NCBI RefSeq assembly: GCF_000426705.1
Contig: NZ_AUFW01000007.1
Coordinates: forward strand, 124,001 to 188,000
Length of the DNA: 64,000 bases
From: Spirochaeta cellobiosiphila DSM 17781
Lineage (GTDB): Bacteria > Spirochaetota > Spirochaetia > DSM-17781
Direction: 5' to 3'
Below, piece after piece: positions 1-64,000 of the stretch (positions are counted from its first letter, which is position 1; every line of letters begins with the position of its first letter). Both the position numbers and the translations under genes were made by a program. The notes beneath the pieces were generated by a model, which was not told where the DNA came from, did no database searches, and worked only from the letters and a program-made list of their open reading frames with translations.

Positions 1-2
1 TT

Positions 3-254
3 TCACTTATAGAATTCATTAGTGGCATTTTCATATGGAAAAAGAAAGAATATGCTATCTATTTTTATAAGTTTGTACTAATTATCTCATTAATTATACA
101 GATATATTTAAACGTATTTTCATTAAGTGTATTTAATGAAATGTCATATATCGTTATAGAAACTTTCTTTAAAAATTTATTGAGAGATTTTATCTGGTTT
201 ATTATTCCATGGCAATTTATAAAACATTCAGCAGATATAAAAAAATATTTATGA
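3..254 (+). CDS. C-terminal part of a DUF2569-like membrane protein (5' end outside window)
   Basis: This frame is open from the window edge to a TGA at 252-254, giving 83 residues with no start inside, so the gene is cut by the window. The translation has hydrophobic stretches (FVLIISLIIQIYLNVF and FIWFIIPWQFI) and ends in a polar tail. An aromatic membrane segment followed by W/Y-x-x-K/H-S near the C terminus is reminiscent of DUF2569 proteins, but that assignment is only inference. The stop overlaps the next start in an ATGA quartet (251-254), so the two genes are probably translationally coupled and may be a two-gene cassette. Function unknown. Confidence 0.5.
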   Translation, partial: SLIEFISGIFIWKKKEYAIYFYKFVLIISLIIQIYLNVFSLSVFNEMSYIVIETFFKNLLRDFIWFIIPWQFIKHSADIKKYL

Positions 255-871
255 AAAATGATATAAATTACCCTAATGAAATAAACTATTTAATAATATC
301 TGTTAGTTTCTACATTTATTCTCTTTTCGTAAAATTATTACCTGAAATATTACTATTATTTAATGATCATATTGTAATTACACCTCTTCACTATGAGTAC
401 GGCTGTATTTTTTCTTATTTAATATTATCAATGTTTGTTCCATTAGTTATATTTAAGAATATCAATTTATATAAAAAAATAATTATCTTATTCTTATCAA
501 TATCTATGGCTGATATTTTAGGAATATTTTTTACAAGTTATAAATATGCTCGAATAAATAAATTGCTAATGTTTTTACTATCTCTGGACCGTTTAGAATT
601 TTATATGACAACACTAGTTTTTTCGATTTTTATTGTTCTAATATATAATATCAGAGAGATATCTAAAATTAAAATTCTTTTTGTTTCAATTATGACTGGG
701 CTATTAACTTCTGGAATTAAAATAATGTTTGCCTTCATACAAAATGAACATTATAAGTTTTCAAGTATAGAACATTTATTACTTGGGATTACAATAATCT
801 CCTATGTTTATTTTTTCATTGGCTATGGATATAGTCACATTTCAAAAACAAATTATGTTAATCAAAACTAA
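251..871 (+). CDS. Hypothetical polytopic membrane protein
   Basis: About 206 residues with several hydrophobic segments separated by short loops, suggesting five or six membrane spans. The frame is open upstream to an ATG at 209, but the ATG at 251 forms a 4-nt ATGA overlap with the stop of the preceding membrane protein. I prefer it because 209 has no ribosome binding site and would overlap the upstream gene by 46 nt. No family is recognised. It is extremely AT-rich, like the other genes of this cassette-like block. It could form a membrane pair with its upstream neighbour. Confidence 0.6.
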   Translation: MKNDINYPNEINYLIISVSFYIYSLFVKLLPEILLLFNDHIVITPLHYEYGCIFSYLILSMFVPLVIFKNINLYKKIIILFLSISMADILGIFFTSYKYARINKLLMFLLSLDRLEFYMTTLVFSIFIVLIYNIREISKIKILFVSIMTGLLTSGIKIMFAFIQNEHYKFSSIEHLLLGITIISYVYFFIGYGYSHISKTNYVNQN

Positions 872-913
872 AAATCTAACCGTAAACACTTAAAAATATA
901 CGGAGGATCCTAT

Positions 914-982
914 ATGTATGGTTCGATAAGCTGTGTATATGAAGCTTATTGTAAAAAATGTGGATTTTCAATTTCTAATTAA
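914..982 (+). CDS. Possible 22-residue cysteine-containing micro-ORF
   Basis: An ATG at 914 lies 7 nt after a GGAGG (902-906) and opens a 22-codon frame ending in TAA. The peptide contains CVYEAYCKKCGF, with a CxxC pair and a third cysteine resembling half a zinc ribbon. It may be the start of a truncated zinc-ribbon protein or a chance ORF behind a good ribosome binding site. The rest of 872-1162 shows no gene and no convincing attC hairpin. Confidence 0.25.
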   Translation: MYGSISCVYEAYCKKCGFSISN

Positions 983-1162
983 ATGGTAAAATAAATAAAC
1001 TTTCTTAAAAGATAATAGTGAATAGATTTTTAAAATATTCCTTAAAGACACTTTTCATAAATAATAAGAAACTAATATGAAAAAAGGTATTCCTGAAAAG
1101 AATTGTCTCTATGGTGTATTTTAATCGTCACCTTTTCTTCCTCTACTGCCTGCCAGCAAAAC

Positions 1163-1720
1163 CTAAGATCGTTTTTCAAGTGCTTCTTTAAGAAGCCCCT
1201 TTATTTTCTCATCCTTGATATCACAAACCAGATCCCATGGTGAATAATCATGGTTGTCATACTTTAAAGGGTTCGCTCCCTTCTCAAGAAGTAACTTAAC
1301 AGTTTCAAATCTTTTAGACCCCACAGCTTCCATGAGTGGAGAGCATCCGTCTGAATCGGAGACATCAACATCAAAACCTGCATCCATAAGCTTCAGTAGA
1401 ATATTGTTATGACCCTTTGTTGCCGCGGCATGCATTGGTGTTCTATTGCTGTCGCCCTTCTCCTTTTGAGCGCCAAGACTTATAAGATAATCTACCGTTT
1501 CTTCAAATCCGTTCTGGCTGGCATAAAAAAGTGATTTTCCAATTCCAATACCATATCCATCGGTGTCTTTGCCTTTAGAGACAAGGAATTTCAAAACTTC
1601 AAGATGACCGTCCTGAGCGGCCATAGCCATGGCACCATCAATTTCACGCCCCTCTTCATAAATCTTCTTTACTTCTTCAAGATCTCCTCTGGATGCTGCT
1701 TCTTCAAATTCGTACGACAT
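1163..1720 (-). CDS. Ankyrin-repeat protein
   Basis: 185 residues made of about five ankyrin repeats. Typical helix-turn-helix signatures are visible, such as DGHLEVLKFLVSKG, NRTPMHAAATKGHNNILL and GCSPLMEAVGSKRFETVKLL. No signal peptide or enzyme domain is present, so it is a cytoplasmic protein-binding scaffold with unknown partner. An AAGGA ribosome binding site lies 6 nt before the ATG. It is transcribed against most genes of the block, which happens in integron arrays. Partner and pathway cannot be read from the sequence. Confidence 0.85.
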   Translation of the reverse strand: MSYEFEEAASRGDLEEVKKIYEEGREIDGAMAMAAQDGHLEVLKFLVSKGKDTDGYGIGIGKSLFYASQNGFEETVDYLISLGAQKEKGDSNRTPMHAAATKGHNNILLKLMDAGFDVDVSDSDGCSPLMEAVGSKRFETVKLLLEKGANPLKYDNHDYSPWDLVCDIKDEKIKGLLKEALEKRS

Positions 1721-2494
1721 TTTTTATTCCTTCTTAGATTTTATAAGTTCTGTGAGTTTTGCTTTTTCCTTAGGGTAATTTAATGATAGGAAAAGTTATA
1801 TTTTCTGTCAAAAGGAATTTATGTCAAAAATGATTGTTTACGAAAAAAAGCTGTCTAAATGACGAGAACAGTATGAGAATATTCAGTTCTCAGAATAAAG
1901 CTCTTCCAGATGCAAATACGAGAGAGGAAAATATTATTTTCTATGCGATCAAACCCCACCCAAGGAGGGGCCCTATCAACCTTTAACATGGTGGACAGAA
2001 ATCTAAAGGGATAAATTACAATTTAGGGAATGAATGTTTTATATCAGGAGAACAGCCATGCCCTTAACGGAGATAACGATCATGGATAAAAAGAAATGAT
2101 CTGATTCCTGAACGGAAAAGACGTGTTCATGTATAAAGGCGGTATCCCAAATTTGAAATGTAAGAATGTAATGATATTTGGAGTGTCGAGTACAAAGGGC
2201 AATAAATATTGCTATTCCCTGTTTTATCATTAAAATAAACGGTCTCTCTAGACCTAATCTAGAGCAGTCTCAGCCTGTTTTTGAAGCTGTCTTTAAGAAG
2301 TCTAAACGTCCTTTTCCTAAGAATATAAAGTAAGGAACATCCGCATTGGTAAGGATGATAGTATCTTTGTTGGATCAGCATTCAATGAGCATGAGCTCAA
2401 AACTTATGATATAATGGATTATGATTACGTAAAAAGAGTGTAATCAATGTGGTTGAATTTTTGTCTGATTACTTATCCTCAAGGGGCGTAAATA
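1721..2494. other. 774-bp gene-poor spacer with one degraded coding fragment
   Basis: No convincing gene. On + a 40-codon open frame at 2321-2443 without a start codon (it reads SIFVGSAFNEHELKTYDIMD) ends 51 nt before the phosphoesterase gene and looks like the tail of a lost gene of unknown family. A minus-strand frame at 2039-2230 has no ribosome binding site or recognisable composition, and I treat it as chance. A GC-rich patch (CCACCCAAGGAGGGGCCC) sits near 1956-1974. No complete attC-like hairpin was seen. Confidence 0.4.
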
Positions 2495-3220
2495 ATGAGA
2501 ATAGCAATTTTAAATGATGTTCATGGTAATATTTATGCTCTCGAAAAAGTGATAGCAGATTTACAAACTCAATCTATAGATAATGTCGTTTTTTTAGGCG
2601 ACTCAAGCTTTTTGGGACTATATCCTCAGGAATGTTTTGATCAAATCCAGGCATTAAATCCAATTATTAATATAAAAGGAAATACAGATGCCAATGTAGA
2701 AGATTTAGATCAGTTTCATCCTACGAATGACTTTGAGCAAATTTTATTGGAAATGTGTGTTTATATGGATCGCAATATGAATTCCAAATCAAAGGATATT
2801 TTATTCAAGCTAAAAATTTCTGAAAAAGAAAAATTTGGTGATACTGATATCATTTTCTGCCATGGAAGTCCCTATTCATACAAAGATCAATTGACTGAAG
2901 AAAATATAGATAAATTTAAAGAACAAATTTCTGAAGAGAATGTAAAGTCCATTATTTGCGCACACACCCACCAGCCAGCTGAATTTTATATTAATCAAAC
3001 AATAATCAGAAATTTTGGAGCGATCGGGTATTCATTTAATGGAGACATCAGGGCTCACTATGGAATAGTGGAAATCGTCAATGAGAGAAAGATGAGTTTT
3101 ATCACACGAGAAGTTGAGTATAGTATTGAAAAATATAAGTCCGAAATCAAAGAGCAAAATCCTCCGTTTAAGGAGATGCTTTTATATTCACTTGAAAATG
3201 GAAGACCAAAGCCATATTAA
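2495..3220 (+). CDS. Calcineurin-like metallophosphoesterase (YfcE/MJ0936 type)
   Basis: 241 residues with the ordered metal-binding motifs of the family: DVH near the N terminus (D8, H10), GDSS (D35), GNTD in the place of GNHD, a lone histidine in FCHGSP, and the C-terminal AHTHQP pair. These support a two-metal phosphodiesterase or phosphatase; the substrate cannot be predicted. GDSSFLG where GDxVGYG is more usual is a small variation. The start has an AGGGG ribosome binding site at a suitable distance. An attC-like hairpin follows at 3389, so it is probably a mobile cassette gene. Confidence 0.85.
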   Translation: MRIAILNDVHGNIYALEKVIADLQTQSIDNVVFLGDSSFLGLYPQECFDQIQALNPIINIKGNTDANVEDLDQFHPTNDFEQILLEMCVYMDRNMNSKSKDILFKLKISEKEKFGDTDIIFCHGSPYSYKDQLTEENIDKFKEQISEENVKSIICAHTHQPAEFYINQTIIRNFGAIGYSFNGDIRAHYGIVEIVNERKMSFITREVEYSIEKYKSEIKEQNPPFKEMLLYSLENGRPKPY

Positions 3221-3388
3221 TTAGAATATCATTATTCAGGTGAAAATGAATTAATATTCGATATTTTGGATACAGAAGAAGAATCAGAAAATTAAGGCAA
3301 ATGATATTTTTACATTATTGGTATTATTGGTAAATTGGGATAATCAATATATTCGCCCAGTATTAATTATTGGTTTCTAACAATGACT

Positions 3389-3497
3389 GCATAACAAGGC
3401 CATGAACAGAGACCGAGTCTTTTGTCAGGGTACTTACACTCACTTCGTTCGATTGCAATTAGCTTTAGGAACGACTCGGCTCATTATGACGATGCTA
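3389..3497 (+). repeat. attC-like integron recombination site
   Basis: An imperfect inverted repeat. The left arm begins GCATAACAAGGCC and continues to GACCGAGTC; the right arm begins GACTCGGC and runs to GATGC. The perfectly paired core is CCGAGTC/GACTCGG. The outer box ATAAC fits the R'' side of attC sites, while the right outer box (TTATGACGATGC) is degenerate. It lies directly after the phosphoesterase gene, as expected for a cassette end. The 300-bp spacer 3221-3520 holds nothing else recognisable. Confidence 0.55.
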
Positions 3498-3520
3498 TCT
3501 AGCAAGGTTTCTCTGACATA

Positions 3521-3943
3521 TTATGTTTTATTACAGTGATATACAGGGTAAAACAGAAATGCAGAAATAATTATTCCATATACGGTTGTAAATCCCGCAA
3601 TACAAAATGTTTGAGTCAGATTAAAGCCACTTTCTCCAAAGATGCCGCAATAAATTCCTTGAAACGTTGAACATAAACCAATAATAGGGGTAATTAAGGA
3701 TAGACTGAGATAATATCGAGCTACATTTATATTTTTTGAATTATCATTTTTCTTTTTAAAAGAAAAAATATCTTTAATCCCAAGTATGAATGATTGGTAA
3801 TCTTTTAAGCCAAGTGTGAATATCGCTAACCCTATAAAAATTATAATAATGCTATCAACATTAATAAAATAACCGACATCACCACAGAAATATGCAGACA
3901 ATAAATAAAGAGAAGATATTAAAACGAAAGAAATAAATATCAA
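3521..3943 (-). CDS. Small MotA/TolQ/ExbB-like membrane protein
   Basis: 140 residues with four hydrophobic segments and a short basic cytoplasmic loop (FSFKKKNDNSK). The order resembles MotA-family proton-channel subunits: an N-terminal helix pair with GYFINVDSIIIIFIGL, then TPIIGLCSTFQGIYCGI, then TTVYGIIISAFLFYPV, which parallels the conserved last two helices of MotA and TolQ. It is much shorter than MotA (~250) and lacks the large cytoplasmic domain. No partner of the MotB/ExbD type is adjacent. Weak homology by eye; inference only. An attC-like site lies beyond its 3' end. Confidence 0.45.
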   Translation of the reverse strand: MIFISFVLISSLYLLSAYFCGDVGYFINVDSIIIIFIGLAIFTLGLKDYQSFILGIKDIFSFKKKNDNSKNINVARYYLSLSLITPIIGLCSTFQGIYCGIFGESGFNLTQTFCIAGFTTVYGIIISAFLFYPVYHCNKT

Positions 3944-4491
3944 AATGAGCGATCCTCCTATCCATTTGATATTTTATTATACGCTTCAAAATAAAAATAG
4001 TTTAAAAAAATAAATGCTTATCTGTATTTCAACAGTGGCCGTTCGTCGTCGTGGACCAAAGTCGATCCTGACTTTTAATATAAATTTGGTTTTGAAATGG
4101 ATAAAGAATACTACTATGATAAGGATATCACGTTTACGAACGAATCATGGGCAGGAAGAATGTGAGTACTTAGAGGAATTAGTGTAAGAAAACCAGTATA
4201 TTCAGACCCAGTACAGCCCGAACAGTATGGTCGACATGAAAGGAGAACACCTACTTCAGTTCACTCTATATCAGAAAGAGAATATTCCTGAATAAATTCC
4301 CGACTGGGAATACCCTTCTCCCTTAATTGTGCGCTATGTAACTCATACTGGTGGTTTAAGAATTGGCTTTTTATTACGAGTACATTAATGGGAAAAAACA
4401 TTGGACTCTAGGAAATGAGAAACGAAATTTATAGAAAATAATATGCGAAAATTATCGAAGAATATCATAGATTTAATTAGAAGGAATTAAT
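3944..4491. pseudogene. Spacer with degraded SAM-methyltransferase tail
   Basis: Around 4082-4198 a + frame reads KFGFEMDKEYYYDKDITFTN, then ESWAGRM, a TGA at 4163-4165, and VLRGIS in the same frame. A stretch of the form ITFT.ESW.GR-(x)-RG is characteristic of the C terminus of class I SAM-dependent methyltransferases, so this is most likely the decayed end of such a gene with an in-frame stop. No start or AdoMet-binding motif remains upstream. The rest of the spacer has no gene that I can support. Confidence 0.4.
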
Positions 4492-4782
4492 ATGAAAGAA
4501 AAAGATCAACTTTATGTTCGAATTGATAATAAATCAGTTGCCGAGAAGCCCTCGATTGATATTTTTAATAAACATTTAGAATACCTCAAGGAAATATCTT
4601 TAAAGAGTGAGTTTTATGGTGGTGGATTTTTTAATAATCCCGGTGGGATGATTATTTTTAAAGCAAGTAGCATAGACAGAGCAAAAGAAATTTGTGATAA
4701 CGATCCTATAATTAAATCTGGATTTTACAAATATACCTTACATCATTGGGAAATTGTCATTTGTAATAATGTATCAGGATAG
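4492..4782 (+). CDS. YciI-like (YCII-related) protein
   Basis: 96 residues matching the YCII-domain pattern: HLEYLKEI near residue 28, a glycine-rich GGGFFNNPGGMIIFKA strand-turn, SIDRAKEICDNDPIIKSGF, and a final YTLHHWEI strand. Family members are small ferredoxin-fold proteins, some acting as dehalogenase-like or aldehyde-handling enzymes; no substrate can be assigned here. AAGGAATTAAT precedes the ATG. The methyltransferase cassette gene follows, with no clear attC in between. Confidence 0.75.
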   Translation: MKEKDQLYVRIDNKSVAEKPSIDIFNKHLEYLKEISLKSEFYGGGFFNNPGGMIIFKASSIDRAKEICDNDPIIKSGFYKYTLHHWEIVICNNVSG

Positions 4783-4929
4783 ATTTATGAGATATTATAA
4801 TCAGGAAGATTGTCGTCATTTTGAATGATTAATTTTCAAGAAAGAAATTGTTGTTTTGAACAGAAGAGTTATAGTGTAAATCACTGTAGAGCCCTACGGT
4901 CACAAATACTGCTTCCCAGGAGGGAATTA

Positions 4930-5631
4930 TTGGGTAATAAAAAATACCGATTGGAAAGTATTGCAAAATCATATGATAAAGCCATTGAGTATGGGCGAAA
5001 AGGGATTAATTTATATGAAAATCTTCCAGATTACATAACAAATAACCCCGATTATCCAAAATTTGCCCAATTAATGAATAATGGAACTCTTTCTGATAGT
5101 AAGCGTATAGAAATTAAAAATTTTTTATCTCCAGAAGAGAATATGAATTTTATAGATTTAGGATGTTGTTTGAATCTTATGTTCAATAATTATGATGAAT
5201 GGGCATCTAATTATTATGGAGTTGATATTAGCAGTAATACTATTCAACTTCTCAATGAATATATTATGAAAAAGCAATTATCAATAGGGTCATTGTTCTG
5301 TGGCAGCATACATGAGACTCCCTATGAAGATAGTTTTTTTGAAATTGCAACTTGTATTGGTATTCTTGAGTATTTTGAGAAAGACTTTGTTCAGAAAGCA
5401 ATTATTGAAGCACATCGTATATTGAAACCTGAAGGAAAATTTGTTTTGGATATACCCAATTTAGACAGTTCAATCTTTGGAATTACAAAACAAATAGAGG
5501 AATATTTAGGACGCCCTGATAGATTTGATATCTCAGAGAATGATTTTAAAAAAATGATAGAGAATTATTTTGAAATAACGAAAACAGAGGAAGTAGCAGG
5601 AATGGTTCAATTCTTTTTAATTCATAAGTAA
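4930..5631 (+). CDS. Class I SAM-dependent methyltransferase
   Basis: I place the start at the TTG at 4930, which follows a perfect AGGAGG by 5 nt and gives an N terminus MGNKKYRLESIAKSYDKAIE; the frame extends to an ATG at 4825 with no ribosome binding site. The ~233-residue product has motif I FIDLGCC, YYGVDIS after strand 2, CGSIHETPYEDSFFEIATCI (acidic post-I region to motif II) and HRILKPEGKFVLDIPN (motif III). The glycines of motif I are partly replaced (DLGCCLN rather than DxGxGxG), so activity is uncertain. Substrate unknown. An attC-like site follows at 5733. Confidence 0.75.
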   Translation: MGNKKYRLESIAKSYDKAIEYGRKGINLYENLPDYITNNPDYPKFAQLMNNGTLSDSKRIEIKNFLSPEENMNFIDLGCCLNLMFNNYDEWASNYYGVDISSNTIQLLNEYIMKKQLSIGSLFCGSIHETPYEDSFFEIATCIGILEYFEKDFVQKAIIEAHRILKPEGKFVLDIPNLDSSIFGITKQIEEYLGRPDRFDISENDFKKMIENYFEITKTEEVAGMVQFFLIHK

Positions 5632-5732
5632 TGAATATGTGACAATAGAACTCAGATAGTCGAGACATTATTGAAAAAGATAAGGATCTAATTCATTTAA
5701 GCTACTATACTTAATTGGAGCAAATAAAAGCG

Positions 5733-5791
5733 GTATAACAAGGGTTTGGACCTGATTGGGCTATGGCGAACAGGTGAAATCGACGTTATAT
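5733..5791 (+). repeat. attC-like integron recombination site
   Basis: Left box GTATAAC (5733-5739) and right box GTTATAT (5785-5791) are near-perfect complements. The inner arms pair as GGTTTGGACCTGATT against the complement of GAACAGGTGAAATC. Outer boxes, a bulged inner stem and a variable loop are the attC architecture. The total of ~59 nt matches short attC sites. It lies ~100 nt after the methyltransferase gene. Confidence 0.65.
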
Positions 5792-5917
5792 GCACTTAAA
5801 AAAGCTTGTGATATTAACTGCTCAGATATGAATATAAATCATTGGATAATGTAGATAGGAAGAGGACAATTATGAAGCGCTTAAGCAGATATTTTGGCGT
5901 ATCAATCAGGAATCCAA

Positions 5918-6418
5918 ATGCCAATTAGTGCTCTTGTTTTTATTACATTCACAATTCTTTTCATACTCTTATGGTTTTGGATGGCAATAGCAATGCTATG
6001 GTATTTTAAAGAGATTCAATCCATTCGAAATAAAGCAACTGAGGTATCGAATAGTAGAAACACCATTACTTCTTTTGAGTTATCTGAATATGATTTGATT
6101 TATCCTATGTGTAGAATTTATTTAGGAAAACGAATTCCATATTATGCTAAAATTTATGGTAATGATAAAGAAATAGTAATCTATTCTAATTTCGAGAATA
6201 TAATTTTATCGATTTCGACATCAAAAATTGAAAATGCCTATATTAAAAGAAATCCAATTGCTCCCTTACTATCTCTAATAATATTAGAACACATTTCAGA
6301 TTCCATTACATCACCAGTTATCCTGGAGCCTTATGCAGGAGCTTTTAATAGGAAGAAAATTTATTATTTGGTTAACTGGTTAAATGGTAGATACAGAGAA
6401 GCATCAGATCTAGAATAA
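5918..6418 (+). CDS. Hypothetical membrane-anchored protein
   Basis: Frame open from a TTG at 5894; I prefer the ATG at 5918 because AGGAA (5908-5912) stands 5 nt before it. The product has ~166 residues: a strong N-terminal membrane helix (ALVFITFTILFILLWFWMAIAML), then a soluble, mostly beta-like domain and a C-terminal segment ending LNGRYREA. No family recognised. A short 19-codon ORF with its own good ribosome binding site (ATG 5872) overlaps the start region and may be a leader or chance. An attC-like site follows at 6443. Confidence 0.6.
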   Translation: MPISALVFITFTILFILLWFWMAIAMLWYFKEIQSIRNKATEVSNSRNTITSFELSEYDLIYPMCRIYLGKRIPYYAKIYGNDKEIVIYSNFENIILSISTSKIENAYIKRNPIAPLLSLIILEHISDSITSPVILEPYAGAFNRKKIYYLVNWLNGRYREASDLE

Positions 6419-6442
6419 TCAATAAATCAGAGGTTATGAAAG

Positions 6443-6507
6443 GGCATATAAAAAGGACTTGGAGACCGATTTGCCTATTGTCACGGCTCAAGTCGTTGTT
6501 ATATACC
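6443..6507 (+). repeat. attC-like integron recombination site
   Basis: The left arm GGCATATAAAAAGGACTTG is complementary to CAAGTCGTTGTTATATACC on the right with a few mismatches. The inner arms GGAGACCGAT and GTCACGGCTC pair imperfectly. The right box GTTATAT matches that of the site at 5785; the left box has decayed from ATAAC to ATAAA. It sits immediately before the Nudix gene. The inner GACCG.(T/C)TTGCCTATTGTCA recurs at 10,373. Confidence 0.6.
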
Positions 6508-6524
6508 ATGTATAAGAGGAAATT

Positions 6525-6995
6525 ATGAAACTACATCCCGTTAGAACTTCTGCTAAAGCTATAATATTACACCAAAATAAAGTATTAACGATAAAAAAGA
6601 AGCATGGAAATGATACCTTTTATGTATTACCGGGGGGAGGTCAAAATTTAAATGAGAACCTTCATGAAACACTAGAAAGAGAATGTCTTGAAGAAGTAGG
6701 AGCAGAGATCCGAATAAAAAACTTAGTACTAGTACGAGATTACATTTCCAATAACCATGAGTTTGCCAAAGAGCATCCTAATGTACACCAATTAGAGTTA
6801 ATGTTTGAATGTGAAATATTGAATCTGGAAAATTTACATGTACAAACAGAACTAGATGAATATCAAATTGGAATTGAATGGATCTCAGTTTGTGACTTAG
6901 AAAACTATAAATTATATCCCTTAGAAATAAGGTCTAAAATCAAAGAAATAAATAATGATAATTACTCCCCAGTTTATCTTGGAGATATCAACTAA
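6525..6995 (+). CDS. Nudix hydrolase
   Basis: 156 residues with a complete Nudix box: a GGG start, E at the x5 position, then RECLEEVGAEI (GX5EX7REUXEEXGU). N-terminal strands KAIILHQNKVLTIKKKHG and the downstream LMFECEIL strand fit the fold. It hydrolyses a nucleoside diphosphate linked to another moiety; the substrate cannot be told. Ribosome binding site AGAGGA 6 nt before the ATG. It follows an attC-like site and is probably a cassette gene. The 160-bp spacer after it contains no visible attC. Confidence 0.88.
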   Translation: MKLHPVRTSAKAIILHQNKVLTIKKKHGNDTFYVLPGGGQNLNENLHETLERECLEEVGAEIRIKNLVLVRDYISNNHEFAKEHPNVHQLELMFECEILNLENLHVQTELDEYQIGIEWISVCDLENYKLYPLEIRSKIKEINNDNYSPVYLGDIN

Positions 6996-7155
6996 AATAA
7001 TTGAAGACAAAACTTGAACTATGATGATATAAGATAGATTATTACAGAAGAAGAAAGAATTTCGGACAGTATTGAGAGATAAATTGAGAGAAAGAAATAT
7101 TTATGTATTTGTCCAAGGTTCATATAATTATCTATAATTGACAATCCCCTTCGCT

Positions 7156-7641
7156 TTATTTAACTAAACCGTTGTATTTCCATTTAATAAGCTTTGTAGA
7201 CAAATACAATGATAAATACATCGACAAACCAATGCCAAAATATATAGATATTACCCAAAAAACAGTCCAATCATAATATCTGCAATGAATTATCGCTCCT
7301 AGTCCTTTAGCCACAAAATAATTACCAGCTTCAAATAACCATGAAGGTGGATTTGTTAAATCCAATGGTAATGATTTAAATGTTGGTAGATACCAATCTT
7401 TTTTCAATGAGGAAAACAGTGATCCCTGCTTCAGCCCATTTGAAATTGTGGCACCCAACTTTAAGCTAAATGTAAAGAAAAGAACTGTAACAGGTATTAT
7501 AAGACAAAAGGCTACCCAATCAATATTGGAAACTCTTGATATTGTTTCTCCATTGAATCGTGATAGAAAAATCATAATGCCATAAAATAATATCCTGATA
7601 ATTATCCATTTGTTATCTTTAAAAAAATTAAACTTACTCAT
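7156..7641 (-). CDS. Hypothetical membrane protein
   Basis: 161 residues with three or four predicted membrane helices: WIIIRILFYGIMIFLSRF, WVAFCLIIPVTVLFFTFSL and VFWVISIYFGIGLSMYLSLY. A polar loop in the middle is rich in proline and lysine. AGAGG lies 7 nt before the ATG. It runs on the minus strand together with the small membrane protein upstream (7739-7963), ~97 nt away. No family recognised. Confidence 0.6.
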   Translation of the reverse strand: MSKFNFFKDNKWIIIRILFYGIMIFLSRFNGETISRVSNIDWVAFCLIIPVTVLFFTFSLKLGATISNGLKQGSLFSSLKKDWYLPTFKSLPLDLTNPPSWLFEAGNYFVAKGLGAIIHCRYYDWTVFWVISIYFGIGLSMYLSLYLSTKLIKWKYNGLVK

Positions 7642-7738
7642 AATAACCTCTTAGATTTATTTGCGAATCCTACTTATTCAATCGTTTTGTTAATATCCTG
7701 TGTTTACTTATTTCTATCAAATTGTTTATAGATATTTT

Positions 7739-7963
7739 CTAAAATACAATCATTATTATAGACAAAGTAATAAAACAAATAATAGTAGCACTTAAAAACC
7801 AGCCTATCATTGTATATACTTTTTCAAGTTTATTCTTCCATTTCGAGTTCCTTTTATCCCGATATTCTTTTGAAAAAATGTATCTAAAGAGATTTATAAA
7901 ACCTAATAGAAATTCTAATACAAGCTCAAATAAATCAATTAATAAATCGATTAAAAAATCCAT
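7739..7963 (-). CDS. Hypothetical small membrane protein
   Basis: 74 residues: an N-terminal amphipathic segment MDFLIDLLIDLFELVLEFLL, a basic stretch (KEYRDKRNSKWKNKLEK) and a C-terminal membrane helix (GWFLSATIICFITLSIIMIVF). The ribosome binding site GGGAG precedes the ATG by 6 nt. It could be a small two-helix membrane peptide with the acidic N-terminal helix at the surface. No family recognised. Confidence 0.55.
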   Translation of the reverse strand: MDFLIDLLIDLFELVLEFLLGFINLFRYIFSKEYRDKRNSKWKNKLEKVYTMIGWFLSATIICFITLSIIMIVF

Positions 7964-8593
7964 AGTGTTCTCCCTATAGAGGATTACTAATTCGCCAGAT
8001 TATACTTACATACATTTAAGTTTGTCAAAGACAACCAATATACCTCTTTTCTCCAATGAGAAACAACACAAAATATTCCCTGCAATAGAATCTCAACTGT
8101 CCATATGCAATAAGCTTGAATAGAATAGTCAGAAGCTCTGCGGCAAAGCATACTGAAACAGTCTTCAAAGGGGAACTATTAAAAAAGCGTAAATTGCCCA
8201 GTGTAAATAAGAAGCCACTCCTTAACCAGTCAATGTATTATTGGAAAGAATCAAGAAGGATAAAATCAAAGAACTATCATTTGATCTAACAATCTAAAAA
8301 ATCCGGATAATTCGCAAACACCAAATGGGTAAAAAAGTCTTTTCAGTGGCATAGGATTTGTATTGAAGGCTGAATATAGCCATTATAGCTTGTTCAATCT
8401 GCCATTCTTCATATTGATCTATTCTATCTTTCATATGGTCCTCTGAACAATTATTTATATTGTTCATAACTATTGATTTTTTAACTTTAATTGAAGATTT
8501 GGGTATACAATGAAAATTATTTTGTAGTTTTTAGGATTTTATTTGATCACAGGAAAAGTTGAGATGTAATATGTTCTACAGAAAAGGAATCCA
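7964..8593. other. 630-bp spacer with one possible small minus-strand ORF
   Basis: Apart from the small ORF at 8294-8434, I see no gene. A 60-odd-codon + frame at ~8097-8289 (reads GELLKKRKLPSVNKKPLLNQ) has no start codon or ribosome binding site and may be a decayed coding fragment. No convincing attC hairpin is present, although a cassette boundary would be expected here. Confidence 0.35.
8294..8434 (-). CDS. Possible 46-residue hypothetical protein
   Basis: An ATG (complement of 8432-8434) follows AGAGGA by 5 nt and opens 46 codons to TAG: MKDRIDQYEEWQIEQAIMAI, then FSLQYKSYATEKTFLPIWCL and RIIRIF. The first half is acidic and helical, the second hydrophobic and basic. The coding evidence is only the good ribosome binding site and plausible composition. 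Confidence 0.3.
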   Translation of the reverse strand: MKDRIDQYEEWQIEQAIMAIFSLQYKSYATEKTFLPIWCLRIIRIF

Positions 8594-9496
8594 ATGAACG
8601 AAATTTTAAGAAATAAGATAGAATCCTTTAATTTTCTTTCTTGGGAACATAGAAAAGAAAATCCACCTCAGAATATTTCATATACAAAACAATTAACAAA
8701 TAATGAAATTGACTTACGTCTAGTAATAACCCAGCTAAATTTGAGTACCGGTAAACAAAAGAAGTTAAATGATGAATGGGCAGAAATTTTACCTTATTTG
8801 AATAATGTTAAACAACTATTTTTATATAGTTCTGTTCCTCAGAAAATCTTTGATGCTATAACTCGAATGACTAACTTGGAAGGCCTGTTTGTCAAATGGA
8901 GCGGAAATAGAATCAGGAATTTTGAAAATATAAGTAAATTGAAATCGTTAAAACGGTTATATCTGGGAAGTTCAACACAGACTTCAGATTTAAAGTTTAT
9001 AAGAAATTTATCTAATTTAGAATGGCTGGAGATTCATGAACAAAAAAATTTACATAGTATAGAAGGAATTGAATCTATTTTAAATTTAAAAGGATTCATA
9101 CTTTCTGGTGGTATAAATGGAAAACAAAAGATAAATGATATTGAACCAATAAAGTATCTTCACGAACTAGAATATCTTGGCCTTCCATCAACATATATCG
9201 AATCAGAAAAATTGAATCCAATTTGTAATTTAAAAAAATTGAAATACTTAAACTTACCGATCTATTATCCTATGAAGCAATATGCAAGAATTGCTGCCTA
9301 TATTCCCAATTGTGATCATGGCATTAATGCATATAGGGAAACTGGGTATAAATGTACAAAGTGTAAAACTGGAGTTAGAGTAAAACCTATGAGAAAAAAC
9401 AGCAAAGAACTATGTTTAAATTGTGATAACATAAAAATTGGAGTTATCATTAAAGAATTCAATGACTTGAGAGAAAGATATGTAGATGAGATGTAA
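8594..9496 (+). CDS. Leucine-rich-repeat protein with C-terminal zinc ribbon
   Basis: 300 residues. Residues ~60-235 contain irregular leucine-rich repeats such as LKSLKRLYLGSSTQTSDLKF, LSNLEWLEIHEQKNLHSIEG and LHELEYLGLPSTYIESEKL. The C terminus has two cysteine pairs, CTKC and CLNC, about 20 residues apart, a zinc-ribbon pattern, preceded by CDHG. There is no signal peptide, so it is cytoplasmic. LRR proteins bind other proteins; with a metal ribbon the likeliest role is a binding adaptor, which is inference. AAAGGAATCCA precedes the ATG, and an attC-like site follows. Confidence 0.7.
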   Translation: MNEILRNKIESFNFLSWEHRKENPPQNISYTKQLTNNEIDLRLVITQLNLSTGKQKKLNDEWAEILPYLNNVKQLFLYSSVPQKIFDAITRMTNLEGLFVKWSGNRIRNFENISKLKSLKRLYLGSSTQTSDLKFIRNLSNLEWLEIHEQKNLHSIEGIESILNLKGFILSGGINGKQKINDIEPIKYLHELEYLGLPSTYIESEKLNPICNLKKLKYLNLPIYYPMKQYARIAAYIPNCDHGINAYRETGYKCTKCKTGVRVKPMRKNSKELCLNCDNIKIGVIIKEFNDLRERYVDEM

Positions 9497-9506
9497 TCTG
9501 GAATCT

Positions 9507-9608
9507 GTAGAACAAACCAATGCAGCAGACCTGTCTATTGTCACAATCTTTCCATACGCTACGATTACGCCAACTTAACACCATACTGCTGATTAGACCA
9601 TTATATAC
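9507..9608 (+). repeat. attC-like integron recombination site (long form)
   Basis: The left arm GTAGAACAAACCAATGCAGCAG pairs with the right arm CTGCTGATTAGACC...TTATATAC. The matched core is (A)ATGCAGCAG against CTGCTGATT, and the outer boxes are AGAAC and TTATATAC. The ~100-nt length and long loop fit the longer attC class. The right-arm sequence GATTAGACCATTATA recurs in shortened form at 11,598 and 12,317. Confidence 0.5.
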
Positions 9609-9648
9609 GCATATCTGAAGATAAAATCGCCAGAGAGGAGTTTAGATT

Positions 9649-10362
9649 TTGAATAAAAGAAAATTTTTTCAAACTGTTACACGAATAAATTCAATTCTAT
9701 TTTTAGGAGTTCTTTCAGTTTTTTTAATCCTGCTTTTTATTTTATTAATCGATATTTTACCATTTAATCAAAGAAGAATTGATAATACCATTCAAGTTAA
9801 TACCACTGAGGAAAAAAATGATAATAATACTAAATACAATTTAGGCTATATTAAAAATATTTACGGTTCAGATACATATATTATAGAACTAAAAACGATT
9901 GATACTACAAGTAAGCTAAGTTATTCAGGAGAACCTTCCATGATTAAGAACCTTCTTTTTATTGAAGGAAATCAAATGAATACGCGATGGTTGTTCGAAA
10001 GTAACAACCAAATTATAAAAAGCTATAATCAATGGCGGATCCAAAGTGATATAAATTCTAAACCTGGTGATACTTATCAGCTTGTTTTCGATTTAATAAA
10101 ATATGATTCGGATAATGATGGGAAAATAACTCTTTTAGACAATGTCACAAGAGTTATTACCGATCCTTCCGGGAAAAACCTAATTGAACTAGGGACATAT
10201 GAAAGAATTCTTAAATCAGATATTGACGTAGCCAATAAGCAATATTTATTACTCGCATATAAAGATGGCCAATTTATTTTTCAACGATTTGATTTAGATG
10301 ATTTTTCTCTCATCAATGAAATAATTCTGGATGAATTATCTATTCCAAATTTAGAAATATAG
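9649..10362 (+). CDS. Membrane-anchored hypothetical protein with EF-hand-like loop
   Basis: The start is TTG at 9649 after GAGAGGAG (9633-9640). 237 residues: short basic N terminus, one membrane helix (ILFLGVLSVFLILLFILLIDIL), an asparagine/threonine-rich linker, then an extracytoplasmic beta-rich domain. Residues ~164-175 (YDSDNDGKITLLD) form a canonical D-x-D-x-D-G calcium-binding EF-hand/dockerin-type loop. Function unknown; calcium-dependent folding outside the membrane is plausible. It lies between two attC-like sequences and is probably a cassette gene. Confidence 0.65.
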   Translation: MNKRKFFQTVTRINSILFLGVLSVFLILLFILLIDILPFNQRRIDNTIQVNTTEEKNDNNTKYNLGYIKNIYGSDTYIIELKTIDTTSKLSYSGEPSMIKNLLFIEGNQMNTRWLFESNNQIIKSYNQWRIQSDINSKPGDTYQLVFDLIKYDSDNDGKITLLDNVTRVITDPSGKNLIELGTYERILKSDIDVANKQYLLLAYKDGQFIFQRFDLDDFSLINEIILDELSIPNLEI

Positions 10363-10365
10363 ATA

Positions 10366-10398
10366 GCGTATAGACCGACTTGCCTATTGTCATGAAAA
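10366..10398 (+). repeat. Truncated attC-like half site
   Basis: GCGTATAGACCGACTTGCCTATTGTCATG closely resembles the left half and loop of the attC-like site at 6443 (GGAGACCGATTTGCCTATTGTCACG). No matching right arm precedes the next gene, which starts at 10,435. I read it as a half-deleted attC. If so, the genes at 9649 and 10,435 are locked together as one unit. Confidence 0.4.
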
Positions 10399-10434
10399 AG
10401 GTTTTTCAAGCAAAAAAATAAATGGATAGGACTT

Positions 10435-11391
10435 ATGATTACACTTAAAGATTCGGAGCTAATTCTTGAAAGTTTGTTAACACAAAGGGACTGCTGGGAA
10501 ATTTCCCAAATTGATCAGATAATAAATAAGGTAGTAATAAATTTTCCTTTTGAAAGTGATGAAACAGATATGATAAATTCAATTTTAGATAGAGTTAAAC
10601 AATATTACAAACCAACTAAAGAATTAATTATAACAGAAGAAAATAGAGACACCTTCGAAGAAGAGATCAATAAAATATCACGATTTGAAGATCTTCATAT
10701 TCAACTACGTTGTCCAATTCCTAAAATTAGACTTGATAAAAAAATTAAACTTAGATCAATATGGATTTTTTCACCAGAAAGTCTACACTTCTTAAATAAT
10801 ATTGAGTCAGTTGCATATCTACGATTAGCAGAATTAAATAAAAAATGTGAATTTGTTTTACCTTTCAATATTGGTGAATTAGAAATCTTTGGGACATTTT
10901 ATGATGATTCAATATTTAACAACACTATTATTAATAAAATCAGGTTAACAGGTGGTTCAACAATAGCACTTGAAGGTATTGCTAATACCAGTAATTTATA
11001 TGAACTCGAAATTTTTAAAAATAGTAGAGTTGATGAAAGGTCTTTAAATTTTATAAATGAAATACCATCTATAAAATACTTGATGTTAGACTATTTACCC
11101 AAAATTCAAGATTTTAGATGGCTCCATAATAATGAACTAAGATTTTTGTATATTGGATTTTTATCTAAACTAGGATCACTTAATGGCTTAGAGAATAATA
11201 AAAAACTTACTAGAATTGCGTTTTATCGTGGACTTGAAAATTTATTTATGAATTTATTAAAACTTAAGCAAATAGATTTTCTGTACACTTCAGATAATTT
11301 ATATAATAAGATAGCTGAACTCAAGAAGAGTTTTTTAATAGATAATAGGTTTAACAAGAATATTATATATAAAAGAATAGTTAACACTTAA
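10435..11391 (+). CDS. Leucine-rich-repeat-like protein
   Basis: 318 residues. The first ~110 are acidic and helical; from ~110 on there are degenerate leucine-rich repeats: SIWIFSPESLHFLNNIESV, NTSNLYELEIFKNSRVDER, NNELRFLYIGFLSKLGSLNG and LENNKKLTRIAFYRG. No signal peptide or catalytic motif. Architecture resembles the LRR protein at 8594, but without the zinc ribbon. Ribosome binding site ATAGGA 5 nt before the ATG. Likely protein-binding; partner unknown. Confidence 0.65.
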   Translation: MITLKDSELILESLLTQRDCWEISQIDQIINKVVINFPFESDETDMINSILDRVKQYYKPTKELIITEENRDTFEEEINKISRFEDLHIQLRCPIPKIRLDKKIKLRSIWIFSPESLHFLNNIESVAYLRLAELNKKCEFVLPFNIGELEIFGTFYDDSIFNNTIINKIRLTGGSTIALEGIANTSNLYELEIFKNSRVDERSLNFINEIPSIKYLMLDYLPKIQDFRWLHNNELRFLYIGFLSKLGSLNGLENNKKLTRIAFYRGLENLFMNLLKLKQIDFLYTSDNLYNKIAELKKSFLIDNRFNKNIIYKRIVNT

Positions 11392-11504
11392 CTGATATAG
11401 TTGAAATCAAGAATTTATAGGTAACAAAAGCTGATGCAATAGATCCTTTTGGTCATGATGTTAAATTAATTATGTATGTTTTATAGTTTAAAAAGAGAAG
11501 AAAA

Positions 11505-11613
11505 ATGAAAAATCACCATACTAGGCGGCGGAAAATGGGGAACTACCCTTACAACAATTTACGCAAATAAATATAAAGATGAAAATATAGTTTTTTGGAT
11601 TAGACCACTATAG
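11505..11613 (+). pseudogene. Truncated gpsA-like N-terminal fragment
   Basis: From 11,512 the + frame reads ITILGGGKWGTTLTTIYANK, then YKDENIVFWIRPL and a TAG. GGGxWG(T/G)TL is the Rossmann dinucleotide-binding start of NAD(P)-dependent glycerol-3-phosphate dehydrogenase. The only nearby ATG (11,505) is out of phase by one base, and the gene stops after ~34 codons at a copy of the repeat ATTAGACCACTATA. It is therefore a head fragment, not a functional gene. GAGAAG precedes the ATG. It may mark a recombination breakpoint. Confidence 0.5.
11599..11612 (+). repeat. ATTAGACCACTATA direct repeat, copy 1
   Basis: Exact 14-bp match to 12,318-12,331, with a variant ATTAGACCATTATATA at 9592 inside the right arm of an attC-like site. 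The two exact copies flank the GNAT gene and its attC. I infer that they are remnants of attC right arms. Confidence 0.6.
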
Positions 11614-11618
11614 TTACA

Positions 11619-11660
11619 GATTTTGCTTTGCAAAATCAGCACCGACCAGCAAACTGGTCG
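11619..11660 (+). repeat. Tandem perfect hairpins before the GNAT gene
   Basis: Two adjacent perfect stem-loops: GATTTTGC/GCAAAATC (11,619-11,637, loop TTT) and CGACCAG/CTGGTCG (11,643-11,660, loop CAAA). A weaker third, GTATTCAAAATAC, follows near 11,672. No T-run follows, so they are not simple terminators. They occupy the spacer 11,614-11,716 and could be the 5' leader of the GNAT mRNA or recombination structures. Confidence 0.5.
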
Positions 11661-11716
11661 TAGTACGTTGTGTATTCAAAATACGTCAAATGCAATTCAA
11701 TTTTTGAGGAACTTAT

Positions 11717-12154
11717 ATGGTAAAGGTTTTTATTGAACAAGACATACCAGAAGTTGTTGAAATTTGGAATGAAAATTCTGATTTCTTAACATCTGATGGA
11801 AAGAAGCATTCGATAGAATCATTCACTGGTTGGCTCGAAGGAAAGCGTCATGTAAATCATGAAATCTATAGTTTTTTTGACAATCAAAAAATTATAGGCT
11901 TTTGTATACCCAAAGAAGATCCTGATATTTCTTGGGTAAAAATGTTTGCACTCTCAAAAGATCATCAAGGAAAAGGTCTTGGATCTGGTTATCTGAAAAC
12001 AATTCAAAGACTTCAAAAACATGATATCGTTCAATGTGAAGTGAAAAAAGATAACGTCAAAGCTCTAAATTTCTTTCAAGAGAATGGTTATAAAGAAATG
12101 GAATATGATGAAGAGTATAAAGAATACATTTTGCAGGCACACCTCAAAAATTGA
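11717..12154 (+). CDS. GNAT-family N-acetyltransferase
   Basis: 145 residues. The acetyl-CoA-binding motif A is clear: WVKMFALSKDHQGKGLGSGY (pattern Q-x-x-G-x-G/A). Motif B follows as CEVKKDNVKALNFFQENGYK with a final tyrosine/glutamate-rich strand. It transfers acetyl from acetyl-CoA to an unknown amine. Start ATG has GAGGAAC at 8 nt. It is followed almost at once by the best attC of the window (12,160), so it is a clear cassette gene. Confidence 0.88.
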   Translation: MVKVFIEQDIPEVVEIWNENSDFLTSDGKKHSIESFTGWLEGKRHVNHEIYSFFDNQKIIGFCIPKEDPDISWVKMFALSKDHQGKGLGSGYLKTIQRLQKHDIVQCEVKKDNVKALNFFQENGYKEMEYDEEYKEYILQAHLKN

Positions 12155-12159
12155 GCTGT

Positions 12160-12246
12160 ACTTAACTAGGCATACATGGCTCCACTCCTTCATCACCCCC
12201 TTAAAGGGGTTCCCTGGCAACTTCATGTATGCCTGAAACGTTAAAT
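12160..12246 (+). repeat. attC site with consensus R''/R' boxes
   Basis: R'' is ACTTAAC (12,160-12,166), fitting RYYYAAC, and R' is GTTAAAT (12,240-12,246), fitting GTTRRRY. The inner arms AGGCATACATG and CATGTATGCCT are a perfect 11-bp inverted repeat, offset by unpaired bases as in attC. The loop contains its own CCCCTTTAAGGGG-like stem (CCCCTTAAAGGGG). It directly follows the GNAT stop codon. This is the strongest evidence that the block is an integron cassette array. Confidence 0.8.
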
Positions 12247-12779
12247 GAAAGACAGCACTAAATAATTCCCAATTTGGGACAACTTATAGTGCTTCCAAGA
12301 GTCGGTACAGTTCCTAAATTAGACCACTATACTTTTACTATTATTTATTAGTTCTACTATCTGCTTCTTGAACTGGTCTGAATATCTCTTTGAAATAATT
12401 ACTCCTAACATATTATGCAGTATTATGTCTGAGAAAAAACTGTATCTAAGTATGTAGCCAATCTAGTGTATGAAAGTGGTGTGGTTACCAACATTTCAAA
12501 GGAGGATTTACTCTTTTTTTATCCTTTCACAACTTTCGATCATAACTCTTCCTGGTGGGTTACGCTGCTATTTTAAGGATGAGATCTGGTTGTTCATCCA
12601 GTATTCCTTTTAAACAGAGGCCTTGCGGGCTGTATAGTCTTCCGTTTATTCAATCAGCTGGAATGATGCCTACCATGTTTTTCGAGAAAGGGATGAAAGA
12701 AAAGAAATCCCCAGCTAAAAAGGCTCTCTGATTGGGGTAATTCCATTAAACCTCTTCTTGAAAAAAAAACCGGCTTCTG
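12247..12779. other. Gene-free spacer at the right end of the cassette block
   Basis: It contains a stem-loop at ~12,254-12,294 (AGCACTA.../...TAGTGCT with inner CCCAATTTGGG) and the second copy of ATTAGACCACTATA at 12,318-12,331. No coding frame with a ribosome binding site is supported. The base composition becomes less AT-rich than in the cassettes, which suggests that the array ends here. Confidence 0.45.
12318..12331 (+). repeat. ATTAGACCACTATA direct repeat, copy 2
   Basis: Exact copy of 11,599-11,612, located 719 bp away on the far side of the GNAT cassette. Its 3' half CACTATA can pair with TATAGTG at ~12,284-12,291, giving a minor hairpin. Confidence 0.6.
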
Positions 12780-12807
12780 TTGAAAAAAGCATTTAGCGTG
12801 CTATAAT
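12780..12807 (+). promoter_or_regulatory. Sigma-70-type promoter of the NHL lipoprotein gene
   Basis: -35 TTGAAA (12,780-12,785), 16-bp spacer, perfect -10 TATAAT (12,802-12,807), 55 bp before the start codon. An inverted repeat TAGTCAT/ATGACTA (12,818-12,836) lies at about +5 to +25 in the position of an operator or a 5'-UTR hairpin. Confidence 0.7.
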
Positions 12808-12862
12808 ACTGACCAACTAGTCATTTATAATGACTAACATTTTACATATGAGAGGGTAAAAA

Positions 12863-13996
12863 GTGAAGAATAATTCAGTAAAGACTCTATTAGGCGTTTG
12901 CCTTCTGACTTTAGTAATTATGTTAACTGCATGCAGCAATCCAGTTGGTGGTGGTGACTCTGGGAACTCTGGGAACTCTGGGAACTCTCAGAACTCTGAC
13001 AACTCTGACAACTCTGACAACTCTGACAACTCTGACAACTCTGAGAAACCAACGCCTTCCAATATTCGTGGCTTGGTCACCACTCTGGCAGGATCTGGTT
13101 CTTCCGGTTCTAAAAACGGAACAGGCAGTACAGCAAGATTTGACGGTCCAGCTAGAATCACAACCGACGGGACAAACCTCTTCGTAGTTGATACTTATAA
13201 TAAGCAGATCAGGAAGATTGTAATTGCAACTGGCGAGGTTACTACATTCGCAGGGTCGGGTGCTGATGGCTCTGACAATGGGATCGGTGCTAAGGCAAGC
13301 TTCAACCATCCACAAGGAATCACTACTGACGGAACAAACATTTATGTGGCCGATAAAAAGAATGATCTAATTCGAAAGATTGTAATCGCAACTGGCGAGG
13401 TTACCACATTTTATGAGACAAGCTATGGTGATCCATATGCAATTACCACAGACGGGACAAACCTCTATGTCACATATGTTTATGATAACCTAATTCAAAA
13501 GATTTCGATTGCAACTAGCGAAGTTACCACATTAGCTGGAACGCACTCTTTTGGCTATAAAGACGGAATAGGTACTGCGGCAATGTTCAAATCCATACAG
13601 GGAATTACTACTGACGGGACAAACGTCTATGTAGCTGAACAAGGAAATGACCGGATTCGGCAGATCGTAATTGCAACAGGCGAAGTTACCACATTAGCTG
13701 GGTCGGGCTCTGAAGGCTCTGACGACGGGATCGGTGCTAAGGCAAGCTTCAATAATCCACTAGGAATCACTACTGACGGAACAAACCTATACGTGAGCGA
13801 TTCTAGTAATAACTCAATTCGAAAGATTGTAATTGCAACTGGCGAGGTTACCACATTAGCTGGGTCGGGCTCTCAAGGAGCAAATAATGGAATGGGTAAG
13901 GAGGCAAGTTTCTATCTCCCAAGAGGAATTATCTACTTTGGGGCAAGCCTCTATGTGGCAGATTTCAGTAATAATCTCATTCGGAAGATAGAATAA
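12863..13996 (+). CDS. NHL-repeat lipoprotein (predicted six-bladed propeller)
   Basis: 377 residues; signal peptide with lipobox MLTACS (Cys ~24), so it is lipid-anchored outside the cytoplasmic membrane. Residues ~30-62 are a low-complexity linker of (GNS)n and (DNS)n encoded by a 9-bp tandem repeat. Then come six NHL-type units, each with VTT(L/F)AG, ASFN.P.GITTDGTN.YVAD and IRKIVIATGE; unit 3 is shorter. The near-identical DNA of the units implies recent duplication or gene conversion. GC content and codons differ from the cassette genes. NHL propellers bind proteins or polymers; ligand unknown. The start follows GAGAGGG, with GTG as the start codon. Confidence 0.85.
   Translation: MKNNSVKTLLGVCLLTLVIMLTACSNPVGGGDSGNSGNSGNSQNSDNSDNSDNSDNSDNSEKPTPSNIRGLVTTLAGSGSSGSKNGTGSTARFDGPARITTDGTNLFVVDTYNKQIRKIVIATGEVTTFAGSGADGSDNGIGAKASFNHPQGITTDGTNIYVADKKNDLIRKIVIATGEVTTFYETSYGDPYAITTDGTNLYVTYVYDNLIQKISIATSEVTTLAGTHSFGYKDGIGTAAMFKSIQGITTDGTNVYVAEQGNDRIRQIVIATGEVTTLAGSGSEGSDDGIGAKASFNNPLGITTDGTNLYVSDSSNNSIRKIVIATGEVTTLAGSGSQGANNGMGKEASFYLPRGIIYFGASLYVADFSNNLIRKIE
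12956..13042 (+). repeat. 9-bp in-frame tandem repeat (NSG/NSD linker)
   Basis: Units GGGAACTCT (three), CAGAACTCT (one) and GACAACTCT (five) follow each other without interruption. Because the unit is 9 bp, gain or loss changes linker length by three residues and never shifts the frame. Confidence 0.9.
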
Positions 13997-14557
13997 CGTT
14001 TTGAAATGTGTGTAAAAAAAGGCTGATCTCCATTGAACTGCCCCCAAAAATGGACAATTGGTTCTAAATAGACTGGCTCAATGGCTCCGGTATTTAACCG
14101 GAGTCATTGAGGATGTAGGTAATATCCACTCAAGGAAACACCAGCTATGGAGCATAATAGCGAAATCTTCTAATGCTCACTCATTTCCCTGAGAAATCGT
14201 TTCATCCACTGTAAGATTGTAGATACGACAAATAGCTCTCAAGGAGTACTTTTGTACTAGTCTGAGGTCCACTACTTATAGCTTGAACAAAAATTTTTAA
14301 CGAAAAAGAATTGTGTATATCAACTGGTATGGCAAAGAGTCTTTAATCTGTTCTTTTCAAGTTCATATTTTATATCATTTTAATTGTTTTATCTCTTCTG
14401 GAGAATGCTTCTGTATTGAATCTGGTGAACTTCCTAAATCTTTCCCTCGTTTAAGTAATCTCTTTTTTTAACTTAATTCTTTTGACTGATAACATTACTT
14501 TTCCTATCTTCTATTAACACTAAGTGTTAGATGCTCAACATCTACTAGGAGAAACAA
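13997..14557. other. 560-bp spacer with IS3-like end remnant and long hairpin
   Basis: CTGCCCCCAAAAATGGACA (14,038-14,056) resembles the terminal inverted repeat of IS3-family elements. Beside it, 14,077-14,111 is a 15-bp stem-loop (CTCAATGGCTCCGGT with its complement, one G.U pair, loop ATTTA). On the minus strand this order, hairpin then terminus, is that of an IS3 3' end. No transposase frame remains. Close to the esterase start there is an AACACTTAGTGTT-like palindrome and GTTAGATGC at 14,524-14,534. Confidence 0.4.
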
Positions 14558-15184
14558 ATGTCATTAAATTACATCGAATATCCACCAAAAGACAATGGGG
14601 AATATTTAGTTATTATAGCTCATGGTGTAGGTAGCAATAAGGAAGATATGGCACCCATCGGTAAAGCAATAAATCAAACTTATCCAACAGCTCACTGCGT
14701 GGTTGTAGATGGTTTCGATGCCTTTGACAGCGGTTTTGGCGGAAGACAATGGTTTTCCATAAAAAATGTGACTGAAGAAAATCGAACGAAACGCATCACA
14801 TCTGCTTTACCCCAATTTGTAGATATGATTAAAGCACTACAAAAACAACTGGGGTTTTCAGAAAAACAAACAGTGTTAGTTGGTTTTTCACAAGGCACAA
14901 TAATGTCCCTCGAAACGGTTAAAGCACATGATGGGATAGTTGCAAAAGTATTAGGGTTCTCCGGTCGCTATGCTCAGCTACCTAATGAAGCCCCCAAAGA
15001 AACGGCTATTCATTTATTCCATGGAGAAGCAGATCCTGTTATATCAATTCAGTTTGCCACTCAAGCCTTTGAACGATTAAAAAGTTTAGGTGCAAAAGTG
15101 AGTTTGGATACAGAAAAAGCTGTCAATCATAGTATTAGTCAATACTTATTTAATTGTGCCATAAAGCGTTTTTCTGAGAAATAA
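14558..15184 (+). CDS. YpfH-like serine esterase (alpha/beta hydrolase)
   Basis: 208 residues, close in length and motif order to the carboxylesterase/phospholipase family of E. coli YpfH. Visible are the oxyanion motif AHGVGSN, GGRQWFSI, the nucleophile elbow GFSQGT (Ser ~111), LFHGEADPVI with the catalytic Asp, and the C-terminal NHSIS histidine. No signal peptide, so it is a cytoplasmic esterase for short acyl esters. AGGAG precedes the ATG by 7 nt. It sits alone between an IS-like remnant and the AraC module, so horizontal gain is plausible. I give no symbol because orthology is unproven. Confidence 0.85.
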   Translation: MSLNYIEYPPKDNGEYLVIIAHGVGSNKEDMAPIGKAINQTYPTAHCVVVDGFDAFDSGFGGRQWFSIKNVTEENRTKRITSALPQFVDMIKALQKQLGFSEKQTVLVGFSQGTIMSLETVKAHDGIVAKVLGFSGRYAQLPNEAPKETAIHLFHGEADPVISIQFATQAFERLKSLGAKVSLDTEKAVNHSISQYLFNCAIKRFSEK

Positions 15185-15367
15185 AGGGGAGGAAACTTCT
15201 CTTTCTCCTTTGAAAACTTCCACAGATGACTTAAATTCTCGCTCATTGTATTTTCTGGATGTTATCCATTCTATTTCCTTAATTGCCTTCATATGTAATC
15301 CATTTCACAAAAATATTCAGGATTGATAATGGGGATAGAGAATTATGACTTGTATTACTAACGTATT

Positions 15368-16264
15368 TTACCTATCAAATGCCATCCTATACTCCCTAGG
15401 AGTCACTCCAAACTTTTTCTTAAACTGTCCAGAGAAATATCCCATGTCGCTAAAGCCACAACGATAACCTATTTCAGAGACAAGCCAATCAGTTCCTTCC
15501 AGATATTGAGCAGCGGCCATAAGTCTATACTGAGTAACATAGTTCAATGGTGTCATTCCCAGAGTGTTTTTAAAAAACCGCAAACAAGAACTTCGACTCA
15601 TAGCCATTACATTAACAATATCCTCTAAGGAGATGGGCTCATAATAATGACTGTGTATGTACATCAGAATTTCTTTCAGTCGTTCATTATTCCGTCGATC
15701 CTTTTGGCACTCTGGAAAACTTTGTCCTTGATGATTTTCAATAAGAGTTAAGATGACTTCTGAGAGCGCATTACGAACTCTAAGTTCGTAACCAAATTTG
15801 TCATAAGCCAGAATCTCCCAGGATTGATAAATGCCTGCAAGGATGGACTTCTGCCAGGGGATTTCTTCAGTTAATTTGAGAACCGGGAGCTGAGGATTAT
15901 TAATGAGAGGATTTATATAGGTCTTCCATATCGACTGAGTATTTGCTTCTGCTATGAGTCTAGGATGAAAGACTATAGTAAGAATCATAGTACGGATCCC
16001 AGGAACCGCTTCTGCACTGTGAATAACATTGGCATTGATAAATATCCCTTCTCCTTGATTCAATACAAGCTTCTCTGTTCCGAATAGGATTTGCAATCGC
16101 CCTTTGGAGACAATGATGAACTCAAGCTCATCATGCCAATGTAAAGGAATGGTTGATTCGGGAAAATGAACACAATAACAAGCGACAGGTAAGAAAAGAG
16201 AACCATGGGATTTCTCTTCTCGCTGATTAATGTCTGCATAACTTATACTAGAGGAAAGGGCCAT
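15368..16264 (-). CDS. AraC-family transcriptional regulator with cupin sensor domain
   Basis: 298 residues. The N-terminal ~130 form a cupin (HWHDELEFIIVSKGRLQILF, then EGIFINANVIHSAEA), a typical effector pocket. The C-terminal ~100 are the double HTH: LEDIVNVMAMSRSSCLRFFK and GTDWLVSEIGYRCGFSDMGY, then FSGQFKKKFGVTPREYR. It is divergent from the YitT-like gene across a 106-bp gap that must hold both promoters, so it probably regulates that gene and the flavoprotein module. Effector unknown. Confidence 0.9.
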   Translation of the reverse strand: MALSSSISYADINQREEKSHGSLFLPVACYCVHFPESTIPLHWHDELEFIIVSKGRLQILFGTEKLVLNQGEGIFINANVIHSAEAVPGIRTMILTIVFHPRLIAEANTQSIWKTYINPLINNPQLPVLKLTEEIPWQKSILAGIYQSWEILAYDKFGYELRVRNALSEVILTLIENHQGQSFPECQKDRRNNERLKEILMYIHSHYYEPISLEDIVNVMAMSRSSCLRFFKNTLGMTPLNYVTQYRLMAAAQYLEGTDWLVSEIGYRCGFSDMGYFSGQFKKKFGVTPREYRMAFDR

Positions 16265-16370
16265 ACAATATTCCTACTATTGACGATATTCTCATATAAA
16301 TCAGAACTATTCTTCTAATTCCTTCTTTATTTATAGTGATATTCTAATATTTAAAGGAAGGAAACTCCAG

Positions 16371-17066
16371 ATGAAATTATTCAATAAAGATTTTACAAGA
16401 CGGTTTCTGTTGATGTTGTTAGGGATCGTTGGTATGGGTGTATTTTTGTCTTTTCTAATTGAAGTGAATTTTGGTTTGGATACTTCCACCTTTCTAAATA
16501 TGGCACTTTCCGAAAAGTTCCACATTAGTTTTGGCCTTTGCATGATATTGGTTAATCTTGTTCTCTTCATTCCCCAACTGATATTTGGCCGTAAGCTTAT
16601 CAATATTGGTACCATTTTAAATATGACACTTATCGGTAATATAAGTGATCTGTGCCGTCACCTATGGGCCCTCTATCTTCCAGGGCAAATCTTTATAGAT
16701 CCCGCTTATCGAACAACGGTCTTTGTCCTGGCTTTGATTCCTTTTCTTATTTCTGTGGCCTTGTATATGAATGCAAATCTAGGACAAGTACCCTATGATG
16801 CAGCACCTACCCTTCTTACTAAGGCATTAAAGCTTCCCTTCCCTGTTGTCAGAATCTGTTGGGACTTCACTGCCATCATCATTGGGCTTCTATTGGGACG
16901 GGCCTTAACGGTGGGAACTGTAATAATGGCCCTAAGCATTGGTCCCAGTGTAACTCTTATTGGAAAATTATTAGATCCCAGGTCAAAGAACAAAGCCCAT
17001 AATCCCCCTATACATCTTCCTAGAGAAAACAAAGATCTTTTAGTTGACAGAAGGAATGAGGGCTAG
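16371..17066 (+). CDS. YitT/YczE-family membrane protein
   Basis: 231 residues with five or six membrane helices. The pattern near LYMNANLGQVPYDAAPTLLT and VRICWDFTAIIIGLLLG matches YczE/YyaS/YitT-type proteins (G.GP.D, then R...D.....G..LG...G.GT). The extreme C terminus is hydrophilic and basic. Role in these families is unclear; some are thought to be transporters. RBS AAAGGAAGG before the ATG. The MerR gene follows 34 nt later and the flavoprotein after it, suggesting one operon. Confidence 0.7.
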   Translation: MKLFNKDFTRRFLLMLLGIVGMGVFLSFLIEVNFGLDTSTFLNMALSEKFHISFGLCMILVNLVLFIPQLIFGRKLINIGTILNMTLIGNISDLCRHLWALYLPGQIFIDPAYRTTVFVLALIPFLISVALYMNANLGQVPYDAAPTLLTKALKLPFPVVRICWDFTAIIIGLLLGRALTVGTVIMALSIGPSVTLIGKLLDPRSKNKAHNPPIHLPRENKDLLVDRRNEG

Positions 17067-17100
17067 TCATCATAAGGAATCCTAGACAGGAATAGAGGGA

Positions 17101-17907
17101 ATGAAATATAAACCGCGTGATATACAGAAAATTCTGGGAGTATCAGTTGATACGCTACGATTCTTTGAGGGCAAGGGACTTCTGGCCCCGGAACGAGATA
17201 GCCAAAATAATTATCGATATTTTGAATCAACAGATCTCAACAAGATAATGGCCTACAAACTATACAGAGAACTGGAGTTTAACCTTGAGGACTCTCTTAG
17301 TATGGTAAATAAGGGTAATGATTTCCAAATAGAAAAGTTGAAAATACAGGAAGAAAAGATTGCTAATAAACTGAAGCACTACCAGAGTATCCAAACCCGT
17401 ATTAAAGAACTCCTTGATGATCATGAAAACGCCATTGAATTAAACGGAAAATACAGAATTGTGCACAGTCCTGAAATCTTAATTTACTATAACCAGAAAA
17501 ACAATGAGTTCGATACCAGTGATAAGGTTCTGGAAGCTAATAAGGTTTGGATTGCTCATCTTCCCTATATAGAATTATCCTTTTATATACAGAGGGACAA
17601 AAAGGGATTAGCAGGAAACATTAATTTTGGTTATGCCCTAAGATGTTCTAATTCCGTATTAGCTGAAAAACTAAAGCATCATAGCTCTCAGAGAATTCCA
17701 TCCCAATTATGTCTTCACACGGTAATTCAAAGTTCAAGTACTTCCCCCATATCAACAGGGCATTTTTCCGAAGCTCTTAAATATATTGAGGATAATGGAT
17801 ATAGGCTATCCGGGGATATTACCGGTTGGATACTCAATGAAGAGCAGAAAGACACAGAAAAGATACAATATTTTGAATGCTGGCTTCCTATCTCAGAAAT
17901 CGCTTGA
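17101..17907 (+). CDS. MerR-family transcriptional regulator
   Basis: 268 residues. Residues 1-70 form the winged HTH with MKYKPRDIQKILGVSVDTLR and FFEGKGLLAPERDSQNNYRY, followed by a long coiled-coil dimerisation helix (~75-120). Residues ~130-268 form a ligand-binding-like domain of the GyrI/BltR sort (KIQYFECWLPI at the end), which suggests a small-molecule sensor. GAGGG precedes the ATG. It lies between the YitT-like gene and the flavoprotein. Confidence 0.85.
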   Translation: MKYKPRDIQKILGVSVDTLRFFEGKGLLAPERDSQNNYRYFESTDLNKIMAYKLYRELEFNLEDSLSMVNKGNDFQIEKLKIQEEKIANKLKHYQSIQTRIKELLDDHENAIELNGKYRIVHSPEILIYYNQKNNEFDTSDKVLEANKVWIAHLPYIELSFYIQRDKKGLAGNINFGYALRCSNSVLAEKLKHHSSQRIPSQLCLHTVIQSSSTSPISTGHFSEALKYIEDNGYRLSGDITGWILNEEQKDTEKIQYFECWLPISEIA

Positions 17908-17927
17908 CTCCGTATTTGCTACGGAGT
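17907..17927 (+). terminator. Stem-loop between MerR gene and flavoprotein gene
   Basis: Perfect 8-bp stem ACTCCGTA/TACGGAGT with loop TTTGC, starting on the last base of the MerR stop codon. A weak T-rich tail (TTATGCTTCTATTT) follows. It may be a leaky terminator or an mRNA-stability structure that lowers flavoprotein expression relative to the regulators. Confidence 0.45.
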
Positions 17928-17976
17928 TTATGCTTCTATTTAGATAATTTATTATCTATATAAAAGGAGTAAGTTG

Positions 17977-19944
17977 ATGCATTTGGAAAAAAGGAAACGA
18001 TGGGAGTTCCTAATATTGAGCATTGCCCTAGTGAGTATCTTCTCAATAAGTGGATGTTCAATGAAAAATGGGGATTTTTCATTCAAACCAGGTACCTACA
18101 CGGGAGAAGGGGAAGGCCATAATGGTCCCATAAAGGTTGAGGTAACAGTAGATGACAAGAAAATCACTGATGTAAAGATCCTGGAGCATAGTGAAACTGA
18201 TGGTATAGCGGATGCCGCTCTTAGCAGAATCCCTAAGGCTGTTGTTGATACACAATCTATTGCAGTTGATACAGTCTCAGGGGCTACCATGGTTAGTAAT
18301 GGTATACTTGATGCCATTAAAGCAGCCTTGCTTAATGCAGGAGCTAAGGATGAACAGTTAGGTAGAGATGTTGTTAAGAAAAACGAAGGGGAAATTAAAG
18401 AACTACAGACAGATATTGTGGTCATAGGAGCAGGAGGCTCTGGTACAGCCGCTGCCGTAACAGCTGCAGAACATGGTGCAAAAGTAATTGTCCTGGAGAA
18501 GACAGCAATTCCTGGTGGTACTACAGCTAACGGGGGAGGATTCTTTGCCGCTGATAGTGAAAAAGCCCGGGAATTAGGTCAAAAACCTCTTAATATAGAT
18601 TTGATTTTTGATAAATATATGGAAGAAATGGACTGGAAAGCTGATGCCAATCTCGTTAAACAATTCCTTGAATTATCAACAACTACAGCGGACTGGCTCC
18701 AAGCTCATGGCGTTGTATTTCATAAAATGGAAGAAGCAGTACAACAAAGCCATACAGAAGGAACCAATGGTTATCACAAGTATGATGATTTTACCAAGAC
18801 TAAGGACCAACTGGGGGCCATGCTTGACACAATCAAAAGTAATAATGCAGCTCTGATTCTCTATGAAACTCCCGCAAAGGAACTCATGGTTGAAGATGGT
18901 ATCGTCAAAGGGGTAATAGCGAAAGCCCACGATGGAACAACCTATAAAATAAATGCGAAGTCAGTAATTATAGCTTCAGGTGGTTTTGTTGGTAACTCTG
19001 AGATGGTATCCAAAGCACTAGGCGGCCCCCATGTTAAATCAATCGGTTATGATACCAATGTGGGAGACGGAATCAATATGGCTGTAGACCTTGGGGCAGC
19101 AACCAGAGGTATGGAAGCAATGGTTCTTCATACTTTTTCTGTAGACGGAGCCAACAAGGTAACAGGAGACTTTGATCATCCTTTAGCTAAGACCTATGCC
19201 ACTTCAGCCATAGCCTATACACCTATAATACCCTGGTTAAATCCTGGTGGTTTTAGATACGCCAATGAAGATATTGTATACGATAGAGCCTTAAGTACAA
19301 ATGCCCTTGTTTCCCAAGGAGACTATGCATGGTTCCTTTATAATGAATCATTATTAAACACTCTTGAACAAAAAGGAGCTAGTGCTGCTGGAATGAATGA
19401 ACCTATTGCCATGGGACCAATTCATGAGCTGACTCCCATACATAGCGGATGGCCTAACCTGACAGAAATCGTTGATCAAATGGTTGAAGCAGGTGACGTA
19501 AAAAAAGCGGATACTCTCGACGAATTGGCAAAAGAAACAGGAATGGATCCTGTGGCTTTAAAAGAGACAATGGCCAAATATAACAGTGATGCGAAGAACA
19601 AGAAAGACAGTCAATATGGTAAGCTGGGTCAACATATGTATGATCTAAGCTCAGGCCCCTATTATGCTTTTAAGATAAGACCTAATAACCTTTGTACTGT
19701 TGGAGGTGTTAGGATAAACGCCAATCTACAAGTAGTTCTTAATGATCCTGACCAAGGATATACCCCCATTAAGAATCTCTATGCTGCCGGTGCTGATGCA
19801 GGTGCTATTTATTCAGATCATTATGCTCACACCATAGAAGGTGCAGCTCAGGGATGGGCCTATAATTCAGGAAGATTAGCAGGAGCAAGGGCAACAGAAA
19901 ATGCCCTTGGAGGAAAAATTGATCTTCTAGCGGAAAGCAAATAA
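17977..19944 (+). CDS. Exported FMN/FAD flavoprotein, fumarate-reductase/urocanate-reductase-like
   Basis: About 655 residues from the ATG at 17,977 (AAGGAGT 7 nt upstream; the frame also has a TTG one codon before). It has a signal peptide with lipobox ISGCS. Residues ~40-115 are an FMN-binding domain with the flavinylation motif SGATMVS, whose Thr would be covalently modified by an ApbE-type transferase. Then comes an FAD_binding_2 domain: DIVVIGAGGSGTAAAVTAA, substrate and capping domain, and YAAGADAGAIYSDHYAHTIE at the end. This is the layout of periplasmic fumarate-, urocanate- or acrylate-type reductases in anaerobic respiration. Substrate unproven; no heme motif is visible. Confidence 0.85.
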   Translation: MHLEKRKRWEFLILSIALVSIFSISGCSMKNGDFSFKPGTYTGEGEGHNGPIKVEVTVDDKKITDVKILEHSETDGIADAALSRIPKAVVDTQSIAVDTVSGATMVSNGILDAIKAALLNAGAKDEQLGRDVVKKNEGEIKELQTDIVVIGAGGSGTAAAVTAAEHGAKVIVLEKTAIPGGTTANGGGFFAADSEKARELGQKPLNIDLIFDKYMEEMDWKADANLVKQFLELSTTTADWLQAHGVVFHKMEEAVQQSHTEGTNGYHKYDDFTKTKDQLGAMLDTIKSNNAALILYETPAKELMVEDGIVKGVIAKAHDGTTYKINAKSVIIASGGFVGNSEMVSKALGGPHVKSIGYDTNVGDGINMAVDLGAATRGMEAMVLHTFSVDGANKVTGDFDHPLAKTYATSAIAYTPIIPWLNPGGFRYANEDIVYDRALSTNALVSQGDYAWFLYNESLLNTLEQKGASAAGMNEPIAMGPIHELTPIHSGWPNLTEIVDQMVEAGDVKKADTLDELAKETGMDPVALKETMAKYNSDAKNKKDSQYGKLGQHMYDLSSGPYYAFKIRPNNLCTVGGVRINANLQVVLNDPDQGYTPIKNLYAAGADAGAIYSDHYAHTIEGAAQGWAYNSGRLAGARATENALGGKIDLLAESK

Positions 19945-19961
19945 GCTAATCGATAGAACGG

Positions 19962-19991
19962 GAAGGTTACCACTATTGGTAACCTTCTTTT
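19962..19991 (+). terminator. Intrinsic terminator after the flavoprotein
   Basis: GAAGGTTACCA/TGGTAACCTTC perfect stem with loop CTAT, followed by TTTT. Lies 18 nt past the stop. Confidence 0.85.
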
Positions 19992-20006
19992 CTCATGGAA
20001 TATGTG

Positions 20007-21221
20007 TTACTGAAAGTTTTTATTCTTCTTTTTGCTCATTATAATAGCTATTACAATTAATAAAACAACAATACCTATAATCATAGGAACGAGATACACT
20101 AAATCATTAGTAACCTCTTTAACACTTCCTCCAAAGCACCAACCATAATAACCTTTACTTGTTAAGACATGATACCAAGGAGCTGTTATACCATCGATAG
20201 TATCCGTGGATCCTTTTTCTATTAACTGGACTTCTTCTCCCTTCGGCAAAGTGGCGAAGAAAGCAGAATCTATGGAATCTTTAGCTCTCATTTTTAAGTC
20301 ATTTGTTAAAGTATGTGTAGGTTTAAATGTAGGTAATAATTTAGGGTTTCTTATGGGATAGTCCATAGAACCATCAGCTCTTGTTGGCCAGTTTAGGTTG
20401 GAAATGTCAGCTTCAAAATTTGAATAAACCTCCTCCCACAAAGCATAATAAAAATCACTATCAACTAGTATCATTTCAGCAAGGGGATGATTTATATCAT
20501 CCAGGTATATGTTCATGTATTTATTATCCTTGACAAATAACAAACCAAAAGTACGTCTCTCACGATATGTAGGAAGATCTAAAAGATAGTCTTCTTGATA
20601 TTCACCTTGCTCATAATATCTTTTTAACCTGTCAGTGGCTTCAACAGTAGCAAGGTATCCTCCCTCTTTTTTCTCTATATTATGAATCCAATAATGATAT
20701 GTTGTTAAATAACTGAGTGAAATAGAAATTTGAGATATTACAAAATTACTGGATATCTTGTACTTACCTCGACCATGGCTCAATAAATATTCATTAATTT
20801 TACCATAATATTTGTTAACTATTTCTTTACTCTGTCCGGATACAATATCCAGATTAAAAGCAGGAATCCAGATTTCTGCATCTTTTGAAGCATCTAAAGT
20901 CAAATAATCATTGGGAAACAATGTACTTGTATTGGCTAACACTAAGGCATTTGAAAGCAATTTATAATTCTTTGTATCATAATTTATAACAGCAAGATAA
21001 CATCTATTATTATCAATATTACCTAAGTATGAGATACGTTCTCCATAGACTATGGTTCCAGCATCTAATTCAAGCAGGCGATCCTCAGTAGTAAGAGATC
21101 CTTTGTCTGGGTACAATATTGCGTCATTTATCAATTTTAATTCTATAGTATTAGTATTCTGACAGTTCAAATCTATTATTATTGCTAAAACCAGGATTAA
21201 TACAAATATTTTACTTTTCAT
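20007..21221 (-). CDS. Hypothetical exported SH3-domain membrane protein
   Basis: 404 residues; N-terminal signal sequence (KIFVLILVLAIIIDLNC; the cysteine has a poor lipobox), long extracytoplasmic part, and a C-terminal membrane helix (YLVPMIIGIVVLLIVIAII) ending in a basic cytoplasmic tail. Residues ~305-370 look like a bacterial SH3 domain: LKMRAKDSIDSAFFATLPKG, EVQLIEKG and YYGWCFGG. The start has no clear Shine-Dalgarno; TATAAT stands 8 nt before the ATG, so the transcript may be leaderless. Function unknown; cell-wall or surface binding is plausible. Confidence 0.6.
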   Translation of the reverse strand: MKSKIFVLILVLAIIIDLNCQNTNTIELKLINDAILYPDKGSLTTEDRLLELDAGTIVYGERISYLGNIDNNRCYLAVINYDTKNYKLLSNALVLANTSTLFPNDYLTLDASKDAEIWIPAFNLDIVSGQSKEIVNKYYGKINEYLLSHGRGKYKISSNFVISQISISLSYLTTYHYWIHNIEKKEGGYLATVEATDRLKRYYEQGEYQEDYLLDLPTYRERRTFGLLFVKDNKYMNIYLDDINHPLAEMILVDSDFYYALWEEVYSNFEADISNLNWPTRADGSMDYPIRNPKLLPTFKPTHTLTNDLKMRAKDSIDSAFFATLPKGEEVQLIEKGSTDTIDGITAPWYHVLTSKGYYGWCFGGSVKEVTNDLVYLVPMIIGIVVLLIVIAIIMSKKKNKNFQ

Positions 21222-21334
21222 ATATCCATATTATATATCCATTGTAGTTCTATATCTTCATTTTAACCGGTCTAAATCTCGATAGATATTGACGTTTATT
21301 ATTTGCATCATCTTGATCTTAATAGTATAGGGCA

Positions 21335-21366
21335 CAAAAAAAGCTGCTGTAATGTCTTACAGCAGC
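21335..21366 (-). terminator. Intrinsic terminator of the acyl-CoA synthetase operon
   Basis: On the minus strand GCTGCTGTAA/TTACAGCAGC with a 4-nt loop is followed by seven T. It lies just past the synthetase stop and closes the four-gene minus-strand operon. Confidence 0.9.
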
Positions 21367-21375
21367 CCTTATCTA

Positions 21376-23070
21376 TTATTTATTATTATCTTTCTTTGAA
21401 CCACCATCACCACTACCAGTAATCTTTTTATACTGGGTATAAAGGAATCGACGAATCGATTTCTTCGGCGTTTTTTCAAAAGGTTCTTTTTGTTCAATTA
21501 CTTTATTGATTCGACTAAACTTAGCCACCTGTTTATTGATCTCTTCCTGTACGTGATGAAGGTATCCCCCGATATCTTTGGGAATGTGGCTTGCTGATTC
21601 TGCTAGATGTGAAGCACTGGAAGCCAGTCCTTCAAAGTATTTGGATATAGAGTCATAATCCAAGTGAATACGGGCCACAATAGATTTATCCTCTTCTTCA
21701 TACACTAGGGATTCTTCTACAAAGTCCATATTATTAATAAGGGCTTCGATAGCTTCAGGATAAATATTCTCTCCACTAGGTCCAAGAATCACATTCTTGA
21801 GTCTGCCCTTAATGAATAAGTGCTTCTTCTTATCGATAAGACCGAGGTCTCCTGTTCGGAACCAGCCATCCTCACTGAGAACTTCTCTGGTCATCTCCGG
21901 TTCTTTATAATAACCTTGCATGATACTGGGTCCTCGAACAACGATCTCACCGACACCCTCTTCATTAGGATCATCGATAACGACTTCCACTCCCGGAACT
22001 AAAGGACCTACTCCCTTATATTGAACGTTCTGAGGATTTGATCCTGCAATAAGAGGACTGGTTTCTGTCAAACCATAGCCAATGCAATAAGGAAACTTTG
22101 CTTCCCTTAGGAATAATTCCACTTCAGGATCCAATCCTGCTCCTCCAATTCCAAAGAAGTGCATACGACCGCCAAAGAGCTTTTTCATTTGCTTACCTGC
22201 GATCCGGTTAAGAATTTTTCGGAAAAAGGGAATTGAATGTAATTTGCTTAGAAGCTTGCTCTTCTTGAATTTGGGGAGGATATTCTGACGATATATCTTC
22301 TCAATCAGCAAAGGCACACTTAGTAGCATATGTGGTCTTACTTTTTTAAGAGCTGGTAATAAAATAGAGGCAGAAGGGGGCCTTTTTAGATAAAAAACCT
22401 GACCACCTCCTAATATAGGAAGAAGGAATCCCAGGGAACATTCATAGGTATGCGCCATAGGTAACAAGGATACCATGATCTGTTTCTCATTATACTTGGG
22501 AACATCAAGTCCCATCCAAGCATTCCAGGCAATGTTCTTATTGCTAAGCATTACCCCCTTAGATTTACCTGTTGTTCCGGAAGTATAGATAATACAGGCT
22601 GTATCATCTTCTTCGATCTCAGGGACATCTAGTGATTCAGGCACTGGTAAGTCAAAAAAACTTTCTGTAGAAAATACTTGGAAATCCTTGGCTAAGGCTC
22701 CTGTATCAACTTTGGATTTTAACCGGGAACTTACAGCAATGGCAGAAGACTCTGAATGAGTCAGAATATTAGTCACGTCAATCTTTGAGAATTCTGTCAT
22801 TATAGGAACAATAATAGCTCCTATGTTATTAATAGCGAAATAACAGACACCCCACTCAGGTCCATTCTCGGCCAATAGAGCTACTTTATCTCCAGGCTTA
22901 ATGCCTTTTTGCTGAAAGAAAGCAGATAAAGCCTCCACCTTGTCCTTAAGATCATTATAACTTAAGGGCGTCTCATCAACATAAGACAGCACTGGCAGTG
23001 TGGTGTATAGTTTTGTAATTACCCTCCATACATTCTGAAGAGTAAATTTCTTAATATCTGGTCTACTCAT
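21376..23070 (-). CDS. Long-chain acyl-CoA synthetase / AMP-forming ligase
   Basis: 564 residues of the ANL superfamily. The P-loop IIYTSGTTGKSKGVMLSNKN (A3), GYGLTETSP (A5), GWFRTGDLG (A7) and KGRLKNVI (A8) are all present. It activates a fatty acid to acyl-AMP and then acyl-CoA, feeding lipid synthesis or degradation; chain length is not readable. The C terminus is basic and extended (KKITGSGDGGSKKDNNK). It is the last gene of an operon with slyD, 11 nt downstream of it. No strong Shine-Dalgarno is visible, which fits translation re-initiation. Confidence 0.88.
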   Translation of the reverse strand: MSRPDIKKFTLQNVWRVITKLYTTLPVLSYVDETPLSYNDLKDKVEALSAFFQQKGIKPGDKVALLAENGPEWGVCYFAINNIGAIIVPIMTEFSKIDVTNILTHSESSAIAVSSRLKSKVDTGALAKDFQVFSTESFFDLPVPESLDVPEIEEDDTACIIYTSGTTGKSKGVMLSNKNIAWNAWMGLDVPKYNEKQIMVSLLPMAHTYECSLGFLLPILGGGQVFYLKRPPSASILLPALKKVRPHMLLSVPLLIEKIYRQNILPKFKKSKLLSKLHSIPFFRKILNRIAGKQMKKLFGGRMHFFGIGGAGLDPEVELFLREAKFPYCIGYGLTETSPLIAGSNPQNVQYKGVGPLVPGVEVVIDDPNEEGVGEIVVRGPSIMQGYYKEPEMTREVLSEDGWFRTGDLGLIDKKKHLFIKGRLKNVILGPSGENIYPEAIEALINNMDFVEESLVYEEEDKSIVARIHLDYDSISKYFEGLASSASHLAESASHIPKDIGGYLHHVQEEINKQVAKFSRINKVIEQKEPFEKTPKKSIRRFLYTQYKKITGSGDGGSKKDNNK

Positions 23071-23081
23071 ATATCTATCTA

Positions 23082-23564
23082 TTAGTGATGGTGTCCATGT
23101 TCCCCATGAACATGGCCATGTTCGATTTCTTCGCTAGTTGCTTCTCTAACAGAAACAACCTCTACATGGAACTCTAGAGTTTTACCAGCAAGGGGATGGT
23201 TCCCATCAATGGTTATTGTATCCTCTCCAATCTCTTTAACATAAACAATCTGGATCCCCTCTTCGGTTTCTCCTTCCAGCTCCATCCCAACTGCCAAATC
23301 AGGAATTTCCTTCAGGTAATCCTTGGGGACATCCTGAACAAGTTCTTCATTATAGATACCATAACCTTCTTTAGGTTCAAGCTTGATATCAATTTTGTCA
23401 CCTGCGGACTTGTCTTCTAAGGCTTTTTCTAAGCCAGGAACCAAATTCCCCATTCCATGTATGTAGGCGATGGGGCCATGATCTGAACTGGAATCAAGAA
23501 CCTCACCTGTTTCACTTTTTAATTCAAACTCCAAATACGCGACTGCTTTATCAGCAATTTTCAT
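23082..23564 (-). CDS. slyD: SlyD-type FKBP peptidyl-prolyl isomerase
   Basis: 160 residues. FKBP halves YLEFELKSETGEVLDSS and GLEKALEDKSAGDKIDIKLE flank an inserted IF domain (ELVQDVPKDYLKEIPDLAVG to NHPLAGKTLEFHVEVV), the SlyD arrangement. The C terminus is histidine-rich (EHGHVHGEHGHHH), as in SlyD proteins that bind nickel. It is a cytoplasmic proline isomerase and chaperone. AAAGGAGAG precedes the ATG. Operon partner of the acyl-CoA synthetase gene. Confidence 0.88.
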   Translation of the reverse strand: MKIADKAVAYLEFELKSETGEVLDSSSDHGPIAYIHGMGNLVPGLEKALEDKSAGDKIDIKLEPKEGYGIYNEELVQDVPKDYLKEIPDLAVGMELEGETEEGIQIVYVKEIGEDTITIDGNHPLAGKTLEFHVEVVSVREATSEEIEHGHVHGEHGHHH

Positions 23565-23579
23565 AGGACTCTCCTTTCA

Positions 23580-25163
23580 TTAGGAACCCAAACGTTCACC
23601 TTTCTTGTTATAGGCTATTTTATGGCTTCCTACCTGACCTGGAATATAATCATAACGGTATATAGCAACACCACTTACATTCTCAGTTAATCTTTCATCA
23701 ATTCCCAGATGTGATACTTGGACAGGTCGACCAAAATGATCGTAGACCCAACGATAATAGGCAACACCCTCTGAGTCAAGAATGTTCTGCTTAAAGATAC
23801 CCAAGTTTTCCTGTTCTTCTAGCAATCCTTCCTCAGTATAGCTGTAATTATATTGGGAAACAGACTTATTATCTACGGTTAAACGATTATCTATTCCATA
23901 ATTGCGCTTGCTTAATAGTCGTCCATCACTGTCATACTGGTAGGATATTTTGAAAACCCCTTCAGGTCCTGCCCCTGGTTCCTCATAACGGGAATAGTAA
24001 CTGATTTCATCAAGGAGACCTTCAGGACTGAATTTCCATTTATATATTCCTACCCCATGGGAATCTTTTTTTAGTATACCATCGATTCCAAAGAAGCGCT
24101 TTTCAATTGTTTTTCCATTTTTATCAAGTTTTTCACTATAGACAGCGATACCATAATCATCTTCTTTTTGCTCTAAATCAGTGCCATAGATACGTTTTTC
24201 AAACTCTGATCCCTGTTGGAAGAACTCCCATTGATACATCGCTACACCTTCAAAATCCAGAGTAAGCTGATCCTGTACATCATAATGTCGTTCTTCAACA
24301 AGGTTACCTGCTTCATCCCGACGGTAAAGATATTCATGAACCCCATTATCATCAGCCACAGGCTTATAGTTTTCATTATAGAAAGACTTGGATATAGCAT
24401 ATCCCCGATCGTCATAAGTCCATTGCGTGTGGGCTATGCGGTACATGTTTTCCCAGGGATTCCCATGGGAATCCAGGAAGGTTTCTTCAATTAGATTGCC
24501 AAGACCATCATATTTCCATTGGACCTGGGCATAACCACCTTCACTTTCTGTGAGTTCGCCTGCATCATTATACCCGGCGACAAGGGTCATTTGACCTTGC
24601 TGATTCCATTCAAAGCGTCGTTCCTGTAGCCCGTCTTTGGCCACGACAGGACGTCCTTCTATACTAAAACGAAGGGATCTAAGGCGATTACCTTTGTCAT
24701 CGCTTTCCCAACGATAATAGGCAACACCCAGGTTATCAGGCATGAGCTGGCCATATCTGTCGTATTTGTAGAGGCCTATCTTTTGACCCTTTGCGTTTTT
24801 TTTGATTCGTTCACTATAGGCACCTAGGGGATCATGATCGGGCCAGCCCAGAGCATTTTTATAAGATCGTTCTTCATAATCCCCATAATATTGAATATCA
24901 ATGGATGCCACTTTGAAATTCTCATCCGGAGCAGGAATACCCATTTTAAAATAACTGACCTTAGTGATGCGGCCCTGGCTGTCCTTTTGTATCTTATAGA
25001 CATTTTGAAGAGCGAATTCTTCTTCACTTACTGGATATCGACCGACAAACTCATAGTTACCGTCAAGTTCAACAAAGCGGTACAGGATTGTTCTGTCCTG
25101 TCCAAAGAGAAAAGCTGGTAGTAAAAAAAATAAAGTAAGTATTACTTGTTGAACGTGTGACAT
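23580..25163 (-). CDS. Exported tandem-repeat protein (RHS/MORN-like units)
   Basis: 527 residues with a signal peptide (VQQVILTLFFLLPAFLFGQ). The rest is about ten units of ~45 residues with the pattern Y.W..D..G...E..Y.....P..D..GVA.Y...YD..GN. Conserved aromatic and glycine positions suggest a repetitive beta structure like RHS/YD or MORN repeats. Role unknown; likely periplasmic. The ribosome binding site lies in the G6 arm of a CCCCCCT/AGGGGGG hairpin, so translation may be controlled by that structure. Second gene of the operon. Confidence 0.7.
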   Translation of the reverse strand: MSHVQQVILTLFFLLPAFLFGQDRTILYRFVELDGNYEFVGRYPVSEEEFALQNVYKIQKDSQGRITKVSYFKMGIPAPDENFKVASIDIQYYGDYEERSYKNALGWPDHDPLGAYSERIKKNAKGQKIGLYKYDRYGQLMPDNLGVAYYRWESDDKGNRLRSLRFSIEGRPVVAKDGLQERRFEWNQQGQMTLVAGYNDAGELTESEGGYAQVQWKYDGLGNLIEETFLDSHGNPWENMYRIAHTQWTYDDRGYAISKSFYNENYKPVADDNGVHEYLYRRDEAGNLVEERHYDVQDQLTLDFEGVAMYQWEFFQQGSEFEKRIYGTDLEQKEDDYGIAVYSEKLDKNGKTIEKRFFGIDGILKKDSHGVGIYKWKFSPEGLLDEISYYSRYEEPGAGPEGVFKISYQYDSDGRLLSKRNYGIDNRLTVDNKSVSQYNYSYTEEGLLEEQENLGIFKQNILDSEGVAYYRWVYDHFGRPVQVSHLGIDERLTENVSGVAIYRYDYIPGQVGSHKIAYNKKGERLGS

Positions 25164-25169
25164 ATATAA

Positions 25170-25201
25170 CCCCCCTCTTCAACTATCGGCAATTAGGGGG
25201 G
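25170..25201 (-). promoter_or_regulatory. GC hairpin covering the Shine-Dalgarno of the repeat protein
   Basis: CCCCCCT and AGGGGGG (plus-strand 25,170-25,176 and 25,195-25,201) form a seven-base-pair stem with an 18-nt loop. On the minus strand the 3' arm is AGGGGGG, which is also the only ribosome binding site, 6 nt before the ATG of the repeat protein. No T-run follows, so it is not a normal terminator. Confidence 0.6.
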
Positions 25202-25206
25202 CTTGT

Positions 25207-27207
25207 TTAACGAATTATGTGGTTGAGGATTTCCCTGGTGATTCCATATAAGGGTGGTAATCCTTCAGATCGTTTTAGAGGCTGAGACAGATTACTATGA
25301 TGGCCTAAGGGGAGATCAGAGACATAGTAAAAATATCGTTGATCTATGTTTTTTGACAAAATTCCTATATCACTTAACTCACGGATAGGACGGGAATAAA
25401 AACTTCCTTCCATCTCAAGACCAATACAACCCCATATTTTTCTATAAAAATGAAGCATTTCCTTATTCTGTAACAAGGTACCAGATACAGTGAGGAGAGG
25501 ACCTTTATGAACTCCTACTTGAAGAGTGTCCCGTAATCTCTTACAGGCCTCATCACAGGGTTCTTGTAATAAGAAATATCTGTCCTCCACCTGTTCCAGA
25601 AAGGCTGTGGGAACAAGAATGTCTCCCCGTTTGCCTAACAAGGCCCCTGCCTTTCCCAGAATATTTATACTCCTGATTTTGTGACCATAGAGCATGATAA
25701 GGTTACGTATTATCTCTTCAGCCTGTTCTCCAAAGGCATAATCAATATTGACAATGAGCTTCTTTTTCTCAGTATTAATAGCTTCTAAAGAATCGTCTAA
25801 CTTCCAGCCTTTGAGTTTTTCCATATTAACAAGCTGAACTTGAACCCCTGTGCTGGCTGTGTTCTCTATTCTAAGAATTCCATGTTCCAGATCTTCCTTG
25901 TCAGATAAAACAGGGCCCATATCCTGTACATAATCAGGGAAAAGCGCATAGGAAAGATCTGTTTGATTCAGCCAGTGTTCTGATAAGTAGGGATGTTGTC
26001 TCTCTTTAGCCCAGGAAAGGATAGCTTCTCTATGACTGGCCAAGCTAGGATTTAGACAGTTGATAACCGAATGAGTATTAGAACTAATGATATGAACTTC
26101 CCAATCTTCACTTAAATCAGCAGGATCGACTTGCAAAAGATCCTCAGTGGCTTGACGAATCTGGAGTGTCCATTTCTCACTTCGTCGACTATTGTAATTA
26201 TCAATCTGCTTATGAAGCGTTAGATTGAATGCTTCATTATGGAGAAGAATATTCTGGATTTGTTCTGAAGTATTGTTAGCCCATATATGATATAAACCTT
26301 CGGCCTCCTCCTTTGAAAAGGGAAGGCCTTCTATCTGGCTGGAACTTTGAAGGAACCCAAGCCACTTAGGTTCGGACAATCTCTTCCGTATTTTTTCCGC
26401 CTCCACACTATAGGTACATAGACAGCTAATGAAATCAAGCAAATCTGAGAAACCATGTCGAAGGAGTATTAAATCCTTACCTTCCATCATTTTCCAAGCC
26501 TCTCGCCTTCGTCCTGCAGTAGGTATACTGTCAAAGAAGTCTCCCGGTGAACGATACTCAGGTGGCACATCATCTGTCAAAAGCCAGGAAAACACAGAAG
26601 TCACATTCTGGGGTAATCTGCGAATAGCATAGGATAAGGCATTAGTATCAATGAGAGCATTATTCAATACTTCCGGATGAAGAGCGGGTTGTAAGGTTCG
26701 GTATAAACGCAGAATTTTACGCCAATCCATAAAGCTTGAATTAAGCCCTCGCTTAACCTCCGCAGTGTAGTGATCAAAAGCATCAAAGAGCCCCTGCTTG
26801 TCCCTTAGAATATTACCTAAAGAATGAGCAAAAGCCCGTGAATGAATAACCAAAGAGATAAAATCAGATCCTTTGAGCGACCATAAAACACAGTCTGATA
26901 GAGCTTTGGCACTAAAGATTCTTTCAGGTTGTTTAAACAGGATAGCCCTTTCTCCGAAGTAGTGGCCACTCCTGATCATACGTAAGGGCTTTTGTCGATT
27001 AGGGGTGATACTTCCTGTCCCGACCAATCCTTCTTCTATCAAATAGATTTCAAAGGATCTATCACCCTTTGAAAAAATGAATTCTCCTTCCCTAAAAGTC
27101 ACCCTTTCCATCCTCTGGGTTAGGGCCTTCTTTTCTTCTAAGGCCAGGAACCGGAAGGGAATCATATTTTCCAATAATTCGATAAGCTTTTTATCATTTT
27201 TTCTCAA
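25207..27207 (-). CDS. Cyclic-nucleotide-binding domain protein with C-terminal nucleoside-phosphorylase-like domain
   Basis: 666 residues. Residues ~10-130 form a CNMP domain with the phosphate-binding cassette FGERAILFKQPERIFSAKA. The middle (~140-440) is helical and unrecognised. Residues ~480-666 resemble PNP/UDP phosphorylases: INILGKAGALLGKRGDILVP, then LLTVSGTL and IGLEMEGS, like the family's (V/L)xMEG signature. It may sense a cyclic nucleotide and bind or cleave a nucleoside. The start is TTG with GAGGA 7 nt upstream. First gene of the four-gene operon. Confidence 0.65.
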   Translation of the reverse strand: MRKNDKKLIELLENMIPFRFLALEEKKALTQRMERVTFREGEFIFSKGDRSFEIYLIEEGLVGTGSITPNRQKPLRMIRSGHYFGERAILFKQPERIFSAKALSDCVLWSLKGSDFISLVIHSRAFAHSLGNILRDKQGLFDAFDHYTAEVKRGLNSSFMDWRKILRLYRTLQPALHPEVLNNALIDTNALSYAIRRLPQNVTSVFSWLLTDDVPPEYRSPGDFFDSIPTAGRRREAWKMMEGKDLILLRHGFSDLLDFISCLCTYSVEAEKIRKRLSEPKWLGFLQSSSQIEGLPFSKEEAEGLYHIWANNTSEQIQNILLHNEAFNLTLHKQIDNYNSRRSEKWTLQIRQATEDLLQVDPADLSEDWEVHIISSNTHSVINCLNPSLASHREAILSWAKERQHPYLSEHWLNQTDLSYALFPDYVQDMGPVLSDKEDLEHGILRIENTASTGVQVQLVNMEKLKGWKLDDSLEAINTEKKKLIVNIDYAFGEQAEEIIRNLIMLYGHKIRSINILGKAGALLGKRGDILVPTAFLEQVEDRYFLLQEPCDEACKRLRDTLQVGVHKGPLLTVSGTLLQNKEMLHFYRKIWGCIGLEMEGSFYSRPIRELSDIGILSKNIDQRYFYYVSDLPLGHHSNLSQPLKRSEGLPPLYGITREILNHIIR

Positions 27208-27378
27208 CTTCTCATCCTCTTTATGTTAATATAATAGTGTAGTCCATCTTGAGAAAGGTGAAGCTTCTTTTAAATAAATAAATTTTTCTTCATTTTTCCA
27301 TTGATGGATTTCCCCATTATGTGGGATTATTGTTGGGTTTAAAAGCACAGCATAAATATTCTAAACGGAGGCATAAAT

Positions 27379-30300
27379 ATGAAACCAAATCGAGATGTTG
27401 GTGTTCATCTTGATCAAAGTGATCCCCAGTACAGAGAACGTATCATCCGATACATCAATCTCAAACTGGCGGCGTTGGGTCTCCCTCCTTATACCAAGGC
27501 GGGAAGTGAAGATCTTGAGATTGCTCATGATCTAATAGAAGGATTCCGGGAAAAGAATAATCTGCTGTCAGAATACCTCTGTCCAGTCGATCAAAGAATT
27601 CAGGATTTCTTGAATGAGTACCTTGATGATGCAGAGGAAGATACAGTTCCTCGTTTACCATCAAATACCTTAGTTCTCGACCGTTATGGTTTGGCAAGAG
27701 AAATGTCTATTCCTGCAGACGGTGATGAGTTCATTACTGATATAGTTCATTCTTATAGAATAAAACAAGGGGTTCTTCATAATCCCAAAAATGATAGAAG
27801 AACAACAAAAGGATCCTTTCACGTTTGTGAAGGCGGACTACCTGTACCTTTTGATAAAAAATCTGTTCCCAAGACAGCTTTTGCCCGTATCTTAAAAGCG
27901 GCCTTAAAGCCTACTGCTGAGTTAAGCCTATTACCCTTCTCTGCAAACCAAGAAGAAAAAGCTCATACCATGGTATCCCTTCTTCTTAGACCTATTGTTT
28001 GCCCAGAGGTTCCTACTTATACATCAGAAAAATCTATGGAAATCAGATTCTTTGCTCCCGGTAACCTCGTTAGTAACCTGGACTTTGTTGAATCTATTTT
28101 TGGTAATGCAGGAGATCCTAACCTACCTGACAATGATGCAGGATTGGATCCTCAGCATTGGACAGGACATACAGGTTGTGTAATCCTGGCTCCCCATGTG
28201 AGTCTTTTAACTAAGAAAGAACTGGGCCTTCCCCAATGGGATAAGGCAACAGAACGACAGAAAAAAGACGGTATGGCATGGAAAAAAGAAGATGAACTTT
28301 ATAATGATGGAACCCCCTTCAAACTTACCGCAAGAAATGAAGAAGGTGTCATTGTTACTATCATAGCAGATAACTACTTTGGTTATTCCAAGAAGGAAGT
28401 TAAGACTCAGATTGGCTATTCTGCTAACTTGTCAGGACTTTGTGAAGAGGAACATGCTGGAGGGGCTTTAACTTTCCCAAGTTACAATCTTGGTGTTAAG
28501 TTTGTTCCCGATTCAAACCTACGTAGTAAGGGTCAAACTTTTGATACTATAGTCAAGATATTGGGAAGCACCATTGATGTTAAACCTGAAGGTTATGGAG
28601 TTGATACAAAATATCCAAACATCATCTTCCTTCCTGAAAATGCGGTTATTGATCTGGAAAGCCAACAAGCCTCCTGGAAAGAGGGAAGTAAGACTCATTC
28701 CATTAGAGTTCTACCTGAAAACACTTATGTCCATCCTACTGGTTATAAAATTCGTATGGAAAAACATCCTAACTCACCCAATTGGCGTTTAGTAGGAACT
28801 GTTGCAGAAGGAACACTTTGCCACAAACCATGTACCGTATCTGGTGGAGGTAAGTCAGAGATATCTAAATCTCTTTGGGATGCCATCAAATTCGGTCCTG
28901 TTTATATCAATGATTTTGAAAAAGACATGGATATGGCGGAAGCTATCATCAACAGAGATTACCACGACAGATTCAAACCGGAGTTCCATCCCGGAACAAA
29001 GGCTTCACGGACTATTCTTAGTGAAAGGAGATCTCTTGGTTCTGTTATTAAACTCTTGACCCCTACAGAAGATTGTACAGATGAGTTTAATGATTGGCTT
29101 AGATCAATTCCTAATCACATTAAAAGCTTGGTATTCTCCATAAAAAGATTCTACCAACCTGAATGGGGTGATAATTGGAGAGAGCATTTCAGCGTTGATA
29201 TCATCAACGGTGTATCTGGTAACCAAGTTAAATTCAAAGGCCTTGATTTAGTGGGTTCTTATTTGAGAGTTGGTTCTAGACACGATGGTTCTGGCTGGAC
29301 ATATAAGTTACGACAAGACTTTATGCCTGCTGATAAGGTACAATGGGAAGATGATATCTCTGCTTCTGTTATCGTTCCTTCCAAAGAACTAGAAGGGTTA
29401 AGCGAATCTTACAAAAACCGATCTGTTAAAATCACTACAAACTGTGAGTCAAGATTTTTCCAGAGACCTGATGATGCAGTTAAGAAAGGTTATGATAAAC
29501 AAGCAGAATTGGATTTATCCAGCCAAGGGAACTTTATCAGTAACTTTGAGCCTTTGAAACAAGAAGAGGCCAAAGAACTAATGCAGGATACTATAGACTT
29601 TTATCAATACACTGATCCCATGAAGGATTGTATTGAAGAAATGGCAACCACCGATAAAGACAAGTACTTTATTGTGTCCAGTCATCCTCGTATTGTAAAT
29701 GGAGCTCCTTCAAAGAATGTTAGATATCTACAAGTTCGTCCAGACTTACTGGATGATACAGACCTTTATTTAGCAGAATTAGGAACAAGACTTTATAGAC
29801 AGATTCCTATTGATAAACCTGTCTATAATCCTGTTAATGCGGTATTACCGGGAAGACGAAACAACCCATCAGATCATGAAGCGGGTATTAGACCTTTAGC
29901 CGTATATAACCCCATTCATTACCAGGAACTACCTGAGATCTTTATGGACTTTACTTGTTCTCTAACTGGTAAGTCTCCTTCCACAACAGGTGCTGGGACA
30001 GAAGGAGCGTTAACTAAAGCTCCTTTTAATGCCTTGGTCGCCACAACTGACCTTAACAATGCTCTCTTAAGCTTTATTCTGGGAGATTACAATGGATTTA
30101 CATCTGCGGCAGGACATATTGGTCCTAACTATAAGGTAGATCATGATGTTAGTTTGTTCATTCCTGAAATGTGGTCACGAATGTCAGAAGCTGAACGGGA
30201 TCCTAAGTATCTATTAGATAATGGGTATCTGGAAAAGCTGGAAGACTTCGAATACAAAGGGGAAACGATTAAGGCTTCCTGTTTGGGATATAGAATCACT

Positions 30301-30834
30301 AGAAAGTTTACAACGAACTTCCTTGGAAGGATTTTTGATAATCCTGAGACTGTATTCAATGACGATATGCTTAAGCCTGAACTTCAAAACATGGACGACT
30401 TTGTTGATGGGATTAAGAACATTACCGAAACCTTTGCAAAGGTAGCCAAGGAATATCTTGCAGATGGTTCTGTAGAAGGATTTATTCCACCACTTAAAGC
30501 TATACTCCATATCATGGTTGATGGAACTTATGAAGGTAAAACAATACATGATCCTGAAATCCGTAAATTATTCACCAGAGAATATGTCATTAACTCTGAC
30601 TGGTATAAAGAAAGATTAAAACTTCAACAGAGTAAGAAGATTGATCTTTATAAGAAGCATATTAAAAATCTTACTAAGTTTATTAATGATAAAAAGAACA
30701 GCAAAACAGTTGAACGTCTTGATCTTAAATCCAGACTAGCATTGGCAGAGAACAATCTGGCCCTATGTAGTGAAGCTGGATATCTAGATAAACTTGAAGG
30801 AACAATTGGAGCAGATCCTCTCTACAAGATCTAG
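27379..30834 (+). CDS. Probable PPi-type phosphoenolpyruvate carboxykinase (EC 4.1.1.38)
   Basis: 1151 residues. The size and overall pattern match the ~130-kDa diphosphate-dependent PEP carboxykinases of Entamoeba and propionibacteria rather than ~600-residue GTP or ATP enzymes. A P-loop-like TVSGGGKSEISKS sits at ~485-497; the last third holds TGAGTEGALTKAPFNAL and HIMVDGTYEGK. The reaction is interconversion of PEP + CO2 + Pi with oxaloacetate + PPi. I assign it from memory of the family's length and general sequence, not an alignment. GGAGG stands 7 nt before the ATG. Transcribed alone, closed by a strong terminator. Confidence 0.6.
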   Translation: MKPNRDVGVHLDQSDPQYRERIIRYINLKLAALGLPPYTKAGSEDLEIAHDLIEGFREKNNLLSEYLCPVDQRIQDFLNEYLDDAEEDTVPRLPSNTLVLDRYGLAREMSIPADGDEFITDIVHSYRIKQGVLHNPKNDRRTTKGSFHVCEGGLPVPFDKKSVPKTAFARILKAALKPTAELSLLPFSANQEEKAHTMVSLLLRPIVCPEVPTYTSEKSMEIRFFAPGNLVSNLDFVESIFGNAGDPNLPDNDAGLDPQHWTGHTGCVILAPHVSLLTKKELGLPQWDKATERQKKDGMAWKKEDELYNDGTPFKLTARNEEGVIVTIIADNYFGYSKKEVKTQIGYSANLSGLCEEEHAGGALTFPSYNLGVKFVPDSNLRSKGQTFDTIVKILGSTIDVKPEGYGVDTKYPNIIFLPENAVIDLESQQASWKEGSKTHSIRVLPENTYVHPTGYKIRMEKHPNSPNWRLVGTVAEGTLCHKPCTVSGGGKSEISKSLWDAIKFGPVYINDFEKDMDMAEAIINRDYHDRFKPEFHPGTKASRTILSERRSLGSVIKLLTPTEDCTDEFNDWLRSIPNHIKSLVFSIKRFYQPEWGDNWREHFSVDIINGVSGNQVKFKGLDLVGSYLRVGSRHDGSGWTYKLRQDFMPADKVQWEDDISASVIVPSKELEGLSESYKNRSVKITTNCESRFFQRPDDAVKKGYDKQAELDLSSQGNFISNFEPLKQEEAKELMQDTIDFYQYTDPMKDCIEEMATTDKDKYFIVSSHPRIVNGAPSKNVRYLQVRPDLLDDTDLYLAELGTRLYRQIPIDKPVYNPVNAVLPGRRNNPSDHEAGIRPLAVYNPIHYQELPEIFMDFTCSLTGKSPSTTGAGTEGALTKAPFNALVATTDLNNALLSFILGDYNGFTSAAGHIGPNYKVDHDVSLFIPEMWSRMSEAERDPKYLLDNGYLEKLEDFEYKGETIKASCLGYRITRKFTTNFLGRIFDNPETVFNDDMLKPELQNMDDFVDGIKNITETFAKVAKEYLADGSVEGFIPPLKAILHIMVDGTYEGKTIHDPEIRKLFTREYVINSDWYKERLKLQQSKKIDLYKKHIKNLTKFINDKKNSKTVERLDLKSRLALAENNLALCSEAGYLDKLEGTIGADPLYKI

Positions 30835-30852
30835 AGAACGTTTCGATTAGAA

Positions 30853-30899
30853 AGGAAGGGCTATCGCCGAGTCAGATGACTTAGGTTGTAGCCCTTTTT
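30853..30899 (+). terminator. Intrinsic terminator after the PEPCK gene
   Basis: AAGGGCTA/TAGCCCTT outer stem with an inner pairing CCGAGTC/GACTTAGG, followed by TTTTT. It separates the convergent PEPCK and P-loop kinase genes. Confidence 0.85.
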
Positions 30900-31785
30900 A
30901 TTGGTATTGTTCTAATAAATCATTTAGGGCAACACTTTTGCCTTTAGAATGACAGGCCGCTATGATTTTCTGTGCAGCCCTTCGTGCTCCCAAAAGAGAT
31001 TTCTGACTATGGATTAGTTCAAAACGAACTGGTGAATTAATATGCTGTAAGGTAGCTTTGCGTCCTTCGATAATGACAAAGGAATCAGAATTGTCTTTGA
31101 TAAAACGATTGGTAAAGTTAATCACTTCCCCTTGTAGATAATAAGCAAAGGAAGGAAGTAATCTATTGATTTCATTTGTCTTAAACAAAGTATTCTTTAC
31201 ATCCTTTATGGGAATCCTATGAACGCCATCATTATAAAGGACTTCGTTCCCCTCTATACTTATTAGCTGTCTAATGACATCCAATTCTTCTAGACTAATA
31301 CCATCTAAATTATCTTTTTTACTAGGAAAGTTCTGAAGGAATAGATAGGTATAGAGGCGAAAAATATCCCCATTGGACCATTGAAGAGCATGAGGATAAT
31401 GGGAGGATAGTAAATCTACTAAGGTACCTTTTCCAACACCAGACTCACCACAGATCAACAAAGTGGTTCCTTTTATATTGTCAGGAAGACTTTTTACTAT
31501 TAATTGAAGCACATCATCGGGAGTCTTGCCTTCCACATCAATAATGGACCAGCGGAAATTCTCCTTATCTGAAACTGATAGTATTTTCTTATCCAAAGCA
31601 TAATCAACGCCTCTTTGAAGTTTTTCAGCATCTTCTTTATCCCTTTGAACCAGAAGATTTGCTTCATCCCGGGATATCTTTTCAAATAAAGGATTGGCGT
31701 CTAGTAGTTGGATAAGAAAGGATGTCTGTTGAGCAGGATTGAGTTCTTTTATGGAATGAAGTAAATCTCCAACAGTAGAGTTCAT
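30898..31785 (-). CDS. P-loop kinase-like protein
   Basis: 295 residues. Walker A is LLICGESGVGKGTLVDLL (~110-127), followed by QWSNGDIFRLYTYLFLQNFP, resembling nucleoside/shikimate kinase folds with a substrate-binding GD. FVIIEGRKATLQHINSPVRF supplies a Walker-B-like or lid segment. The helical N-terminal ~80 residues are unrecognised. It starts 2 nt after ftsK ends, with AGGAG in the ftsK tail, so it is co-translated with the division operon. Substrate unknown. Confidence 0.65.
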   Translation of the reverse strand: MNSTVGDLLHSIKELNPAQQTSFLIQLLDANPLFEKISRDEANLLVQRDKEDAEKLQRGVDYALDKKILSVSDKENFRWSIIDVEGKTPDDVLQLIVKSLPDNIKGTTLLICGESGVGKGTLVDLLSSHYPHALQWSNGDIFRLYTYLFLQNFPSKKDNLDGISLEELDVIRQLISIEGNEVLYNDGVHRIPIKDVKNTLFKTNEINRLLPSFAYYLQGEVINFTNRFIKDNSDSFVIIEGRKATLQHINSPVRFELIHSQKSLLGARRAAQKIIAACHSKGKSVALNDLLEQYQ

Positions 31786-31787
31786 GT

Positions 31788-34511
31788 TTATTCTCCTGAT
31801 GCTGTAAAATGAATGACTTGTCGTGGTTTAGAACCTTGAGCAGGACCAACGATACCCCGTTCTTCCATCTCTTCAACAAGCCTAGCCGCTCTGTTATACC
31901 CTATCTTTAATCTTCTTTGCAAATAAGAAGCACTGGCTTTGCCTGCATGAAGAACGATTTCAAGAGCCTTATCATAAAGAGGGTCTGCATCTTCTGCAAA
32001 AAGACTTGCAGTGTCTGTATCATTTTCATCATCTTCCATAAAGATTTCGTCATCTATATAGTCTGGTTTCCCCAAAGTTTTAACATGATCAACTACATTT
32101 TCTACTTCATCTTCTGATAGGAACGCCGCCTGCATTCTCACAGGGAAAGGTTCCGATGAAGAAGTAAAGAGAAGGTCTCCCTTACCCAGTAATTTTTCAG
32201 CCCCCATTGCATCTAAAATGATTCGACTATCTGTCTTACTGGCTACCATAAAGGCGATACGAGAGGGAAAGTTAGCTTTAATAAGACCAGTAATAACATC
32301 AATACTTGGTCTTTGTGTTGCTAAAACAAGGTGAATACCAACGGCCCGGCTCATAGCAGCTAATCGAGCCAAAATACCTTCTAACTCCTTACCACTTGTT
32401 GCCATAAGATCGGCAAACTCATCAACAACTACCACAATATAGGGAAGCTTATTTGTCGCTAAGGACCGTTTCTCTACCTTATTATTATAACTGGTAATAT
32501 CACGAGCCCCTAAGGCATCAAGAAGGGCATAACGTCGTTCCATCTCATACAAACACCATTGGATGGCCTGTAATGCTTTCTTAGGATCCGTAATGACTGG
32601 TGTTAATAAATGAGGAATATCATTATAAAATTTCAGTTCGACAATCTTTGGATCAACCATCATGAGTCTTACTTCGTCTGGGGAACGCTTATAGAGTAAG
32701 GAACATATTAAGCTATTCACACAGACAGATTTACCAGACCCGGTAGCTCCTGCTATAAGCAGGTGAGGTGTCTTGGATAGATCAACAATCTGGACATCCC
32801 CGGAGATATCCTTCCCTAGTACGATAGGCAAAGCTTTGTCATCTTGTTGGAATTGCTCAGAATCAATCATCTCTGAAAAACTTACCAGAGATCGTTTTTT
32901 ATTAGGAACTTCAATACCCACAGCATGCTTACCAGGAATAGGTGCCACGATCCTAACCCGGGAGGCGGCTAACCTAAGAGCTATATTATCTGCAAGATTT
33001 GTAATTTTGCTTAGTTTAACTCCCGGTGCAGGAAGGATTTCAAACATGGTGATAACAGGACCTTTACGAATACCAGTTACTTCTGCTTGAATTTTAAATT
33101 CTTCCAGGGTCATTCTGAGCTTTTCTGCGGCTTCTTGAGTAGCTTCATCTATTTTTAAGTAAGACATGTCTCCATGAGGTCTTAATAGGCCAGAAACAGG
33201 AACTTTGTACTTACCACCATAGGAACTTCTTAGATCACGTTCTACATGAGGGATACCTTTAGGAAGGTTTGCCTCTCGCAACTGTCCATCCCTATCCTCA
33301 CCTGGTAGAAGATCCTCTTCATCATCTTCTTCGTCGTCTTCCTCGTCTTCATCATCCTCGCCAAAGTCTTCTTGTTCCAGCACAGGAAGAGTCTCAATAA
33401 CATCTTCCTTTTTTGCTTCTTGGCAGACAGGTTCTTCAGAATCTTCAATGACTGGCTCAGGCACCACTTCATCTGGAGGAAGGTCTTCCTGTGTTTCCTC
33501 TATAGGGGTGGAAATAACTTCTTCTTGATAATTGTCTGGAATATATTCCGTTTCTGGAGGCTCTTCCGGGATTATGGGGTTACTTTCTAAGACTTCACTT
33601 TGACCTTTTAATTCTTTTAGGACTTGTTCTTTGGAAAAATAAGTTCCCTGACTAGGAGGTATAAATTGATCTATACCCTTTGGCATAGGATGGGTAACTA
33701 ATCGTTCCCATTCTACAACCTCACCTTCTTCGGGTGGATTATTGAGCTGATTTTCATACTCTTTAAGCTCCTGATTAAGCCTTTCTTCCATCTCATACAT
33801 TTCTTTGATAAAAGGGTCTTCTTCATAAACCATTTCTGACTGAGCCTCAACAAAGCTTTGATTGATTAACTCATTACGTTCTTCATAAGAATGAAGTTCT
33901 CGATCTAAATCAGGTTCTCTTCTTTCCTCTATGATCGGCTCTTGTTCTATAACTTCTTCTTCTACAATTTCTTCATTCTCATTATCATTTTCAGACCCTG
34001 GGAAGAAGCGTTTCTTCGCTTCCTTAGCAATACTAGTCAAACTTTCCTTTACTGATAAACTTTGATTGGCAAATCGCTTGAAAAGGAATTGATATAATAT
34101 GAAGAGCGCTAATATTTCTATCAGAATAAATAAAGAAAAAAGAACAACACTTCCTGCTTCCCCTACTGTATTACGATAATAATCAGCACCTGGAGAGCCT
34201 TCTACTCCAGATACAATCTGAACCATAAGGGCTAATGTTAAATAAGGAATGAGGGAAGCATTCAGACAATAAACCAGCTGATAATGGTTTTTCTTAGATA
34301 ATAAGAGATACAGAAGCATACCCAGATAGATAGGTATATACCAGGATAAACCGAGAAAAGAGCGATAAAAAAATTTACCCGGAGCAGCAATGATACCTAT
34401 GACAGGCCAATCTGCCGCACCTAATGAATATAATAAAAGGGACACCCCAATAAAGCTAGCCACTCCAATCAAGGTGTTCTTTACAATGTTGCTAAAAGAA
34501 TCCACAAGCAT
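31788..34511 (-). CDS. ftsK: FtsK/SpoIIIE DNA translocase
   Basis: 907 residues. Four membrane helices (1-170) are followed by a strongly acidic linker (~170-430) containing runs such as EDDEDEEDDEEDDEED. The motor then has Walker A (IAGATGSGKSVCVNSL, ~590), Walker B (YIVVVVDEFADLMA), and the C-terminal winged helix gamma domain (ASYLQRRLKIGYNRAARLVE) that reads KOPS-like sites. It pumps chromosome termini through the closing septum. Operon with uppP, slt and LysM genes upstream. Confidence 0.95.
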   Translation of the reverse strand: MLVDSFSNIVKNTLIGVASFIGVSLLLYSLGAADWPVIGIIAAPGKFFYRSFLGLSWYIPIYLGMLLYLLLSKKNHYQLVYCLNASLIPYLTLALMVQIVSGVEGSPGADYYRNTVGEAGSVVLFSLFILIEILALFILYQFLFKRFANQSLSVKESLTSIAKEAKKRFFPGSENDNENEEIVEEEVIEQEPIIEERREPDLDRELHSYEERNELINQSFVEAQSEMVYEEDPFIKEMYEMEERLNQELKEYENQLNNPPEEGEVVEWERLVTHPMPKGIDQFIPPSQGTYFSKEQVLKELKGQSEVLESNPIIPEEPPETEYIPDNYQEEVISTPIEETQEDLPPDEVVPEPVIEDSEEPVCQEAKKEDVIETLPVLEQEDFGEDDEDEEDDEEDDEEDLLPGEDRDGQLREANLPKGIPHVERDLRSSYGGKYKVPVSGLLRPHGDMSYLKIDEATQEAAEKLRMTLEEFKIQAEVTGIRKGPVITMFEILPAPGVKLSKITNLADNIALRLAASRVRIVAPIPGKHAVGIEVPNKKRSLVSFSEMIDSEQFQQDDKALPIVLGKDISGDVQIVDLSKTPHLLIAGATGSGKSVCVNSLICSLLYKRSPDEVRLMMVDPKIVELKFYNDIPHLLTPVITDPKKALQAIQWCLYEMERRYALLDALGARDITSYNNKVEKRSLATNKLPYIVVVVDEFADLMATSGKELEGILARLAAMSRAVGIHLVLATQRPSIDVITGLIKANFPSRIAFMVASKTDSRIILDAMGAEKLLGKGDLLFTSSSEPFPVRMQAAFLSEDEVENVVDHVKTLGKPDYIDDEIFMEDDENDTDTASLFAEDADPLYDKALEIVLHAGKASASYLQRRLKIGYNRAARLVEEMEERGIVGPAQGSKPRQVIHFTASGE

Positions 34512-34565
34512 CCCCCTTCCCTTTTTATCGGATTATTTAGAAGGATCTTTATAGGGGGCTTAGAT

Positions 34566-35378
34566 CTAAAAAAAGATTAAGCCCAGAACTCCTAAAGGAA
34601 TAAGATAAAAGCTGAAGTAATATAGCTTTCCTTTTTTAAGTAACCTCAAGAGCCAGGTTAAACTGACCAACCCAACTAAAAAGCTAGCTATTATACTTAT
34701 GACTAAAACAAAAGGTGTCACAGAATCAAATAGGTTTCCCGCATCTTTTAGGTCAAGGAGTACAGCTCCCAAGATGGCAGGAATGGCTATAAGAAAGCTA
34801 TATTCACCTGCTTCTTCTTGAGACATTCCCGCTAAGCGACTGGCAGATATGGTAATACCAGATCGCGATATTCCCGGAAAAACTCCTAAACCTTGGGCAA
34901 AACCAGTAAAACAACCGACAAACCACATACGCTTTGTGCTTAAATCTGTGCTTTCCTTTTGCTTGCCTTTGTAGACATGAAGAAAGAATAATATCAGACC
35001 TGTTACAATAAAAAACAAGAAAGTAAATTTAGGATACTTATCAACTTCTAATTTTTGGATTAATACACCAATAACGCCAGTGATTAAGGTTCCAATAAGG
35101 ATCATACCAACCATAATTATATTTTTATTATCAGCTTCATTTTTGTCAGACTTAGAAAACTTCAATAACGATGAAATGATACTTCCTATCTTCTTACGAA
35201 AAACGATAAAAATGGCCAATAAAGTCGCCAAATGCAGTAATACATCAAAAAGGACAGGAACATCTCCCAAGCCCAATAAATTTCTTAGGACTAATAAATG
35301 TCCTGATGAAGATATAGGTAAAAATTCAGCCACACCCTGAAGTGCACCAAGCATTAAGCCTTGCCACCAATCCATCAT
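34566..35378 (-). CDS. uppP: Undecaprenyl-diphosphatase
   Basis: 270 residues, polytopic. Signatures of the BacA/UppP family: LQGVAEFLPISSSGHLLVL and PGISRSGITISASRLAGMS, holding the catalytic Glu, Ser and Arg residues. It dephosphorylates undecaprenyl diphosphate, recycling the lipid carrier for peptidoglycan. Start ATG has AGGATAG upstream; a second ATG follows at once. It is 15 nt after the transglycosylase gene, matching a cell-wall operon. Confidence 0.95.
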   Translation of the reverse strand: MMDWWQGLMLGALQGVAEFLPISSSGHLLVLRNLLGLGDVPVLFDVLLHLATLLAIFIVFRKKIGSIISSLLKFSKSDKNEADNKNIIMVGMILIGTLITGVIGVLIQKLEVDKYPKFTFLFFIVTGLILFFLHVYKGKQKESTDLSTKRMWFVGCFTGFAQGLGVFPGISRSGITISASRLAGMSQEEAGEYSFLIAIPAILGAVLLDLKDAGNLFDSVTPFVLVISIIASFLVGLVSLTWLLRLLKKGKLYYFSFYLIPLGVLGLIFF

Positions 35379-35392
35379 GTTTCTCTATCCTT

Positions 35393-37402
35393 TTAGAAAA
35401 ATTTATCCAGAACCTCTTCTGCTGTTCGTTGATCATAGAGCATACCATAAAACACAGAGGAGACAAGTACCTTTTTATTATAGTTACGTGTCTCTTCAAA
35501 AGGTATAACATCAATAAAAAGATCCGACGGCCATCGACTATATTGATTTTTCCATCGACGAAGCCTTGTTAGACCAGCATTATAGGCCATTAAGGCATCA
35601 CTATAAGAATCTGTTCTATCCCTTAAACGTCTCAAATAATGACTACCTAGTGTTAGATTATCATTAGGATTCTTTAAATCAAAATCCTTCAGCTTTATTC
35701 GTTTAGCTTCTTCAGCAGCAGTAGAGGGCATTAGCTGACTCAGTCCTATAGCTCCAGCATGAGATCCTATGTCTGCCTGAAAGTGACTCTCTTCCCGAAC
35801 TAAACCCCAAAAAATGGGACTGTACAGTTTTTCCTTCTGAATCACCTGATCCATCATTTTCTTATAAGCTTGAGGATAAAAACGGAGGAGTTCTTCATTA
35901 TTGATTTCATACCCACTATCCCAATACAAATTCATTATTCTAATACTCAATAAAGGTAAATCTTCCTTTATTAGCTCATCTGCGTACCTTAACAACAAAG
36001 AAGCTGACAGATTGGGCTTTAGAAGATTTATTTTTTCAGCTCCCTCCTGGACTACTCCAAACCACAAATAAGGTTCCCAAAGGGCATCTTCATATACTAC
36101 CGATTTGGGTCCACTAGTTTTTCTTAGCCCATTGGGAAGCCCATATTCCTGATGAGTCTTGTAACGACTCATAATTGCGTAAAATCCCCAAGGATAGGCT
36201 TGATAGGCCTGATTAAAATAGTATTCTTCGTCCTTATTTATCCATCCTATTTGGGACATTCTAGCAATTGTATAAGCATAGGAAGATTTTATTTCAGCTG
36301 TTCCATATTGGGATAACAGTGGCCATAGTTTTACTAAGCCATTCCCCTGTCGTTTGCTGATTTGTTTTAATCGAATATTTTCAAAGAGATCTTCGAAGTA
36401 TTCATCCCATTGCCAAACAGAGCTATTATTACTTAAAAGTTCAATACCTTTATCAAAGTCAGTTCTAAAAGCAGAATCCAGTTGATACCATAAGACTCGC
36501 CTCATTGGAATAGAACTTGATTGATCCTCTATCTCGCTAAAGGAAGTATAGGCACGATCATAATAACCATATTGACGGTCTAATAATCCTTTATAAAAAG
36601 AACTATCAGTATCGCTTTTCTGGCCAAACCATTGACTACCCTTTGTGTACTGATTTTGATTCAGAAAATATCTATATATTGAATAATACAGAGAAGAGGG
36701 AATATTTATTTTTTGATCCAATAAATCATATATCTGGTTATAGGAATTCCTGGCTAAAGCCAGTCGGAGGTCTTTTATGGCTAATAAATCCTCATCAAAT
36801 AATTCATCAAATTCGGGATGGATCTCTACATAACTAGCCAATCTTAGATCTAGCGAAGAGGGGCTGGTTTTGGTAAGTAAACTTATCATTTCTGGAGGAA
36901 TGACTCTTATTCCCTTTTCCCATAAACTTACGCTAAGGATAAGATAATATTCTTCTTGTAATGTGGATGATAATTGTGTCAGATCAACCTTTTCCCATAC
37001 ATCTAAAGATTCGACTCGTTGATCTTGCCAGTACATGGATAGACCATAATTATATAACCAAATATTACGGGGCTTATCCTCCTTTACAAGAGGTTCTAAA
37101 TAGTTTTTAAGGTTAGCCCATTCACTATTCTGATTATATAACTGGATGACACGTTCAATAGCTTCTTCCCGCCAGGGAGACTCCCTGTCAGTACCTTCTT
37201 TCTTAAGATATTCCAAGCGTTCCTGAGGGCTAAGATTTTCATCAAGAGAAGTAAAAAACCAGTAACCGTGAGGATAAGTGCTCCTGTGAAGAGGCGCTTT
37301 CTTCTGTGATGCCTGATAAAGGGTGAGTGATTCGTCAGTATGACATGACATTAATAATAATAGGAAACTACTTTTCAGGAATAAGTAAAGTATCTCCCGC
37401 AT
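35393..37402 (-). CDS. Lipoprotein lytic transglycosylase (Slt-type)
   Basis: Frame open to 37,501 but I start at the ATG at 37,402, giving a proper lipoprotein signal MREILYLFLKSSFLLLLMSC (~669 residues). The long helical N-terminal part resembles the superhelical U-domain of Slt70. The C-terminal ~150 residues form the SLT domain: catalytic Glu in VREESHF, GAIGLSQLMPSTA, NLTLGSHYLRRL and ALMAYNAG. It cleaves the MurNAc-GlcNAc bond of peptidoglycan to give anhydro ends. The start overlaps the LysM gene by 35 nt, so the two are coupled. Confidence 0.88.
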   Translation of the reverse strand: MREILYLFLKSSFLLLLMSCHTDESLTLYQASQKKAPLHRSTYPHGYWFFTSLDENLSPQERLEYLKKEGTDRESPWREEAIERVIQLYNQNSEWANLKNYLEPLVKEDKPRNIWLYNYGLSMYWQDQRVESLDVWEKVDLTQLSSTLQEEYYLILSVSLWEKGIRVIPPEMISLLTKTSPSSLDLRLASYVEIHPEFDELFDEDLLAIKDLRLALARNSYNQIYDLLDQKINIPSSLYYSIYRYFLNQNQYTKGSQWFGQKSDTDSSFYKGLLDRQYGYYDRAYTSFSEIEDQSSSIPMRRVLWYQLDSAFRTDFDKGIELLSNNSSVWQWDEYFEDLFENIRLKQISKRQGNGLVKLWPLLSQYGTAEIKSSYAYTIARMSQIGWINKDEEYYFNQAYQAYPWGFYAIMSRYKTHQEYGLPNGLRKTSGPKSVVYEDALWEPYLWFGVVQEGAEKINLLKPNLSASLLLRYADELIKEDLPLLSIRIMNLYWDSGYEINNEELLRFYPQAYKKMMDQVIQKEKLYSPIFWGLVREESHFQADIGSHAGAIGLSQLMPSTAAEEAKRIKLKDFDLKNPNDNLTLGSHYLRRLRDRTDSYSDALMAYNAGLTRLRRWKNQYSRWPSDLFIDVIPFEETRNYNKKVLVSSVFYGMLYDQRTAEEVLDKFF

Positions 37403-38324
37403 AGATAAGATCTGGATTTGGTATTTCATTAAAATTAGCAATATGTCCGTATAACCAAGGATTTCTATAGTAATTAGCAGATAAATCCCAAAGTGTATCA
37501 CCCCATTTAATTAAATGTGTCACAACTACAGGATCTGCTGCCACTACTTCATCGTCCGAATTAACCTCTACCTCAACAGGCGCTACTTCTTTCTCAGGCT
37601 CTATGGTAACTGGTGTAGGTGGTGGAACACTTTCATCAGCTTCCTCCATCACCTGAGATACAGGTTCTTTTGTCTCCATAGAGGGTTCAGACTCAGGTCT
37701 ATCTCTAAGATAACCTAGCACCAAGTATATCACAATTGCCAAAAGAGCCAAGGCTAAAACGATGAAACCTGCCTTTAATATGGTGGAACCCTTTTTACTT
37801 TCTCTTTGATCATCACCATAATAGCTACCATCATTATCAAGATCATTTTCATCCATTATGGCAGTAGAGAACTCTTCTGGTTCTTCTTCATATTGACCAG
37901 CCACGTCTTCAGCATCAGGGAACTCATTCAAAATGTCCTGGGCTGTCGTACCTTCATCAGGATCTAAATCAAAATCTGGAACATCAAACATACCCAAATT
38001 CATAGTATCTGTCTCAAGACTTATAGATAGATGCTGTTTTTCACCTGTTTCGGGATCTTCCAACGTACCAGAAAAAACACTTTCACTATCAACACCAACA
38101 GTCAAATGGAGTTCAGGACTAGAGGAACTATCCTGACCTAAATCAAGTGTCAGGACGCCTACAGGAGTGGCATTGGCCATTTCCTCGCCCTGCCCTTTAA
38201 AGATTGGGACTTTGACACCCTTTTGACCACCATGACTGGTTGTAAGTACAACTCTCTTACTCGTATTTTCCTTCTCATCCATAATGGCATAGAAGGTTCC
38301 GTCTGCTTGTTTAATCCCCAACAT
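37368..38324 (-). CDS. LysM-domain single-pass membrane protein
   Basis: I use ATG 38,324, which follows AAGGGGAG by 8 nt; the frame extends to a TTG at 38,375 inside the divergent promoter. About 318 residues: an N-terminal beta-rich soluble domain (GIKQADGTFYAIMDEKENTS), an acidic linker, one membrane helix (ILKAGFIVLALALLAIVIYLV), a proline/glutamate-rich spacer and a C-terminal LysM domain (HLIKWGDTLWDLSANYYRNP to YAGDTLLIPE). LysM binds peptidoglycan. First gene of the wall/division operon. Confidence 0.85.
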   Translation of the reverse strand: MLGIKQADGTFYAIMDEKENTSKRVVLTTSHGGQKGVKVPIFKGQGEEMANATPVGVLTLDLGQDSSSSPELHLTVGVDSESVFSGTLEDPETGEKQHLSISLETDTMNLGMFDVPDFDLDPDEGTTAQDILNEFPDAEDVAGQYEEEPEEFSTAIMDENDLDNDGSYYGDDQRESKKGSTILKAGFIVLALALLAIVIYLVLGYLRDRPESEPSMETKEPVSQVMEEADESVPPPTPVTIEPEKEVAPVEVEVNSDDEVVAADPVVVTHLIKWGDTLWDLSANYYRNPWLYGHIANFNEIPNPDLIYAGDTLLIPEK

Positions 38325-38368
38325 ATATTTATGTCTCCCCTTACCATTCTGACCACTGATTTCCTTGC

Positions 38369-38395
38369 TTGACAAGGGCTTCTATCAGGTACAAT
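38369..38395 (+). promoter_or_regulatory. Promoter abutting the TPR gene
   Basis: -35 TTGACA (38,369-38,374), 15-bp spacer, -10 TACAAT (38,390-38,395). The ATG at 38,405 begins 9 nt after the -10, so the transcript would have almost no leader. It lies in the 80-bp gap between the divergent LysM and TPR genes. Confidence 0.65.
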
Positions 38396-38404
38396 AATTT
38401 AGCC

Positions 38405-39766
38405 ATGATTGACATACTACCTTTTTTGGTTATCGGCTCATTAGTCCTATTAATTATATTATTTTTCTTTATAAAAGTCTTGAATTTAAGTGGAAAAGAC
38501 GGGTCTGGAACAAAAAACAAGAAAAGAAAAGACAGAAACGCTGTCCTTAGAGAAGCAAATAGAAAATTAAGTATTAACCCAAAAGATACAGGAGCCCTTA
38601 GTGCTCTAGCGGATATCTATTATACAGACGGAGATATTGAAAAAGCTTATAAGGCCTATGGAGCTTTGTTAAATTTGGTAGCCATGAATCCGGATTTGGA
38701 TGAATACACTATTAATTTACGTTACGGCCTCTGTGCGATGAAGATGAAAAACTTTGATGAAGCTTATAAAAATCTCGCCATAGCAAGAACGATGAAACAG
38801 GATGTTTTTGAGATCAACAATAATTTGGGAATCATAGAATTTCAACGTAAAAACTATGAGAAAGCAGCTGCTTTGCTTCGACAGGCTGTGGCAGAAAAAA
38901 GTGACCTTCCTGAAACCTCAAAATATCTTGGTCATAGTTTGTACAAAATGAAAAAATTCAAAGAATCAAGCACCATGCTTAGAAAAGCTCTAGACCTGGA
39001 ACCAGACGACAAAGAAAGTATGTTCCTTTTAGCACAATCCTATTTTGAACAGAGTCAAAGTGACAAAGCCCTAAAAATCTTTACCCATTTGAGACCAGAT
39101 CCTGTTATGGGACCTCATGCAGCATTGATGGCAGGAACCATTAATCTGCAACTTAAAAACTTTAATAAGGCTATTATGGATTTTGAAATTGGTTTGAAAC
39201 ACCAAAATCTCACTTCTGATCTTGCGATGGAATTGCGTTATCGTCTGGGAAATGCTTATTCTAATACACAAGAATTAGGAAAAGCTCTAGCTTTATTTAA
39301 AGAGATCAGGAATATTAATCCTAGTTATAAAGATGTTAGTGACCTGATAAAAAAGTATTCTGAACTGCACTCCAATAGAAATCTTCAAACTTATTTATTG
39401 GCACCTACCAGTGAGTTTGTAACCTTATGTCGCAAGATAACACAGAATATGTTTAAGAAGTCTCGAGTGAAAATTATTGATATTCATGTCAATAAAAATG
39501 AGTATGCTGATGTGCTGGCAGAAATATCAACGGCAAAATGGGAAGATGTCATTTTATTCCGATTTGTTAGAACGACGGGTCAAATTGGTGAACTATTTTT
39601 AAGAGATCTTCATGCTAGAATTAAGGATATGCGAGCTGGTCGGGGATTCTGCATGACCCCTGGTGAGTATTCAGAAGGGGCGCAAAAGTTTGTTGAAGCT
39701 AGACTCATCGACCTTGTAGATAAACAGAGGTTAATGGACATACTACAAAAGTCAGATCGTTTTTAA
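38405..39766 (+). CDS. Membrane-anchored TPR protein
   Basis: About 453 residues from the ATG at 38,405 (the frame also runs upstream to a TTG that overlaps the -35 box). N-terminal membrane helix (LPFLVIGSLVLLIILFFFIK), basic region (KNKKRKDRNAV), then about seven tetratricopeptide repeats such as ALSALADIYYTDGDIEKAYK and KDVFEINNNLGIIEF-type helices. The final ~130 residues are another domain with WEDVILFRFVRTTGQIGELF, similar to restriction-like/mrr-type folds but unproven. No Shine-Dalgarno. Its stop overlaps that of rsmG by 4 nt. Confidence 0.8.
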   Translation: MIDILPFLVIGSLVLLIILFFFIKVLNLSGKDGSGTKNKKRKDRNAVLREANRKLSINPKDTGALSALADIYYTDGDIEKAYKAYGALLNLVAMNPDLDEYTINLRYGLCAMKMKNFDEAYKNLAIARTMKQDVFEINNNLGIIEFQRKNYEKAAALLRQAVAEKSDLPETSKYLGHSLYKMKKFKESSTMLRKALDLEPDDKESMFLLAQSYFEQSQSDKALKIFTHLRPDPVMGPHAALMAGTINLQLKNFNKAIMDFEIGLKHQNLTSDLAMELRYRLGNAYSNTQELGKALALFKEIRNINPSYKDVSDLIKKYSELHSNRNLQTYLLAPTSEFVTLCRKITQNMFKKSRVKIIDIHVNKNEYADVLAEISTAKWEDVILFRFVRTTGQIGELFLRDLHARIKDMRAGRGFCMTPGEYSEGAQKFVEARLIDLVDKQRLMDILQKSDRF

Positions 39767-40386
39767 AACTTGAACTGAAAACTCAATAAATGACGTTCTC
39801 TTCCTTTCATAGGAAGAGTGTCTATATTGCTGTTTAGAATCTGTTCTTTGTAGGGAGTTATTTCTTGTTCTGTATGCTCCCTTTTTCCTTTATAGGCACA
39901 AATCCATGTGTCCTTATGGGCAATGTTTTTAATATCTTTAACAATATCTTCACTGAAAGGTCGAAAGGCTCTAAAAGTGATCAGATCAAACTTTGATTGA
40001 ACTTCACCTAAGTTGCGATCAATGATATGAACGTTTTCCAATCCTAACTGAAGTATTGTTGCCTTAAGGAATTTCACCCTTCGACTTGATCTTTCAACAA
40101 GATGGATATGCTTATCAGGATTAAAGATAGCCAATGGGATTCCCGGCAATCCTGGACCAGAACCAAGGTCTGCCAAGCTCTCATACTTATGACTATTGAT
40201 CAATGGCATAGGAGCCAGCGAGTCAACAAAATGCCAATAGTCAAGCTCATCCTCATCTTCATAATTGACCAAACCATACTTAGGATTCCAGAAAATTAAC
40301 TCTTTCCTATACCTCAAAAGTTTTTCATAGTGAGCTTTATCAACAGTTATGCCGATTTCTTCCAGAAGGGTCTTTATATCTAACAT
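39763..40386 (-). CDS. rsmG: 16S rRNA (guanine527-N7)-methyltransferase
   Basis: 207 residues. The AdoMet motif is LADLGSGPGLPGIPLAIFNP, then HLVERSSRRVKFLKATILQL and DLITFRAFRPF. RsmG (GidB) methylates G527 of 16S rRNA in the 530 loop. It begins one base after mnmG stops, in the conserved mnmE-mnmG-rsmG order. Confidence 0.95.
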   Translation of the reverse strand: MLDIKTLLEEIGITVDKAHYEKLLRYRKELIFWNPKYGLVNYEDEDELDYWHFVDSLAPMPLINSHKYESLADLGSGPGLPGIPLAIFNPDKHIHLVERSSRRVKFLKATILQLGLENVHIIDRNLGEVQSKFDLITFRAFRPFSEDIVKDIKNIAHKDTWICAYKGKREHTEQEITPYKEQILNSNIDTLPMKGRERHLLSFQFKF

Positions 40387-42231
40387 TTACCTTCTACCCA
40401 GGGAAACCATCAATACAGCAATATCACCGTTTCGTACTCCATTGATACGGCTTGCCTGACCAATAGAATGGGGTAAAACATTTTTTAGTTTTTCCCGACC
40501 TTCCTTGCTCAATCCTTCTATTTCATCGTAATTAATACTAGAAGGAATGATCTGCGTTTCCATTTTCTGAAAGCGTTTAATCTGTCTTTCCTGCTTTAAA
40601 ATGTACCCTTCATACTTGACATCTAATTCAACTTGGTTCAACCATTCAGGAGAATGACCAAAGGGCATTGTTTCATCTAATTCCAATAAACGTTTTAGGG
40701 ACACCTCTGGATCCTTAAGGACATTATAAAAATCCTTTCCCTGATGTTTTTTTAGAAGTTCATCTTTCGCTATATCATCACGTGTAAGCTTTCTTTTGTG
40801 AAGATATTCCTTTATATGAATGATTCCCTCTTGTTTTTGTTTGTGTTGTTCATAACGTTCTTGAGTATGGAGTCCTAACTGGTAACCTTTGTCAAAAAGT
40901 CTGGCGTCACTGGAATCATGACGTAATCCAATACGGTGTTCAGCCCTGGAAGTAAACATTCTATAAGGTTCTTCTGTTCCCATGGTAACCAAGTCGTCAA
41001 CTAATACACCAATATAAGCTTCTGCTCTAGAAAGGATTAAAGGCTCCTCTCCACGCATACTTAGACCAGCATTAATACCGGCCATCAATCCCTGTGCAGC
41101 CGCTTCTTCATAACCACTTGACCCATTTGTTTGACCTGCTAAATATAAACCTTTAAGGATTTTACTCTCTAAAGTAGGAAATAGTTGACTAGGATCACAA
41201 TAATCATATTCAACAGCATAGCCGGGGCGCATGATTTCTGCATGCTCTAACCCAGGTAAGGTATGAATAAAGGCTTCTTGAACATCTTCTGGAAGAGAAC
41301 TGGATATACCATTGAGGTACATCTCTTCAGAATCTAAACCTTCTGGTTCAACAAATATCTGATGTCTATCCCTGTCTGGGAATTTTACGACCTTATCTTC
41401 TATACTGGGGCAATACCTTGGTCCTGAGCCTACTATTTTTCCAGAGTAGAGAGGACTTCTATGCATATTTTCTTCAATAATTTGATGTGTCTTTTCATTG
41501 GTGTAGGTTATATAACATGGTAAAGTTGGTCGTTTAACAGAGGAATGACCAAAACTAAAGGGGACTACATCTTCATCTCCATATTGTAATTCCATTTTTG
41601 TAAAGTCCAGACTACTTTTGGCAACCCTTGCCGGGGTTCCCGTTTTCATACGACCTACATTAAAACCAAGTTTTCTTAAAGTAACATCCAAACCATGAGC
41701 CGCGGGCTCTCCAATACGTCCTGAGGACTTTTCAAATTCCCCAATAAAGATCTTCCCAGCTAAAAATGTACCAGTGGTCAAGACAACCTTATGACAGGTA
41801 AATTTCTTTCCCCTTTCTGTGATAACACCTGTTATCTTCTTATTTGTTGTGTCTACCTGAAAATCAGCAACCGTATCCTGGAAGAGACGCAGATTTTTTT
41901 GCAATTCTAACGTTCTCTTGGCCATGGATTGGTATTTCCATTTATCCGCTTGAGCTCTGGGGGCCTGAACAGCAGGGCCCCTACTCTTATTCAGAATTCT
42001 GAATTGAATCATCGAAGCATCAATAAGACGGCCCATTTCTCCACCGAGAGCATCGATCTCTCGTACCATATTACCTTTTGCTAAACCACCAACTGCTGGA
42101 TTACAGGATAACTTACCTATAGTATCCAGGTTCTGAGTGATTAACAGTGTATTAAAATCCATTCTGGCGAGAGCCAAGCCAGCTTCAATACCAGCATGCC
42201 CTCCCCCTATAACTATTGCATCAAAATCCAT
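40387..42231 (-). CDS. mnmG: tRNA uridine-34 carboxymethylaminomethyl enzyme MnmG
   Basis: 614 residues. FAD-binding [20 protein letters not shown] at the start, [20 protein letters not shown], and the two family signatures around [15 protein letters not shown] and [20 protein letters not shown]. With MnmE it forms the cmnm5U34 modification of tRNAs. Immediately follows mnmE (adjacent stop and start). Confidence 0.97.
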
Positions 42232-43593
42232 TTATTTCCCCACACAAAAATTCGAGAACATATTATTCAGAATATCAGCGGACGAGACTTCTCCCGTTAT
42301 CTCACCCAAGGCATCCAGAGCGTCTTTCAAATCAATGGCAATCATATCCAGAGGCATATTCCCATTTAAACCTTCTATTGTTTGTTCCAGACTATCATTA
42401 GCTCTATCAAGGAGATCTTTTTGTCTTTGTGAATCTATAACAACGTCTCCCTTAAGCTCATGCCGACCCATAGCCAGTTTATCCTGAATATGCCTTTCTA
42501 ATTCAATAAAACCGACACCAGTACTGGCACTTAAAGGGACATACCCATCAGGTTTATTAAGGAGAGATACATCCGTTTTGTTCCAGATACATATGAGCTT
42601 ATCACTATCATATTGATTAATATTTGTTGTATCTTCTATAGAAATTCCAGAGGCACCGTCTATGAGATATAGAATGATATCAGCAGAATCGATTACATCA
42701 GCAGTTCTTTTTATTCCTTCTTGTTCGATAGGATCATCTGATAGTCTTAGTCCTGCCGTATCATAAAGCCTGACAGGAATACCTTTAAGGTTGATCCACG
42801 ATTCCAAATAATCTCTTGTCGTTCCATGTATATCAGACACAATGGATCTATCTTCCCGAAGAAAGAGATTAAACAAACTGGATTTACCAGCGTTGGTTTT
42901 GCCAGCTAGAACAATTCTTATACCTTCCTGATATATTTTTCCAGTATTGTATGTTTTGAGTAAAGTTGAGATATCCTCACGAGCCTCTTCGATCCGAACG
43001 ACAGGTAATTCTACTGCTTGAACTTCATCTTCTGCATAATCAAGTTCAAGAGAAAGGGCACTCAAAAAATTAAGTAATTTGCTTTTAATGGCATTGATTT
43101 TTTCTTCTACACCGCCACTCAGACGATTCATGGCTAAAGCTTGAGCCCTATTCGTTTTTGCAGTAACCAATTCATGAATGGCTTCTGCTTTGGTTAAATC
43201 AAGTTTGCCCGCCAAAAAAGCCCTCATAGTGAATTCACCCGGAGCAGCATCTCTGAAACCTGTTCTACGCAGCAAATCCAAAATTCTGGATATCCCTGGT
43301 CGACTGCCATGAACAAATAACTCAACAGATTCTTGCCCAGTATAACTCTTGCCTTCACGATATATAGCAGCTGTTATCTCATCTACCTTCTCCTTGCTTA
43401 CAGGATCAAGGAGATAACCATAATGTATTGTATATCCATTGGATTCTAATAACTTTTCTGGCTGGGAAAAGATAGAACTAATGGTCCTGATGCAGTCAGG
43501 TCCAGAAGTTCTAATAATAGCCAATGCGCTTTCACCCCAAGGAGTAGCTAAAGCGGCTATCAGATCCTCTGTTTGGTATTCTAAATCTTTCAT
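42232..43593 (-). CDS. mnmE: tRNA modification GTPase MnmE
   Basis: 453 residues. N-terminal formyl-THF-binding domain, helical domain, and inserted G domain: G1 GKTNAGKSSLFN, G2/G3 DIHGTTRD and DTAG, G4 NKTD. The C terminus NMFSNFCVGK carries the conserved catalytic Cys of the (C)(I/V)GK motif. No Shine-Dalgarno: the ATG starts 7 nt after a -10 box, suggesting leaderless mRNA. Confidence 0.96.
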   Translation of the reverse strand: MKDLEYQTEDLIAALATPWGESALAIIRTSGPDCIRTISSIFSQPEKLLESNGYTIHYGYLLDPVSKEKVDEITAAIYREGKSYTGQESVELFVHGSRPGISRILDLLRRTGFRDAAPGEFTMRAFLAGKLDLTKAEAIHELVTAKTNRAQALAMNRLSGGVEEKINAIKSKLLNFLSALSLELDYAEDEVQAVELPVVRIEEAREDISTLLKTYNTGKIYQEGIRIVLAGKTNAGKSSLFNLFLREDRSIVSDIHGTTRDYLESWINLKGIPVRLYDTAGLRLSDDPIEQEGIKRTADVIDSADIILYLIDGASGISIEDTTNINQYDSDKLICIWNKTDVSLLNKPDGYVPLSASTGVGFIELERHIQDKLAMGRHELKGDVVIDSQRQKDLLDRANDSLEQTIEGLNGNMPLDMIAIDLKDALDALGEITGEVSSADILNNMFSNFCVGK

Positions 43594-43600
43594 CTGAATA

Positions 43601-43629
43601 AAAATAGTGAATTTACTTGACTAGGACAA
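43601..43629 (-). promoter_or_regulatory. mnmE promoter, start codon at +1
   Basis: On the minus strand: -35 TTGTCC (43,629-43,624), 17-bp spacer, -10 TATTTT (43,606-43,601), 7 nt, ATG (43,593). No ribosome binding site intervenes. Confidence 0.65.
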
Positions 43630-43682
43630 TAGGGTACATATTGATACTTGACTATTTTATAAGCTCAATAGAAACTGTTTTT

Positions 43683-44132
43683 ATGAATGATGAGCCTAAT
43701 ATAAACGATCTAGGCGGATTTGATTCCCTAGACGCTCGAGAACAGATTAAAAATGTAATACTGGCCCTAAAGGAAACACAAAGACAGCATAAAAAGAAAG
43801 CTGAAGAACTTAAGCTATGGGAAAATAGGCATAAGCTAGCTACCCAGGCCAGTGAAAGTGAATTGATAAAAGCAGCAGAAACACGTGTTAATGAACTAAA
43901 AACAGAAATTGATAAACTTATTCTAGAAGAGTCTTCCCTAAAATCATCAATAGATGTTATGAAAGGACAGTTGATCAATATTGATATTGAAACAGACAAG
44001 ACAGTTGATGCAGAACTGCTTTTACAGGAATTTGAAAATGTATTAGGCGTAACAACTGATAATAACACGGAAGTAGATTCTCCCGAAATTGACAACGCGT
44101 TAAATGAACTCAAGAAAAAGATGGGATTATAA
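43683..44132 (+). CDS. Hypothetical coiled-coil protein
   Basis: 150 residues from ATG 43,683 (the open frame extends to 43,617). After an acidic N terminus (MNDEPNINDLGGFDSLD), residues ~18-105 are a continuous charged heptad coiled coil (ALKETQRQHKKKAEELKLWE onward), then an acidic end with LNELKKKMGL. No family recognised. Divergent from mnmE with an 89-nt gap; the GDPD gene starts the base after its stop, so they are one operon. Confidence 0.7.
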   Translation: MNDEPNINDLGGFDSLDAREQIKNVILALKETQRQHKKKAEELKLWENRHKLATQASESELIKAAETRVNELKTEIDKLILEESSLKSSIDVMKGQLINIDIETDKTVDAELLLQEFENVLGVTTDNNTEVDSPEIDNALNELKKKMGL

Positions 44133-44861
44133 ATGATATTTGAAAGAACTAATAAACCTCGCCTATTTGGTCATAGAGGTTGCTCTCAGAAAGCTCCAGA
44201 GAACACTCTGGCAGCCTTTTCCCTCGCTAAAACTTATGGCATTGCCGGAGTTGAATTAGATATTCATCCTTGTCAGACAGGTGAAATTATTGTTCTCCAC
44301 GATACAACCCTGGACAGAACAACAAATGGTTCTGGATCTGTGTATAATTTAGGTATTAATCAGATCAAAGAATTTGATGCAGGTAGCTGGTTCGGTCCAA
44401 CTTTTTCTGATCAAAAAATACCACTCCTTTTGGAAGTATTTGAATTGTTAGGTAATTCAGTCATTTATGATATTGAAATCAAAAGTGGAAACTATAAAGT
44501 AGATGAGTTCCTGTATAATCTTAATCAATTAATATTCAGGTATAATCTACAAAATCACTGTCTAATATCCTCTTTTGATCCATTCATTCTAAGGAAATGG
44601 AAGAAGAGTTATACATCGCTCCCAACAGCACAATTATATAGTACACACAAAGAAGTTCCCTTTCTTTTTCGAGGGGGGAAGTTACCAACACTCATATCTA
44701 AAGCGGATATGGAAAAACCTCATCATGAACAAATCAAACAAGGGGGCATGAAGCATCCTTTTCTGGCATGGACTGTGAATGATCAAGCTGAATTTGATCG
44801 ACTAAAAGCATTGAAAGTGTGGGGAGTCATAAGCGATTGTCCGGAAGATTTAATAATCTAA
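44133..44861 (+). CDS. Glycerophosphodiester phosphodiesterase
   Basis: 242 residues of the GDPD TIM-barrel family. Catalytic GHRGCSQKAPENTLAAF (His, Arg, Glu), then GVELDIHPC (metal-binding E and D) and LHDTTLDRTTNGSGSV (second catalytic His). It hydrolyses deacylated phospholipid diesters to glycerol-3-phosphate and an alcohol. No signal peptide, so cytoplasmic, UgpQ-like. Starts directly after the coiled-coil gene (ATAAATG). Confidence 0.93.
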   Translation: MIFERTNKPRLFGHRGCSQKAPENTLAAFSLAKTYGIAGVELDIHPCQTGEIIVLHDTTLDRTTNGSGSVYNLGINQIKEFDAGSWFGPTFSDQKIPLLLEVFELLGNSVIYDIEIKSGNYKVDEFLYNLNQLIFRYNLQNHCLISSFDPFILRKWKKSYTSLPTAQLYSTHKEVPFLFRGGKLPTLISKADMEKPHHEQIKQGGMKHPFLAWTVNDQAEFDRLKALKVWGVISDCPEDLII

Positions 44862-45940
44862 GGTAATTCTTCCTTTAGTTTTTGAGCTAAATCTATTCCT
44901 AATTGTCTGTAGGATGAGTTTAAGGTGCTATCCAGGTTCTGACCTTGCATTAGTTTATATCTACGAGTGCGAAGCAAAACTTCACCTGTTTGAACATTAA
45001 AAACGCGAATATCGCCATACACTTTAACAGAATAATTTTGACCATCGTAGGAGAAGTCTTCTAATTGAGCAGTTCCAATAATGATTCTCTTTATGGTATC
45101 GCCATAATCTCTTTTTATTCTATCAAGTACAGCATTATTATCCTCTTCTAACACATATAAATGATCCAGATTATTAACTTTCAATTGATAACCTGATTTT
45201 TTTAAGTGCGAATCTAAACCCAATTCTGTTATGTTTTGTCCAACGGGCTTACCTCCCGAATCAAGATCTAATATCAAAGTACTCGTAGTAATATTCTGTG
45301 CCATTGAATATACATTAATCTGAACAGATGATTTTTTTTGTTCTAATAAAGATAATACACTGTCGTATAAAGATTTATTTTGTTCTATCAATTTCTCTAA
45401 TTCTGGGGGGTATAAAAAAGCTTTTACATTATATAGTCCAACAGATCGTTCCTCAGGAGGAGTAAAAAGAACATAACCCTGACCAGAAGAAATTAAAACC
45501 AAATGTTTATCCGTCTTTTTTCCATTTTGAAGTTGGGTGGAATAATTAAGTTTAATGGGAATAGCTGCAAGTTTCTGATTTTCTGAAGAAGTCTTTTGTT
45601 CAACGTAAAATTTAAGACCTTGAGATAATTGCTCTCCCAATCTTACGGATACTTTATCTTCTTGACCAGAGCCCATATTAAGATAAGGAAGAACCCCTTC
45701 TATTCTACTTATTATAAGAGAATTCTCTTCAATATTACTGGCAGTAAGATAAGTGACGAAAGCTTGATAGTATTGTTCATCAGCAGCAAAAGAATCACCT
45801 TTTTCTATAATAGACAATTCTTCATCAAGAACTCCCGGTTTATCACCGGGAGTCGAAATATTATCTTGTGATTCTGTGGTCTTACACCCCATAAAAACGA
45901 TAAACAAACAAATACAAAGTACACAATTGATCAGTTTCAT
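44858..45940 (-). CDS. Hypothetical lipoprotein (operon of three)
   Basis: 360 residues; lipobox IVFMGC. The N-terminal half is helical; the C-terminal half is beta-rich with NITELGLDSHLKKSGYQLK and AQLEDFSYDGQNYSVKVYGD, recalling LPP20/CsgG-neighbour lipoproteins, an inference. GAGG 8 nt before ATG. Overlaps the GDPD gene by 4 nt at the 3' ends. Third gene of a lipoprotein operon. Confidence 0.65.
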   Translation of the reverse strand: MKLINCVLCICLFIVFMGCKTTESQDNISTPGDKPGVLDEELSIIEKGDSFAADEQYYQAFVTYLTASNIEENSLIISRIEGVLPYLNMGSGQEDKVSVRLGEQLSQGLKFYVEQKTSSENQKLAAIPIKLNYSTQLQNGKKTDKHLVLISSGQGYVLFTPPEERSVGLYNVKAFLYPPELEKLIEQNKSLYDSVLSLLEQKKSSVQINVYSMAQNITTSTLILDLDSGGKPVGQNITELGLDSHLKKSGYQLKVNNLDHLYVLEEDNNAVLDRIKRDYGDTIKRIIIGTAQLEDFSYDGQNYSVKVYGDIRVFNVQTGEVLLRTRRYKLMQGQNLDSTLNSSYRQLGIDLAQKLKEELP

Positions 45941-45963
45941 GGGGGTAGCCTCTTGTTTTGAAA

Positions 45964-46617
45964 CTATTCTAGTTCGTTAAGAGCCTCTTGAACTAAGTCC
46001 TTAGCTCGAACTTTTGTTTCTGGCTCAGCTTCGACACCATCCATAGCATCCTGGATTTGTTCATCAAGAAGATCTTTCTGTATGGAATAAAGATAAACAT
46101 AAGTATAAGCATCTTCATCTACATCACCTTCAGGTGTGAAATATCTTCTTAATACCCAGTAGTCACCTTCTTTCTTTAGACCAGAAATACTAGCTTCTGA
46201 AAGAGAAGTAACAACTTTTTCCATATAAGCTTCAATATCATCAAGATCGCCAACAGCAGCACCAGAAAATTTAGCTCTTACTCTTGTATCGATCATTTTA
46301 ACAACATCACTAGCAGCTTGAAAATCTTCTGTCCACATTTTCAAACCTTCTAAGCTCTTTCCTCTAGGAGATTCTAGTTTAAACAGATAAACATCTTCAT
46401 ATTTATCGAGTTTTTCTAATTCACTAATGTCCATTAAAACCCATTCAGGAACGTCTTTGCCCCAGGCATAATTCTTGTGGTCAATTATTTCTGGACGTTT
46501 AGTGACAACCTCTAAAGGTGCTGAAGCTGGTTCGTTAGTTTCTTTAGGCGAACTAGCACAGGAAACAACCATCCCAGCCAAAATCAGTCCCAATACAAGA
46601 CCAAAAAATCTTTTCAT
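45964..46617 (-). CDS. Hypothetical lipoprotein (operon of three)
   Basis: 217 residues from ATG 46,617, which has GGAGG at 6 nt and overlaps the preceding stop in ATGA; the open frame runs 30 nt further without a ribosome binding site. Signal with lipobox GMVVSC. The body (WAVE-like WGKDVPEWVLMDISELEKLD, VRAKFSGAAVGD) resembles LPP20-type lipoproteins of spirochaetes. The function is unknown; the spacing suggests a complex with its two neighbours. Confidence 0.7.
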   Translation of the reverse strand: MKRFFGLVLGLILAGMVVSCASSPKETNEPASAPLEVVTKRPEIIDHKNYAWGKDVPEWVLMDISELEKLDKYEDVYLFKLESPRGKSLEGLKMWTEDFQAASDVVKMIDTRVRAKFSGAAVGDLDDIEAYMEKVVTSLSEASISGLKKEGDYWVLRRYFTPEGDVDEDAYTYVYLYSIQKDLLDEQIQDAMDGVEAEPETKVRAKDLVQEALNELE

Positions 46618-47495
46618 TTTTTTCCTCCGATTGGGGTGTTTCCCCAATTAAATATCAATTTATTACGAGATTGGGTTACAGGCTTAATATAACTCAATCC
46701 TGTAGTTTCTTCTGTAATACCAAGTATTATATTATTTAACTCCATAATATTTCCAATGTAATACACAATAAAAGTTATTTCAAAGTCTGTTACTGCAGTT
46801 GATCTTACTTCCACAACCTTTGAAATAAGTTCTTTTTTGAATACAGTTAACAATCGTGTATCAATATTGCCAGTAATAACTAGTTCGTATGGAATACCCA
46901 TCATAGCCCTATCGATTGCATATCTATCTAATTCTTCGAGAATAACAGGAAGGATTTTTCCAATATCTTTGGAAAAGGTTTCTTCCATCGAGTCCTTCAA
47001 CGAACTCTCTATGGGAAACATAGAAATTTTCTTTTTTGTCAGAACATCATAAACAAGGATGCTGCCAATAATTTTATTATTATCAAGACTGAAGAACTGA
47101 AGCTCTATGTAATAGTCATTACCTTCTTCCATTGCTGCTATTAAATTGTCTGAACTATTAATAGCAATATCCTGGTTGTAATTTGTTATGATTCTATTAT
47201 GCTCTTCAAAATAACTTTGAATAAACTCAATTCCAGAAAGAGCTAATACCGGATCCGATATTTGAGATTCAACAATACCAACGTAATAACTAGCATCAAG
47301 AACATAAGAAGCAATTGCTTTTGACTGTGTTGAAGTAAGATTTGTTTTTTCAAGATAGGTGTTGATATCCCATTCAGATTTAGCGTTTATTCTACGATCC
47401 TCAGCAACTGTATCATTATCAGACTCACTGATAGTTGAACAAGAGAAGACTATATTAATCATTATCAACAAACCCAATATAGGTAACCGTTTCAA
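46614..47495 (-). CDS. Hypothetical lipoprotein, first of three
   Basis: About 293 residues. Two TTG codons are possible; the second (47,495) is 8 nt from GGAG and gives MKRLPILGLLIMINIVFSC, a good lipoprotein signal. An acidic helical domain follows, then a beta-rich half (PYELVITGNIDTRLLTVFKK). No family recognised. Its TGA overlaps the next ATG (ATGA), so translation is coupled. Confidence 0.65.
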   Translation of the reverse strand: MKRLPILGLLIMINIVFSCSTISESDNDTVAEDRRINAKSEWDINTYLEKTNLTSTQSKAIASYVLDASYYVGIVESQISDPVLALSGIEFIQSYFEEHNRIITNYNQDIAINSSDNLIAAMEEGNDYYIELQFFSLDNNKIIGSILVYDVLTKKKISMFPIESSLKDSMEETFSKDIGKILPVILEELDRYAIDRAMMGIPYELVITGNIDTRLLTVFKKELISKVVEVRSTAVTDFEITFIVYYIGNIMELNNIILGITEETTGLSYIKPVTQSRNKLIFNWGNTPIGGKK

Positions 47496-47593
47496 AAACA
47501 AAACTCCACTTTTACTATCTATTACTAGTTAAACAATAATTTCTTAATAAACTAACACTTATTTTGATAAAAAACAAAGTCTATGTTTATTAA

Positions 47594-49465
47594 TTAATAG
47601 GAGACTAGGGAGCTAAAAGATTCAATATTAACATCAGTATATGCAAGTTGGATTTGGGGCAAAATGATTGATTGATCATGAGTATCTATCTCAATATGAG
47701 CATTTATGTTGTCATCATAACCAAAAGGTAAGGGTATTAAATCCTTATTGGGTATTTTAAAAAATAATCCATCCTGGGCTAGCTTTATTTCAAAATCATA
47801 AGTATTGAATGTCGAGGAAAAAGGATACCTAATATTATCGATGTAGTAGAAATCTTTAAATATTCGTATAGGTGCTGCATTATAGTTCTCCCAAACTATT
47901 TTTATTTCACCATCGTTCAAAAGGATATTACCTAAACCTATATGAACCCCTGAACCTCGAATTTCAAAGGAAGGAGTCTTCAAATTACTGTCGGGATACA
48001 ATTCAAAAGAACTTATAAGACTATCACCCATACCTTGTAAATATAAGGAGGGATTTAGATAAAGACTATCAAACCCGTCTGCAAATATTAATTGCCCGCT
48101 TAGTAGTTCCTTTTGATAGCGTTCAAATATATATCCATCTGTAGAAGAGCGCCCAAGAGCATCATGATCATAGAGACCCAATTCATCAATTAGTATTTGC
48201 CCGTTATATGCTCGCCCGATAATGGTTTGCCCACTGGAAAGATCTAAGTTAATTGCTGAAATATTAGTAATATTGGTTATCCTTCCATAACCATACCATA
48301 GAATGGTATATCCATCAGAAGTCGGAACAAAAGAACAACTCAATTTAAAAGGATTATTTTCAGGAGTCCACAAAGAATAGCTCAAAATCTCATTAAGATA
48401 ACTTAGATAAAAACCTTTTTCCTTATCGTACCCCAACTTAAGGATTTCAGTTCCCTTACTATTTACAAAAGTAAGTATTCTGTCCAAATTTTTATCCTCC
48501 AACAATAAGCCGTTTATATTTATTGTTTGAGGATTGAGCTGTATTCCATCAAAAGTAAGTAGAGAGTCATCTAATGTCAGATAATTATTTTTATCAAAAA
48601 CATAACCAAACTGTCCTTTGATTATGTTTGGATATTTCAATCCCACTTTGGAAGTAATTAGCCTCTGATGGGAATCAATAGGATTTGTATTTCCTCTAAA
48701 GTGGAAGAGTGTTGAATAACTTTTTTCGGGACCTAATTCTTTTGGGTCTTCATGATCTTGATTTCTTACGATTATCTCTAATGGAATACTTATTGATGAG
48801 GGACTATGGATTTGTGAAGCATCAGCAGGAAATAACTCTAAGGTCAAAGGATAAGCCCATTCCTGATGGTTAAAGGGAGCAGTCCAACGCAACAAATCTT
48901 CTCTATTGTCTGAAAATCCTTCTTTAAGAATTGTATCCCCTTGTTTCCATCTTAAATAATAGTTTTGATTTCTTTCATTTAACACAGCTAATATAAGTGA
49001 AGTTGAACCAGGACTTAAAATATTGGGATAGACTTCTACTGCTGGCAATTCTGGATTCTTTAATACATAGAAAACTCTTATTTCCTCAGAACCTACTTTC
49101 TTTCCTTTTGCCAAAACAGAAAAGAAAACCTTTATCAGGCTATCCTCTTCTATTACCCTACTAAGGTCTGGACACAAAAACTCAAATGATTGTGTATCCC
49201 CAGTTATCTTTATTTGATGTTGGTAAAATGCTTTACCCGACATATCCGTCAGTTCAAACAAAAGAGAATCAATATCATTTGCCTCTTTCCTTGTAAAGGT
49301 TACTGGTATAGTCATTCCTTTTTGGATTATAGTAGCTTCGTTCAAGGTTTTTAACTTGAAGTCTTTCACAGATTTATTGGTAAAGACATTGGATGGAATC
49401 TTTCCACAGCTGACTATGATAACAATACAAAACAGAGGGACTATGTACTTAATTATGCTTTTCAC
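47594..49465 (-). CDS. Large hypothetical lipoprotein with lectin-like region
   Basis: 623 residues; lipobox IVSC. Two Ig/Fn3-like beta domains seem to occupy ~25-230. Residues ~240-450 resemble a concanavalin/LamG-type domain: YPNIIKGQFGYVFDKNNYLT, then PFKLSCSFVPTSDGYTILWY and GQILIDELGLYD (a typical LamG 'I-D-E-(V/L)' end). Probably surface-exposed and carbohydrate- or protein-binding. Start is GTG without a Shine-Dalgarno. Confidence 0.6.
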   Translation of the reverse strand: MKSIIKYIVPLFCIVIIVSCGKIPSNVFTNKSVKDFKLKTLNEATIIQKGMTIPVTFTRKEANDIDSLLFELTDMSGKAFYQHQIKITGDTQSFEFLCPDLSRVIEEDSLIKVFFSVLAKGKKVGSEEIRVFYVLKNPELPAVEVYPNILSPGSTSLILAVLNERNQNYYLRWKQGDTILKEGFSDNREDLLRWTAPFNHQEWAYPLTLELFPADASQIHSPSSISIPLEIIVRNQDHEDPKELGPEKSYSTLFHFRGNTNPIDSHQRLITSKVGLKYPNIIKGQFGYVFDKNNYLTLDDSLLTFDGIQLNPQTININGLLLEDKNLDRILTFVNSKGTEILKLGYDKEKGFYLSYLNEILSYSLWTPENNPFKLSCSFVPTSDGYTILWYGYGRITNITNISAINLDLSSGQTIIGRAYNGQILIDELGLYDHDALGRSSTDGYIFERYQKELLSGQLIFADGFDSLYLNPSLYLQGMGDSLISSFELYPDSNLKTPSFEIRGSGVHIGLGNILLNDGEIKIVWENYNAAPIRIFKDFYYIDNIRYPFSSTFNTYDFEIKLAQDGLFFKIPNKDLIPLPFGYDDNINAHIEIDTHDQSIILPQIQLAYTDVNIESFSSLVSY

Positions 49466-49531
49466 GTTATCTATAATTTATCACACCCCGAATATATATA
49501 CCAAGAGTTTAAACTTAAGGAGCTTGCATTA

Positions 49532-50638
49532 ATGCGATCAACTTATGCCAACATTTACATGGATAACCTCAGACATAACTACAATGAAATACGGAAATTA
49601 CTGCCCAGGAATGTCAAAACCTGTGGAGCAGTCAAAGCGGATGCCTATGGTCATGGACAAAACCAGATAGCAAAGGAATTATCTAAGTTAGGTATGGATT
49701 ACTTTGGAGTTGCCACATATGAAGAAGGGTTATCTTTACGTTTAGAGGGCATATCAACACCTATATTAATGTTGGGATATCCAGAATCTCATAATTTAAC
49801 AGAGTTAGTAAGCAACAATATAGATATCATGCTCCCTGAAGAATCTATGATAGAACCTATTGTTAATGTTTCAAAAAAACTAAACAGAAAGGTTAATATC
49901 CATATTAATATCGATACAGGGATGGGCCGAATTGGTATCAAACCTGAAGAGGTTTTCTCTCTAGGTAAAAAACTACAATTGTTTCAGGACCATATAATAG
50001 TTAAAGGTTTGTGTACTCACTTCCCTATTGCTGATCAAAGCCCTTCTGAATTCACAGATATTCAATTAAAACGATTCGAAGCATCACTGGCTACACTAAA
50101 ATCCCTCAATATTAATCCCGATTTAATTCACGCAGCTAATTCAGGAGCTATCATTGATAAAGCCCATAGTTTATTTAACATGGTAAGACCAGGAATCATT
50201 CTCTACGGCTATTATCCCTCTTTAAGTCAAGAACGAAATATTAACTTTAAACCTGTTATGGAATTAGTATCTTCATTCACCCAAATCAAGAAAGTTGAAA
50301 AAGGAACAACTATTGGTTATGGAAGAACTTACATAGCAAAAGAAGATACTTATATAGGTACTGTACCCGTGGGATATGCTGATGGATATTTTAGAAGTTT
50401 ATCTAACAAAGCAAAAATATATAGCAAGGGGAAATATTATCCTATTGCAGGAACAATTTGTATGGATCAGTTTATGGTGGACCTTGGTGAATCAACAAAC
50501 ATAAAGTCAGGTGACTCTATTATACTTTTCGGACCGAGCTGTGGAATCACAGCTGAAGATTTAGCCGGTTTGTGTGGAACAATAAGTTATGAAATTCTCT
50601 GTAGTATATCCAAAAGGGTTCCTAGATATTACATCTAG
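49532..50638 (+). CDS. alr: Alanine racemase
   Basis: 368 residues. Pyridoxal-phosphate lysine K35 in VKADAYGHG, NIDTGMGRIG, and the second-base tyrosine in TTIGYGRTY; PVGYADGY and GTICMDQFMVD are the classical C-terminal signatures. Interconverts L- and D-alanine for peptidoglycan. AGGAG upstream of ATG. A perfect 11-bp stem-loop covers the stop codon. Confidence 0.96.
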   Translation: MRSTYANIYMDNLRHNYNEIRKLLPRNVKTCGAVKADAYGHGQNQIAKELSKLGMDYFGVATYEEGLSLRLEGISTPILMLGYPESHNLTELVSNNIDIMLPEESMIEPIVNVSKKLNRKVNIHINIDTGMGRIGIKPEEVFSLGKKLQLFQDHIIVKGLCTHFPIADQSPSEFTDIQLKRFEASLATLKSLNINPDLIHAANSGAIIDKAHSLFNMVRPGIILYGYYPSLSQERNINFKPVMELVSSFTQIKKVEKGTTIGYGRTYIAKEDTYIGTVPVGYADGYFRSLSNKAKIYSKGKYYPIAGTICMDQFMVDLGESTNIKSGDSIILFGPSCGITAEDLAGLCGTISYEILCSISKRVPRYYI

Positions 50639-50643
50639 GAACC
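50617..50643. terminator. Bidirectional stem-loop between convergent alr and pepT
   Basis: GGTTCCTAGAT/ATCTAGGAACC perfect stem, loop ATTAC, with the alr TAG inside the right arm. Only moderate T-rich tails follow on either strand. Confidence 0.55.
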
Positions 50644-50652
50644 ACTTAATTC

Positions 50653-51894
50653 TTATTTTTCAGTCCATAGTTTGATTAATTCCAATAACACATCAACAGA
50701 CTTAACCATTGTTGGAAGACCTACCCATTCTTTACAACTATGAAAGTTATGACCACCAGCAAAGACATTAGGACAAGGAACACCTAATTCGGTTAGCCTG
50801 GCACCATCAGTCCCCCCTCTAATGCTTTTTTCCTTTGCTTCTACACCAGCATTTTCCAACGCCTTACGTAGTTTATCCATGACCAGGGGATGTTTATCCA
50901 ACTCGTCCTTCATATTTAGATACTGCTTCTTAGCCTCTACAGTAACAACACCACCAGGAAAAGCAGCTTCTGTTGCTCTTGCAAAAGATTCAAGAGCCTT
51001 AACTCTACGCTCAACTTGTTCTGTATTAAAATCACGAATATAAATATCGATAAATGAGTTTTGTACACTTCCCTGGATCGTCTGTGCCCAATAATTACCA
51101 AATCTACCATCTGTGGCTTCAGGGCTTTCAGAACGGGGAATCATATTCATATACGCAATCGCCATGGATATGGAATTAACCAATCGCCCTCTAGCATAAC
51201 CTGGATGTATGGGAATGCCTTTAAAGGACACTCTTGCATAATAAGCAGTATAACATTCAGCTTCTATCTCACCTTCTTCACCCGCATCCATTGTGTAAGC
51301 ATATTTTGATCTAACTTTATCCAAAGGAAATCTATCCATTCCAGCACCAGTTTCTTCATCTGGAGTGAAAATAATTTCCAAGGGAGGATGTGGAAAATCT
51401 GGATGAGCTTTTAAATACACAAGCATTGTCATAATTTCAGCTACACCTGCTTTATCATCAGCGCCCAATAGTGTCGTCCCATCTGTTGTAATTACGGTTT
51501 TGCCCACATATCTCAGTAACTCTGGTTCTTCCTGAGGATCAATAGTAATACCTTCTTTTAAGACGATTTTATTACCATCATATTGTTCATGTAATTGGGG
51601 TTTGATATTTTCACCAGGAGCATCTTCAGCTGTATCCACATGAGCCATTAGTCCTATGTAGGGTAAGTTTTCATATCCCTTTGAACCTGGTAATCGTGCA
51701 AACAAAAACCCTTTGTCATCTAATTCTATGTCTGACATACCTAAATCTGTTAGCTCTGCTTTTAATAGTTTAAGTAAATCCCACTGGTTATCTGTGGTAG
51801 GTACTTTTGAAGAATGCCTATCACTAGTTGTATATATTTGAACATATCTTACAAATCGTTCGCAGACATCCTTTTCTATTGCATCCTGATTCAT
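50653..51894 (-). CDS. pepT: Peptidase T (aminotripeptidase)
   Basis: 413 residues of the M20B family. GLMAHVDTAEDAPGENI (metal His and catalytic Asp), TTLLGADDKAGVAEIMT, FTPDEETGAGMD (Glu pair), and RGGTDGARLTELGVPCPNVF near the end. Zinc-dependent cytoplasmic removal of N-terminal residues from tripeptides. AGGAG 6 nt before the ATG. Follows the flavodoxin by 8 nt. Confidence 0.95.
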   Translation of the reverse strand: MNQDAIEKDVCERFVRYVQIYTTSDRHSSKVPTTDNQWDLLKLLKAELTDLGMSDIELDDKGFLFARLPGSKGYENLPYIGLMAHVDTAEDAPGENIKPQLHEQYDGNKIVLKEGITIDPQEEPELLRYVGKTVITTDGTTLLGADDKAGVAEIMTMLVYLKAHPDFPHPPLEIIFTPDEETGAGMDRFPLDKVRSKYAYTMDAGEEGEIEAECYTAYYARVSFKGIPIHPGYARGRLVNSISMAIAYMNMIPRSESPEATDGRFGNYWAQTIQGSVQNSFIDIYIRDFNTEQVERRVKALESFARATEAAFPGGVVTVEAKKQYLNMKDELDKHPLVMDKLRKALENAGVEAKEKSIRGGTDGARLTELGVPCPNVFAGGHNFHSCKEWVGLPTMVKSVDVLLELIKLWTEK

Positions 51895-51902
51895 TCCAAC
51901 TC

Positions 51903-52343
51903 CTATCCTTTTATCTCTTGAGCCACTTCTTTAGCCCATATTGTTGCTTCTTCTACAGCATCATCTATTCTAGAATCAACCTTTAAACTTTGACTGAGTA
52001 ATTTGCCACCATTGTTTTTTACACGATTTTCAAGTATGTCTACAGCACCGCAAAACATAGCAAAACTCTTATTGCCTGCTCCAAAACAAGCAGCCCATTT
52101 GCCTGTTAAATCAAGTTCTTCAAACTCTCGTTCGAAAAGAGCCCAGTCAGATTGAAGATCACCTTCGTCCCAGGTTGATGACCCTAGGATAAGATTCTCA
52201 TAATCTTCCAATTCATCATTACTAGCTTCATAGGCATTGCGTACTGTAGTATCAATACCTTCTGCTTCAAAAACATTCTTGATAGCCTCAGCCATTTTTT
52301 CGGTAGTACCACGTTTACTGCCAAAAACAATTATTGCTTCCAT
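51903..52343 (-). CDS. Flavodoxin
   Basis: 146 residues from ATG 52,343 (AAGGAG at 7 nt; the open frame runs 36 nt longer). FMN phosphate loop FGSKRGTTEKMAEAI, second loop LGSSTWDEGDLQSDW with the isoalloxazine-stacking Trp, and AACFGAGNKSFAMFCGAVDI. Low-potential electron carrier, suited to an anaerobe. Divergent from the DUF2156 gene. Confidence 0.93.
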   Translation of the reverse strand: MEAIIVFGSKRGTTEKMAEAIKNVFEAEGIDTTVRNAYEASNDELEDYENLILGSSTWDEGDLQSDWALFEREFEELDLTGKWAACFGAGNKSFAMFCGAVDILENRVKNNGGKLLSQSLKVDSRIDDAVEEATIWAKEVAQEIKG

Positions 52344-52414
52344 GATAGGACTCCTTTCTACTGTTACAAAGATGTTCAATCTGGCAAATCACGTCAAGGC
52401 TTTGCGATTTTTAC

Positions 52415-52442
52415 TGGACAAATTTTGTAACTTTTATATATT
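52415..52442 (+). promoter_or_regulatory. Promoter abutting the DUF2156 gene
   Basis: -35 TGGACA (52,415-52,420), 16-bp spacer, -10 TATATT (52,437-52,442), then 7 nt to the ATG at 52,450, with no ribosome binding site. Confidence 0.6.
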
Positions 52443-52449
52443 CATTTCT

Positions 52450-53355
52450 ATGAACATACCTAACTATCCAGATTTTATTCCTGTAACATTAGATATCAGG
52501 GATGAAATGCACCCTTTTTTTACAATTTTACCTCAGGGTATAAGCGAATATACCTTTGCAGGCTTGTTTCTTTTTAGAGACACTTATCAATATAAGATTT
52601 CAAAACTTCCAGGAAAAGACAAAGATCTATGTGCTATTTCAGGCATAAAGGAAGGAAAAAAGTTCTTTATGCTTCCTTGTGGTTTTCCTGAGTGGGAATG
52701 TTTTGAAGATCTTATGAATAATCATGATTATCTAAAAGGTCTAGCAGAAGATTTAGCTGACAGTCACTGGTGTAAGCTAGAGCAATCTGGTTACAAGATT
52801 CAGGAAGATAGAGATAATTTTGATTATCTATACAATAGAGAGGATCTAGCCACATTAAGTGGAAGGAAATTTCATAAGAAACGAAATCTTGTAAATGCCT
52901 TTATTAATAGCTATTCCTATGAAGAAGTCCCCCTTACACCTGAACGAAAAGATGATGCCTTTTGGCTCATAGAAGAATGGAGAAAAGATCGAGAGGATGA
53001 CGGGGATTATAAAGCAGCGATAGAAGCCCTACAATTATGTCAGGAACTAGAGCTCAAGGGATATATGGTTTATGTGGATGGAAAACCAGCCGCTTATACT
53101 CTTGGCGAAAGTCTAGCGGCGGGTAAGATGTTTGTCGTTCACTTTGAAAAGGCTATTAATGAATATAAAGGAATTTATCAGTTTATTAATAAAGCTTTTG
53201 CATCTATTCTCCCAAAACACTATAATTACATCAATAGAGAACAAGACCTTGGAGATGAAGGACTCAGACAGGCCAAAATGACGTATAGGCCTTGTGGATT
53301 TGTTAAGAAGTACAAAGTTGAAAAACTACAGACGAGTACTCCTCCAAAACCTTAA
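52450..53355 (+). CDS. DUF2156-family protein (GNAT-fold aminoacyltransferase-like)
   Basis: 301 residues from ATG 52,450, MNIPNYPDFIPVTLDIRDEM; the frame extends 213 nt upstream into the flavodoxin gene but that part is not coding-like. Motifs FTFAGLFLFRDTY-like segment (EYTFAGLFLFRDTYQYKISK), SGRKFHKKRNLVNAFI, GKPAAYTLGESL and YINREQDLGDEGLRQAKMTY match the DUF2156 fold, related to the C-terminal domain of lysylphosphatidylglycerol synthases. Possible role in membrane or wall modification; unproven. No Shine-Dalgarno. Confidence 0.82.
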   Translation: MNIPNYPDFIPVTLDIRDEMHPFFTILPQGISEYTFAGLFLFRDTYQYKISKLPGKDKDLCAISGIKEGKKFFMLPCGFPEWECFEDLMNNHDYLKGLAEDLADSHWCKLEQSGYKIQEDRDNFDYLYNREDLATLSGRKFHKKRNLVNAFINSYSYEEVPLTPERKDDAFWLIEEWRKDREDDGDYKAAIEALQLCQELELKGYMVYVDGKPAAYTLGESLAAGKMFVVHFEKAINEYKGIYQFINKAFASILPKHYNYINREQDLGDEGLRQAKMTYRPCGFVKKYKVEKLQTSTPPKP

Positions 53356-53404
53356 GCGACAATTTTGTAGGCTATGAGTTTACATTTTCGTAAAAAGCAC
53401 ATCC

Positions 53405-53482
53405 TTGTAAACAATAAATTGTTACAAAGAAAAGACTTAATCTCTCATCTCTTATATTGGCATATATTTTGCAACAATTATA
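53405..53482 (+). promoter_or_regulatory. glnN promoter with upstream inverted repeat
   Basis: Inverted repeat TTGTAAACAAT/AATTGTTACAA (53,405-53,427), then -35 TTGGCA (53,457-53,462), 16 bp and TATAAA (53,479-53,484) about 35 nt before the start. The repeat sits near -60 where an activator or repressor would bind. TTGTAAC/GTTACAA also flanks the flavodoxin-DUF2156 gap. Confidence 0.5.
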
Positions 53483-53519
53483 AACGTTAAAAGGAAATTA
53501 TTTTTAGGAGATATGAAAA

Positions 53520-55628
53520 ATGGCTACAAGTGTAACGGACCTATATGGTGTTAATGCATTCAGTGACGTGGTAATGCGAGAAAGATTGCCCAAAGCTGTT
53601 TACAAAGAAATAAAAGCAGTTCAACAAGGACTTATGGTGCTTTCTTTGGAATCAGCCAACGTTGTAGCAGCTGCTATGAAGGATTGGGCAATTGAAAGAG
53701 GAGCAACACACTATACTCACTGGTTCCAACCACTAACTGGTGCTACTGCAGAAAAGCATGATTCATTCATTGAGCCTACAGGCGATGGTCGTGTATTGAT
53801 GGAGTTCAGTGGTAAAGCTTTAATTCAAGGAGAGCCTGACGCTTCTTCCTTCCCCTCAGGAGGTCTACGGGACACTTTTGAAGCTAGAGGTTATACAGCA
53901 TGGGATACAACAAGCCCAGCTTTTATTAAAGATGCTACTACAGGAAAGATACTTGCCATACCAACAGCATTTATTGGTTATCATGGACAGGCATTAGATA
54001 AAAAAACACCCTTATTAAGATCCATGGATGCTTTGAGCACTCAAGCATTACGAGTGTTAAGAGCATTAGGCAACAATACAGCAAAAAAAGTTACAACAAC
54101 TGTGGGACCTGAGCAAGAATACTTTCTAATTGATAAGGAGTATTTTGCAAAGAGACCTGACCTTCTTCTATCTGGTAGAACTGTGTTTGGTGCTATGCCT
54201 GCAAAAGGTCAAGAATTGGATGATCATTATTTTGGCGCTGTTCAGGATCGTGTAGCAGGATTCATGAAAGAACTCAATATCGAACTTTGGAAGCTAGGTA
54301 TTGATGCAAAAACACAACACAATGAAGTTGCTCCTAACCAATTCGAATTAGCAACCATCTTTAACACTTCCAACGTAGCAGCTGATTCTAACCAACTGGT
54401 TATGGAAACTATGAAAAAAGTGGCAAAAAGACATGACCTTGTTTGTCTTCTTCATGAAAAGCCATTTGCTGGAGTTAATGGGTCTGGTAAACATAACAAC
54501 TGGTCAATGAGTTCTGATGATGGTCAAAACTTACTCGAGCCTGGTGATACTCCTCATGAAAATGCACAATTCTTATTATTTGCTGCCTCTGTTATTAAAG
54601 CCGTTGATATGTATGCTCCATTACTAAGATTGGGAGCTGCTAATTCAGGAAATGACCACCGACTAGGGGCAAATGAAGCTCCTCCAGCGATTATTTCAAT
54701 CTTCTTAGGAGATTTGCTAACTGAAATATTTGAAGCGATTGCAAAAGATGGAAAACTAGAAGCCAAAGAAGGGGGTAACCTAAAACTTGGTGCTAATTGT
54801 CTTCCTGACCTCCCTAAAGATCTAACAGATAGAAATAGAACCAGTCCTTTTGCCTTTACTGGTAATAAATTTGAGTTCAGAATGTGTCCTTCCTCTGATT
54901 CCATATCTGGTGCTAACGTTGTACTTAACACTGCTGTTGCTGATATTCTAATGGAAGTTGCTGATCGATTAGAAAAAGCATCTAACATAACATCAGAGAT
55001 GACCGCCATTGTTAAAGAATACTATAATGCCCACGAGAAAGTTGTGTTCAACGGTAATGGGTATTCAGACGAATGGGTTGCAGAAGCTGAAAAAAGAGGT
55101 TTACCTAACTTAAAGTCAACTGTAGCAGTTCTTCCTGAACTTATTAAGGATTACTCCAAAAACTTATTTACAAAGCACAAAGTTTTCATAGAAGAAGAAA
55201 TTGTGTCCAGATATAATGTTTATGCTGAAAAATATGCTAAACAGATTAATATAGAAGCGAATGTAATGGTTGAAATGGCTAAACAGCAAATTGCTCCTGC
55301 AGCTTTAGAATATGCTTCAGAATTAGCTAGTGAAGTCGCGTCTATAAAAGAAATTGTTTCTGTGGGAACTTCTACAACTGAAGCATTAATTAGCGATATT
55401 GCAAGTAATGTTGAAACTCTTCTCAAAGAAACTGCAGTCCTTGAAACAAAAATTAAGGAAGCTCAGGAAAAAGAAGAAGAGGGAGAGTATGCTCTTGCAA
55501 AAGCTTTCCGTGAAAATGTATTCACACAAATGGCTAAAGTAAGAGAACCTGGTGATTGCCTTGAAAAGCTTGTTGCTAAAGAATACTGGCCATTCCCTAC
55601 ATACGAAGAAATGCTCTTCAAAATGTAA
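53520..55628 (+). CDS. glnN: Type III glutamine synthetase
   Basis: 702 residues, the length of GSIII. Ordered motifs: [15 protein letters not shown] (metal-binding Glu), [38 protein letters not shown], and [19 protein letters not shown]. Makes glutamine from glutamate, ammonia and ATP as a double hexamer. GSIII has no adenylylation site, so control is probably transcriptional; an inverted repeat lies upstream. AGGAG at 9 nt from the ATG. Confidence 0.95.
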
Positions 55629-55652
55629 TTCCTGTATCATTTCAGGTATTAA

Positions 55653-55681
55653 GAGATCCGCTTTTGCGGATCTTTTTTTTT
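55653..55681 (+). terminator. Intrinsic terminator after glnN
   Basis: GATCCGC/GCGGATC stem, loop TTTT, followed by nine T. Confidence 0.93.
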
Positions 55682-55708
55682 ATTCATCAACCCTATATAC
55701 TCACCTGC

Positions 55709-57049
55709 ATGAACTCAAAAATACCAATCTTAAAAACTTTAATTGCTTTAGCAACGCCTATCATGCTTCAGAGCTTCTTACAAAACTCATTAAGCTTTTT
55801 TGATACATTAATGATTAGTCAATTAGGAGATGAAAAGGTTGCTGCAGTTGGTATAGCAGTACAATTAATTTTTATTTTCAACATGATCCAGTTTGGTCTT
55901 CAAACCGGTTTATCTATTAATACATCTCAATACTATGGCAAGGGTGACTATAATAGTATCAAAAAGATACTTGGAATCCAAATCCTTTTCAGTGTGGTAT
56001 CTCTAGCATTACTCTGGATTGCTATATTTGTTTTACCAGACCACATTCTTTCACTATATACTGATGATATAAGGATTAAGGATACAGCAAAGTCATACCT
56101 TCAAATCAACGGGGCATCTTTACTTTTTGCAATTTTAATCAACAGCTACACTCTAAATCTTCGCAGTACAAATGTCGTTAATCTACCTACTATTGCTAGT
56201 GGTATCTCTGTATTTATAAACTTAGGTTTAAACTATGTCTTTATATTTGGTTGGGGTGCTATTCCTGCTCAAGGCGCCAATGGAGCGGCTCTAGCAACAG
56301 CCATAGCCAGATTTGCTAACTTGGCGATACTATTATTTTTCACATATAAATTCAAATACATAGCAGCCGCTTCCATAAAAGAAATGATAAATTTTGATAG
56401 TGAATTTATCAAAAAAACCTTCAAAGTCACATGGCCTGTAGTACTAAACGAAAGTATTTGGGTACTTGGGGTGAGCTTGTATAGCTGGGTGTACGCCAGA
56501 ATGGGGACTCAATCTCTGGCTGCTGTTAATATATGTACATCCATTGAAAATGTCCTATATACACCTTTTTTTGGTATGTTTGCAGCAGGAAGTGTCCTCA
56601 TAGGTAACCAAATTGGACGTGGTGATACCTCTCAGGCAAAAGAATCCGCAAAATTAATCATAATTATGCATACCCTATTGGCTATATTCACAGGGATTAT
56701 CCTCATTGCTTTAAGAGTTCCCATAATGAGGATATACAATGTATCAGAAACCACAATGTACTATTGTTCCAGAATCCTTATTATCATCGGTATCACTATG
56801 GGCCTAAAAATGCTTGACTACACCTTTACTGTTAGCATTTTTAGAGGAGGTGGTGATACAAAATTTAGTCTATTCCTGGATTTTTCTGGTGTCTGGCTCA
56901 TTGGTGTACCAATATCATTAATTGCTGGAATGATATTTAAAATACCAGTATATTGGTTAGTAGGCTTAGTAAAAATAGAACATTTCTATAAAATTCTATT
57001 AGCCTGGGTGAGGTATAAGAAAGATAAATGGATCAGGAAAGTGATCTAA
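55709..57049 (+). CDS. MATE-family efflux transporter
   Basis: 446 residues from ATG 55,709 (the frame extends 45 nt upstream through the glnN terminator). Twelve hydrophobic segments in two homologous halves with an internal duplication typical of MATE: ATPIMLQSFLQNSLSFFDTL and VTWPVVLNESIWVLGVSLYS. Exports cationic drugs or metabolites by Na+ or H+ antiport. No Shine-Dalgarno; TATACT 7 nt upstream suggests a leaderless message that restarts right after the terminator. Confidence 0.9.
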   Translation: MNSKIPILKTLIALATPIMLQSFLQNSLSFFDTLMISQLGDEKVAAVGIAVQLIFIFNMIQFGLQTGLSINTSQYYGKGDYNSIKKILGIQILFSVVSLALLWIAIFVLPDHILSLYTDDIRIKDTAKSYLQINGASLLFAILINSYTLNLRSTNVVNLPTIASGISVFINLGLNYVFIFGWGAIPAQGANGAALATAIARFANLAILLFFTYKFKYIAAASIKEMINFDSEFIKKTFKVTWPVVLNESIWVLGVSLYSWVYARMGTQSLAAVNICTSIENVLYTPFFGMFAAGSVLIGNQIGRGDTSQAKESAKLIIIMHTLLAIFTGIILIALRVPIMRIYNVSETTMYYCSRILIIIGITMGLKMLDYTFTVSIFRGGGDTKFSLFLDFSGVWLIGVPISLIAGMIFKIPVYWLVGLVKIEHFYKILLAWVRYKKDKWIRKVI

Positions 57050-57073
57050 ACATATTTTATGAGGAGCCTAATT

Positions 57074-57289
57074 ATGGGTAAACGATCTGAAAGCACCCTC
57101 AAAGGGGTACACAAAAAAGCCGGGAGAGCGATATTACCTCCCAATAAAGTCTTCAAAGATAAGAAGAAATATACCAGAAAGTTAAAGTATAAAGGTAAGC
57201 AAATAAATGATGCTTACCTTTTTTTATTTCCCATAAAATTACATGTTGACACTTTCGATCTTAATAAGTATAGTTCCATTCGTCGCTAA
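57074..57289 (+). CDS. Small basic protein with in-frame terminator; ArfA/BrfA-like ribosome rescue factor candidate
   Basis: 71 codons from ATG 57,074 (AGGAG 7 nt upstream). The first 42 residues carry 16 Lys/Arg, with KVFKDKKKYTRKLKYKGK at 25-42. A perfect 11-bp stem (AAAGGTAAGCA/TGCTTACCTTT, 57,191-57,221) and a T7 run lie inside codons 40-51; no stop precedes them, and the frame continues to TAA at 57,287. Most transcripts should therefore end without a stop codon. E. coli ArfA and Bacillus BrfA are made this way, and YTRK..Y.GK resembles the ArfA KKGKGSY.RK core. That is inference, not homology by search. Residues after ~50 look less protein-like. Confidence 0.5.
   Translation: MGKRSESTLKGVHKKAGRAILPPNKVFKDKKKYTRKLKYKGKQINDAYLFLFPIKLHVDTFDLNKYSSIRR
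57191..57226 (+). terminator. Intrinsic terminator inside the small basic ORF
   Basis: AAAGGTAAGCA (57,191-57,201), loop AATAAATGA, TGCTTACCTTT (57,211-57,221), T-run to 57,225. As strong as the terminators after glnN and the tRNAs. The loop has TAA and TGA only out of frame. Confidence 0.88.
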
Positions 57290-57298
57290 GAACGATTT

Positions 57299-57371
57299 GC
57301 CCTGGTAGCTCAGGGGATAGAGCAACCGCCTCCTAAGCGGTAGGTCGGACGTTCGAATCGTCTCTAGGGCA
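57299..57371 (+). tRNA. tRNA-Arg (anticodon CCT)
   Basis: 73 nt folding into a full cloverleaf: 7-bp acceptor GCCCTGG/CTAGGGC (one G.U), D arm GCTC/GAGC, anticodon arm ACCGC-CTCCTAA-GCGGT reading CCT, T arm GGACG-TTCGAAT-CGTCT, discriminator A. The CCA end is not encoded. Confidence 0.95.
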
Positions 57372-57377
57372 GATTAA

Positions 57378-57451
57378 GGGGGTGTGGCGAAGTTGGTTAT
57401 CGCACCGGCCTGTCAAGCCGGGGATCGCGGGTTCAAGTCCCGTCACTCCCG
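57378..57451 (+). tRNA. tRNA-Asp (anticodon GTC)
   Basis: 74 nt: acceptor GGGGGTG/CACTCCC, D arm GCGA/TCGC, anticodon arm CCGGC-CTGTCAA-GCCGG, T arm GCGGG-TTCAAGT-CCCGT, discriminator G (identity element of tRNA-Asp). 6 nt after tRNA-Arg, so co-transcribed. CCA not encoded. Confidence 0.96.
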
Positions 57452-57456
57452 ATATA

Positions 57457-57486
57457 ACGCAAGGTTTGTACCTTGCGTTTTTTTTT
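57457..57486 (+). terminator. Intrinsic terminator after the tRNA pair
   Basis: ACGCAAGGT/ACCTTGCGT stem, loop TTGT, followed by eight T. Confidence 0.93.
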
Positions 57487-57493
57487 GCCTTTT

Positions 57494-58216
57494 TTAAAAA
57501 ACGATCTTAAAAGTTATAGGATCATTTAATGTTAACAAATCTAAAACAGGAATGGTGATTTTAGCTTCATTACCATTAGCTTCTCCACCTTCGATGGATG
57601 TAATGACTGAAGGACAATTAATACTAATCATTACATTTTGCTGAGTTAATGTCTTTTTTATAACATCTTCTGAGGCGTATTCCTCAAAAATAACTTCAAC
57701 CATGGATAGATATTCCTCGGTACTAATAGTATCTCCCTCTACAGGTAAAAAATAGTCAGCACCTTCTTGAGGAAAGGAAATAAGAGACAATAGTGTTGAA
57801 GAATTCTGTTTATTCAAGTTGAACTGAACCACAGATTGGGAACCCTTCTTATGAAAGGAGAGAGGAAAATTGTCATCCTGTGAATCTAATAATTGTGGTA
57901 AGTTAGCAAAATCAAAGGATACCTTTAGATTACCAGTAGTTTTTTCAGAATACTCTAGATGGCTAATACCCGGTAAGTCATTTATACCTTTCTGAATCAT
58001 ATCCAACTCGAATAAATTAAAATTATCTTCTACCTCTTGTCCACTCATCGCAGCTATTAAATCTTTAAAATAATCATTAAGAAAAGGGGAAGTATTGATA
58101 CTGTACGTAACACTTCCTGACAAATCTTTATTTAATGTCATTTTCTCTGTAGATTCACAGGAAATAATCAAGAATAGACTCGTTAATCCTAATAGTAAGG
58201 ATCTCATTCTTTTCAT
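57494..58216 (-). CDS. Hypothetical lipoprotein
   Basis: 240 residues from ATG 58,216, with AGGAG 7 nt upstream (the frame also starts 27 nt earlier). Lipobox FLIISC. The body has a beta-strand/helix alternation (LSGSVTYSINTSPFLNDYFK, LEYSEKTTGNLKVSFDFANL) like the YfaZ/DUF-type outer lipoproteins, but no family is recognised. Divergent from galU. Confidence 0.7.
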   Translation of the reverse strand: MKRMRSLLLGLTSLFLIISCESTEKMTLNKDLSGSVTYSINTSPFLNDYFKDLIAAMSGQEVEDNFNLFELDMIQKGINDLPGISHLEYSEKTTGNLKVSFDFANLPQLLDSQDDNFPLSFHKKGSQSVVQFNLNKQNSSTLLSLISFPQEGADYFLPVEGDTISTEEYLSMVEVIFEEYASEDVIKKTLTQQNVMISINCPSVITSIEGGEANGNEAKITIPVLDLLTLNDPITFKIVF

Positions 58217-58279
58217 TTTTAAACTCCTATTATAGTATAACACTTGTAACTCACAATTCTATTTAAGGAAACACTACTT

Positions 58280-59119
58280 ATGAAAGGTATAATAGTAGCA
58301 GCAGGTTACGGAACTCGTTTCCTACCTGTAACAAAAACAATTCCTAAAGAAATGCTTCCCCTTGTTAATAAACCTTCCATCGCTTTTATAGTCGAAGAAT
58401 TCATTAACTCTGGAATCAAAGATATCATCATTATCACATCAAGACGAAAAAAATCAATGGAAGACTTCCTGGATAGGGAATTTGAACTGGAAAGTATCTT
58501 TTATCAAGAAGGAGCAAAATCCAAGCTTGAAAAGATAAAACCCTATTTCAACGCCCGCTTTGCCTTCATTCGACAACATTCCATGTTAGGAACGGGACAT
58601 GCTTTATTGGAAGCAAAATCTCTTCTGGGAGGAGAACCAGCCGTTGTTGCCTATCCTGATGACTTACATTTTGGAAAGATCCCTTTAACAAAACAATTGA
58701 TTGATGTCTATAATGAAACCCATTGTTCTGTCTTAGGAACAATTCATAATCCACCTGAAATCAATCGTTATGGAGTATTGGAATTAGCAGAAGATAAACT
58801 TCATGTTAAAGATATTGTAGAAAAACCACCTATTGGAACAGAACCTAGTAAGGAAGTCTCTATAGGTCGTTATTTGTACACACCCGATTTCTTTGACTTC
58901 TTAGAAGAAGGATGGGAAGCTCATAGTTCTGGAGAATACTACCATGTATATGCTCTCAAAAAACAAATGGAACTCGGACGGGTTGTTTTCAAACAAGTAG
59001 AAGGGGATAGACTTGATACGGGAGCTCCTGAAGGTTTTATCAAAGCCTGGTTACATTATTGCAAGACAATTCCAGAATTCAAACAAATACTAACAGAAGA
59101 AACAAAAGATCTACACTAA
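58280..59119 (+). CDS. galU: UTP-glucose-1-phosphate uridylyltransferase
   Basis: 279 residues. Nucleotide-binding IVAAGYGTRFLPVTKTIPKE and MLPLVNKPSI, with VVAYPDDLHFG (metal site) and VEKPP. Forms UDP-glucose from UTP and glucose-1-phosphate for surface sugars. AAGGA upstream. Its 3' end overlaps that of the convergent glycosyltransferase by 9 nt. Confidence 0.93.
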   Translation: MKGIIVAAGYGTRFLPVTKTIPKEMLPLVNKPSIAFIVEEFINSGIKDIIIITSRRKKSMEDFLDREFELESIFYQEGAKSKLEKIKPYFNARFAFIRQHSMLGTGHALLEAKSLLGGEPAVVAYPDDLHFGKIPLTKQLIDVYNETHCSVLGTIHNPPEINRYGVLELAEDKLHVKDIVEKPPIGTEPSKEVSIGRYLYTPDFFDFLEEGWEAHSSGEYYHVYALKKQMELGRVVFKQVEGDRLDTGAPEGFIKAWLHYCKTIPEFKQILTEETKDLH

Positions 59120-59953
59120 TCCTTCTTCCGAATAAGAGGAAGCTAGGGACATATATTTCTTATATGTATCCTGGTGACCTCTTTTTAAAGCACCCTTACC
59201 ATAGATTCTACATTTATAGGCCATTACTTTTCTGGCTAATTTATCATGAGTTCTATTGAAATATTGTCTATCGATAAGTCCTTGTAAAGCCTTTATTCTA
59301 AAGATTTCTATTTGACCATATTTGGTAGATAATTGCTCCCAATCTCCTGCCTTCTTTATAACTAACGGCTCATCAATATATCCAACTTCATATTTAGCAG
59401 TTATCCGGAGCCAAAACTCATAATCTTCTGCGATCTCTATGGACTCATCGAATCCCCCTAATGCTAGATACAGTTCTCGACTTAATAGAACGGTAGAGGG
59501 TCCAATAATACATTTATCGAGGGAATCCTCAAAGATGTCCCCTTCCCTCTTATGTTTCATTTTTCTTTGGCTAATGATCTTATTATTTCGTTGCCATGTT
59601 TCTCTTGTGTGAACTATTTTACAATCTAAATGGGTTCGAAGATAGTTCATTTGTGTTATCAGTTTGTCAGGAGACCAAATATCATCAGAATCAAGAAATG
59701 CTATCCAATTAGCATTCGTCAATCTCACACCTTCATTTCTCACTTTACCAGGAAGACCAGTATGAGAGATTCTCTTGTATGTAATTCTATGGTCCTTTGG
59801 AATGATATCTTCCGTATTCTCTTCTGAACCATCATCAATGATAATTAGCTCCCAATCAGTAAAACTCTGATTTTGAACAGAATCGATAGCTTCTGTCAGC
59901 TGAAATGATCGATTATAGGTTGGAATTACCACAGAAACTAAAGGTTTAATCAT
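59111..59953 (-). CDS. Family 2 glycosyltransferase
   Basis: 280 residues, GT-A fold. VSVVIPTYNRSFQLTEAIDS, then LIIIDDGS, NWIAFLDSDDIW (DxD) and GPSTVLLSRELYLALGGFDE near the acceptor site. Transfers a sugar from a nucleotide-sugar, probably in glycan or lipid-sugar synthesis; next to galU, so UDP-glucose is a possible donor. No Shine-Dalgarno seen. Confidence 0.9.
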   Translation of the reverse strand: MIKPLVSVVIPTYNRSFQLTEAIDSVQNQSFTDWELIIIDDGSEENTEDIIPKDHRITYKRISHTGLPGKVRNEGVRLTNANWIAFLDSDDIWSPDKLITQMNYLRTHLDCKIVHTRETWQRNNKIISQRKMKHKREGDIFEDSLDKCIIGPSTVLLSRELYLALGGFDESIEIAEDYEFWLRITAKYEVGYIDEPLVIKKAGDWEQLSTKYGQIEIFRIKALQGLIDRQYFNRTHDKLARKVMAYKCRIYGKGALKRGHQDTYKKYMSLASSYSEEGLV

Positions 59954-60003
59954 AGGAACATACTAGTTAAGTATAGAAATCAAGTCTAGCTTTAGTCTAA
60001 TAT

Positions 60004-60498
60004 ATGATCATGCAAACACTTGTGATCTATTACAGCAGGAATGGGTTCACTGAGAAAGCTCTTTCCATATTAGCGGATTTTTTAAAAGATCCGACAGATA
60101 CTATCCATATCAAGGATATGAATAATGAAGTTGACCTAAACAAATACGATAGAATCATTATTGGGAGCCCTGTTTACAATAATAGGGTAAATTCTAAGAT
60201 CTTAGGATTCTGTAAGAAAAATATGGAAATACTCAGTGAGAAAAAATTAGGCTTTTTTGTGACAAGCCTAAGTGATATTGAAACAGCTAAGGATTATCTA
60301 TTTCAATCATTCCCTAAGTCACTTTTAAGAAGTACTCGATGTAAATCTTTTTTTGGAGGCGAAATTTCCTGGGCGAGCTTGAGCCCTGTAGAAAGATTGA
60401 CATTACAAATGACTAAGGGAATTACCACAGATGTGTCTAATATAGACCTTAATGAAATCGAAAAATTTGCAGCATGTTTAAGAAAACAATGCAGATAA
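60004..60498 (+). CDS. Flavodoxin-like protein (HemG/flavodoxin_5 type)
   Basis: 164 residues; a second ATG two codons later (60,010) gives MQTLVIYYSRNGFTEKALSI, a normal flavodoxin start. YYSRNGFTEK is the FMN phosphate loop and IIIGSPVYNNRVNSKILGF the second loop. It resembles the menaquinone-linked HemG/flavodoxin_5 group, where it may be an electron carrier or protoporphyrinogen oxidase; not proven. No Shine-Dalgarno. Confidence 0.8.
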   Translation: MIMQTLVIYYSRNGFTEKALSILADFLKDPTDTIHIKDMNNEVDLNKYDRIIIGSPVYNNRVNSKILGFCKKNMEILSEKKLGFFVTSLSDIETAKDYLFQSFPKSLLRSTRCKSFFGGEISWASLSPVERLTLQMTKGITTDVSNIDLNEIEKFAACLRKQCR

Positions 60499-60523
60499 GG
60501 ATTAGATAGTTTATAGTCTAGTT

Positions 60524-61636
60524 ATGCGAAGTGTCTATATATATATACTGTCTATATTCATTCTATCCTTTATATCATGTGATATCTTTGAGGAACCCAA
60601 TATTGGAGCGCCTCATCTTGATGGAATAAATTTCCTGGCTTCAGCTGACTTTAACAACTGGAGCTTAGGGACTAGCAATCAGGAAGTAGACCCCAACAAT
60701 ACAGGGACAAGCCCCATTATGTATGAAACAAATTATGGAAGATTGAAAGATGAGGTAACATTAAGTTCAACAGACTCTCCTTCTGGAAAAGAAGTATATA
60801 GTTTAGAAATGTTCAATCTCTATAGTGGTGGCACTTTTGATACACCCCCTACTTTGACAGACTTTTCATCTTCTAGTGGCAGTCCAAGTTATGCGGCGAC
60901 ATCTGGGAGAGAAGGAACAGGAGCTGTATCAATACCTATTGATGATAATGAATATGTTGACATTGACCTGACAACACTCCCTTCAGATCTTCTATCATAT
61001 CAAGTATCACTGGATGTCAAAACAACGGGGTCAACCACATTAATTCAGCTGGTTGAAGATGGTAATGCAGAGACCAGGAACACTTTTGATATAACCAGTA
61101 ACGATTGGGTATTCTTACCTTCAGGTGTATCTCCTAATCTATTAGGAAGCAGTACAAATGCTTATTTATATTTTGGAGAGCCCGCCTCAATTACATCAGC
61201 AGAATTAAGTAGCCAAACCATTATCATTGACAATCTGCTTATCTACCCCTTAAAGCCTTGTCCGTATCTTATCTATCCCCTAACTAAATCAGAAACAGGT
61301 AGAGAAGACATTATTGAAGGTAATTACACTTTTAGCTTTTATATCAAACAAGTCACGGGAATTGATTGGCCTAGTCAGTATACAACTTTTGGCTTTATCT
61401 ATCTTCCTGATAAATTCCCTTTAAATAAAAGGAATAGCCATTCTCGACACATAAATGCTACATCTTATAGTGATTGGAAACAAATATCTGTAGACTTTTC
61501 TTATAATGAAGAAGAAGGAAACGGTAATATTCTAGGATATTTTTATATCATCCCCTCTTTCTTGTCAGGCACAGTAAGACAAAAAACCGTAGGAACTATT
61601 TATATATCAGATCCTACCCTAATTTATAAAGACTAG
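60524..61636 (+). CDS. Hypothetical lipoprotein with carbohydrate-binding-like domains
   Basis: 370 residues; lipobox SFISC. Two beta-sandwich regions, ~120-235 with DIDLTTLPSDLLSYQVSLDV and IIIDNLLIYPL, and ~260-370 with ITGNYTFSFYIKQ-type strands and TIYISDPTLIYK, look like carbohydrate-binding modules. Ligand unknown. TATAGT is 6 nt before the ATG and no Shine-Dalgarno is visible. The stop overlaps the surface-protein stop by 4 nt. Confidence 0.6.
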   Translation: MRSVYIYILSIFILSFISCDIFEEPNIGAPHLDGINFLASADFNNWSLGTSNQEVDPNNTGTSPIMYETNYGRLKDEVTLSSTDSPSGKEVYSLEMFNLYSGGTFDTPPTLTDFSSSSGSPSYAATSGREGTGAVSIPIDDNEYVDIDLTTLPSDLLSYQVSLDVKTTGSTTLIQLVEDGNAETRNTFDITSNDWVFLPSGVSPNLLGSSTNAYLYFGEPASITSAELSSQTIIIDNLLIYPLKPCPYLIYPLTKSETGREDIIEGNYTFSFYIKQVTGIDWPSQYTTFGFIYLPDKFPLNKRNSHSRHINATSYSDWKQISVDFSYNEEEGNGNILGYFYIIPSFLSGTVRQKTVGTIYISDPTLIYKD

Positions 61637-64000
61637 TCTTTTACAACCAATACCTTTCTATATTCATCTATTCCACCAGCTGCAGTTACTCTAACAAAAT
61701 AAATACCACGAGCTACCATATTCCCAGATTCATTAGTTCCATTCCAACTGACCATATGCTCCCCTGAACTTTGACGTCCACGTTTCAAAACCCTTACTAA
61801 GCTACCATCTAGAGCAAACACTTGTATGACAACAATCCCGGCTGAATCTAAGTCATAGCTTATAATGGTTCGATCCCCTTTTACAGGATTTATAACATTA
61901 TTGAGAATGGTAACGCCGCCTCGTTGTTGAACAACATCTTTAATCTGAAATTTCCAAGGTTGAATAGTTCTAGGATCTTTTAGATTTATTATATTTACAC
62001 ACTCTAAACCTCCTAACATTAATGTAAATTCAATCATACTTTCAGCTTGTATTTCGTCATCTATTCCAGGTATTACAAATCTATATAGATTATTATCATT
62101 CACATAGGGAGATAAAGTTCTAGCCTCTATATTTGCTTGAGGGATAAGTTCACTTATAAAACTTGTTAGCCATAAACCAGTATTAATAATCTGAGATAAG
62201 TTTTTAGGGGCTATATCATAATTTAATAAAACTGGCTGAGACTGATAATTCTTTGTACTGTTTATAACCTCCAACGTTATATCTTCATCTCTCAAACGTT
62301 CTGATCCATCAAATATAGAAATCGCTGAAAAGTCTCTTCTTTCTTCATTCCCATCTATGTATTCAGTACTATCGTTTATAGAATCAGAAGCCCAAACTGG
62401 AGTTAGAATGTTTAAACCTAAATTTGAGATTCTGTATTCATTTGTAGAGTCCATAACATTCCCAGCAAGATCTTTTATCGAATCAGATGAAGCTAAAATC
62501 TTACCATCAATTATCTGATCAGCAGTTAAAGTATGGCTCAGTGTCAAGAAAATACCCCGGCCGCCCCTAGTATTAGCTATGCCTTTAGAATCCTCTCCCC
62601 TATCTATTACTTGTAAACTTTTAATGGATATACCAGGTAAATTATTCAAATTAAAATCACTAGCTTCAACATCTTCTGCCACACTACCAACTGTATAAAC
62701 AGGCTCATTAAAATAAACATAAACTACATCACTATTTGCTGCAGCCAGAGAAAAGGATATTTCTGGTGGCTCCTTCTCAATGGCATGTAATGATGTAAAG
62801 CTTCTTAACAAGTTTCCAGCTCTATCAGTAATATAGGCTAAGCTCTCATCATAGTTTACCCATAAGTTACTTAATCTATTCCAATTGTGACCCCCACTTG
62901 GGTCAATTGTTAAAGTATAATAAGGATCATCCACTGTACCATTAGCAGTGCCATCAGAAGTAAAAAGTAAGTTAGAGACAGAAGAGGATGCTCCATCAGT
63001 ATAGGAACTAAGCAAGGGAGTTACACCTGCTTCTTCAAAAGAAAAAGCTAAATAGGGAGCATCAGTTTGTAAATAAATAGGATAAGTAAATGAAGAATCT
63101 CTAATCCCACCAGTACTATCTGGATGATTAAGAGCATCCCAATAAATTGTCTTATCCCATGAAGATAAAGAATCCCATCCTTCAGAATAATTATCCAGGA
63201 AGTGAAATTCCATTTTATTAACCTTGTTGGTGGAACTATCAGTAGCAGATACGATTTCATAAGCTTGATCAGCTCCTCCCCAAGTAATACCCGAATCATC
63301 TGGATTGGATATATAGGGAGCAACCTCAGGCCGCTCGATATCCCAGGGGGATACTTCTGTAATGGTGACCGTAGATTTGGCATCATAATTACTATAACCA
63401 GTGACAACTGTTGGTTCTAAAAGATTTCCTTGAGAATCCGCTATATTAGTATTTGAAGGGACAGTGATCGTGTAACCATTTGGATAGGTAATATCACTAG
63501 GATTTCCACTCCCATCATCATTATAAAAGTAACCAGGGTACCCATTGGCATCTTGATAGCCAACTAAAGTAATGACAACACCGTTCGGCCCATAGTCATT
63601 AGATATAGATCCTCGGCTTATACTATCTGTCCAAAGGGTTCCGTCTTTTGAACCACTTTTGTATTCCACAGTGTTAGTCGTTTCAAAAAAACCAACGACC
63701 TCCAAATGATTTATTCCATTCTGTAAAACATAACCACCCCAGTTACCACTTACCCCTGCGGTATCTGTTACTCGGATACTAGTCGTATCATCTGGCGTAG
63801 TATCAAAAGCACCAGTGGCATCCACATTGAATCCAGCCTCTGAGGAAGCATTATCCTTATCAATGCTTACAGGTTCTGAATAATGGAGCTGAAACGCATT
63901 ATGACCATCAAAAATAGTATCTCCTGAAGTCACATCCAAATCATGGCGTACCAGCTCAACAGCAACAAGCACAGGTCTTGTCTCATCTGTAATAGCAGTA
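61633..64000 (-). CDS. Surface protein with FlgD-Ig-like C terminus (5' end outside window)
   Basis: More than 788 residues; the frame is open to the window edge, and the first candidate start inside (GTG 63,972) is unlikely to be real. Repeated beta domains contain 'PVSIDKDNASSEAGF', 'DRAGNLLRSF' and 'DLAGNVMDS' (SVDxx/Big-like calcium-rich patterns). The last ~75 residues are a FlgD-Ig domain (GIVVIQVFALDGSLVRVLKR then GRQSSGEHMVSWNGTNESGN), also used as a sorting or anchoring module. Probably a large exported surface or secreted protein. Confidence 0.75.
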   Translation of the reverse strand, partial: TAITDETRPVLVAVELVRHDLDVTSGDTIFDGHNAFQLHYSEPVSIDKDNASSEAGFNVDATGAFDTTPDDTTSIRVTDTAGVSGNWGGYVLQNGINHLEVVGFFETTNTVEYKSGSKDGTLWTDSISRGSISNDYGPNGVVITLVGYQDANGYPGYFYNDDGSGNPSDITYPNGYTITVPSNTNIADSQGNLLEPTVVTGYSNYDAKSTVTITEVSPWDIERPEVAPYISNPDDSGITWGGADQAYEIVSATDSSTNKVNKMEFHFLDNYSEGWDSLSSWDKTIYWDALNHPDSTGGIRDSSFTYPIYLQTDAPYLAFSFEEAGVTPLLSSYTDGASSSVSNLLFTSDGTANGTVDDPYYTLTIDPSGGHNWNRLSNLWVNYDESLAYITDRAGNLLRSFTSLHAIEKEPPEISFSLAAANSDVVYVYFNEPVYTVGSVAEDVEASDFNLNNLPGISIKSLQVIDRGEDSKGIANTRGGRGIFLTLSHTLTADQIIDGKILASSDSIKDLAGNVMDSTNEYRISNLGLNILTPVWASDSINDSTEYIDGNEERRDFSAISIFDGSERLRDEDITLEVINSTKNYQSQPVLLNYDIAPKNLSQIINTGLWLTSFISELIPQANIEARTLSPYVNDNNLYRFVIPGIDDEIQAESMIEFTLMLGGLECVNIINLKDPRTIQPWKFQIKDVVQQRGGVTILNNVINPVKGDRTIISYDLDSAGIVVIQVFALDGSLVRVLKRGRQSSGEHMVSWNGTNESGNMVARGIYFVRVTAAGGIDEYRKVLVVKD

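Follow-up and report, generated by a model that had tools for sequence, protein, structure and literature searches.

Organization of the Locus

The window (the whole 64,000-nucleotide stretch of Spirochaeta cellobiosiphila DSM 17781 DNA analyzed here) contains a short forward-strand ORF located between a transporter gene and a pair of tRNA genes, with the following features:

55664–57049, forward strand: MatE-family transporter gene, upstream, ending 24 nt before the small ORF
57062–57066, forward strand: Shine–Dalgarno sequence AGGAG, 7 nt 5′ of the ATG at 57074 (from sequence)
57074–57289, forward strand: candidate rescue-factor ORF of 71 codons (full reading frame; coding status backed by a spirochaete orthologue)
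57113–57193, forward strand: conserved core KKAGRAILPPNKVFKDKKKYTRKLKYK, residues 14–40 (comparison with the orthologue and family profiles)
57191–57221, forward strand: hairpin in the reading frame, 11-bp perfect stem and 9-nt loop (stem search, folding, and controls)
57219–57225, forward strand: T7 run completing the intrinsic terminator, with three of its T also paired in the stem
57227–57289, forward strand: post-terminator codons and stop codon, unconserved
57246–57274, forward strand: tRNA promoter TTGACA-17-TATAGT (11/12) within the 3′ end of the ORF (promoter scan)
57298–57372, forward strand: tRNA-Arg(CCT), downstream of the small ORF
57378–57451, forward strand: tRNA-Asp(GTC), downstream of tRNA-Arg(CCT)
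57456–57479, forward strand: own terminator of the tRNA pair

The ORF encodes a 71-residue protein (MGKRSESTLKGVHKKAGRAILPPNKVFKDKKKYTRKLKYKGKQINDAYLFLFPIKLHVDTFDLNKYSSIRR). A preliminary description of this DNA had reported an 11-bp stem followed by T7 at 57,191–57,225, ahead of the stop codon; the terminator is real, but three T were counted twice in that account, and the element amounts to a stem of 8 bp with A3 on one side and T7 on the other. Its arms, AAAGGTAAGCA and TGCTTACCTTT, enclose the 9-nt loop and the T run extends to 57225; the predicted fold has an energy of −13.8 kcal/mol (z −4.15), with 0/200 shuffled sequences being equally stable. Our first terminator scan missed this hairpin because its loop limit was set to 8 nt. 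Since the stem ends 65 nt before the stop codon, transcripts of the ORF are expected to have their 3′ end at approximately 57223–57226, within codon 50–51 and without a stop codon, as the preliminary description had anticipated. The codons in 57227–57289 are probably rarely transcribed from the ORF's own promoter.

Cotranscription of the MatE-family gene and the small ORF is possible. The tRNA promoter lies between the terminator and the stop codon, 24 nt 5′ of tRNA-Arg, such that the last codons of the small ORF double as the predicted promoter of the downstream tRNA pair. Elsewhere in the window, a strong terminator at 55651–55676, directly 3′ of a type III glutamine synthetase gene (53520–55628), overlaps a spurious ORF only.

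The In-Frame Terminator Exceeds Chance and Recurs in a Second Spirochaete

The mRNAs of the ribosome-rescue genes arfA and brfA end ahead of their stop codons, through either a terminator or RNase III cleavage, and tmRNA tags the resulting product unless trans-translation fails; the truncated ArfA and BrfA proteins are active, and the residues that they lose are poorly conserved (PMC8012679, PMC6881298). An alternative explanation for the same layout at this locus is that the ORF is an ordinary small gene, that the terminator ends the transcript spanning the MatE-family gene and the small gene, and that its overlap with the reading frame is accidental, leaving the position of the stop codon without regulatory meaning. 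Two circumstances are compatible with such an overlap: the terminator and the tRNA promoter are packed into the short interval separating the gene from the tRNAs, and our comparison set includes no second genome from the organism's own family.

The frequency with which such overlaps arise argues against an accident. By raw hairpin energy alone, the window gene did not stand out from control ORFs, owing to base composition, and we therefore defined a strong terminator as an exact stem of at least 9 bp plus a T-tract. Such an element is absent from the final 300 nt of all 897 control ORFs (at least 100 aa, from the window and the fetched contigs), and 5,000 codon shuffles of the small ORF failed to produce a single one. 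The in-frame terminator of the ORF thus exceeds chance.

The layout is also repeated elsewhere. Among 60 relatives, a single orthologue was found (E 9e-11), on contig JAFGQL010000136.1 of Spirochaetales bacterium Zod_Metabat.752 (hereafter G050). The two proteins are 63% identical over the strongly conserved basic core, where the 27 aligned codons comprise 7 identical, 14 synonymous, and 6 nonsynonymous pairs, and the differences fall on codon positions 1, 2, and 3 in the ratio 6/4/18; the predominance of synonymous change indicates that the protein is under selection and that the ORF is a real gene. The G050 frame likewise holds a terminator (11 exact bp plus a T-tract, z −7.4), with its TGA stop codon a few bases past the T run. 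The stem sequences of the two genes are unrelated and their contexts differ, the G050 gene being followed by an apparent rph ORF of 228 aa instead of by tRNAs; the layout has therefore been kept in the sole other spirochaete found, with another stem and other neighbors, which is difficult to reconcile with accidental overlap. Coding constraint between the pair stops at the hairpin, and the codons beyond it show no conservation, in line with the earlier proposal that the frame is normally used only to about codon 50.

The gene is rare in spirochaetes, being present in two genomes of the several hundred sampled, and its conservation is that of this pair together with the wider family described below. 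No third spirochaete case was found in 393 genomes of the phylum and 395 of the class (overlapping samples). Weak spirochaete matches (L003–L008, L011–L025, L027–L029, and L104) were rejected as chance hits, in which pieces of the motif fall within long or disrupted frames; L104, on reading, appears unrelated.

Membership in an Uncharacterized Protein Assemblage

On its profile matches, the window protein belongs to the uncharacterized assemblage phrog_2701/DUF7230. Residues 10–43 match phrog_2701 (E 4.6e-6 for the window protein and 6.1e-8 for G050, covering profile positions 10–43 and 8–43 of 46, respectively), and residues 25–43 match Pfam DUF7230 (PF23876), for which the scores of 20.7 bits (window) and 24.7 bits (G050) lie below the cut-off of 27, yet are the best Pfam match of each protein. 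Aligned as a pair against 23 gammaproteobacterial DUF7230 proteins with hhalign, the two sequences give Prob 92.8 and E 3.9e-7. The tail common to the family is FxDKxKYxRKxKHK.

No search placed the protein among ribosomal proteins or other known families. Used alone as a query, it returned no match in genome contigs, in phages and plasmids (tblastn), or in the first scan of viral contigs; NCBIfam and the PDB gave no match, and no similarity to ribosomal proteins or solved structures exceeded chance. DUF7230 and PHROGs 2701, 6310, and 1359 are families of unassigned function in their databases, and a literature search returned no paper mentioning DUF7230. To our knowledge, the DUF7230/phrog_2701 family, its spread, and its link to phages have not been described in terms of ribosome rescue.

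Relatives were reached with a degenerate DNA scan for the pattern F.D[KR].KY.RK.K[HY][KR], which identified 42 contigs, mostly Methylococcales; tail conservation within this set is partly produced by the pattern itself. The DUF7230 profile search also recovered members that lack the FxDKxKYxRKxKHK tail. Three pattern-scan matches (L032, L041, and L069) were discarded as chance.

In-Frame Hairpins in Bacterial Relatives

The Methylococcales genes provide the most extensive comparison for the layout. Of 28 genes, 26 have a strong hairpin whose 5′ arm falls within the reading frame, and in 23 the frame encloses the hairpin entirely; of the two genes without such an arm, one is truncated by a contig end. 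The stems are 15–25 bp long and mostly start no more than ~5 nt past the last core codon, and the stop codon is mostly well beyond the hairpin. Across 22 aligned hairpins, 94.2% of cells are paired, compared with 64.8% when shuffled and at most 48% in a slid control; double changes affecting both sides of a pair occur in 20 of 23 hairpin pairs, with a covariation score of 0.788 versus 0.245. These shuffles ignore kinship and the Methylococcales sequences are mutually related; nevertheless, given the slid control and how many pair types occur, there is little room for doubt that the RNA hairpin is under selection. At the protein level, mean pairwise identity is 63% in the core but drops to 25% across the hairpin and 7% after it, the same lack of conservation beyond the hairpin as in the spirochaete pair.

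The in-frame design that the preliminary description likened to ArfA and BrfA is thus found in the window gene, in G050, and in most Methylococcales members, and the same script detects it in 5/6 ArfA genes from the same genome sample, which served as a positive control. Terminator-like hairpins within the frame also occur in the gammaproteobacterial DUF7230 genes L090 and L091, and long hairpins span the stop codon in L085, L086, and the Desulfoluna member L046. In these relatives, long perfect stems that lack a T-tract recall the RNase III sites of arfA; among bacterial members of phrog_2701/DUF7230, an in-frame terminator or a long hairpin of putative RNase III type is frequent. The design is not universal: in Bacilli (L043, L044, L060, L062, and L066), in most phages, and in some divergent DUF7230 genes, the same tail is followed by a normal stop and the frame contains no hairpin. 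The Bacilli members, from metagenome-assembled genomes, are small proteins with the consensus KDPNAKAMWGxTKSxTFKDKTKYTRKxKHK. In a Methyloglobulus genome (G427), two DUF7230 copies (L040 and L051) each have their stop codon in the hairpin loop.

Covarying hairpins that sit in frame, with the stop mostly well beyond, are not what accidental overlap would produce, and together with the control ORFs and G050 they make that explanation unlikely. Instead, a hairpin placed right after the conserved tail and followed by unconserved codons reproduces the build of arfA and brfA, for which reason we regard a truncated mRNA feeding trans-translation as the best reading of the in-frame hairpins.

Members in Phages

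The tail is widespread in phages: it occurs, by motif, on 68 viral contigs with varied N-termini, and one form of it has matches in 541 phage records. All 19 sampled phage members match DUF7230 at E ≤0.1. Most phage members have a normal stop a few codons past the tail, and an in-frame hairpin is found on only 9 of the 68 viral contigs, versus 26 of 28 genes in the Methylococcales set (Fisher p 1e-13, kinship uncorrected); the in-frame hairpin is mostly a bacterial feature. Eight of the nine form one group with an NRQDKNSGDS-like sequence after the tail (L141, L150, L152, L154, L156, L158, L165, and L166, reading MKKFKKF.EELxxASGTEMMxASQMR...FKDKSKYTRKTKHKNRQDKNSGDS, with the terminator-like hairpin in frame). 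Contig L048, filed under Crocinitomicaceae, carries a similar sequence and an in-frame terminator-like hairpin, and probably derives from a phage of this group.

This distribution brings forward a second alternative, namely that the protein is a phage-derived RNA- or ribosome-binding peptide with some other job (for instance takeover of host translation, ribosome hibernation, or as an accessory ribosomal protein) that is harmful and hence kept low by the non-stop design. Besides the abundance of the tail in phages, its highly basic character would suit such a peptide, as would the presence of an RNA ligase gene nearby on two phage-type contigs, one of which also encodes RtcB. However, the searches that found no ribosomal-protein or solved-structure match beyond chance do not point in this direction, and the sole known counterpart of the tail is the mRNA-channel segment of ArfA. 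Furthermore, we know of no non-stop gene design outside rescue factors. We consider another job for the peptide improbable, to about the same degree as accidental overlap.

The two contigs with a KYxRKxKHK gene near an RNA ligase gene are L052 (JAEHCK010000177.1), where RtcB is the further neighbor, and L176 (Acinetobacter phage vB_AbaM_PhT2-v2); the tail gene and the RNA-repair genes could possibly constitute a translation-damage response module. L052 is filed under Thermoplasmata and was considered as an archaeal member, but with RtcB and RNA ligase as neighbors it looks like a mis-binned phage contig, and we do not count it as contrary evidence.

Relationship to Known Rescue Factors

The genome encodes a tmRNA (155 bits) with the tag AEDNFALAA. 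Only two PF00472 proteins are present, RF1 and RF2, both of RF1/RF2 length; with no third such protein, the genome has no ArfB, and the 71-aa ORF itself lacks GGQ. An NFACT protein (RqcH-like) is encoded, and another backup, RQC, may thus exist in this genome. In a survey of 15,259 genomes, ArfA was found in 0/108 and ArfB in 16/108 Spirochaetota (PMC11633108).

ArfA (YhdL, PF03889) is a backup to tmRNA in gamma- and betaproteobacteria and resembles the window gene in its basic product of ~50–55 residues, its in-frame hairpin, and its mRNA without a stop codon (PMC8012679), as well as in the unconserved codons after the hairpin and a YxRKxKH segment (ArfA Y39–H45). The window protein differs in lacking the KGKGS motif and in its N-terminal half. 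Where ArfA has the core KGKGSYxRK, the window protein reads KDKKKYTRK and G050 reads RDKNKYTRK, with Y-x-R-K-x-K alone in common. The preliminary description had likened the YTRK segment to the ArfA core: the YxRKxKH segment does line up in hhalign, in register with Y39–H45 (KSKYQRKAKHK/KGSYMRKGKHG), but at Prob 3.4 and 2.5%, which is not significant, and neither KGKGS nor a PF03889 match accompanies it. As a control we included E. coli ArfA, its sequence confirmed by a score of 89.5 bits on PF03889 in the same search; it scores weakly on DUF7230 (E 0.07–0.11). Across 369 gammaproteobacterial genomes, 13 carry DUF7230 and six carry ArfA with an overlap of 0, but as the expected overlap is only 0.2, their separation carries no information. 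The divergent gammaproteobacterial DUF7230 proteins L093 and L095 read NPIAKQVRTPRFRPRVVQDKKK, near the LRTPRFKMQQQTPKKGKGSY of ArfA in L097, and are possible intermediates between DUF7230 and ArfA. It is very improbable that the window protein is a genuine, if divergent, ArfA-family protein: despite the matching size, gene layout, and register and the weak DUF7230 score of E. coli ArfA, PF03889 (cut-off 25.5 bits) matches neither the window protein nor G050, nor any of the 23 DUF7230 and 19 phage members, in addition to the missing motif and the nonsignificant profile comparison. The likeness to ArfA is probably one of working in the same way rather than of membership, through convergence or very distant relationship.

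BrfA (YqkK, Bacillus) shares with the window gene 71 sense codons and an in-frame Rho-independent terminator, yielding a tmRNA-controlled product of ~62 aa; it is limited to a subset of Bacillaceae, and its two N-terminal helices touch 23S rRNA (PMC6881298). Its tail carries a K-H pair, as do most DUF7230/phrog_2701 members, whereas the window protein has K-Y. PDB searches with the window protein returned no rescue factor, and the comparison with BrfA is based on its published description. ArfT of Francisella is likewise tiny and basic, with many Lys residues toward its C terminus, and recruits RF1 or RF2, but its stop codon is not preceded by a terminator or an RNase III site (PMC6299226); its tail reads KKGGSTNKK, as against the KYxRKxKHK of the present assemblage.

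A Putative Backup Rescue Factor and Its Implications

Judged from the sequence, all features of the arfA/brfA non-stop design are present here. We therefore think it likely, with reasonable confidence, that the product of ORF 57074–57289 is a backup rescue factor acting on ribosomes trapped on mRNAs that lack a stop codon, and the preliminary description's reading of the gene as a rescue factor is supported by the predicted terminator, the conserved basic core, and the comparison with relatives; each of its refutation criteria that lent itself to computation came out in favor of that reading. In the mechanism that we propose, transcription would cease at the terminator, past codon ~50 but short of the stop codon, leaving the translating ribosome to stall at the mRNA 3′ end; by analogy with known trans-translation, tmRNA–SmpB would add the AEDNFALAA tag and the tagged product would be degraded, such that little protein would be made while trans-translation works. 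Upon failure or saturation of trans-translation, the protein of ~50 residues, a basic peptide that probably folds on the ribosome only, would be released untagged. Its tail VFKDKKKYTRKLKYKGK, also basic, would enter the vacant mRNA channel of a non-stop ribosome, and RF2 or RF1, presumably recruited by the protein, could then free the peptide.

The protein would probably represent a putative fourth family of alternative rescue factor. More broadly, we lean, by a narrower measure of confidence, toward the view that the FxDKxKYxRKxKHK assemblage is a large, unrecognized class of rescue factors in phages and bacteria, in which phage members, with a normal stop, would be always on, and those of Methylococcales and other Gammaproteobacteria, spirochaetes, and Desulfobacterota would be placed under tmRNA control by an in-frame terminator or RNase III hairpin.

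The non-stop design itself is already known. Reviews expect further small rescue factors, perhaps beyond the reach of sequence similarity (PMC8012679, PMC6881298), and the approach taken here relies on gene layout instead, namely an RNA signal that lies within the reading frame and directly follows a conserved basic tail. If our reading is correct, the window gene would be the first in spirochaetes to specify an alternative rescue factor of this type, and a function would be provided for Pfam DUF7230 and for several PHROG families in hundreds of phage genomes. It further suggests that phages may bring their own rescue factor, which fits with infections that leave many broken mRNAs.
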